A stretch of DNA of 32,434 nt from Betaproteobacteria bacterium (GTDB taxonomy: Bacteria; Pseudomonadota; Gammaproteobacteria; Burkholderiales; JAEUMW01), in the NCBI GenBank assembly GCA_016791345.1, contig JAEUMW010000437.1, positions 1 through 32,434 on the forward strand, in the 5' to 3' direction. The position numbers and the translations under genes are program-made. The notes under the pieces were generated by a model. The model searched no databases, was not told the origin of the DNA, and was given only the letters and a program-made list of their open reading frames with translations. Below, piece after piece: positions 1-32,434 of this stretch (its first letter is position 1; each line of letters starts with the position of its first letter).

Positions 1-79
1 GCCGTACCCCGCGGTATCTGCCTGGATGGAGCGCATTGCCGCGCTGCCGGGCCATGCGCCGCTGCCGCGCCCGAGCTGA
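1..79 (+). CDS. Glutathione S-transferase, C-terminal end (partial)
   Basis: Reading from base 2, 25 codons run to a TGA at 77-79. The residues PYPAVSAWMERIAALPGHAP followed by LPRPS match the end of the C-terminal helical domain of bacterial glutathione S-transferases, where a P-x-v-x-x-W-x-x-R-i-x-x-l-P pattern is typical. The N-terminal thioredoxin-like domain lies outside the window, so the subclass and substrate cannot be judged. The assignment rests on this short tail only. Confidence 0.6.
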   Translation, partial: PYPAVSAWMERIAALPGHAPLPRPS

Positions 80-177
80 AGCGTCGCGCCACCCCGCTTT
101 TTCGCTCCTGCGGTTATGATGTGTTGGTCAGGCGAGCTTAGGCTCGTGGCACCTTCGACGACTTGCGCTTTTCCACG

Positions 178-1290
178 ATGAGAACCTTCGGTTACGGGCA
201 CGCGGCGGGCAGCGACTGGCGCTCGGTCGTCGAGCGTTGCGTCGAACAGGTGCACACGCATGCGCCGGGCGCCAATCTCGGGTTCCTCTACGCCCACGAC
301 ACATTCTCGGGGCAACTCGATCAGATGCTCGACCTCGTGCGCGAGCGGACCGGGGTGCAGCAGTGGGTCGGGAGCGTGGGTGTCGGCATTTGTGCCGGCG
401 GGCGCGAGTACCTCGACGAGCCCGCCCTCGCGCTCATGCTGGGCGAGTTTCCCGAAGGTTCCTTCGAGGTGCTGCCGACGCTGCGCGGGACCGAGGCGCT
501 GCCGCCGGGGCCGCTCTTCGCGCACGGGGCGCGCGCCAACTTTGCCGTCGTCCACGCCGATCCGCGCAATGGCCAGGTGCCGACCATCATCGGTGCGCTC
601 TCCAAGAAGCTCGACAGCGGCTTTGCCGTCGGCGGGCTCACCAGCTCGCGCCGGGGCTATCACCAGGTCGCCAATGTCATCACTGCCGGGGGCGTCTCCG
701 GGGTGCTCTTCAGCGGCGAAGTCGTGGTGTCGACGCGCCTGACGCAGGGTTGCCGGCCGGCGGGACCGCGGCACACGATCACGGAGTGTCAGCGCAACGT
801 GATCGTCACTCTCGATGGTCGTCCCGCGTTCGACGTGCTGTCCGAGGATGTCGGACGCGGTCTCGTGCGGACGCCGCAGCGGCTCGGCGGGCGCATCTTC
901 GCCGGCTTCCCGGTCGCCGGCTCGGACCGCGACGACTATCTGGTGCGCAACCTCGTCGGCGTCGACCCGGAATCCAAGCTGGTGGCGATCGGTGAATCGC
1001 TGCGTGAAGGCATGCCGATGATGTTCTGCCGGCGTGACGCCGCGAGTGCCGTCGAAGACATGGTGCAGATGCTGGAGAGCATCAAGGAAGGGCTCTTCAC
1101 GCGGCCGCGCGGTGCCGTCTACTATTCGTGCCTCGGCCGCGGCACGAGCCTGTTCGGACCGAATTCCGGCGAGCTCACGCTCATCCGTCAGAGCCTGGGC
1201 GATCTGCCGCTCGTGGGGTTCTTCTGCAACGGCGAGATTTCCCACGATCGGCTCTACGGCTATACCGGGGTACTCACCCTTTTCCTGTAA
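178..1290 (+). CDS. FIST N- and C-domain signal-transduction protein
   Basis: This is a 371-residue protein with a FIST_N region (about residues 20-200) and a FIST_C region (about 210-371, ending GYTGVLTLFL). FIST domains are predicted small-ligand sensors, often linked to chemotaxis or two-component signalling, and some bind amino acids. The N-terminal MRTFGYGHAAGSDW and the C-terminal VYYSCLGRGTSLFG and GFFCNGEIS blocks are typical. No membrane segment or effector domain is fused to it, so it probably passes its signal by protein contact. The ATG at 178 fits the family start; a TTG at 163 in the same frame would add five residues, and neither has a strong Shine-Dalgarno. A TATGAT -10-like box lies at 115-120. 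It is followed after about 10-15 bases by a DUF599 gene, so they are probably co-transcribed. The ligand is unknown. Confidence 0.85.
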   Translation: MRTFGYGHAAGSDWRSVVERCVEQVHTHAPGANLGFLYAHDTFSGQLDQMLDLVRERTGVQQWVGSVGVGICAGGREYLDEPALALMLGEFPEGSFEVLPTLRGTEALPPGPLFAHGARANFAVVHADPRNGQVPTIIGALSKKLDSGFAVGGLTSSRRGYHQVANVITAGGVSGVLFSGEVVVSTRLTQGCRPAGPRHTITECQRNVIVTLDGRPAFDVLSEDVGRGLVRTPQRLGGRIFAGFPVAGSDRDDYLVRNLVGVDPESKLVAIGESLREGMPMMFCRRDAASAVEDMVQMLESIKEGLFTRPRGAVYYSCLGRGTSLFGPNSGELTLIRQSLGDLPLVGFFCNGEISHDRLYGYTGVLTLFL

Positions 1291-1299
1291 CGAGAGGGA

Positions 1300-2058
1300 G
1301 TGGACTTGGGCGCGCTGCTCTCCCTGCTAAGTCCCGTCGACTATGCCGCCCTGCTGTGGTTCTGCGTCGCATCCTTCGGCTATGCGTTCTTCGCTTTCCG
1401 CAAGGCGCAGCACGCGCCGAGCCTGCTCGGTGCCATGAACCTCTACCGCCGCAAGTGGATGGAGCGCATCGTGGAGCGCGAGAACCGCATCGTCGATTCG
1501 AGCCTCATCAACATGCTGTCGAGTGTTGCCACCTTTCTCGCGTCCACGACCGTGCTCATTCTCGGCGGTCTCGTCGCACTGCTCGGCACCACCGAGAAAG
1601 CGGTCGATGTCATGGCGGAACTTCCTTTCGCGGTGCAGGGCAGCCATCGCCTGTGGGAGATCAAGGTGCTGCTGCTGATCGGCATCTTCGGCTTCGCGTT
1701 TTTCAAGTTCACCTGGGCGCTGCGGCAGTTCAACATGCTCGCGATTCTCGTGGGGGCAGCACCGAGTTCCGGTGCCGACGCGCGCGATGCCGAGGACTTC
1801 ATTCGGCGCTCGACGGACATCTCGGTGTACGCCGGCGAGAACTTCAACAACGGACTGCGCAGCTACTACTTCGGGCTGGCGGCACTCGCCTGGTTTCTGC
1901 ACCCGGTGCTGTTTGCGCTGGCCACTGCAGGCGTGGTCCTGGTCCTGTATCAGCGCGAGTTCCGCTCGTTGACGCTCGAGACCCTGGTCGGCATCCACGG
2001 CAAGGGTGACTGGGAGTGGCCACCGCGTCGCATCCTGCCGCCGGAGGACGGGCCGTGA
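1300..2058 (+). CDS. DUF599 family integral membrane protein
   Basis: The product is a membrane protein of about 250 residues with hydrophobic segments near residues 15-32, 67-92, 123-142 and 190-220, and with the R-x-x-W-x-x-x-I-x-x-R-E-N-R-I-V-D-S block I associate with DUF599. The family has no established function. Two starts are possible: GTG at 1300, which sits inside the purine-rich GAGAGGGAG, and TTG at 1306, which would place that Shine-Dalgarno at a normal distance. I list the longer form, but TTG 1306 may be the true start. Its stop overlaps the GTG of the next gene, implying translational coupling within an operon with the FIST protein and the MFS transporter. Confidence 0.75.
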   Translation: MDLGALLSLLSPVDYAALLWFCVASFGYAFFAFRKAQHAPSLLGAMNLYRRKWMERIVERENRIVDSSLINMLSSVATFLASTTVLILGGLVALLGTTEKAVDVMAELPFAVQGSHRLWEIKVLLLIGIFGFAFFKFTWALRQFNMLAILVGAAPSSGADARDAEDFIRRSTDISVYAGENFNNGLRSYYFGLAALAWFLHPVLFALATAGVVLVLYQREFRSLTLETLVGIHGKGDWEWPPRRILPPEDGP

Positions 2059-3146
2059 CACGCGTCGAATGGCCGGATCCGCGCAGCTATGGCGGCGCAA
2101 CGGATGACCCGCTGGTGGCGCTCGCAGCAGCCGAGCGCGGCGCTCGCAGCGGCCTGACCGCGCGCCTGCGCGAACTCTCTCGCGCGGGTGACGATAAGGC
2201 GATTGCCGCCGCCTTCGCCGCGGCACCCAGCCAGAAGGTGCGGCTCGATCTCCTCGAAGCGCTGAAGGCTGCAATCGACGATCCGGGGCCGGAAGAGGGT
2301 GACGCGCTGCTTGCGCGCGTGTTCGCGCTTCCGCTCGTCTTCGTCGTCGGCGGCGTACCGGGTGCGGTGCTGCCGGGCCGCGTTCCGGATGCCGATGTGA
2401 TCAGCGGATTGCTGCGCGCCAACGGCGCGCTCGGTCAGACCGAAAACTTCGGACTGTCGCCGGCGCTGGTGACCGCCGAGGCGCTGGATGGCGTCGCGCC
2501 GAGCGTGCTGTTTCGCTGGGCGCGCAGCATCGGCGACGCCAATGTGGAGGGGCGCGGTTTGCCGGGCAGTGAGATACTCGTGGCAGGCGTCGACGAGCAG
2601 GCGCACCTGCGCTTCCTCCTGGGTGCCGGGGTGGCGCCGGCGCAGGCGCCATCGGTGGTCGAGTCCGCCTCGCGCATCGGCGCCTGGGGTATGCCGGTGA
2701 CACGTGCGCTGGCGCATCAGCTCGGGCAGGAGGGGCTGTCGCTGTTGCCGCTGCCGCGTCCGCCCAAGTCATTGCTGACGGCGATACCTGCGGGCCGCTT
2801 CGCCCTCGAGGAGACGCGGCTCAACCTCTTCCTGAGTCGCGTCCTGCGGCAATTGCGCGCGTCCGTGGGCGAGCCGGTGGCGGTGCTCTCGGTGCACGCC
2901 GGAGGCGAAATCAGGCTGGGATTGAGTTCCGTTTTCGACGCGAGCGTACTGCACGGCTTTCGCTGGCGTCTCGGCGTATTCGACGATCTCGACGAGGTGG
3001 CCGCCACGATCCTGTCGCTGCTGCGCGATTGCCGGATTCTCGATGTGCGCATCGTGCCGGGGCTGCAGCCGGCAGGCGATGGAGAGCGTGCCGCGCGTGT
3101 TCTGTCGATCCACGATCTCGGACCGTCGGGCGAGGTCAGGCATTGA
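2055..3146 (+). CDS. Conserved hypothetical protein, 363 aa
   Basis: I do not recognise a named family. The GTG start at 2055 overlaps the TGA of the DUF599 gene (GTGA), and the frame ends in a TGA overlapped by the TTG of the MFS gene. The protein is soluble-looking and alanine/leucine rich. It has a hydrophobic stretch around residues 95-115 (VFALPLVFVVGGVPGAVLPG), too glycine- and proline-rich for a clear membrane helix, and a C-terminal part (about 255-340) with alternating beta-like strands. It has no signal peptide, no obvious metal or nucleotide motif, and only few cysteines. Position and overlaps say it works with the FIST/DUF599/MFS genes. The frame is clearly coding because codon bias matches its neighbours. 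Confidence 0.7.
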   Translation: MTRVEWPDPRSYGGATDDPLVALAAAERGARSGLTARLRELSRAGDDKAIAAAFAAAPSQKVRLDLLEALKAAIDDPGPEEGDALLARVFALPLVFVVGGVPGAVLPGRVPDADVISGLLRANGALGQTENFGLSPALVTAEALDGVAPSVLFRWARSIGDANVEGRGLPGSEILVAGVDEQAHLRFLLGAGVAPAQAPSVVESASRIGAWGMPVTRALAHQLGQEGLSLLPLPRPPKSLLTAIPAGRFALEETRLNLFLSRVLRQLRASVGEPVAVLSVHAGGEIRLGLSSVFDASVLHGFRWRLGVFDDLDEVAATILSLLRDCRILDVRIVPGLQPAGDGERAARVLSIHDLGPSGEVRH

Positions 3147-4426
3147 GCGAACCGCGCTCCGCGGAGCGGGACGCGGAAGAATTGCCGTGCGTGGACTGTG
3201 CGGAGGAATCGGCCCTGCCGCACCTCGAACTCGACCGCGAGCGGCCGCTGCTGGCGGTGCTTGCCGGCATCCAGTTCGCGCACATCGTCGATTTCATGAT
3301 CATGATGCCGCTCGGGCCGCAGTTCATGACGCTCTTTCACATCGGTCCGCATCAGTTCAGCCTGCTCGTCTCCTCGTACACGCTGAGTGCGGGCACTGCC
3401 GGCCTCATCGCCGCGCTCTTCGTCGACCGCTTCGATCGGCGTCACGCGCTGCTTTCCCTCTACACCGGCTTCATCGTGGCGACTTTTGCCTGCGGGCTGG
3501 CGCCCGGTTACGCCTGGCTGCTTGCGGCACGCGCCGCTGCCGGAGCGTTCGGCGGGTTGCTCGGGGCGAGCGTGCTGGCCATCGTCGGCGACGTGATTCC
3601 GGAGTCGCGGCGCGGCGCCGCGATGGGCACGGTGATGTCCGCTTTCTCGCTCGCGGCGGTGGCCGGCGTGCCGACCGGTCTCGTTCTCGCCAACGCCTTT
3701 GGGTGGCGTGCGCCGTTCCTTTCCCTGAGCGCGGTGAGTCTCGTCATCCTGGCTCTTGCACGACGCCATGTGCCGCGACTCAGGCACCACGTCCGCCACG
3801 CGCAGGGGCGCAGCGCGTTGGCGCAGCTGGCAGCGGTGCTGGGCCATCGCAATCACCTGCGCGCTTTTGCGCTGGTTGCCGTGCTCACCGTGAGCGCCTT
3901 CGCAGTCATTCCCTTCATCAGTCCCTACCTCGTCTCCAACACGGGTCTCACGCTCGACGAGCTTCCGCTCGTGTATCTCTCGGGCGGACTGATGACGCTG
4001 TTTACGGCGCGCCTGATCGGTCGTCTCGCGGACCGCCACGGCAAACGTCGCGTCTTCATCGCGATTGCGCTGCTTTCCCTCATTCCCATCCTGCTCATCA
4101 CGCACCTGCCGGTGGCGCCGCTCGCGGTGACGATCACTGTGACGACGCTGTTCATGGTGCTGGTGTCCGGTCGTTTCGTACCGGCGATGGCGTTGATCAC
4201 GGCGAGCGTCGAGCCGCGCCTGCGCGGCAGCTTCATGAGCGTCCACGCGTCGGTGCAGCAATTCGCATCGGCGTTCGCCACACTCGGTGCCGGCCTCGTG
4301 ATCACACGCGGCGCCGACGGTGCATTGACCCATTACGGCAGTGTCGGCTGGGCGGCTGCGCTGGCCACCGTGACGGCTGTGCTCATCGCGCGCACGCTGC
4401 GTCGCGCACCGCGTGCACGTCCCTAG
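3143..4426 (+). CDS. Major facilitator superfamily transporter
   Basis: This is a 427-residue, 12-segment permease of the inner membrane. The signature loop between helices 2 and 3 is ALFVDRFDRRHAL (D-R-x-x-R-R type), and its second-half counterpart is RLADRHGKRRVFI. The N-terminal extension of about 30 residues is acidic and contains a C-V-D-C pair. The composition resembles the AraJ/PbuE-like drug or metabolite exporter branch (DHA1), but the substrate cannot be read from sequence. The TTG start at 3143 overlaps the previous stop (TTGA) and has AGG about six bases upstream. A longer GTG-initiated form from 3029 would overlap the preceding gene by over 100 bases and is unlikely. It is the last gene of the FIST operon; a promoter for the next gene follows. 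Confidence 0.85.
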   Translation: MSEPRSAERDAEELPCVDCAEESALPHLELDRERPLLAVLAGIQFAHIVDFMIMMPLGPQFMTLFHIGPHQFSLLVSSYTLSAGTAGLIAALFVDRFDRRHALLSLYTGFIVATFACGLAPGYAWLLAARAAAGAFGGLLGASVLAIVGDVIPESRRGAAMGTVMSAFSLAAVAGVPTGLVLANAFGWRAPFLSLSAVSLVILALARRHVPRLRHHVRHAQGRSALAQLAAVLGHRNHLRAFALVAVLTVSAFAVIPFISPYLVSNTGLTLDELPLVYLSGGLMTLFTARLIGRLADRHGKRRVFIAIALLSLIPILLITHLPVAPLAVTITVTTLFMVLVSGRFVPAMALITASVEPRLRGSFMSVHASVQQFASAFATLGAGLVITRGADGALTHYGSVGWAAALATVTAVLIARTLRRAPRARP

Positions 4427-4458
4427 GGACCGCATGACGATGCACTGACACCCCGAGG

Positions 4459-4487
4459 TTGTTGGCCGCGGGAAAACATGATTCAAT
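4459..4487 (+). promoter_or_regulatory. Candidate sigma-70 promoter upstream of the CFA-like gene
   Basis: TTGTTG at 4459-4464 and TTCAAT at 4482-4487 are separated by 17 bases. The element lies in the 110-base gap after the MFS gene, in a locally AT-richer stretch, about 50 bases before the methyltransferase start. It was found by eye only. Confidence 0.4.
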
Positions 4488-4537
4488 TTCCGTTACACCG
4501 GCGATGCGTCCGGGACTTCAGTGATCCTTTCACGTGA

Positions 4538-5869
4538 GTGTCCGCTCCGACCGCGATGGAAAATCATAGAGCCCACACCCTCGAATCTGCGACAGTCGAC
4601 GACGCTGGCGTTCGCGCTCTGCCAGGGACGCCGGCGGAAGACATGATCGGCGCGACGCCGAATGAGCCGCGTGACGGCAAGGTCCTCACCGTCGAGCGTG
4701 GACTGCTCCAGCAGCTTCTTCACAAGCTCAACGACCCGCCCCTGCGGATCGTCCTCTGGGACGGCACCGAGATCGTGAGCAGCAACCGTGCGCCGATCGC
4801 AACGCTTTTCGTTCGCACGCGCAGCGCGTTCTATCGCATGCTGTGGGATCCGAACCTGCATTTCGGTGACGACTATGCGAGCGGGGAGATCGACGTCGAA
4901 GGCGACATCGTGCAGTTCATCGCCACGCTCTACGAGGCGACCAGCGACATCCCCATGGGTGCTGCCGGACTGAAGATCTTCCCCGGGGAAAGGCGGCCCC
5001 GCCGCAACACGCTGAAGGGATCGCGGGAACATATCCACCATCACTACGACATCGGCAACGCGTTCTACCGGCTGTGGCTCGACGCCGAGATGCAGTACAC
5101 GTGCGCCTACTTCGAGACGCCGGACGCCAGCCTCGATGCAGCGCAGCTGGCGAAGCTCGATCATGTCTGCCGCAAGCTCCGGCTGGGCCCGAAGGACACG
5201 GTGGTCGAGGCCGGTTGCGGATGGGGCGGGCTTGCCCTGCACATGGCGCGGCATTTCGGCGTTGCCCGTGTGCGTTCGTACAACATCTCGGAAGAGCAGG
5301 TGCGCTTCGCGCGCGAGCGCGCGCAACGCGAAGGGCTGGCGGACCGCGTCGACTACGTTCTCGATGACTATCGCAACATCGACGGCTGCTACGACGTGTT
5401 CGTCTCGGTCGGGATGCTGGAGCACGTCGGCGTCGACAACTACCGCGAACTCGGCGAAGTCATCCACCGCTCGCTCGCGCCAGATGGCCGCGGTCTCATC
5501 CACAGCATCGGGCGCAACCGCCCGGGTTATATGCATCCCTGGATCGAGCGGCGCATCTTTCCGGGTGCCTACCCGCCCGCCCTGTCCGAAATGATGCAGA
5601 TTTTCGAGGCACGCCGCCTGTCCGTGCTCGACGTCGAGAACCTTCGGCCGCATTACGCAATGACGCTGCACCATTGGCTGGAGCGCTTCGAGGCCGCGCG
5701 CGAGCAGGTGCGTTCGATGTATGACGAACGCTTCGTCCGCATGTGGCGGCTCTACCTTGCGGGATCGAAGGCGGCCTTCATCGACGGCGAACTGCAGCTC
5801 TTCCAGGTGCTGTTCACGCGCCCGAAGGTGAACGACTGGCCGCTCACGCGCGGCTGGATGTATCGATGA
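4538..5869 (+). CDS. Cyclopropane-fatty-acyl-phospholipid synthase family methyltransferase
   Basis: This SAM-dependent methyltransferase, 443 aa in the longest form, acts on unsaturated acyl chains of phospholipids. The SAM-binding loop is EAGCGWGG (224-231). Residues matching the bicarbonate/active-site set of E. coli Cfa are present: Cys189 in QYTCAY, Glu295 in GMLEHVG, His322 in IHSIG and Tyr373. E. coli Cys354 is not conserved (the block reads LAGSKAAF). An N-terminal extension of about 50 residues precedes the family core. Starts are uncertain: GTG 4538, ATG 4556 or ATG 4643 (GGAAG just upstream). The next gene, a geranylgeranyl-reductase-like flavoprotein, overlaps it by ATGA. That coupling suggests the product may be a modified lipid other than plain cyclopropane; this is inference. 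A conventional CFA synthase remains the simplest alternative. Confidence 0.85.
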   Translation: MSAPTAMENHRAHTLESATVDDAGVRALPGTPAEDMIGATPNEPRDGKVLTVERGLLQQLLHKLNDPPLRIVLWDGTEIVSSNRAPIATLFVRTRSAFYRMLWDPNLHFGDDYASGEIDVEGDIVQFIATLYEATSDIPMGAAGLKIFPGERRPRRNTLKGSREHIHHHYDIGNAFYRLWLDAEMQYTCAYFETPDASLDAAQLAKLDHVCRKLRLGPKDTVVEAGCGWGGLALHMARHFGVARVRSYNISEEQVRFARERAQREGLADRVDYVLDDYRNIDGCYDVFVSVGMLEHVGVDNYRELGEVIHRSLAPDGRGLIHSIGRNRPGYMHPWIERRIFPGAYPPALSEMMQIFEARRLSVLDVENLRPHYAMTLHHWLERFEAAREQVRSMYDERFVRMWRLYLAGSKAAFIDGELQLFQVLFTRPKVNDWPLTRGWMYR

Positions 5870-7044
5870 GTGATGCGCCCGTGATTTCCTGCGAAGTGCT
5901 GGTGGTGGGAGGCGGCCCCGGCGGTTCGACCTGCGCTTGGGCACTGAAGCGCGCGGGCGTCGACGTCGTCGTCATGGACAAGCAGGCCTTTCCGCGCGAC
6001 AAGGTGTGTGCGGGCTGGATCACGCCTGCCGTCGTCGAGTCGCTGCAGCTCGATGTCGACGCATATCGACGCGGGCGCGTGTTCCAGCCCATCACCGGTT
6101 TCCGCACCGGACTGCTGGGTGGAGCGGAGGTCGAGACCGACTATCCGGCAACCGTGAGCTACGGCATCAGGCGTTACGAGTTCGATGACTACCTGCTGCG
6201 TCGCTGCGGGGCGCGGCTGGAGCTGGGCGAGGCGCTGGGCGCGCTCGAGCGCGAGGGGGACGGCTGGCTCGTGAACGGGCGCATTCGCGCGCGCATGCTG
6301 GTCGGTGCCGGCGGCCACTTCTGTCCCGTGGCGCGGTACCTCGGCGCGGACCTCGGTGCGTCCGAGTCCATCATCGCGGCGCAGGAGGTGGAGTTCGCGA
6401 TGACGCCGGAGCAGACCCGGCAATGCAGCGCGCTCGGTGAACGCCCCGAGCTGTACTTCTGTGCCGATCTCAAGGGGTATGGCTGGTGCTTCCGCAAGGG
6501 CAGCTATCTCAACATCGGGCTTGGGCGCGAGGACAATCACCGCCTCGCCGACCACCTGGCGGCGTTTCGCGAGTTTCTGCAGCAGCGGGGAACGGTGGGT
6601 TTCGAACTGCCGTCGCGCTTCAAGGGCCACGCCTATCTGCTCTATGGTCACGCGCCGCGGCGACTGGTCGGAGACGGTGTGCTGCTGGTCGGCGATGCGG
6701 CCGGATTGGCATACACGCAAAGCGGCGAGGGCATCCGCCCGGCGGTGGAGTCGGCGCTGATGGCAGCGGAGACCATCCTCGCCGCGCAAGGTGAGTATCG
6801 CGAGGAGCGCCTCGCTCCGTATGACGATCGGCTCGCGGCGCGCTTCGGGCCGCGCCAGTCGCGCAGGGTGGGCGACTATCTGCCGGGTGGCCTCAAGCAC
6901 GCGATGGCGCGTGCCCTGATGGCAAGCCGGTGGTTCACGCGCCGCGTCGTGCTCGACAGCTGGTTCCTGCACGCGAGCGTGGCGCCGCTTGCGCCGGCGT
7001 CGTACACCCGCGGAGAATCGACGCGGATCGCGTCAGTCGCGTAG
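5866..7044 (+). CDS. FAD-dependent oxidoreductase, geranylgeranyl-reductase-like
   Basis: This is a 392-residue flavoprotein. The N-terminal dinucleotide-binding GGGPGG (15-20) is followed by FPRDKVCAGWITP (42-54), the conserved FPR-x-K-x-C-x-G block of the geranylgeranyl reductase family. A second FAD motif, LLVGDAAGL followed by SGEGIRPA, lies near residues 273-292. The family reduces or otherwise transforms C=C bonds of long lipid chains; some members are halogenases or dehydrogenases. The ATG at 5866 overlaps the stop of the CFA-family gene (ATGA), so the two are translationally coupled and probably act in sequence on the same acyl chain. There is no signal peptide or membrane helix, and a cytoplasmic or peripheral-membrane location is likely. 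The exact reaction is not known from sequence. Confidence 0.82.
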   Translation: MSDAPVISCEVLVVGGGPGGSTCAWALKRAGVDVVVMDKQAFPRDKVCAGWITPAVVESLQLDVDAYRRGRVFQPITGFRTGLLGGAEVETDYPATVSYGIRRYEFDDYLLRRCGARLELGEALGALEREGDGWLVNGRIRARMLVGAGGHFCPVARYLGADLGASESIIAAQEVEFAMTPEQTRQCSALGERPELYFCADLKGYGWCFRKGSYLNIGLGREDNHRLADHLAAFREFLQQRGTVGFELPSRFKGHAYLLYGHAPRRLVGDGVLLVGDAAGLAYTQSGEGIRPAVESALMAAETILAAQGEYREERLAPYDDRLAARFGPRQSRRVGDYLPGGLKHAMARALMASRWFTRRVVLDSWFLHASVAPLAPASYTRGESTRIASVA

Positions 7045-7880
7045 CCCGCCTGACGCCGGACCTCGACAGCGGCTGGGGTGATATCGGTGCCAGGCATCCG
7101 GCGTTCGAGACATTGGCTCCAGCCATTGCAGGGATCGATGGCGATCCGGCGTCCACTGTCGTCCTCGAACACTGCCTGCGGACGGCAGACGTATGCAATT
7201 CGGCGGGAATGCCGCTTCGCGTGCGCGACGAGCGGACGCTTGGCCAAGGCAGTGGATCGGCCTACGAGTTCCGCATTCGGAACAGCGGCATTCTCGCCGT
7301 TCGACCGGGACGCTGGCACGACGTCTTCAACGCGCTGGTCTGGCGTACCTTCCCGCATGCGAAGGCGGCACTCAACGAACGTCACTGCGCTGCGATCAAC
7401 CCCCGTCCAGGTGCTCCTCGCGGAGCGTTGAGAGATGCGCTGACGCTCATCGACGAGAGCGGCGTCATCGTCGTCGCGAGCGATGCTTCGCTGCTGGACG
7501 CGATCCGCGCATTCCGCTGGAAGGAACTCTTCTGGCAGCGGCGGGCGGACTTCGCCACGTGTCTGCGGGTGCGGATTTTCGGTCACGCGTTGTACGAAAA
7601 GCTGCTGTACCCGTACGTCGGGCTGACCGGGCATGCAGTACTCTGCTGCGTGCCCCAGGCAGTGATCGAGGCCGAGATCTGCGAGCAGGTCGCCGAACTT
7701 GACCGCCTGCTCGCGGCATTCCTGCAGGATGGGACGCTGCTGCATTCGCCGGCGGATCTGCATCCGCTGCCGCTGCTCGGTGTGCCAGGCTGGCATGCGG
7801 AGACGGCGAGCGAGCACTTCTACGACAATCGAGACTACTTCCGGACGGGACGCCGGTCGCGCGGAACGGGAAACTGCTGA
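6930..7880 (+). CDS. DUF3025 domain-containing protein (start uncertain)
   Basis: The protein contains the DUF3025 pattern: GRWHDVFNALVWRTFPHAKAAL, then RDALTLIDESG, then IFGHALYEKLLYPY, LPLLGVPGWHAET and a C-terminal FYDNRDYFR. The function of this family, which I know mainly from proteobacteria, is not established. The start is a problem. The family usually begins just before a conserved Trp (GWGDIG here, near 7074), but no ATG, GTG or TTG lies between GTG 6930, which overlaps the flavoprotein gene by 115 bases, and TTG 7113, which is inside the domain. CTG at 7050 would fit the family length. I give the longest frame. It could be co-transcribed with the two lipid genes. It converges on the GGDEF gene with only 6 bases between stops. 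Confidence 0.75.
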   Translation: MVHAPRRARQLVPARERGAACAGVVHPRRIDADRVSRVARLTPDLDSGWGDIGARHPAFETLAPAIAGIDGDPASTVVLEHCLRTADVCNSAGMPLRVRDERTLGQGSGSAYEFRIRNSGILAVRPGRWHDVFNALVWRTFPHAKAALNERHCAAINPRPGAPRGALRDALTLIDESGVIVVASDASLLDAIRAFRWKELFWQRRADFATCLRVRIFGHALYEKLLYPYVGLTGHAVLCCVPQAVIEAEICEQVAELDRLLAAFLQDGTLLHSPADLHPLPLLGVPGWHAETASEHFYDNRDYFRTGRRSRGTGNC

Positions 7881-7886
7881 GGTCTT

Positions 7887-9002
7887 CTACTCGGGACGGC
7901 CGTTCGCAACGCGCAATGGCGTTGCATACGCTTCCTCCGGCGCGTTGGCGCCATTGGAAGAGGTCAACCGATTGCGACCCTCCTGCTTCGATCGGTACAT
8001 CGCCTTGTCCGCCTTGTCGAGTAGGAGCGAGAGATCGCTGCCGTCGTCGGGGTAGCTCGCGATGCCGATGCTGACGGTGGTGGGCACGATGGCGTCGCCG
8101 ACGCGCAGCCCGCTTGCCTCTACCGACCGGCGGACGCGTTCAGCGACCTCGCGGGCGCCGCGGGCGCCGGTCTCCGGCAGCAGGACGACGAATTCGTCGC
8201 CGCCGTAACGCGCCAGCACGTCGGTCGAGCGCAGCTGCGACCGGACGCTCTCGACGATGTGCTTCAGCAGGCGGTTTCCGGTTTCATGGCCGAAGCTGTC
8301 GTTCACGCGCTTGAGGTTGTCCGAGTCGATCATGATCAGGCTCATCGGTCGCGAATAGCGAACCGCCTGGTCGAACGCGCGATAGACGATCATGTTGAAC
8401 GCGCGCAGGTTGTAGAGACCGGTGAGCGGATCGGTCTCCGAGAAGAGTTTCGCCTTGTTGAGCGCATAGTGAATGTCGGCCGACAGCATGGTCGTGATGT
8501 AGGCCACGAGCAGGACGGGCGAGAGCTTGGCGGCAAGTTCCACCGCGTAACCCAGCGACAGTACGGGGTGACCTTGCCCGATGCTGGAGAAGAAGACGTA
8601 GCAGGCGGCCACCAGCATCATCTCGAGCAGCGTCGCGACCTTGCCGAGCGCGAGCGCGCTGGCGATGATGGGCAGCAGATAGAGGCTGATGAGGGGGCTA
8701 TCGAGCTTGCCCGTGTGCCAGACCACCCAGGTGATGAAGAGGATCATGGCGAGAGTCTCGATGGCGAGCTTCCACCGTGTCTCCCGCTTGTAGAAGTTGG
8801 CGTACCGGAACGAGAGGATGAACGCACCGAAGAAGAAGAGCGCCATCGTGACGGCGATGCGCCCCTCTTCCTCCAGGGGACGGATGAACTGAAACGCGAG
8901 CACGACGACGAGGATGAGCCACTCGATCTCCGCGATCGTGCGCGAGAAACCGCGCAGTTCGTCCTCGAAGGGGATCAGGCTTTCGTGCTTGAGGAGGCTC
9001 AT
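7887..9002 (-). CDS. Membrane-anchored diguanylate cyclase (GGDEF)
   Basis: This 371-residue inner-membrane protein makes cyclic di-GMP from two GTP. About six hydrophobic segments fill residues 28-173 (near 28-44, 48-66, 80-96, 103-120, 124-141 and 157-173). The GGDEF domain spans about 185-350, with DPLTGLYN, the intact active site RYGGDEF (GGDEF at 267-271) and a product-inhibition I-site RSTD at 258-261, exactly five residues before GGDEF. It is therefore probably active and feedback-controlled. I chose ATG 9002 because upstream codons to TTG 9128 encode low-complexity arginine/proline-rich sequence unlike a protein N-terminus. No ligand domain is recognisable in the membrane part. It is divergent from dtd across a 169-base gap. 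Confidence 0.88.
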   Translation of the reverse strand: MSLLKHESLIPFEDELRGFSRTIAEIEWLILVVVLAFQFIRPLEEEGRIAVTMALFFFGAFILSFRYANFYKRETRWKLAIETLAMILFITWVVWHTGKLDSPLISLYLLPIIASALALGKVATLLEMMLVAACYVFFSSIGQGHPVLSLGYAVELAAKLSPVLLVAYITTMLSADIHYALNKAKLFSETDPLTGLYNLRAFNMIVYRAFDQAVRYSRPMSLIMIDSDNLKRVNDSFGHETGNRLLKHIVESVRSQLRSTDVLARYGGDEFVVLLPETGARGAREVAERVRRSVEASGLRVGDAIVPTTVSIGIASYPDDGSDLSLLLDKADKAMYRSKQEGRNRLTSSNGANAPEEAYATPLRVANGRPE

Positions 9003-9171
9003 GACGTTGGGGAGGCAGACCGCTGTTGGAGTCTGCCGTCGCCCGCTCGCATCGGGCGGGCGCTGGCCGGCAGGGGCCCGCTCCGATCGCGGCGACGGGA
9101 GCGAACGGCTGGCACCGATTAGCAACAAGCGTGCCGCGGGTTTTCGCCGCTTCCGTCAGGGGTGACGGCGC

Positions 9172-9624
9172 ATGATTGGACTGCTGCGACGGGTCATCGA
9201 AGCGAAGGTCGCGGTCGTGGGTGAGTCCATTGCCGCAATCGGGCACGGACTCTGTGTTCTCGTGGGCGTCGAGCGTGACGACGACGAATCGGTGGCGGAT
9301 CGTCTCATCGAGCGTCTGCTCGATTACCGCGTCTTCACTGACGAGCAGGGGCGGATGAACCGGTCGCTCCGCGACATTCGGGGCGCGCTGCTGCTGGTGC
9401 CGCAGTTCACGCTCGCCGCCGATACGCGCAAGGGGACGCGGCCAAGCTTCACGGCAGCGGCACAGCCCGACGTCGCTACGAGATTGTTTGCGCACTTGTG
9501 CGAACGGGCAAGGGCGCGCCACGCGCACGTCGCATGCGGCCGATTCGGCGCAAGCATGCAGGTCGCGCTCGTCAACGACGGGCCGGTCACGTTCTGGTTG
9601 CAGGTGCAACGCGGACCACGGTGA
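9172..9624 (+). CDS. dtd: D-aminoacyl-tRNA deacylase
   Basis: This cytoplasmic homodimeric editing enzyme, 150 aa (the normal family length), hydrolyses D-aminoacyl-tRNA (and Gly-tRNA-Ala) to recycle tRNA. The two signature motifs are present: QFTL at 78-81 and NDGPVT at 135-140, the latter carrying the Gly-cisPro that rejects L-amino acids. The residue before QFTL is Pro77 where Ser is usual (SQFTL). DTRKGTRPSF at 84-93 is also typical. ATG 9172 has a good Shine-Dalgarno, AGGGGTGA, about eight bases upstream. The gene downstream is a nucleotide cyclase-FHA protein, probably transcribed with it. Confidence 0.92.
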   Translation: MIGLLRRVIEAKVAVVGESIAAIGHGLCVLVGVERDDDESVADRLIERLLDYRVFTDEQGRMNRSLRDIRGALLLVPQFTLAADTRKGTRPSFTAAAQPDVATRLFAHLCERARARHAHVACGRFGASMQVALVNDGPVTFWLQVQRGPR

Positions 9625-9683
9625 TCCGCTGCGGATCATGAATCTTGCTACGCGGGGGCGGATCTTCCTGCACCGGATCTGCC

Positions 9684-10598
9684 GTGACACGAACCTGCTT
9701 CCAACGCGCCGTGCTGTTCGCCGATATCTCTGGCAGTGCGCGTCTGTATCGGCGCTTGGGCGATGCGCCTGCGCAGCGCGTCGTCCGCGAGGCCATCGCG
9801 CTTCTCACGGGCGCCTTGCCCGACCACGGCGGGCGCATGGTGAAAACCATCGGCGATTGCGTGTTGTGCGTCTTTGCCGATGCCGACGGTGCGGCTTGCT
9901 CCGCTCGCCGCATGCAGCGGGCGCTGGGCAGTGCCCACCCCGGCGGTGAACCGGTGCGCATTCACACCGGCATCGACTTCGGTCCGGTGATCGAAGAGGG
10001 CGGTGACGTCTTCGGCGATACGGTGAACGTCGCGGCCTACCTGGCGGCAGTCGCATCCGAGGATCAGATACTCGTCACGCAAAGAATGGCAACCGCGCTT
10101 TCGGCAGCCGCGAAGGAAGGCGTGCGCCCGCTTTTCAGCGCTCGCTTCAAGGACAGCCTCAGCTCGACCGCGGTCTATCAGATGCTCTGGAAGCCCGAGG
10201 ACCCGCACGTCACGCAGATCAATCCGAAGACGAGACGGCTGTTGCCGAGCGACCTCGGCAGCTTGCGCGTGCTCCACTGCGAGCGCAGCCTGTCCGTGGA
10301 CCGACTGCGACCTGCTCTGTCCATCGGGCGCGGTGCCGACAACGACATCGCCTTCGCCGACGCGCTCGTATCCCGGAGGCATGCGAGGTTCGTTCTTCGC
10401 CACACTAACTTCTACCTCGAGGATCAAAGCGTGAACGGCACTTTCGTTCGCCTGCACGACGGGGCCGAAGTGCACGTGCTGCGCGAGGAGATCCTGCTTG
10501 AGGGCAGGGGACGCGTGAGCTTCGGTCGCAGCTTCGACGAGATGCCGACCGAGATCATCGAATTTACCCGCGACCGCCGCTCGATGTATCGCGTGTGA
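9684..10598 (+). CDS. Class III adenylate/guanylate cyclase with C-terminal FHA domain
   Basis: This is a 304-residue cytoplasmic protein. A class III cyclase homology domain covers about 8-170 and an FHA phosphothreonine-binding domain about 190-290 (SIGRGADNDI, VSRRHA, and DQSVNGTF near 247). Metal-binding Asp14 (LFADISGS) and Asp58 (IGDCV) are present. Lys54 and Asp108 align with adenine-specifying residues, pointing to ATP rather than GTP. Asn115 of VNVAAYL is present, but the transition-state Arg expected four residues later is Tyr119, so activity may be weak or lost. I chose GTG 9684 because the family normally starts a few residues before the first metal Asp; TTG 9645 would add 13 residues. 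The FHA domain implies control by, or docking to, a Ser/Thr-phosphorylated partner, not encoded in the window. Confidence 0.85.
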   Translation: MTRTCFQRAVLFADISGSARLYRRLGDAPAQRVVREAIALLTGALPDHGGRMVKTIGDCVLCVFADADGAACSARRMQRALGSAHPGGEPVRIHTGIDFGPVIEEGGDVFGDTVNVAAYLAAVASEDQILVTQRMATALSAAAKEGVRPLFSARFKDSLSSTAVYQMLWKPEDPHVTQINPKTRRLLPSDLGSLRVLHCERSLSVDRLRPALSIGRGADNDIAFADALVSRRHARFVLRHTNFYLEDQSVNGTFVRLHDGAEVHVLREEILLEGRGRVSFGRSFDEMPTEIIEFTRDRRSMYRV

Positions 10599-10604
10599 CA
10601 CGCA

Positions 10605-12341
10605 TCAGGCCGTCACCGGTGTCGCTTCGAGCGACGCGGGGCCGTCGCCATCGCGGTGGAAGTCAAAGCGCCGGTTGTGGAACCGTTCGAGCGTCGGTCG
10701 ATGCCCGATGCTGAAGAGCGTGGTTTCCGGCAACCGCTGCTTCAGCAACCGGTACAGGCGTTCTTCCGTCGTCTCGTCGAGCGCCGCCGTAGCCTCGTCC
10801 AGATAAAGCCATGCAGGCTTCAGGAGCAGCGCGCGTGCGAAGGCGAGCCGTTGCTGTTCGCCCGGAGACAGTTGCAGCGTCCAGTGCTCATCGTCGTCGA
10901 GACGGTCGGCGAGTTGCGGCAAGCCGCACGCGACGAGTGCGCTGCGGATCTCGTCGTCACCATAGCTGCGAGCATCGGCGGGGAACGTCACCGCCCGGCG
11001 CAGCGGGCCGATCGGAATGTAAGGGCGTTGCGGCAGGAACAAGGTCGAGCCGGGGCGCCGGATGTGGCCGGTTACGTACGGCCAGATGCCGGCGATGGCC
11101 CGGAACAGCGTGCTCTTGCCGCAGCCTGACGGTCCGGTGAGGAGTGCGCTGTCGCCGGGCTTGAGCGTCAGAGTCGCATTCTTGAGCAACGGCCGTGCGT
11201 TCGGCAGTGCGAGATCGAGATCCCGCACCTCCAAGGCACCTTCGCTCGTTTCCTCGACGACGAGTTGACCTTCTTCGCGCTGGTCGACGGCGCGCTGCAT
11301 CGCGTGCTGGAACGTGATGAGTCGCGCTGCCGACGCACGCCACTCGGCGAACGTCGTATAGGCGTCGATGAACCACGACAGAGCCCCCTGAACCTGGGAG
11401 AAGGCACTGGCGGTCTGCATGAGACCCCCGAGTGGAATGGCTCCGGAAAAGTAACGTGGCGCGGCGACGACGTAGGGGAAGATGATCGCAACCTGCGAAT
11501 ACCCGGCGGTGAACCAAGTAAGCCGTTTCTGCTGAACCATGATGCGGATCCAGTTGGCGACGACGTCGGCGAAGCGGTGCCGGAATCCGGCGAGTTCCTG
11601 CGCTTCGCCGCGATAGAGGGCGACTCCTTCCGCGTTCTCGCGAAAGCGCACCAATCCGAAGCGAAAGTCGGCTTCGTAGCGCTGCTGGTTGAAATTGAGT
11701 CCGATCAGGGGCTTGCCGATCCGGTGCGTGAGCCAGGTGCCGAGCGCCGCGTAGGCGAGCGCCACCCAGACCATGTAGCCGGGAATCTCGTAGGTGACGC
11801 CCGCGAGGCTCACGTCCAGCACACCCGAGAGTCCCCAGAGGATGCCGATGAAGGAGACCAGCGTAACCAGCGCGTTGATGAAACCAAGGGTGAGCGACAG
11901 CGTCTGTTCGATGAAGATCCTGAAATCCTCGGCGATGCGCTGGTCCGGATTGTCGGTGCCGCGGTCAGCGAGTTGCATGCGGTAGTAGGTGCGCTCTGCC
12001 AGCCACTCATCGAGATAGAGGTTGGTCAGCCAACGTCGCCAGCGAATCTGCAGCCACTGATTCAGGTAGAGCTGGTAGACGGCCATCACGATGTACGCGG
12101 CCGCGAGCCAGCCAAAACGCATCAGCAGTTCGAAGAATACGTCCTGCTTCTTATCCTGCAGGGAGTTGAAGAACGCGTTCTGCCACTGGTTGATCTCGAC
12201 GTTGATCCAGACCATGCCCAGCGTGAGGGCGACGATGGCGGCGAGCAGCAGCCGCGCCGGCCACTTCTCCTCGGAACTCCAGTAGGGCCGGACGAGGCGC
12301 CACAGGTCGCGCACGAAGCGACCGTCCTTCTCGCTCAGCAT
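10605..12341 (-). CDS. ABC transporter, fused permease/ATPase, YddA/SbmA type
   Basis: This is a 578-residue half-transporter with an N-terminal SbmA/BacA-like membrane domain (about 1-345, six predicted helices) and a C-terminal nucleotide-binding domain (about 368-565). The Walker A is GPSGCGKST (403-411), the signature LSPGEQQR (491-498) and the Walker B LLKPAWLYLDEA (506-517), with the switch His in SIGHR. The membrane part begins DLWRLVRPYWSSEEKW, a hallmark of the YddA family, related to vitamin B12 (BacA) and peptide importers. The substrate is not known. ATG 12341 has GAGGAAAG upstream at good spacing. It converges on the cyclase-FHA gene with 6 bases between stops. Sequence motifs make the fused-ABC assignment secure; import versus export is open. 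Confidence 0.9.
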   Translation of the reverse strand: MLSEKDGRFVRDLWRLVRPYWSSEEKWPARLLLAAIVALTLGMVWINVEINQWQNAFFNSLQDKKQDVFFELLMRFGWLAAAYIVMAVYQLYLNQWLQIRWRRWLTNLYLDEWLAERTYYRMQLADRGTDNPDQRIAEDFRIFIEQTLSLTLGFINALVTLVSFIGILWGLSGVLDVSLAGVTYEIPGYMVWVALAYAALGTWLTHRIGKPLIGLNFNQQRYEADFRFGLVRFRENAEGVALYRGEAQELAGFRHRFADVVANWIRIMVQQKRLTWFTAGYSQVAIIFPYVVAAPRYFSGAIPLGGLMQTASAFSQVQGALSWFIDAYTTFAEWRASAARLITFQHAMQRAVDQREEGQLVVEETSEGALEVRDLDLALPNARPLLKNATLTLKPGDSALLTGPSGCGKSTLFRAIAGIWPYVTGHIRRPGSTLFLPQRPYIPIGPLRRAVTFPADARSYGDDEIRSALVACGLPQLADRLDDDEHWTLQLSPGEQQRLAFARALLLKPAWLYLDEATAALDETTEERLYRLLKQRLPETTLFSIGHRPTLERFHNRRFDFHRDGDGPASLEATPVTA

Positions 12342-12489
12342 TGAACTTTCCTCGCGCAGTCGATCGAGCGCGCATTATGACGGTCTCGCGCGCGATCGCG
12401 GCAACGCCGCATCGCGGCGAATGGCGGGAACTGAACTCACGGCCGCAGCCGTCGCGGCCGCGTCCGTGCGAGGGAAAGCTGCGGCAGTG

Positions 12490-13047
12490 TCAGTGCAGGT
12501 GACGGCGCCCCGGCGCGGTGGTGCCTTGCAGGAACGTGCGGTCCATTTCGTCCTCGCTGTTGACCTTGCGGTCCCACTCGCGGGCGAACAAGCCGTCGAC
12601 GACGGCCACGACTTCTTCCACCGCTTCCTGCCCGAACTGACGCGAGAGCAGATGGGCGACGTCTTCCAGCATGCGTTGCCGCTGCGCCTCGTGGATGGCT
12701 TCGGCGGTCGGACCGACGAAGATGATCTGGCTCTCCTCGTCGCCGTTCTCGTGATAGAGGTTGACGTCGACTTCGCCGGCCTGTTCGGTGAGCGGACCCA
12801 GGGCGTGCAATGCCTGCTCCAGGCGCTGCTGGAAGCTGCGGCCGATCTGACCCGTCCAGCAGATCTCGAGCATCCGGTTCGTCGGATCGAAGCTGATGCC
12901 GGGTTCCTCGGGAATGCTGCTTTTTGCCTCATCCAGGGTGTCGACATCCACGTACTCGAGCCACGGCGAGATCGCCGCCTCGACCTGTGCGCGCGTGACG
13001 CCTTTGCACAGCGTCAGATCACCGTGGACATGCACTTCGATGCGCAT
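12490..13047 (-). CDS. Conserved hypothetical protein, 185 aa
   Basis: I recognise this as a conserved betaproteobacterial hypothetical but cannot name a family with confidence. It begins MRIEVHVHGDLTL, a short beta-strand rich in His. It then has a helical region with WLEYVDVDTLDEA, a LEICWTGQIG strand, and acidic helices (HENGDEES, and an FVGPTAEAIHEAQRQRM block). The C-terminal tail is basic with a HLH end. It has no signal peptide, no membrane segment and no obvious catalytic motif. ATG 13047 is preceded by AAGGAG eight bases upstream, a near-ideal ribosome binding site that rules out the long upstream extension of the frame. Its nearest same-strand upstream neighbour is the DUF3460 gene, 44 bases away, so the two are likely co-transcribed. 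Confidence 0.75.
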   Translation of the reverse strand: MRIEVHVHGDLTLCKGVTRAQVEAAISPWLEYVDVDTLDEAKSSIPEEPGISFDPTNRMLEICWTGQIGRSFQQRLEQALHALGPLTEQAGEVDVNLYHENGDEESQIIFVGPTAEAIHEAQRQRMLEDVAHLLSRQFGQEAVEEVVAVVDGLFAREWDRKVNSEDEMDRTFLQGTTAPGRRHLH

Positions 13048-13091
13048 TGTTGCTGCTCCTTGTCGGGGTAGGGGCGACGGGGATACCCCGT

Positions 13092-13331
13092 TTACGATCC
13101 AGCCGCGTTGCGTTCGAGCGGCTCTGCCGCGCCAGCCGTCACGGCGGGACGCAGCAGGGGATAGTAGACGTAGCCTCGAACCGGGACGCGCGATTCCCGC
13201 ATCCGCTTGAGTTCGTCGAAGTCCACCTTCTTGTCCCACCAGATGGATCGCGCTTCGCGCTGGGCTTCCGGGAGGTGCGGCTTCTGCCGAAACAGATCGC
13301 GCATGAACTGGGTAAGCTCGGATTCGTACAT
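13092..13331 (-). CDS. DUF3460 family protein
   Basis: The product is 79 residues beginning MYESELTQFMRDLFRQKPHL, then AQREARSIWWDKKVDFDEL and a S-R-V-P-V-R-G-Y-V-Y-Y end. This closely matches the small DUF3460 family that I know from Betaproteobacteria. The function is unknown. The start is set by the family (MYES); an in-frame ATG 45 bases upstream at 13376 would add 15 residues not seen in the family. The C-terminal 20 residues after YVYYP are an extension rich in Ala and Glu. It is divergent from the DUF1178 gene. Confidence 0.8.
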   Translation of the reverse strand: MYESELTQFMRDLFRQKPHLPEAQREARSIWWDKKVDFDELKRMRESRVPVRGYVYYPLLRPAVTAGAAEPLERNAAGS

Positions 13332-13426
13332 GACGTGGCACGCGTTCAGGTTGCGGAATCTGGCGAATTCTAGCATTGCTGGAGGACGTGCCGCTGCGGC
13401 GACGGTTTTGTCGGCATGCCCCGCCT

Positions 13427-13455
13427 TTGGCGCGGCGGAAGACCGTCGGTATGGT
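13427..13455 (+). promoter_or_regulatory. Candidate sigma-70 promoter for the DUF1178-pcaD-like pair
   Basis: TTGGCG at 13427-13432 and TATGGT at 13450-13455 have a 17-base spacer. A second TATGCT overlaps at 13455-13460. It sits about 50 bases before the DUF1178 start in the divergent gap. By eye only. Confidence 0.4.
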
Positions 13456-13504
13456 ATGCTGCGTTGCGTCCATCAACCTGGGAGACCGGCGGAGACCGCG
13501 GCCC

Positions 13505-13912
13505 ATGATCGTCTTCCGACTCGTCTGTGATCACGAGCACCGATTCGAGGGCTGGTTCCAGTCCGCCGAGGACTACGAGCGTCAATGCGATGCCGGGGCC
13601 GTCCTCTGTCCGCTGTGCGAGAGCAAGCGCGTGTCGCGCCTGCCGTCTGCGCCGCACGTTCAGACTACCCGTGCGCCGGCACCAGGCGAGGCGGAGGGAG
13701 AAGCTCCCATCGAACTGCGCAAGCTCCTGAGCATGCTGCAGAGCATTACGGAGGACGTCGGCGACCGCTTCCCCGAGGAAGCGCGCAAGATCCACTATCG
13801 CGAGACGCCGGCGCGGAACATCCGCGGACGGGCGAGCCTGGAAGTGGTTGGGGAACTGGAAGAAGAGGGGATCGACGTCCTGCCGATTCCCGATCTCTCC
13901 AAGCTGCACTGA
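13505..13912 (+). CDS. DUF1178 family protein
   Basis: This 135-residue protein begins MIVFRLVCDHEHRFEGWFQSA and then carries CPLCESKRVSRLPSAP. The Cys8-x-His10 and Cys-x-x-Cys pairs look like a small zinc ribbon, as in DUF1178 proteins of alpha- and betaproteobacteria. A polar linker (T-R-A-P-A-P-G-E-A) leads to a helical C-terminal half with DVGDRFPEEARKIHY, the family's most conserved block. The biochemical role is unknown. ATG 13505 fits the family start exactly. A PcaD-like hydrolase gene follows after 26 bases, suggesting co-transcription. Confidence 0.88.
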   Translation: MIVFRLVCDHEHRFEGWFQSAEDYERQCDAGAVLCPLCESKRVSRLPSAPHVQTTRAPAPGEAEGEAPIELRKLLSMLQSITEDVGDRFPEEARKIHYRETPARNIRGRASLEVVGELEEEGIDVLPIPDLSKLH

Positions 13913-13938
13913 GCGCGGCTTCCGAGACGGCGCCGACC

Positions 13939-14733
13939 ATGCGCGTCAACGCCAACGGCGTCGAGATCCACTGCGAGATCGAGGGCGAGGGACCGTGGAT
14001 CGTCCTGTGTCACGCCCTGGCCTGCGATCTCGGCATGTGGGACGAGCAGATGCCGCGACTGCGCGAGCACTTCCGGGTCCTGCGTTTCGACGCCCGCGGA
14101 CACGGGTCGAGCAGCGTTCCAGCGGCACCCTACACGTTCGATCAGATGGCGCGGGACATCGAAGGTCTTCTCACCGCGTTCGACATCGATCGCGCGCATC
14201 TCGTCGGTATCTCGCTGGGGGGAATGGTGGCGCAGGAGTTCGTGCTGGCTTACCCGCAGCGCGTGACAAGCCTGGTGCTGTGCGATACTACCAGCCGTTA
14301 TCCCGAGGGCACCGACAAAGTCTGGCTGGAGCGGATTGCGATGGTTCATGTGGAGGGTACGGCTCCGCTGGTGGAGGCTACGCTCGAACGCTGGTTCACT
14401 CCGCCCTTTCGCGCTGCACGCCCCGACGTGATGGCACGTATCGCCGCGATGATCCGCAACACTTCACGAGAAGGTTATATCGGTTGTGGGGCCGCAGTGC
14501 CGACGATCGACACCACCGACCGGCTCGGGGCGATCCGCTGCCCGACACTGGTCGTGGTGGGGGAACACGACGCGGGCACGCCCCCCGCAATGGCGCAGAC
14601 GATCCAACGCGGCATCGCCGGTGCGCAACTCACGGTCATCGAGTCCGCCTCACACCTCTGCAACATCGAGCAGGCCGAGGCGTTCAACGACGTCCTGCTT
14701 GAATTTCTTGACCGCGCCACCACTTCGCACTGA
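13939..14733 (+). CDS. Alpha/beta hydrolase, 3-oxoadipate enol-lactonase-like
   Basis: This 264-residue alpha/beta hydrolase most resembles PcaD, which hydrolyses 3-oxoadipate enol-lactone to 3-oxoadipate in the beta-ketoadipate pathway. The catalytic triad is Ser92 in GISLGG, Asp211 in VGEHDAGTP and His239 in ESASHLCNIEQ. The oxyanion region CHALACDLGMWDEQ and the FDARGHGSS block are typical of PcaD. No other protocatechuate-pathway gene is present nearby, so the physiological substrate may be a different ester or lactone. No signal peptide is seen; it is cytoplasmic. ATG 13939 gives a standard family N-terminus (VNANGVEIHCEIEG). Confidence 0.82.
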   Translation: MRVNANGVEIHCEIEGEGPWIVLCHALACDLGMWDEQMPRLREHFRVLRFDARGHGSSSVPAAPYTFDQMARDIEGLLTAFDIDRAHLVGISLGGMVAQEFVLAYPQRVTSLVLCDTTSRYPEGTDKVWLERIAMVHVEGTAPLVEATLERWFTPPFRAARPDVMARIAAMIRNTSREGYIGCGAAVPTIDTTDRLGAIRCPTLVVVGEHDAGTPPAMAQTIQRGIAGAQLTVIESASHLCNIEQAEAFNDVLLEFLDRATTSH

Positions 14734-14964
14734 TCCCCAACCGCGCGGGCCCGTTGGCTTGCCGCCAGGCGTTTGAGTTCGACCTGAGTTTGCCTGCTGT
14801 GACCGCCTGCACCTCGTCAAGGCACAGCGATTGCTGAGATGCCGGCGGGCACCGGCGGGTGGCTTCGCGGCAGCTCCCAAGGGTAGCTAAAGTGCCGATC
14901 CCGTCCGGCGCGATACTCGACGATGCCGCTCCACCCGGGTGCCCACCCTGATCCTTATCTCATC

Positions 14965-15198
14965 ATGGTCATCGTTTACAATAGCGAAGGTTTTTACGTT
15001 GTCGAATACCCCTCCGAGCAAGGCTTCGAGGTCGTCGACAAGCACGCGCGCCGCGGGGCGTTTCTCACGGGCGATCTCGCCCAGCGCTTTCGCTGCAGCA
15101 TGCAGAGCGTGATCGCCTCCAGTCCGTCCGAGTCGGACGTGGACGATTTCCTGGGCGAGTTGGACGCCCTCATGACCCAGCGGGTCACGTTTCACTGA
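14965..15198 (+). CDS. DUF3567 family protein
   Basis: This 77-residue protein, MVIVYNSEGFYVVEYPS followed by GFEVVDKHARRGAFL and ending DDFLGELDALMTQRVTFH, matches the short DUF3567 family that I know from Betaproteobacteria; its role is unknown. The family begins at MxxxYNS, so ATG 14965 is preferred over the in-frame ATG 14923, which would add 14 poorly conserved residues. The 230 bases before it, after the PcaD-like gene, contain GC-rich short repeats (two CCGGCGGG copies near 14842-14859) but no gene or clear terminator that I can see. Confidence 0.82.
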   Translation: MVIVYNSEGFYVVEYPSEQGFEVVDKHARRGAFLTGDLAQRFRCSMQSVIASSPSESDVDDFLGELDALMTQRVTFH

Positions 15199-15263
15199 CG
15201 TCTTCACGCCGTTTCCGGCGAGCCTCTGACATTCTTCGGGTTACCCTGGCGCGGCGGCGCCGC

Positions 15264-15292
15264 TTGACGCTGGCTCGTCGTGCTCGAACAAT
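15264..15292 (+). promoter_or_regulatory. Sigma-70-like promoter for htrA
   Basis: TTGACG at 15264-15269 and AACAAT at 15287-15292 are separated by exactly 17 bases. The implied start near 15299 leaves a leader of about 25 bases before the ATG at 15324. The -35 box matches consensus in five of six positions. No sigma-E-type element was recognised. Confidence 0.55.
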
Positions 15293-15323
15293 TCTCTCCT
15301 CGTCGATTTCCTGTCGCAGACGC

Positions 15324-16697
15324 ATGAACCCCAAGTGCTCGGCATATCTGCTGGGACTTTTCGCGCTCCTGCTCGTTGGCGCGACTGTTGGCCCCGCGTC
15401 GGCGGCAGCCCACGTCGTGCCGAACCGTGACGGCGTGCCAAGCCTTGCCCCGATGCTCGAGGGCGTAACGCCGGCGGTAGTAAACATCTCGGTGCTCTCG
15501 CGCTCGCCCGAAGTCGAAAATCCGCTGCTTCAGGACCCGTTCTTCCGCCGCTTCTTCGATCTGCCGTCGCGACCGCGACCCCAGCTTTCTGCGGGCTCCG
15601 GCGTGGTCGTCGACAGTGATCGGGGCTTCGTACTCACCAACCATCACGTCGTCCAGAACGCGCAGGAGATTGCGGTCACGCTCAAAGATCGTCGCGAGTT
15701 CAAGGCGAAGCTGATCGGTTCGGATGCCGGCACCGACATCGCGCTGCTCAAGATCGATGCGCCGGACCTGAGAGCAGCCAAGTTCGGGAACTCCGACCGG
15801 CTGGCCGTGGGCGACTACGTGGTAGCGATCGGCAATCCGTTCGGCCTCGGGCAGACGGTGACTTCCGGCATCGTCAGCGCGCTCGGCCGGAGCGGGCTCG
15901 ACATCGAAGGTTACGAGGACTTCATCCAGACCGATGCGTCGATCAATCCCGGCAATTCGGGTGGTGCGCTCGTCAACCTGAAGGGCGAGCTCATCGGTAT
16001 CAACACGGCGATCATCGGGCCGTCCGGGGCGAATATCGGCATCGGCTTCGCCGTGCCGAGCAACATGGTGCGGGCCGTGATGACGCAGCTCGCCAAGTTT
16101 GGCGAGGTGCGCCGCGGGGTGTTTGGCGTGACCAGTCAGGACCTGACGCCGGACATGGCGAGGGCGCTCAAGGTCAGCGCCTCCCAGGGCGCGGCGATCG
16201 TCGATGTTGCGGCGGGGTCCGCGGCCGAGAAGGCGGGCCTCAAGCCGGCCGATGTCGTGGTGGCGATCAATGGCCGGCCGGTGAAGGGATCGCTCGACCT
16301 GCGCAATCAGCTGGGTCTCGTGCCGGTCGGCGAGAAGGTCGAGATCACGCTACAGCGCGAGGGTGGCGAGCGGGTGGTAAGGGCCGTCATCGAGCCGGTC
16401 AAGGCCCGCTCGGGTCGCGGCGAGGCCGTGCCGGAGCTCGCCGGCATGTCGGTGGTCGATGCCGAGAGCGGGCTTGGCAACTCGGCGGCGGGCGACGGGG
16501 CTGGCGTGACGGCCGTAGAACGCGGGAGCACCGCTTGGAACCTGGGTTTGCGCCCGGGGGACCGCATCGTCGGGGTGAACCGCCGGCGCGTCGGCTCGGT
16601 CCAGGAACTGGTTGCCGCCCTCAAGGCGGCCGGAAGACCGGTCACGCTCAACGTCGTCCGCGGAGACTTCCTCGTCTCGCTCATGATCAAGAGATAA
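15324..16697 (+). CDS. Periplasmic HtrA/DegQ-type serine protease, two PDZ domains
   Basis: This 457-residue protease/chaperone of envelope quality control has a signal peptide at about 1-28 (hydrophobic LLGLFALLLVGA, cut near ASAAA). The trypsin-like domain has His108 (TNHHVV), Asp138 (GTDIALLK) and Ser212 (GNSGG). A Q-linker with DPFFRRFFDLP (71-81) is the L-A loop region typical of DegP/DegQ. PDZ1 covers about 262-358 and PDZ2 about 370-455. The length matches DegQ/MucD. ATG 15324 is chosen because the upstream codons encode an arginine-rich stretch and contain the promoter. A beta-lactamase-fold hydrolase gene follows after 9 bases, so both are probably made together and exported to the periplasm. 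Confidence 0.92.
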   Translation: MNPKCSAYLLGLFALLLVGATVGPASAAAHVVPNRDGVPSLAPMLEGVTPAVVNISVLSRSPEVENPLLQDPFFRRFFDLPSRPRPQLSAGSGVVVDSDRGFVLTNHHVVQNAQEIAVTLKDRREFKAKLIGSDAGTDIALLKIDAPDLRAAKFGNSDRLAVGDYVVAIGNPFGLGQTVTSGIVSALGRSGLDIEGYEDFIQTDASINPGNSGGALVNLKGELIGINTAIIGPSGANIGIGFAVPSNMVRAVMTQLAKFGEVRRGVFGVTSQDLTPDMARALKVSASQGAAIVDVAAGSAAEKAGLKPADVVVAINGRPVKGSLDLRNQLGLVPVGEKVEITLQREGGERVVRAVIEPVKARSGRGEAVPELAGMSVVDAESGLGNSAAGDGAGVTAVERGSTAWNLGLRPGDRIVGVNRRRVGSVQELVAALKAAGRPVTLNVVRGDFLVSLMIKR

Positions 16698-16706
16698 GGA
16701 AGCTTT

Positions 16707-17864
16707 ATGCATTCGGCGATGCTGCTACTCGCGTGCCTGTTGGCAGGCACGGCCTCAGCGACTTTCGCGCAGGCGCCCACCGCCGAAACTCGCTACTTCC
16801 CGCCGCCCGGCCCGAGCAAGACGTGGGAGCGACGCAGCCCGCAACAGGTCGGGCTGAATGCAGACCGGCTGGAGGCTGCGGTCAAGCTCGCCCGCAAGAA
16901 CGAAATGCCCTGGCGGCGTGAACTCGGCGAACAGATCTTCCACGACAGCATCTCGGAACCTGCAGCGGCCGTCCCGCTCGGTCCCACGATCGACCGCGGC
17001 GGTCCAAGCGGAGTCGTTCTGCGTCACGGCTATGTCGTCGCCGAGTGGGGAGATGCCGATCGGGTCGAGATGGCATTCAGCATTACCAAGAGTTACCTCT
17101 CCACCGTCGCTGGTCTGGCGGTGGAGCAGGGGCGCATCCTCGATCTGCGCGACCGCGTCGTCACCTATGTGACAGAAAACTTCGACAGTCGCCGCAATTC
17201 ACGCGTCACCTGGCAGCAGCTGCTGCAGCAGACCAGCGAGTGGCAGGGCGACCTCTGGAGCAAGCCCGACGCCGCGGACCGGCGGGCCGGGCGCGACCGC
17301 AGTCTGCAGGAGCCGGGAACGTTCTGGGAGTACAACGATGTCCGGGTAAATGCCCTCGCATTTGCCCTTACCAAGGTCTGGCAGCGTCCGCTGCCGGAAG
17401 TGCTCAAGCAATACGTGATGGATCCGATCGGAGCGTCCGGCACGTGGCAGTGGCACGGTTACCGCAATTCCATCGTCAACATCGAGGGTCGCGCTGTCGC
17501 CTCCGTGAGCGGCGGCGGGCACTGGGGCGGGGGTCTCTGGGCGAGCGTCTGGGACCACGCCCGCTATGGGTATCTTTTCCTGCGCCGGGGCGAGTGGGCC
17601 GGCAAGCAGGTGGTGTCCGAGACCTGGATCAAGCAGGCGCTTGCACCGTCCGCTCTGATGCCGACCTATGGCTATCTGTGGTGGCTGAACACAAACCAGC
17701 AGCTCTACCCGGCAGCTTCCGCGGCGAGCTTCTTCGCGCAGGGTTCGGGCGGCAACGTCATCTGGATCGACCCGGCGAACGATCTCGTGGTGGTGGCGCG
17801 GTGGCTGCGGCCGGAGCGCTTCGACGAGTTCTTCGGAGCGGTGACGGCCGCGGTCGAACGCTGA
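16707..17864 (+). CDS. Exported beta-lactamase-family serine hydrolase
   Basis: This is a 385-residue protein of the class C beta-lactamase/penicillin-binding-protein fold. A signal peptide lies at about 1-22 (LLLACLLAGTASATFAQA). The catalytic Ser125-x-x-Lys128 (SITK) and the Tyr209-Asn210 motif (EYND) are clear. The third motif is QGSGGN near 348 where KTG/HxG is usual, as in esterase or 6-aminohexanoate-oligomer hydrolase-like members. It is therefore more likely an esterase, amidase or peptidase than a drug-resistance enzyme. ATG 16707 has AAGGAAG at ideal spacing overlapping the htrA stop region. Coupling to HtrA suggests a periplasmic or envelope role; the substrate is not known. Confidence 0.85.
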   Translation: MHSAMLLLACLLAGTASATFAQAPTAETRYFPPPGPSKTWERRSPQQVGLNADRLEAAVKLARKNEMPWRRELGEQIFHDSISEPAAAVPLGPTIDRGGPSGVVLRHGYVVAEWGDADRVEMAFSITKSYLSTVAGLAVEQGRILDLRDRVVTYVTENFDSRRNSRVTWQQLLQQTSEWQGDLWSKPDAADRRAGRDRSLQEPGTFWEYNDVRVNALAFALTKVWQRPLPEVLKQYVMDPIGASGTWQWHGYRNSIVNIEGRAVASVSGGGHWGGGLWASVWDHARYGYLFLRRGEWAGKQVVSETWIKQALAPSALMPTYGYLWWLNTNQQLYPAASAASFFAQGSGGNVIWIDPANDLVVVARWLRPERFDEFFGAVTAAVER

Positions 17865-17878
17865 GGCCGTCGCGCGCC

Positions 17879-17908
17879 TTGAAATGTCATAGCCATGGTG
17901 GTTTGATA
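17879..17908 (+). promoter_or_regulatory. Candidate promoter for the small acidic protein gene
   Basis: TTGAAA at 17879-17884 and TTGATA at 17903-17908 have an 18-base spacer (or TGATAT with 19). It sits about 40 bases before the ATG at 17946. By eye only. Confidence 0.4.
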
Positions 17909-17945
17909 TCACCCACGACGACAGGACATCTCGAGGGGGGCCGAC

Positions 17946-18221
17946 ATGGCGAAGATGATCCCCGAAACACCGCCCGATTACGACCGCGCCCGCGTGATCG
18001 AGCGACCTGACGGCTTCTATTGGCAGGACAAGGACAGCGACCGCACCTACGGTCCCTTCCCGACGCTCTGGGAAGCCATGGAGGACATGACCTTCACCAT
18101 GGATGCCGGCGCGGACGGCGAGGACGGCCTCGAAGTGCCGGATGCCGACGTCGGCATCGTGTTCACGGACGACGACGGATTCGGCGACGGTGAAGGGCCG
18201 ATCGATTTCGATCGGCTCTGA
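17946..18221 (+). CDS. Small acidic hypothetical protein, 91 aa
   Basis: I do not recognise a named family. The N-terminal half has a compact patterned region, IERPDGFYWQDKDSDRTYGP followed by FPTLWEAMEDM, resembling a small beta-hairpin-plus-helix fold. The C-terminal half (about 53-91) is strongly acidic (repeated Asp, Glu and Gly) and probably disordered. It has no signal peptide, membrane segment or cysteine. A strong GAGGGGGG Shine-Dalgarno at 17932-17939 precedes the ATG. Its stop lies 16 bases from the stop of the converging giant AsmA-like gene. Coding potential is supported by the RBS, codon bias and a plausible promoter. Confidence 0.72.
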   Translation: MAKMIPETPPDYDRARVIERPDGFYWQDKDSDRTYGPFPTLWEAMEDMTFTMDAGADGEDGLEVPDADVGIVFTDDDGFGDGEGPIDFDRL

Positions 18222-18237
18222 GATTTCCGGTCGAAGT

Positions 18238-21200
18238 TTAGCGGGTCGCTTTGAGCTGAGGATCGGACAGCCTGCCGGAAACGGCGACCAGCGCCCGAAT
18301 CGGGTGCGGCTTTGCCGCGAGTTCGACGTTGAGCCGCCCTGCAAGATCACCGGATGCGACCATGTCCGTTGTCCCGTTCGCGAGGAGCAGGCCGGAGGAC
18401 AGCGCGAGCTGCCGGTACTGGTAGTTCCGGCCGGTGACTTTCAGGGTTCCGGAGAGCTCGGCAAACTGCGTCTTGCCACCGCGCACCGGTGTTCCGGCCG
18501 CGGCCTCCTGCAGCGCACGCGTGAGGTCCAGGTTCTCGATCTCGCCCCGCTCGACCTTGAATCCCGCCTCCATGACAGGTTCCGCAAACAGGCGGCTGAG
18601 CGATTCCGACTGCGTGGTGTAGCGTCCATTGACGGTCAGCTGTCCGGTGGCGCGGAACTGTGGAGTGAACGACTTGAGCGCCTTTGCCAAATCGACCCCG
18701 TTGGCGCTGAAATCGCCCGTCAGCGTCCACGGGCTGTTCCACACCAAGGTGGCACGGCCGGTTGCCGTGCCGCCATAGAGGCGGGCGGTGAGTTCGCTCA
18801 GCGCGAGTTCTTTCCCGCGCAGCCATCCCTTGCCTGTGATCTCATCGAACTCGAACCCGGGGCCGAGCGGCGATTTCCAGCCTCGTCCCGAGAACTCGGT
18901 TTCCATGCCATCGGCCTTGGCGCGCAGATCGACCTTGAGCTTGCCGTCTTCGCTGCGCAAGGCGGCCTTCGTGAACCCTCCGGCGGCGTCCAGACCGATC
19001 TCGCCACCGAAAGCAGGCAGTGGGACTGCAGTGCCGTCGAGCTTGACGTTCCGCAGCACGACTTTCGCGACCTGCAGCGACTTGTCACGGCCCGGTGCGA
19101 CCCAGTCCCCCAACCGCGGCAACAGGTTTACGTCCGCGCTGACAGATTCGAGTTCCAAGCTCGACAGGACCTTGCGCTCGGTGAAGAGTGACGAGAGCAC
19201 GGGTGCCGCGCGGACGCTGGCGATCTTCACGTCCTGTGTGGCACCGATGACCACGTTCTCCGCCCTGAAGTGAGGTGACGGGAAGACCGCCGCCCGAACC
19301 GAGCCGATCTTGACCGGTTCGCCGAGCGTGCTCGAAACGACCTTCTCCATGCCGGGCGCAAGGCTGTCCCAAGGGAGTATGTGCACGAGGGCGACGGCCA
19401 CGATCACGAGCAGTGCAACCGCCGCAGCCGCCGGCTTCTGCCACTTCACACGCCGCTTGGGGAATGGCGAGGACGCGCGCTTTCCCAAGGCTTTCCGTGC
19501 AAGCGCCTTCTCCTCCGCTGCCGCACGCTTGCGCTCCTTCGCTTCTTCCTTCTCGCGTTTCTTCCGGAGCTTTTCCTCGGCTTTGCGCTGTTCCTCAGCC
19601 TCCGCACGGGCGGCTGCTTCCTCGCGCTCGCGCCGCTCGGCTTCAGCGCGCGTGCGTTCTTCGGCCTCGGCACGCTCGCGGCGCCGCGCCTCCTCCGCGA
19701 GACGTCGCTCTTCGTCTTCCCGGCGTGTGCGCTCTTCCTCTTCAAGGCGGCGACGTTGTTCGTCTTGAGCTGCCTGTTCCGCCTCTCGGAGGCATCTGCG
19801 CTCTTCGTCGATTGCCGCCTGTTCCGCCGCTTCGGCGGCTTTCCGTGAGGTTTCGTGTGCCTCGTCGGCAAGTCGTGCCGCTTCGGCCATGGCTTCGCGA
19901 TCCGCCTCGTCCTTCGCCGCCATTTCCAGCGCGTGGCGTTCCGCCGCGACTCTGAGCTTCTCTTCTTCCTCGGCCCTCAGTTCTCGCTCGCGGGCATCGA
20001 GCGCGTCCAAGTCGATCTCGAAGAAGGGGGAGACATCGACCTGTGGGATCGACGCGCCATCGCCGGCGGACGACAGAGCCGCCGGGATACCCGGTGCAGC
20101 CGTGGTCTCGGCCGTCAGGTCGGGTTCAGACTCCGGCTGCGCTGATGCTTCCGGCTCGACATCGTTGTTAACCTTAGTTGCCGCAGATCCATCGGCCGCG
20201 GCGGACTCAGACTCGGCCGACTGCGATCCTGCGGGGTCCTCTGGCTCGGCTGGGGCGTCGATCTGCTCGGTTGGCGCCAAAGTCTGGGCTGGTGCGACTT
20301 CCTGGGCGCACGCAATGGCAGCGGCGGCTTCCTCAGCGGCAGCGCGTGCGGCCTCCTCGCGGGCGCGTTCCTCGGCTTCCGCTTCGCGCCGGGCGGCTTC
20401 CTCGCGCGCCTCGCGCTCCGCCTGCTCCTGCGCTTGCCTTTCGGCTTCTTCCCGCGCGCGCCGCCGCTCCGTTTCCTCACGTTCCTGCCGGGCACGCGCT
20501 TCGGCTTCTTCCTCGGCACGGCGCTCGGCTTCTTCACGTGCCTTGCGTTCGGCCGCGAGATTGGCTTCCAATTCTTCACGCATCCGGCGTTCGGCTTCTT
20601 CACGCGCCCGATGCTCGGCCTCGTCGCGGGTGCGCTGCTCCGCCTCCTCGGCTGCCCGCCGCTGCGCTTCCTCGCGTGTCTGGCGCTCGGCTTCCTCCTG
20701 CGCTCGTCGCTGCGCCTCCTCGCGCTGCCGCAGGGCGTGCTCCTCTTCGGCACGGCGCTCGGCTTCCTCGCGCGCCCGGCGTTCGGCGGCAAGCCGTGAT
20801 TCGAATGCTTCCCGCGCACGCCGCTCGGACTCTTCGTGGGCAAGGCGTTCGGCTTCCTCGCGCGCCCGGTGCTCGGCATCCTCTTGCGTCTTGCGCTCTA
20901 TCGCTTCGCGTGCACGCTGTTCGGCGTCCTCTTTTGCCTTCTGTTCGACGGCAAGCCGGGCGGACAACTCCTCGCGCGCACGGCGCTCCTCGGAAAGCCG
21001 TGCTTCCATTTCCTCTCGCGCTTTCTGCTCGGCCTCCTCACGGGCGCGGCGCTCGGCCTCCTCGCGCGCCTGCCGTTCCGCGGCGAGCCGCGTCTCGAGT
21101 TCTTCCTTGGCTTTGCGCTCCAGTTCCTCGCGGGCACGTCGCTCGGCTTCCTCGCGGTTCCTCAACTCTTCCCCGAGCCTCGCCTCCGTCTCTTCGCGCG

Positions 21201-21990
21201 CCTTGCGCTCGGCCCCCTCGCGCGCCTGCCGTTCGGCTTCCACACGGGCCAGCTTTTCAGCTTCGAGCCGTGCTTCCAGCGCTTCGCGCGCCTGCCGTTC
21301 CTCCTCGGCGCGTCTTTCGGCGTCGGTCCTGGCCTTGCGCTCGGCCTCCGCCTTCATGTGGGCTTCGAGGCGTGCGCGTGCTTCCGCCTTCGATCGCGCC
21401 TCGGCTTCTGCGGCTACCCGCTCGCGCAGCTCCATTTCGGTCCGCGCCTGAGCCTCGGCACGCACGCGGGCTTCCTCATCGGCGCGCGCTTTCGCTTCTG
21501 CGGCTGCCTGCGCCTTCAGCGCTTCCTCCGCCACGCGGCGCGCTTCGGCCTCTGCTGCGGCGCGGGCCGTCGTGACTTCGCTCTCCGTAGCCATCGAAGC
21601 GACGAGCGGGGAGCGAATCTCCGAGGCGCGACCCGAGTCGGGGTCGCTCTTCTCGTCGAGGGCGCTGCGTGCAATCGCCGAGAGGTCGAGCTGATCGAGG
21701 TCTCCCGCGGCGACCGGGCGGGGCAGACGCCACGATCGGATGCTCGATGTAGTGCCCGATGCGACTTCGCCCGGAGCGCACGCCTTGATGAATCCTTCTT
21801 CCTCCAGACGCTCGATAGCCTGCCGAAACTTCATCTCCGAGAGCTTCGACTCGCGCAGGAGTCGCTCCAGGGACGATTTGCCGTCGAACAGTGCCAGCAC
21901 ACTCAGCAGATTTCGCGGCAGGCGCGCTGCCCGGTTCTTGACTTCGCTGACGCCACGGGGGGTCTTGGTGAAGATGGCCTGAAAATCCAT
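18238..21990 (-). CDS. Giant AsmA-like protein with long charged-helix rods
   Basis: This 1250-residue protein has four parts. Residues 1-75 form a compact helical domain, possibly a winged helix (RLPRNLLSVLALFDGKSSLE, then SEMKFRQAIERLEEEGFI). Residues about 140-560 are an almost uninterrupted Glu/Ala/Arg helix with modular repeats, followed by a disordered Pro/Glu/Ser linker (565-655) and a second charged helix (660-836). A membrane segment lies at 853-873 (AAAAVALLVIVAVALVHIL), after a basic stop (KRRVKW). Residues 875-1250 resemble the AsmA domain (GEPVKIGSVRAAVFPSPHFR, LTARLYGGTATGRATL, and a GQLTVNG repeat). AsmA-family proteins reach into the periplasm and are linked to lipid transport and outer-membrane biogenesis. 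Here the rods would lie in the cytoplasm. ATG 21990 has a weak Shine-Dalgarno. The reading frame is unbroken. Confidence 0.85.
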   Translation of the reverse strand: MDFQAIFTKTPRGVSEVKNRAARLPRNLLSVLALFDGKSSLERLLRESKLSEMKFRQAIERLEEEGFIKACAPGEVASGTTSSIRSWRLPRPVAAGDLDQLDLSAIARSALDEKSDPDSGRASEIRSPLVASMATESEVTTARAAAEAEARRVAEEALKAQAAAEAKARADEEARVRAEAQARTEMELRERVAAEAEARSKAEARARLEAHMKAEAERKARTDAERRAEEERQAREALEARLEAEKLARVEAERQAREGAERKAREETEARLGEELRNREEAERRAREELERKAKEELETRLAAERQAREEAERRAREEAEQKAREEMEARLSEERRAREELSARLAVEQKAKEDAEQRAREAIERKTQEDAEHRAREEAERLAHEESERRAREAFESRLAAERRAREEAERRAEEEHALRQREEAQRRAQEEAERQTREEAQRRAAEEAEQRTRDEAEHRAREEAERRMREELEANLAAERKAREEAERRAEEEAEARARQEREETERRRAREEAERQAQEQAEREAREEAARREAEAEERAREEAARAAAEEAAAAIACAQEVAPAQTLAPTEQIDAPAEPEDPAGSQSAESESAAADGSAATKVNNDVEPEASAQPESEPDLTAETTAAPGIPAALSSAGDGASIPQVDVSPFFEIDLDALDARERELRAEEEEKLRVAAERHALEMAAKDEADREAMAEAARLADEAHETSRKAAEAAEQAAIDEERRCLREAEQAAQDEQRRRLEEEERTRREDEERRLAEEARRRERAEAEERTRAEAERREREEAAARAEAEEQRKAEEKLRKKREKEEAKERKRAAAEEKALARKALGKRASSPFPKRRVKWQKPAAAAVALLVIVAVALVHILPWDSLAPGMEKVVSSTLGEPVKIGSVRAAVFPSPHFRAENVVIGATQDVKIASVRAAPVLSSLFTERKVLSSLELESVSADVNLLPRLGDWVAPGRDKSLQVAKVVLRNVKLDGTAVPLPAFGGEIGLDAAGGFTKAALRSEDGKLKVDLRAKADGMETEFSGRGWKSPLGPGFEFDEITGKGWLRGKELALSELTARLYGGTATGRATLVWNSPWTLTGDFSANGVDLAKALKSFTPQFRATGQLTVNGRYTTQSESLSRLFAEPVMEAGFKVERGEIENLDLTRALQEAAAGTPVRGGKTQFAELSGTLKVTGRNYQYRQLALSSGLLLANGTTDMVASGDLAGRLNVELAAKPHPIRALVAVSGRLSDPQLKATR
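19483..20013 (-). repeat. Second charged-helix low-complexity region of the AsmA-like gene
   Basis: This encodes residues about 660-836, dominated by Glu, Arg, Ala and Lys (for example RRRLEEEERTRREDEERRL). It is less regularly repeated than the first rod and ends in a lysine-rich stretch just before the membrane helix. It is part of the coding sequence, not a separate element. Confidence 0.75.
20482..21279 (-). repeat. Modular 90-base (30-residue) coding repeats, 14 + 8n residue architecture
   Basis: This encodes residues 238-503. Three perfectly phased 30-residue units (238-267, 268-297, 298-327) occupy 21010-21279. Each unit is a 14-residue block of the type LETRLAAERQAREE followed by two 8-residue blocks of the type AERRAREE. 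Further 14-residue blocks begin at residues 328, 342, 396 and 474, followed by none, five, two and two 8-residue (or near 8-residue) blocks, with six further 8-mers at 426-473. The unit sizes suggest growth by unequal exchange within the reading frame. Confidence 0.8.
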
Positions 21991-22117
21991 GCCTGCTTAG
22001 CCTGGGTCGGTTGGTCGCGAAAGCGCCCCCGGAGCACCCGGCGTATTCCGCCCGGGTGGACGCGACCGGGCGGGCCGATTACGGGAGCACTGTGTTGCGG
22101 GGGCGGGGCCGGTGCAG

Positions 22118-22146
22118 CGAATCGCCGCAATCACCGGCAGCGTCAA
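22118..22146 (-). promoter_or_regulatory. Weak candidate promoter for the AsmA-like gene
   Basis: On the minus strand, TTGACG (22146-22141) and GATTCG (22123-22118) are 17 bases apart. The -10 match is poor. It lies in the 207-base gap upstream of the ATG at 21990. Alternatively the gene is read through from the quinone oxidoreductase gene. Confidence 0.3.
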
Positions 22147-22197
22147 GAATCGAGCAAGTTTCCTGCCTTGGAAGCGGGTGCCGCAGCGACGAACCGG

Positions 22198-23193
22198 CTA
22201 ACGCACCGCGAGGACGATCTTGCCGACGTGGGCGCCGCTTTCCATGAGGGCATGGGCGTCAGCGGCCTGGTCCAGGGGGAAGACGGCATGGACGACCGGG
22301 CGTATCTTGCCGGCCTCGATCAGGGGCCACACCTGGTCGCGCAGACTGCGCGCAATGTTCGCCTTGACCGCCGCGGTGCGCGCGCGCAGCGTGGAGCCGG
22401 TCAGCACCAGACGCCGCACCATGATGTCCGCCAGATTCACGGTCGCTTTCGCGCCGCCGAGGAAAGCGATCAGCACGAGTCGGCCATCATTGGCCAGCGC
22501 TTTCAGTTCGCGCGGCACGTAGTCGCCGCCGACCATGTCGAGGATGACGTCGACGCCGCGACCGCCGGTGGCCTGCTTCACCACCTCGGCGAAGTCGTCC
22601 GTCCGATAGTTGATGGCGACCTCGGCACCGAGTTCGACGCAGGCGGCACACTTCTCCGCACTGCCGGCCGTGGCGAAAACACGGTTGCCGAACGCACGCA
22701 CCATCTGGATCGCGGTGACGCCGATGCCGCTGGTGCCACCCTGGACGAGGAAGGTTTCGCCGGGTTCCAGCCGCCCGCGGTCGAAGACGTTCGTCCAGAC
22801 GGTGAAGCAGGTCTCGGGAAGCGAAGCCGCCTGCACGAAATCCAGGCCGTGAGGCATCGGCAGGCACTGCCCGGCGGGCACCGTGCAGTACTCTGCATAG
22901 CCGCCGCCGTTGGCGAGCGCGCAAACGGCATCGCCGACACCCCAGCCCGTCACGCCCTCGGCGACCGCGGCGATCCGACCGGCCACTTCGAGGCCCGGCA
23001 GGTCCGATGCGTCCGGCGGCGGCGGATAGACACCCTGCCGCTGCAGCACGTCCGGACGGTTGACCCCGGCGGCGAATACCTCGATCAGAACGTCGCCCGG
23101 TGCCGGCCGGGGCATCGGACGACGCGTCGGCTTCAGCACTTCCGGACCACCCGGGGCAGAGATTTCCACGGCGCGCATCGAGTCGGGGAGCAT
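22198..23193 (-). CDS. NAD(P)H:quinone oxidoreductase, PIG3/zeta-crystallin type
   Basis: This 331-residue zinc-independent medium-chain dehydrogenase/reductase reduces quinones or other carbonyl/enone compounds with NAD(P)H. The GroES-like N-terminal domain has PAPGDVLIEVFAAGVNRPD followed by VLQRQGVYPPPP. The Rossmann domain has VQGGTSGIGVTAIQM and RGVDVILDMVGGDY. The characteristic PIG3 blocks LRARTAAVKANI and an HVGKIVL end are present. I chose ATG 23193; ATG 23178 is also possible, and the upstream extension to 23265 looks non-coding. A TACAAT -10-like hexamer lies on the minus strand at 23233-23228. It is divergent from glpK and unlinked functionally as far as can be seen. Confidence 0.9.
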   Translation of the reverse strand: MLPDSMRAVEISAPGGPEVLKPTRRPMPRPAPGDVLIEVFAAGVNRPDVLQRQGVYPPPPDASDLPGLEVAGRIAAVAEGVTGWGVGDAVCALANGGGYAEYCTVPAGQCLPMPHGLDFVQAASLPETCFTVWTNVFDRGRLEPGETFLVQGGTSGIGVTAIQMVRAFGNRVFATAGSAEKCAACVELGAEVAINYRTDDFAEVVKQATGGRGVDVILDMVGGDYVPRELKALANDGRLVLIAFLGGAKATVNLADIMVRRLVLTGSTLRARTAAVKANIARSLRDQVWPLIEAGKIRPVVHAVFPLDQAADAHALMESGAHVGKIVLAVR

Positions 23194-23319
23194 CGGTCTC
23201 TTCGAAACGGATGAAGTCGGGAGGCCGATTGTACTCCCGCGCCGGGGGCCGGGGCCGGCTGGCATCGTGGCGGACTATGGACCACAATCGCCCCTTGCTG
23301 CGGTGCCGTGGAGGGGGTG

Positions 23320-24828
23320 ATGGCCGGCTATATCCTCGCGCTGGATCAGGGCACGACGAGTTCGCGGGCGATCGTCTTCGACGCTGCCGCGGGCGTGCGT
23401 GCCGTTGCGCAGAAAGAACTCGCCCAGCACTATCCGCAGCCCGGGTGGGTGGAGCAGGATCCGCGGGAAATCTGGTCGTCGCAGGTCGGTGTGGCCGCGG
23501 AGGCGTTGAGCCGGGCCGGGTTGAGCGCCCACGACATCGCGGCCATCGGCATCGCCAACCAGCGCGAGACGACTGTCGTCTGGCATCGGCGCACCGGCGA
23601 GCCGATCAGCAACGCCATCGTCTGGCAGGATCGGCGCACCGCCAGGTTCTGCGAGGGGCTCAAGCGGGAAGGCCTCGAACCGCTGTTCGAGAGTCGCACC
23701 GGGCTCATCATCGATCCTTACTTTTCCGGATCGAAAGTGCGCTGGATTCTCTACCACGTGCCCGGCGCGCGGCAGGCCGCGGAGCGCGGCGAACTCGCAT
23801 TCGGCACCGTCGACAGCTGGCTCGTGTGGAAGCTCTCGGGCGGCAGGCGTCATGTCACGGACGCGAGCAATGCGTCGCGCACGCTCTTGTACAACATCCA
23901 CGCCGGGGCCTGGGACGAGAAGCTCCTCGGAATTCTCGGCGTTCCGCGTTCGATGCTGCCGGAGGTCGTGCCCTCCAGCGGCGAAATCGCGCTGACCGAC
24001 CCCGATCTCTTCCCGGCGGGCATTCCGATCGCAGGCATGGCGGGGGACCAGCAGGCGGCGTTGTTCGGGCAGTGCTGCCACGCCCCCGGCATGGCGAAGA
24101 ACACCTACGGCACCGGCTGCTTTTTGCTCATGCATACGGGGGCCGTGCCGACACATTCGCGCAACCATCTGTTGACGACGGTAGCGTGGAAGATCGGTGA
24201 TCGCACGGAGTTCGCCGACGAGGGGAGCATTTTCATCGGCGGTGCGGTGGTGCAATGGCTGCGCGATGGTCTCGGTCTCATCCGCTCGGCAGACGAGGTG
24301 GAGCGGCTCGCTGCGAGTGTGCCGGACAGCGCGGGCGTGCACTTCGTCCCGGCCTTCACCGGCCTCGGTGCGCCGTACTGGGATCCACACGCGCGCGGCC
24401 TCATCTGCGGCCTTACCCGCGGCAGCACCGGCGGCCACCTGGCACGCGCCGCCCTGGAAAGCATGGCGTTTCAGACCACCGACGTCCTGCGCGCGATGGA
24501 AGCCGATGCCGCGATCAGGGTCGCGCAGCTGCGGGTCGATGGCGGCGCTGCGCGCGACAACCTTCTCATGCAGTTCCAGGCAGACATGCTCGGCGTGCCG
24601 GTGGTGCGGCCGCGCACCACGGAGACGACCGCGCTCGGTGCCGCGTTTCTCGCCGGGCTGGCGGTCGCTTACTGGGAGGACCGGGAACAGCTTTCGTCCC
24701 TGTGGTGGGAGGAGCGCCGGTTCGAGCCGCGCATGAGCCGTGACGAGGCTGCCACCCGCTACGCTGCGTGGCGTGCCGCCGTCGCCCGTGCCCGCAGTCA
24801 CCCGGCGGCCTCGGACTTTGCGCCTTGA
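23320..24828 (+). CDS. glpK: Glycerol kinase
   Basis: This 502-residue FGGY-family kinase converts glycerol and ATP to sn-glycerol-3-phosphate in the cytoplasm, feeding phospholipid synthesis or glycolysis. The N-terminal phosphate-binding block [16 protein letters not shown], the NQRETT and IVWQDRRT glycerol-binding blocks, [13 protein letters not shown], the [11 protein letters not shown] motif and the C-terminal [16 protein letters not shown] are all canonical. The length matches E. coli GlpK. ATG 23320 is preceded by a strong GGAGGGGG; GTG 23317 and GTG 23308 are in frame but less likely. No glpF or glpD is adjacent, and I see no GlpR-like operator. It is followed by the rpmB promoter, so it is a separate transcription unit. 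Confidence 0.95.
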
Positions 24829-24853
24829 ACGCACTGCCGCGAGCGGCTACAAT
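24825..24853 (+). promoter_or_regulatory. Strong sigma-70 promoter for rpmB-rpmG
   Basis: TTGAAC at 24825-24830 and TACAAT at 24848-24853 are separated by exactly 17 bases, with start expected near 24860 and a leader of about 28 bases. The -35 box overlaps the glpK stop codon. Four of six -35 and five of six -10 positions match consensus. Confidence 0.7.
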
Positions 24854-24887
24854 GCGCGACTTTTCGGAATTTGCCGGAGTAACATCC

Positions 24888-25124
24888 ATGGCACGCGTGT
24901 GTGAAGTGACGGGCAAGCGCCCGCTGGGTGGGCATCATGTGTCTCACGCCAACAACAAGACCAATCGGCGCTACCTGCCGAACCTGCAGTATCGCCGCTT
25001 CTGGGTCGAGAGCGAGAACCGCTGGGTGCGCCTGCGCGTGAGCCAGGCGGGCCTGCGCACGATCGACAAGAAGGGCATCGACGTCGTGCTCGCGGAATTG
25101 CGCGCGCAGGGCGTGAAGATCTGA
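24888..25124 (+). CDS. rpmB: 50S ribosomal protein L28
   Basis: This 78-residue ribosomal protein has the canonical start [20 protein letters not shown], then [14 protein letters not shown] and the C-terminal [18 protein letters not shown]. The length matches bacterial L28. ATG 24888 has GGAGT seven bases upstream. It is co-transcribed with rpmG 10 bases downstream, the standard bacterial arrangement, from the strong promoter at 24825. Confidence 0.97.
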
Positions 25125-25134
25125 GGAGACGACC

Positions 25135-25290
25135 GTGCGCGAAAAGATCAAGCTCGAATCCACTGCCGGCACCGGGCACTTCTACACGACCACGAAGAAC
25201 AAGAAGACGACGCCCGAGAAGCTCGAATTCAAGAAGTACGACCCGAAGGCGCGCAAGCACGTCGCCTACAAGGAAACCAAGCTCAAGTAA
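25135..25290 (+). CDS. rpmG: 50S ribosomal protein L33
   Basis: This 51-residue protein is [20 protein letters not shown] followed by [20 protein letters not shown] and an ending [11 protein letters not shown]. It is the cysteine-free (C-minus, zinc-independent) form: the positions of the CxxC zinc pairs carry Gly, Thr and other residues. It starts at GTG 25135 with TGAGGAG, spaced about six bases, overlapping the rpmB stop. It ends just before a strong terminator. Confidence 0.96.
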
Positions 25291-25315
25291 GCGCGCGGTT
25301 CCACCGTCGCAAAAA

Positions 25316-25344
25316 CAAAAAGCCCGCCGATGGCGGGCTTTTTG
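25316..25344. terminator. Bidirectional intrinsic terminator between rpmG and the desaturase gene
   Basis: A perfect stem pairs 25316-25328 (CAAAAAGCCCGCC) with 25332-25344 (GGCGGGCTTTTTG) around a GAT loop. The GC core is flanked by A5 on one side and T5 on the other, so it can stop transcription from both converging genes (rpmG ending 25290 and the desaturase ending 25365). Confidence 0.93.
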
Positions 25345-25364
25345 TTGACTGGCGTCCGCCAGTG

Positions 25365-26528
25365 TCAGGCGTACTGGCGCAGGCGCATCGAGAACTCGCG
25401 CAGCGGTGCAATGCCGCTCGCTTCCGCTCGCTGGCACCAGTCCTCGAGCTGACGCACGAGTTGCTCGCGCGATGCGCTGGAGCGGGCCCAGATTGCACTG
25501 AGTTCGTCGCGCATGCCGAACACCGTCTTCAGCACGCTGCTCTTCATGCTGAGCACGTCGAGGCAGGCACGGTCCTCGGCCTTGACCTCGGTCTGACCCC
25601 GCATCAGGAAGCGCTTCACCGCCTCCCAGTCGACCTTCGAGTGCTCGCGCACCTTCTCGAACTCATCGGCGCAGAGGCGCTTCACGCTCTTGGCGTACTT
25701 CGCCATGACCTCGTAACGGTGGTTGATCACTGCCTGCAGCGTGGTGACGTCGCACTCGGTCTTCGCTTCCGCCATACGCAGACGGGGCGCCAGGCGCTTC
25801 ACGTCGGCAAGCCCGACCATCTCCATGAGGCGGATGTAGAGCCAGCCGATATCGAACTCGTACCACTTGCTGGAGAGCCTGGCCGAGCTGCCATAGGCGT
25901 GGTGGTTGTTGTGCAGCTCCTCGCCACCGATGAGGATGCCCCAGGGCACGATGTTGCGCGAGGCGTCTTCCGTCTGGAAGTTGCGGTAGCCCCAGTAGTG
26001 ACCGATGCCGTTGATGACGCCGGCGGCGAACAGCGGAATCCATATCATCTGCACGGCCCAGATCGACATGCCGAGGAAACCGAAAAGGGCGAAGTTGATG
26101 ATGAACATGAGCGTGATGCCGAGCCGCGTGTACTTGCTGTACAGATTGCGCTCGATCCAGTCATCGGGGGTGCCGTGACCGTACTTGTCGAGGGTCGCCT
26201 GGACTTTCGCTTCCTCGCGATAGAGTTCAGCCCCTTCCCACAGCACCTTATTGATGCCTCGCGTCTGCGGGCTGTGAGGATCCTCCACGGTTTCGCATTT
26301 CGCGTGGTGCTTGCGATGAATCGCCGCCCATTCCTTCGTCACCATGCCGGTGGTGAGCCACAGCCAGAAGCGGAAGAAATGGCTCACGATCGGGTGCAAC
26401 TCCAGGGCGCGGTGGGCCTGATGGCGATGCAGGTAGATGGTCACTCCCGCGATGGTGATATGGGTGAGCACCAGCGCCACCACGATGTAACCCCACCAAG
26501 GCAGCTCGAGAAAGCCTGAGAAGAACAT
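25365..26528 (-). CDS. Membrane fatty-acid desaturase (delta-9 type)
   Basis: This 387-residue integral membrane di-iron desaturase introduces a cis double bond into acyl chains. All three histidine boxes are intact: HRHQAH (34-39), HRKHH (71-75) and HNNHH (206-210). An extra conserved His lies in GIGHYWGYRNF (about 174-184). Hydrophobic segments surround residues 12-32, 47-64 and 136-172. The C-terminal part (about 255-387) is a soluble charged helical extension beyond the catalytic core. ATG 26528 has AAGGATC upstream. It has its own promoter and an inverted repeat in the leader, so expression may be regulated. Its product (monounsaturated acyl chains) could be the substrate of the CFA-family enzyme encoded elsewhere in the window. 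Confidence 0.92.
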   Translation of the reverse strand: MFFSGFLELPWWGYIVVALVLTHITIAGVTIYLHRHQAHRALELHPIVSHFFRFWLWLTTGMVTKEWAAIHRKHHAKCETVEDPHSPQTRGINKVLWEGAELYREEAKVQATLDKYGHGTPDDWIERNLYSKYTRLGITLMFIINFALFGFLGMSIWAVQMIWIPLFAAGVINGIGHYWGYRNFQTEDASRNIVPWGILIGGEELHNNHHAYGSSARLSSKWYEFDIGWLYIRLMEMVGLADVKRLAPRLRMAEAKTECDVTTLQAVINHRYEVMAKYAKSVKRLCADEFEKVREHSKVDWEAVKRFLMRGQTEVKAEDRACLDVLSMKSSVLKTVFGMRDELSAIWARSSASREQLVRQLEDWCQRAEASGIAPLREFSMRLRQYA

Positions 26529-26553
26529 GGACGATCCTTATTCCGGGCGAGTC

Positions 26554-26568
26554 GTCTCGGATTGAGAC
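26554..26568. promoter_or_regulatory. Inverted repeat in the desaturase leader
   Basis: GTCTC-ggatt-GAGAC lies between the -10 box and the start codon of the desaturase gene, 26 bases upstream of the ATG. Its position just downstream of the predicted transcription start would suit a repressor operator or a small hairpin near the 5' end. Five-base arms can occur by chance. Confidence 0.35.
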
Positions 26569-26577
26569 AAGTTGCGC

Positions 26578-26605
26578 AATATACAGCATTGACGCCAAAA
26601 GGCAA
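26578..26605 (-). promoter_or_regulatory. Sigma-70 promoter for the desaturase gene
   Basis: On the minus strand, TTGCCT (26605-26600) and TATATT (26583-26578) are separated by 16 bases. It lies in an AT-richer island 50 bases upstream of the ATG at 26528, between two genes that both point left. Confidence 0.5.
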
Positions 26606-26631
26606 CAGGATTTGTGCGATGCAGCACGAGG

Positions 26632-27933
26632 CTAACTGCTTGTCGGACTGGCCGGATTTGCGAGGGCTGCCCCGTCGCGGTGCAGGCGCGCCTCGCTTTG
26701 CGGGTAGGGAACCGCGATGCCGGCCGCCTTGAGGCCGGCGAGAATCGTCTCGTACAGTTCGGTGCGCAGAGCGGTCGTCCCCCGCTCCGGATCGCCGACC
26801 GAGACGCCGAGTTCCAGTTCCACGCCGAAGTCGCCGAGGCCGGTGACCGCGACCAGGGGGGCGGGTTCGGACAGGACGCGCGACTGCGCCTGCGCTGCTG
26901 CGAGGGCGATCTCGCGCGCTTTCTGCACGTCGCTGTCGAAAGGGATGCGGAACGGCAGCGTCACCCGCGCCCGGCGCCCGCCGGCGCCGTGGCTGACCAC
27001 TGTCGATGAGATCAGCGTCTCGTTCGGGATGATCGCCTCGTTGCCGTCCAGGCTGCGCACGACGACGTAACGGGCGGTCATCCGGGTGATCTGACCCTGA
27101 CTCTTGTCGACGGTGACGACATCGCCCAAGCTCACTGAACGGTCGAGCAGGATGATGAAGCCACTCACGTAGTTGCTGGCGATTCTCTGCAGGCCGAGGC
27201 CGAGGCCGACGCCGAGCGCGCCGCCGAAGACCGAGAGCGCCGTGAGATCGATGCCCACCATCGGCAGCGCGATCAGGACCGCGAGGACGATGAGCACCGC
27301 GTGCAGCGCTTTGGCGAGCACGACGCGCACGTTGATGTCCATCTCGGTCGCGCTCATGAGGCGCTGCTCCAGCACGCGACCGGCCCACAGCGCGAGCAGG
27401 AGCGTGACCGTGACCGCGATCAGACCGTTGATGACGGTAAGCAGACTGGTAGAGCGGCCGCCCAGGGGGATGCGGATTTCATCGAGATAGCCGAGCACGT
27501 CGGGCAGGAAGCCGGTGATGTGCAGGGCGAGCCCGAACCACACGACGCCGGAGATGAGGCGCTCGAAGCGCTGCACCAGCCCGCTGTACGGGAACACGTG
27601 ACGCAGCATGAAGACTGCGAAGCGCACGATGGCGAGTGCGCCGAGCAGCGGCACCGCGAGTTCGAGCAGGTGCACCGGCTGATGCTTGCGCAGGAGCGCA
27701 CGCCCTGCCAATACGACGACGAGCGCCGTCAGCGGGAAGAGCGCCCGCTGCACACCCGCCGCGCCGACCTTGAGCGCCGTATGGTCGGTGCGCACCCATG
27801 GCGCGACGAAGCGGTTGAGCAGCCAGGCCACCGCGAGCGCCACCGCGATGACGGCGAGTTCCCACAGAACTGAAGTCTTCTGCAGGTCGGTGAGGAGGTC
27901 TCCGATCAGCGGGGGCAGCGCGAAGTCCGACAT
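26632..27933 (-). CDS. MscS-family mechanosensitive ion channel
   Basis: This 433-residue inner-membrane channel of the small-conductance mechanosensitive type protects against hypo-osmotic shock. Several hydrophobic segments fill about residues 23-225. The pore-lining helix is LSVFGGALGVGLGLGLQRIASNYVSG, split as FGGALGVGLGLGLQ then RIASNYVSG near 235-260, with the Gly/Ala packing typical of TM3. The beta domain follows (VSLGDVVTVDKSQGQI, and the conserved SLDGNEAIIPNE motif), then an alpha/beta C-terminal domain. The extra N-terminal helices make it longer than E. coli MscS (286 aa). ATG 27933 is chosen because upstream codons encode an arginine-rich, non-protein-like stretch. It lies downstream of the RsmB-family gene with an 80-base gap. 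Confidence 0.9.
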   Translation of the reverse strand: MSDFALPPLIGDLLTDLQKTSVLWELAVIAVALAVAWLLNRFVAPWVRTDHTALKVGAAGVQRALFPLTALVVVLAGRALLRKHQPVHLLELAVPLLGALAIVRFAVFMLRHVFPYSGLVQRFERLISGVVWFGLALHITGFLPDVLGYLDEIRIPLGGRSTSLLTVINGLIAVTVTLLLALWAGRVLEQRLMSATEMDINVRVVLAKALHAVLIVLAVLIALPMVGIDLTALSVFGGALGVGLGLGLQRIASNYVSGFIILLDRSVSLGDVVTVDKSQGQITRMTARYVVVRSLDGNEAIIPNETLISSTVVSHGAGGRRARVTLPFRIPFDSDVQKAREIALAAAQAQSRVLSEPAPLVAVTGLGDFGVELELGVSVGDPERGTTALRTELYETILAGLKAAGIAVPYPQSEARLHRDGAALANPASPTSS

Positions 27934-28013
27934 GAGTGCAGCGGGAAGGAGCGGGGCGCAAAACGCGGCGAATTCTAACACGCGACCCCGGGCCGCCTGC
28001 CGAGGCTCGGAGA

Positions 28014-29285
28014 TCAGACCGCGGTTGTCTCGCGCCGCTCCAGCACCGCGCCGAAGAAGCCGTCGCAGCCGTGGGCGGCCGGCGTGAGCGCGAGGTAAGG
28101 TCCGGTATCGAGCGCCACCCGCGCCTGTGCCAGGACCTCTGCCGCCGGCATCAGCGCGAAGTCCGGGTGCGTTTTCAGGAAGGCGTCCACGACGTCCTCG
28201 TTCTCTTCCGCAAGCACGCTGCACGTGCCATAGAGCAAGCGCCCGCCGGGCCGCACGAGGCGCGCCGCCGCCGCCATGATCGACGCCTGCTTCGCCGCCA
28301 TCTCGGCGACGCTTGCCGGCGACTGGCGCCATTTGAGGTCGGGATTGCGGCGCACTGTCCCGAGCCCGCTGCACGGCGCGTCGACCAGCACCCGATCGGC
28401 CTTGGCGGCGAGGCGCAGGATGCGCACGTCGTTCTCGTCGGCGATGTGTCGCGGCTCTACGTTCGTGAGCCCGGCGCGGGCGAGGCGCGGCTTCAGTTTC
28501 GACAGCCGGCGCTCGGACGTGTCGAAGGCGTAGAGCCGCCCCTGCGACTGCATCACATCGCCGAGCAGCAGGGTCTTGCCGCCGGCACCCGCGCAGAAGT
28601 CGACGACCAGGTCGCGCCGCCTGGGTGCGACCAGCAGGCCGAGCAGCTGACTGCCTTCGTCCTGCACTTCGATGGCTCCCGACCGGAAGAGATCATGGCG
28701 ATTGATGGCGGGGTGTCCCGCGAGGCGCACGCCAAGCGGAGAATACGGTGTCGCGGTCGCGACGATGCCATCGCGGGCAAGCCGCGCGAGCACCGCCTCG
28801 CGGTTTGCCTTCACGCGGTTCACGCGCAGATCGAGCGGCGCCGGCTCGTTCAGGCTGCGCGCCAGTGTGAGCAGCGCCGCCTCGCCCAGCCTGGGCAGCA
28901 GACGCTCGATCAGCCAGTCCGGCAGGTCGCATTGCAGCGCGAAGGGAAGTTCGGACACGTCTGCCGCGCGCACGGTGTTGAGCCATGCGATCTCGGACGG
29001 GTCGAGGAACGGCGCAAGCTCGCGCGCCGAGACACCCTTGAGCTTCGCCAGGCAAGCCAGCACGAGGCGCCGCGGGTGCATCCCGCCTGCCAGGTGTTCG
29101 AGCAGGCGCCTGCGGCGCAGACAGGCGAACACCGTTTCGGCGATGAAGCTGCGGTCACGGGCACCAAGCTCGCGGTGCATGCGAAAGAAGGCGCTGAGCG
29201 CGGCGTCCGCCGGCCCCGCAAGGGGCAGGGCCGCGGCCAGCGCGTCCTCTGCCGAGCGCAGCTGCGCCGCCGCCAGCTCAGCCAC
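28014..29285 (-). CDS. RsmB/NOP-family RNA (cytosine-5) methyltransferase
   Basis: This 423-residue SAM-dependent enzyme methylates cytosine C5 in RNA, most likely 16S rRNA. An N-terminal helical region of about 140 residues is NusB-like. The catalytic domain has the SAM motif DFCAGAGGKT (229-238), the PC motif Cys305 in DAPCSGLGT and the nucleophile Cys355 in GTCSVL. Both cysteines needed for catalysis and product release are intact. The GTG start at 29285 overlaps the end of the DUF3108 gene by 8 bases, so the two are coupled. The name rsmB is not assigned firmly because betaproteobacteria often carry a second family member near fmt, and which one is the true RsmB cannot be told here. Confidence 0.9.
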   Translation of the reverse strand: MAELAAAQLRSAEDALAAALPLAGPADAALSAFFRMHRELGARDRSFIAETVFACLRRRRLLEHLAGGMHPRRLVLACLAKLKGVSARELAPFLDPSEIAWLNTVRAADVSELPFALQCDLPDWLIERLLPRLGEAALLTLARSLNEPAPLDLRVNRVKANREAVLARLARDGIVATATPYSPLGVRLAGHPAINRHDLFRSGAIEVQDEGSQLLGLLVAPRRRDLVVDFCAGAGGKTLLLGDVMQSQGRLYAFDTSERRLSKLKPRLARAGLTNVEPRHIADENDVRILRLAAKADRVLVDAPCSGLGTVRRNPDLKWRQSPASVAEMAAKQASIMAAAARLVRPGGRLLYGTCSVLAEENEDVVDAFLKTHPDFALMPAAEVLAQARVALDTGPYLALTPAAHGCDGFFGAVLERRETTAV

Positions 29286-30405
29286 GAACCAGCTGCAAGC
29301 CGGTGACGAGCTGCTCGGCGGCGATGCTGCCCTTGCGGTCGGTGAAGCGCAGCCGGATCGGAAGGTAGGCGAAGTCGACGGCGAGCCACACCTCGATGCC
29401 CTCGTCGCCCGGCTTGCGCAGCTGTTTCACATAGATGGCGCGCAGGTCGCCCATCGGCGTTTCCACGATCTCCTGCGGACCGACCTCCACTTCGTAGGTG
29501 TCGAGCTTGCGCCCGTTGGTGAGATTGAGGCGCAGCGGTCCGGGTTCGAGGCGTACTACCGAGAGCTGGCATATCAGCGACAGGATGTCGAGCGAGGACG
29601 GTCGCAGCGGGACCTCGCGCACACCGTCCGGGTCGGTGAAGCGCGCTACCCCGGTGGTGCGGTCGAACTCGACGCGATACTGCTTTTCCCCCCTCTTCCC
29701 GGTGCGGTCGAGACGGAAGGAATCGGGCTCGAAACCGGCCTCGGTGATGCGCCCCTCGCTCGTCGAGCTCATGCCGAACGGATAGAAGAGGGCGGCGAGC
29801 CCGATCGTCTTGCCGTTGCTGGCGAGCCGATAGCGGCCGTCCGTGATCTCCCAGGAGAGTTCGCTGCGGCCGGCCAGGAAACGGTGCGAACCGTAGTAGA
29901 TGTCGAACTGGATCGAACCCTGCGGCGACAGCGGCCGTTCGGCGCGCAGCGGCGTTACCGGCGGCTCGTCTGCGGCGAGCTCGATCGGTGGCGATGTGAT
30001 GGGTGCAGCCAGCGCAGACCCGGTATCGGCGGTAACCGCTGCGCCGGCGTCGGCGATCACGGGGTCCTGCGCGGGCGGTGGGAGATCAGGCGTCGCCACG
30101 GCAACAGGTGCCATGGGCGGAGCTGCGATCGGCCGCGCTGGTTGGGTGGTCTTGCGTGCGGGCGGCGGCCGCTTCGGCGTGGCGGCGAGACGGCGTTCCA
30201 CGGGCGGTGGCGGCGCGGGGCGTTCTTCCTGCACGGCAACCAGCGTGGCTTCGAGCGGCCGCGGCGGCTGCGCCGGGGCGGGCATCCGCACGCGGCTCGC
30301 AATCGCGAAATGCAGCGCGACGGAAACCGCAAGCGCCACCGCCAGGCGGCGGTGGGTGGTCGACGGGGATGCGAACGAAGCGGGTCCTGCGGAGACAGGC
30401 TTCAT
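29278..30405 (-). CDS. DUF3108 domain-containing protein
   Basis: This 375-residue envelope protein has a short basic N-terminus, then one hydrophobic segment (about 20-37, LAVALAVSVALHFAIASRV). A long proline/alanine-rich linker (about 40-160), resembling TonB-type spacers, follows, and the C-terminal DUF3108 domain covers about 165-375 (GSIQFDIYYGSHRFLAGRS, then YRLASNGKTIGLAALFYPF, and the conserved VWLAVDFAYLPIRLRFTDR). DUF3108 is predicted to be a periplasmic beta-rich domain; its role is not settled. ATG 30405 gives a sensible membrane-anchor start; the frame upstream overlaps purN. It sits between purN and the RsmB-family gene, an order I recall from other betaproteobacterial genomes. 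Confidence 0.85.
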   Translation of the reverse strand: MKPVSAGPASFASPSTTHRRLAVALAVSVALHFAIASRVRMPAPAQPPRPLEATLVAVQEERPAPPPPVERRLAATPKRPPPARKTTQPARPIAAPPMAPVAVATPDLPPPAQDPVIADAGAAVTADTGSALAAPITSPPIELAADEPPVTPLRAERPLSPQGSIQFDIYYGSHRFLAGRSELSWEITDGRYRLASNGKTIGLAALFYPFGMSSTSEGRITEAGFEPDSFRLDRTGKRGEKQYRVEFDRTTGVARFTDPDGVREVPLRPSSLDILSLICQLSVVRLEPGPLRLNLTNGRKLDTYEVEVGPQEIVETPMGDLRAIYVKQLRKPGDEGIEVWLAVDFAYLPIRLRFTDRKGSIAAEQLVTGLQLVRG

Positions 30406-30443
30406 CCGGGGAATAACGCGTGAGATCCCAACCGGTCGACGGC

Positions 30444-31085
30444 TCAGGCGTCGACCGGAGGCACCACGAGCGCGCCGGTGACTCGCTCCCCGCCTGCCAG
30501 CACGACGCGACCGCCGGCGTCGACCGAAACGCGTTCCTCGCACAGCCAGCGCACGGCCTGCGGAAAAACCCGGTGCTCCTGTTCGAGCACGCGGGCGGCG
30601 AGCGTGTCCTCGGTGTCGTCGGCGCGCACCGGCACGGCGGCCTGGATGATGATGGGGCCGTGGTCGAGCGCAGGCGTGACGAAATGCACGGTGCATCCGT
30701 GCACCTTGACGCCTTCCGCGAGCGCGCGGGCGTGGGTGTGCAACCCGGGAAAGGCGGGTAACAGCGACGGGTGAATGTTGATGAGTCGGCCGGCGAAGCG
30801 CGCGACGAACGCAGCGCTCAGGACGCGCATGAAGCCGGCGAGCAGCACGTAGTCCGGCGCGTAGCCGTCGATCACCTCGGCGAGCGCCGCATCGAAGGCG
30901 TCGCGGCTCGCGAATTCGCGATGCTCGACCACGCGCGTCGGCACATCGTGGTTGGTGGCGACGTCAAGCCCCGCGGCGTCCCCGCGATTGCTGATGACGG
31001 CGACGACGGAGGCCGGCAGCTCTGCCTTCAACAGCGCCTCCATGTTGCTGCCGCGACCGGAGATGAGGATGACGAGCCGGCGCAT
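30444..31085 (-). CDS. purN: Phosphoribosylglycinamide formyltransferase
   Basis: This 213-residue cytoplasmic enzyme transfers the formyl group of 10-formyltetrahydrofolate to GAR, making FGAR in de novo purine synthesis. The phosphate-binding N-terminus LISGRGSNM (8-15) and the catalytic set Asn103, His105 (INIHPSLLPAFPG) and Asp141 (DHGPII) are all present. GFMRVLS at 84-90 lines the folate site. The length is normal. ATG 31085 begins one base after the purM stop, so the two are translated from one message. Confidence 0.96.
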   Translation of the reverse strand: MRRLVILISGRGSNMEALLKAELPASVVAVISNRGDAAGLDVATNHDVPTRVVEHREFASRDAFDAALAEVIDGYAPDYVLLAGFMRVLSAAFVARFAGRLINIHPSLLPAFPGLHTHARALAEGVKVHGCTVHFVTPALDHGPIIIQAAVPVRADDTEDTLAARVLEQEHRVFPQAVRWLCEERVSVDAGGRVVLAGGERVTGALVVPPVDA

Positions 31086-31086
31086 G

Positions 31087-32124
31087 TCAGACGATCACGG
31101 TTTGCGGCTCGTCGCCGTGCCGCGCGCGGATCTGCCCCAGGCGAAAGACGGTCTCGCCCTGGGTGCGCAGGATTTCCGACGCCGTCTCGGCATCCGCCGC
31201 ATCGACCACGAGCACGAAGCCGATGCCGCAGTTGAACGTGCGATGCATCTCCGCGGCGGCGACGTTGCCGGCCTCGCGCAGCCACTGGAACAGCGGCGGC
31301 AACGGCCACGCGTCCGCTTCGATCTCGGCGACGACAGCGGCCGGCAGGATGCGCGGGACGTTGCCGGTGATCCCGCCGCCGGTGATGTGCGCCATGCCCT
31401 TGACCGCGACCGATTGCAGCAGCGCGAGCACGGGCTTCACGTAGATGCGCGTGGGCGCCAGGACGGCGTCCGCAAACGGGCGTCCGTCGATGGCGTCCGG
31501 CAGAGCCGTGGCCTCGCGCTCGATGATCCTGCGGATGAGCGAGTAGCCGTTCGAATGTGCACCGCTGGAGGCGAGGCCGAGGACGACGTCGCCGGCGCGG
31601 ATGGCGCGTCCGTCGACGATCCCGCTCTTCTCCACCGCGCCGACGGCAAAGCCCGCAAGGTCGTATTCGCCGGGCGGATACATGCCGGGCATCTCCGCCG
31701 TCTCGCCGCCGATGAGGGCGCATCCGGCCAGCTCGCAACCGGCCGCGATGCCGCGGATGACGTCTTCGGCGGTGCTCACGTCGAGCTTCCCGCAGGCGAA
31801 GTAATCGAGGAAGAAGAGCGGCTCCGCACCCTGCACGAGAACATCGTTCACGCTCATCGCCACCAGGTCGATGCCGACGGTGTCGTGGCGATCGAAATGG
31901 AACGCGAGCTTGAGCTTGGTGCCGACACCATCGGTGCCGGCGACGAGCACCGGCTCGCGATACTTGCCCGACATCTCGAACAGGGCACCGAAGCCGCCGA
32001 TGCCGGCCAGCACTTCCGGGCGTGCGGTGCGCCGGGCGAAGGGCTTGATGCGTTCGACCAGAGCGTCCCCGGCGTCGATGTCCACGCCTGCATCGCGGTA
32101 GGAGAGCGGAGTCTTCGCCTGCAT
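31087..32124 (-). CDS. purM: Phosphoribosylformylglycinamidine cyclo-ligase
   Basis: This 345-residue ATP-dependent AIR synthetase converts FGAM to aminoimidazole ribonucleotide, the fifth step of de novo purine synthesis. The N-terminus [20 protein letters not shown] is canonical, as are the substrate/ATP blocks [60 protein letters not shown] and [11 protein letters not shown]. The length matches the family. ATG 32124 is the standard start. It is divergent from hda, as is usual in beta- and gammaproteobacteria, and forms an operon with purN. Confidence 0.97.
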
Positions 32125-32194
32125 CTGGATTCTGTTGAGTGCGCTCGGTGCGAGGGATAAAGTACGCGGCGTCGTTCGCCGGGCAAGGCATCGG

Positions 32195-32223
32195 ATTCTA
32201 GCCGAAATGGCGGGGCCGTTCCG
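32195..32223 (-). promoter_or_regulatory. Candidate purM promoter in the purM/hda divergent gap
   Basis: On the minus strand a TAGAAT -10 box occupies 32200-32195. The hexamer 17 bases upstream (CGGAAC, 32223-32218) is a poor -35. The transcription start would be near 32188, giving a leader of about 64 bases. The same 128-base gap must hold the hda promoter, which I could not identify. No PurR-type operator was recognised. Confidence 0.3.
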
Positions 32224-32252
32224 CCTCGGCGGCAGTGATCAACACGTGCTCG

Positions 32253-32434
32253 ATGAAGCAGCTCGTACTGGACCTCGCTTCCCCGGCGGAGCCCACGCTC
32301 GACAATTTCGTCGCCGGTCCCAACGCCGAGGCGCTGCAGGCCATGCGCGACCTCGCGGCGGGGGCGCGCCGCGACCCGGTGATCTATCTCTTCGGACCCG
32401 GGGGCAGCGGGCGCACGCACCTCTTGCGGGCGGT
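32253..32434 (+). CDS. hda: DnaA regulatory inactivator Hda (partial, N-terminal 60 codons)
   Basis: The start MKQLVLDLASPAEPTLDNFV is the clamp-binding N-terminus of Hda (QLxLDL binds the DNA polymerase sliding clamp). It is followed by the AAA+ Walker A region YLFGPGGSGRTHLLRA, where the window ends. With the clamp, Hda stimulates hydrolysis of ATP bound to DnaA and so prevents re-initiation of replication. The Walker A lysine is replaced by Arg (GSGRTH), which is common in Hda. Divergence from purM supports the call. Confidence 0.93.
   Translation, partial: MKQLVLDLASPAEPTLDNFVAGPNAEALQAMRDLAAGARRDPVIYLFGPGGSGRTHLLRA

Follow-up and report, generated by a model that had tools for sequence, protein, structure and literature searches.

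A betaproteobacterial protein family in which a winged-helix module and charged, putatively single-helix rods precede a membrane-anchored AsmA-like domain

The foremost candidates for carrying phospholipids to the outer membrane are proteins of the AsmA superfamily. Members of the AsmA-like superfamily (Pfam CL0401), including AsmA (PF05170), TamB, YhdP and YdbH, have in common a single transmembrane (TM) helix and a beta-rich periplasmic domain, and those of E. coli and P. aeruginosa carry the TM helix at the N-terminus, with a short cytoplasmic tail. The protein described here is encoded in a 32,434-nucleotide stretch of betaproteobacterial DNA (the window) and carries its AsmA domain in a non-canonical arrangement: the short tail is replaced by about 850 residues, the periplasmic part comprises only about 375 aa, and variants bearing a nucleotide cyclase occur in the family. 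The same genomes also encode classical short AsmA proteins (420-540 aa, e.g. L159-L178), which possess a homologous AsmA domain of equal size, but lack both winged helix and rod and mostly fall in separate clades.

Other parts of the protein also resemble described systems. Its charged segments share richness in E, R, K and A, i/i+4 pairing and the lack of a hydrophobic seam with single alpha-helix (SAH, or ER/K) domains such as those of myosin-6 and caldesmon (PMC5347031, PMC5812594), whereas here two such segments, predicted from sequence, occur in one bacterial membrane protein, one of them 425 residues long. The N-terminal domain is similar in fold to winged-helix modules of MarR/Lrp-type regulators and to PqqD/MccB peptide-binding domains, with weak profile matches, and differs from them in an extra conserved N-terminal strand, a KTxKG motif and an acidic recognition helix. 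Eleven relatives share their catalytic domain with membrane class III cyclases (TM-PEGA cyclases, L210-L228); in these relatives rod, TM helix and AsmA domain come after the output domain, while the window protein has no cyclase. The features of the locus are as follows.

18238..21990, minus strand: whole gene, winged helix-rod-rod-TM-AsmA protein of 1250 aa (ORF list, translation, homologues across the order)
21766..21990, minus strand: winged-helix module, residues 1-75, with conserved KTxKG and DGKS motifs (AF2, alignment, profile matches)
21679..21702, minus strand: degenerate copy of the LDFT motif, DLDQLDLS, residues 97-104 ([LFMI]DF[TS] enrichment in relatives)
20311..21585, minus strand: rod 1, putative charged helix, residues 136-560 (i/i+4 pairs, charge period 8, no heptad, 24-bp DNA repeats)
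20026..20310, minus strand: low-complexity linker between the rods, residues 561-655 (composition; cyclase site in some relatives)
19999..20016, minus strand: second short motif, IDLDAL, residues 659-664, of FDLSGL type in relatives (enrichment in long relatives)
19486..20025, minus strand: rod 2, putative charged helix, residues 656-835 (composition, charge periodicity)
19441..19485, minus strand: basic juxtamembrane segment, residues 836-850 (sequence; positive charge before the TM helix family-wide)
19378..19440, minus strand: single TM helix, residues 851-871 (AF2 helix 6-26 of the C-terminal construct; hydropathy)
18241..19377, minus strand: periplasmic AsmA-like beta domain, residues 872-1250 (PF05170, AF2, TamB profile match)
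22198..23265, minus strand: upstream quinone oxidoreductase-like gene (Pfam ADH_zinc_N; neighbourhood cluster 18)

The reading frame, which starts with ATG, was considered real because homologues of the N- and C-terminal domains sit in one ORF in dozens of relatives, GC3 remains at 67-80% along the whole ORF, and the antisense ORFs could be explained. Antisense genes over the rod (e.g. ORF 19889-21451, plus strand) were rejected, these ORFs being mirror images of low-complexity codons. An annotation or assembly fusion was also rejected, since single ORFs of 990-1130 aa are present in genomes consisting of one or two contigs (G022, G151, G249, G181, G242); the rod was not found split into separate genes in the relatives. 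The promoter scan revealed no promoter-like site, and terminator-like sites were fewer than expected by chance in the terminator scan.

Composition and AF2 models resolved the protein, from N- to C-terminus, into a winged helix, a linker, rod 1, a second linker, rod 2, a basic stretch, the TM helix and the AsmA domain, with the first linker running to about residue 135, after the globular residues 1-75. The layout proposed in a preliminary description (globular domain, helix of ~420 residues, linker, helix of ~180 residues, TM helix and C-terminal domain) was thus borne out, and structure prediction of the two ends yielded a winged helix (pLDDT 85-95 over residues 1-70, order E-H-H-H-H-E) and an AsmA beta fold (pLDDT 93.4, pTM 0.83). 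The AsmA assignment made in that description also held, the C-terminus scoring 43.1 bits against PF05170 (curated cut-off 29.8) and the protein 30.3 summed bits in the genome-wide search. The modelled fold is elongated and beta-rich, with about 21 antiparallel strands over about 375 aa; it matched TamB by profile (9xdc, E 6e-6), and TamB was the best of its weak fold-search matches. GspN membership was rejected (22 bits, cut-off 50). The TM helix follows 850 residues, so that the canonical short tail is absent. Across 42 family proteins the mean net charge was +4.2 before the TM helix and -0.1 after it, and from this bias the rods are predicted to lie on the cytoplasmic side, with the N-terminus of the TM helix inside, as originally proposed.

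Rod 1 (425 aa) is proline-free, has glycines only at 259 and 273 and would measure 63.8 nm at 0.15 nm per residue; rod 2 (180 aa) would measure 27 nm on the same basis, and the intervening linker is rich in P, G and S. Opposite-charge i/i+4 pairs numbered 170 (80+90) in rod 1 against about 65 expected from shuffles (32+32), with no enrichment at i/i+3 (60 against 64 expected), and i/i+4 pairing reached 2-3 times the shuffled level in nearly all long family members. Charge recurs every 8 residues in the window rods, and the DNA of rod 1 contains 24-bp repeats. No heptad seam was detected in either window rod, where hydrophobic power at 3.5 residues is near noise level, nor was a strong hendecad signal, and large hydrophobics make up only 8-11% of residues. 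Given the strong i/i+4 Glu-Arg pairing, the 8-residue charge period and the lack of a heptad, the rods resemble single alpha-helices more than coiled coils, an idea already advanced on first inspection and upheld here at the level of sequence. Charged repeats of even length are expected to form straight single helices (PMC5812594).

The N-terminal module has no Pfam or NCBIfam name. Its HTH_24/HTH_47 matches are weak and under cut-off, and its profile matches to winged helices in the PDB and its Foldseek winged-helix matches (best E 0.027) are all weak; the resemblances include peptide-binding PqqC/D and MccB-type domains besides regulators. The recognition helix (residues 51-65) has a mean net charge of -1.9 across the family and no conserved basic residue, which speaks against DNA binding of the classical kind; the positively charged residues that are conserved (K9, K12, K/R20) are located at the beta1-alpha1 edge. 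The module is mobile, occurring on its own in small proteins as well as attached to a REC response regulator (L118). Directly after it, [LFMI]DF[TS] occurs in 34 of 62 relatives (0.13 expected in shuffles). The FDLSGL-type motif occurs in 11 of 46 long relatives against 0.7 in block shuffles, an enrichment that is suggestive only, as the pattern was chosen post hoc, following inspection.

About 60 relatives were extracted; they come from betaproteobacterial, Burkholderiales-type metagenome-assembled genomes (MAGs) that represent many families of the order, and single-contig genomes are among them. A search with a narrower AsmA alignment returned 15 loci, mostly from betaproteobacterial MAGs, and the N-domain gave no match in a first scan of genome contigs. 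The length of TM helix plus AsmA domain is nearly constant (361-413 aa, CV 0.03), whereas that of the cytoplasmic part varies widely (109-1276 aa, CV 0.40), indicating constraint on the ends but none on the spacer. In the AsmA-domain tree, rod proteins are set apart from classical AsmA of the same genomes (3 label changes, 20 in shuffles), and the rod has been lost in L101 (539 aa), sister of L090 (1214 aa) with support 100/100. Judging from these comparisons, the window protein is a member of an order-wide family rather than an isolated case, with rods that are free in length and can be absent. Neither Pfam nor NCBIfam names the whole protein, and searches of the open-licence literature yielded neither an AsmA protein whose cytoplasmic part is large nor an AsmA-cyclase fusion, in line with the preliminary view that no described protein joins these parts; the family is widespread in betaproteobacteria and undescribed in Pfam, NCBIfam and the searched literature.

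In 11 relatives from three families (L094, L179-L185, L076, L096, L197) the protein contains a class III nucleotidyl cyclase whose catalytic motifs (D/D/N/R) are conserved, in place of the rod in eight and between the rods in three (L076, L096, L197), at the site equivalent to the window's linker. In the cyclase tree a single change sets the fusion cyclases apart from the others (88/81). Neither the window protein nor the genome that encodes it gave a class III cyclase match at E<=1e-20. Of the 300 genomes sampled, only 11 carry the fusion, and signalling may accordingly be an addition specific to some lineages.

The gene neighbourhood names no partner, since adjoining genes lie mostly on opposite strands and differ by lineage: mutL, miaA, amiC and a nucleotidyltransferase on mixed strands in lineage A, a quinone oxidoreductase and a hydrolase in lineage B. 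As no neighbour is conserved across lineages, an operon partner was rejected. The quinone oxidoreductase-like gene (cluster 18) lies upstream on the same strand in L075, L079, L082, L083 and L096, and is evidence of orthology, not part of the machine.

The explanation we tentatively favour, at a little short of an even chance, is that the protein crosses the inner membrane once and serves as an adaptor or receptor through which the periplasmic AsmA domain is coupled to a partner in the cytoplasm. The AsmA domain would bind or sense a lipid or other envelope component, the rods would act as monomeric single alpha-helices, stiff spacers whose exact length is immaterial, and the winged helix would dock a protein or peptide partner, not promoter DNA, at the far cytoplasmic end. 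Such a protein would tie or report the state of the envelope to something deeper in the cytoplasm; a cyclase in the linker would turn the same scaffold into a transmembrane cyclase in sister lineages, and the window protein would act via its partner alone. The stronger version, in which the AsmA domain is a periplasmic lipid or envelope sensor signalling through membrane and rods to cytoplasmic outputs, and the family a new class of envelope receptor, is somewhat unlikely. The preliminary suggestion of a cytoplasmic partner linked to a lipid-transport domain is plausible, and the relatives with a cyclase between the rods point to signalling at least as strongly as to that link.

It is rather doubtful that the protein instead transfers lipid without signalling and has an elaborate anchor in the cytoplasm, its AsmA domain moving lipid across the inner-membrane/periplasm interface while rods and winged helix position that domain at a pole, division site or lipid-synthesis enzyme. 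An MsbA-like ABC exporter gene adjoins on the same strand in one lineage (L090, L095, L101), as this would suggest, but about 21 strands of about 0.5 nm give near 10 nm, probably too short, on the model, for a full periplasmic bridge; the genome also encodes a separate full-length YhdP, and cyclase insertions are unexpected in a pure positioning device. A membrane-tethered transcription factor, with rods reaching the nucleoid and the winged helix on DNA as in one-component membrane regulators, is unlikely: the fold, the sub-threshold HTH matches and the occurrence of the module on a response regulator agree with it, but the acidic recognition helix, the position of the conserved positives and the likeness to peptide-binding domains weigh against it. 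Least probable is a dimeric coiled coil forming a structural stalk like TolA or TonB-type helical linkers. Long A/E/R-rich helices and a possible Ala seam in L091, L097 and L102 (period 4 of A plus hydrophobics) would suit it, and alanine seams are able to dimerise (PMC5347031); the window rods, however, show neither a heptad nor a strong hendecad signal, contain few large hydrophobics and are predicted to be cytoplasmic, whereas the TolA helix is periplasmic.

If the sensor reading were true, AsmA-type domains would be more than lipid conduits, with cAMP/cGMP as the output of the cyclase forms and a winged-helix-bound partner as that of the window form. The natural rod-length variants and rod-less forms provide an unusually good series for the study of long single helices in bacteria. 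A conserved cytoplasmic module, and in some species a nucleotide cyclase as well, shares one polypeptide with an AsmA domain, which makes a connection between cytoplasm and envelope directly testable by ordinary genetics and biochemistry, and the cyclase between the helices of some members suggests that the protein may inform the cell interior about the envelope.

Composition analysis bore out the segment division of the preliminary description, which had seen in the window protein an AsmA-like protein with a cytoplasmic charged-helix rod.

Layout of the window protein (segments by composition)
18238-21990, minus strand: gene, ORF of 1250 residues
residues 1-75: globular N-terminal segment (N-domain)
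residues 76-135: linker
residues 136-560: rod 1, charged helix without proline
residues 561-655: inter-rod linker, rich in P, G, S and A
residues 656-835: rod 2, second charged helix
between rod 2 and the TM helix: basic stretch
residues 851-871: TM helix
from the TM helix to the C-terminus: beta domain

The C-terminal part was matched by Pfam AsmA (PF05170) at 43.1 bits (cut-off 29.8), and AlphaFold2, given 39 family sequences, returned a confident model (pLDDT 93.4, pTM 0.83) comprising the TM helix, a second helix and a largely beta domain with about 21 strands. TamB was the sole significant match in a PDB profile search (E 6e-6) and the top-ranked, though weak, Foldseek match. The N-terminal 70 residues were also modelled confidently, as strand-four helices-strand; winged helices were weak matches, and neither Pfam nor NCBIfam holds a named entry for the domain. 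Since its recognition helix is acidic family-wide (mean net charge -1.9) and its invariant positive residues belong instead to a KTxKG motif where the first strand meets the following helix, we consider binding of a protein or peptide likelier than DNA reading.

Relatives of the AsmA part occur in 128 of 300 genomes of the same order and those of the N-domain in 102; the named ones are betaproteobacterial or Burkholderiales MAGs, which makes Burkholderiales very probably the order concerned. In 38 of the 41 loci first extracted, the ORF with the AsmA part opens with a recognisable N-domain; of the other three, one is truncated and the N-terminus of two is divergent. With a second batch added later, 57 proteins were measurable: the TM helix plus AsmA domain is nearly constant (361-413 aa, CV 0.03), against 109-1276 aa (CV 0.40) for the cytoplasmic part. 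An assembly artefact was ruled out, several members coming from one- or two-contig genomes; GC3 of the window gene is 67-80% along its whole length. Outside the order, the N-domain matches in 229 class-level and 249 phylum-level genomes were restricted to short ORFs (mostly 126-340 aa, maximum 463); within this sample, fusion to AsmA therefore seems limited to the order. No published description of such a protein was found in the literature searched.

Rod 1 is strongly enriched in oppositely charged i/i+4 pairs (80 acid-to-base and 90 base-to-acid, against 32 each in shuffles); like charges at that spacing are depleted (10 against 65) and like charges at i+8 are in excess (146 against 65), with no enrichment of i/i+3 pairs over shuffles. 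Across the window rods and most of those of relatives, the charge period is 8 and large hydrophobics make up 6-15%; a hydrophobic signal at 3.5 residues is missing from the window rods and nearly all relatives. Straight single helices are expected from even-numbered charged repeats according to Waggawagga's authors (PMC5812594), and designed single helices combine E-R pairs with alanine fillers (PMC5347031). The rods are probably single helices, while an Alacoil-type dimer is conceivable, a few relatives having an alanine seam of period 4.

In a tree built from 64 AsmA domains, presence of a rod required 3 changes, against 20.5 in shuffles; the classical short AsmA proteins (420-540 aa, without the N-domain) fell mostly into clades of their own. 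The rod group includes L101, a relative of 539 aa with a cytoplasmic part of about 126 aa, next to L090 (1214 aa; support 100/100), which indicates that a rod can be lost with both ends kept. Together with the differing cytoplasmic lengths of close relatives (711, 745 and 677 aa in L066, L068 and L069) and 24-bp tandem repeats in the rod DNA, at which slippage would allow length change, this constraint pattern suggests that the rod is a spacer of non-critical length. In L090, L095 and L101 (family f23), the immediate neighbour of the AsmA-rod gene, in the same orientation, encodes an MsbA-resembling ABC transporter.

The window's own genome (G000) encodes a paralogue that lacks the rod and combines the same N-domain with an AsmA-like part:

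G000:C225:21280-22755 (L121:7272-8765), minus strand: rod-less paralogue, 498 aa

It also holds a full YhdP (1405 aa ORF); no TamB exceeded the Pfam cut-off, an uncertain absence in a draft 96% complete in 473 contigs. Elsewhere in the window lie other membrane-related genes, for a cyclopropane fatty-acid synthase-like protein (4538-5869, plus), an SbmA/BacA-like ABC transporter (10605-12341, minus) and a mechanosensitive channel (26632-28374, minus). ORF 25365-26528 (minus) matches a fatty acid desaturase at residues 11-213 and an ISL3-type transposase at residues 270-386; an insertion element may thus have interrupted a desaturase or become joined to it.

The N-domain is mobile. Twelve loci (L103-L111, L114, L116, L122) encode small stand-alone proteins, mostly 160-225 aa, in which a linker connects it to a helical C-terminal domain without a Pfam name; L106 has two in tandem, and a ParA-like ATPase gene adjoins L103 and L105 on the opposite strand. 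Just C-terminal of the N-domain, a motif [LFMI]DF[TS], usually DLDFT, occurs in 34 of 62 proteins (0.13 in shuffles), degenerate in the window protein as DLDQLDLS; in L118 (7623-8411, minus), the N-domain with DLDFT is fused to a response-regulator receiver domain (REC). In 11 of 46 long members, against 0.7 expected, a second motif of FDLSGL/IDLDAL type occurs close to the break between the rods; the pattern was defined post hoc.

In family f37, a class III nucleotidyl cyclase (PF00211, 29.4 against a cut-off of 21.9) takes the rod's place in all eight members checked (L094, L179-L185; 709-747 aa). In three further proteins it sits at the equivalent of the inter-rod linker:

L076, family f48: cyclase between two rods, residues 555-734
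L096, family f25: cyclase between two rods, residues 668-850
L197, family f25: cyclase between two rods, residues 671-845

All 11 fused cyclases keep the aspartates that bind metal (FLDIV, DTGDGAA) as well as the N and R transition-state residues (GDGVNDANR). Cyclases of this kind occur in 53 of the 300 genomes, mostly in TM-PEGA proteins of 350-490 aa, these 11 being the AsmA-fused ones; none was found in the window genome at E<=1e-20. On the cyclase tree, all of the fused ones fall to the same side of one branch (support 88/81), compatible with, though not proof of, a single origin and later losses. A fusion in which one TM helix separates such a cyclase from an AsmA domain is apparently undescribed.

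A basic flank before the TM helix in 39 of 42 proteins points to an N-in topology. The main rival interpretation is a protein that transfers lipid and uses the cytoplasmic arm for positioning; in E. coli, AsmA proteins go to the poles, by an unknown recruitment mechanism (PMC12977461). A transmembrane adaptor or receptor is the model that covers most observations: the AsmA domain would sit on the periplasmic side, where it may act as a sensor or bind lipid, the rods would act as spacers, and the cytoplasmic output would be exchangeable, being either a cyclase or a partner that docks on the winged helix.
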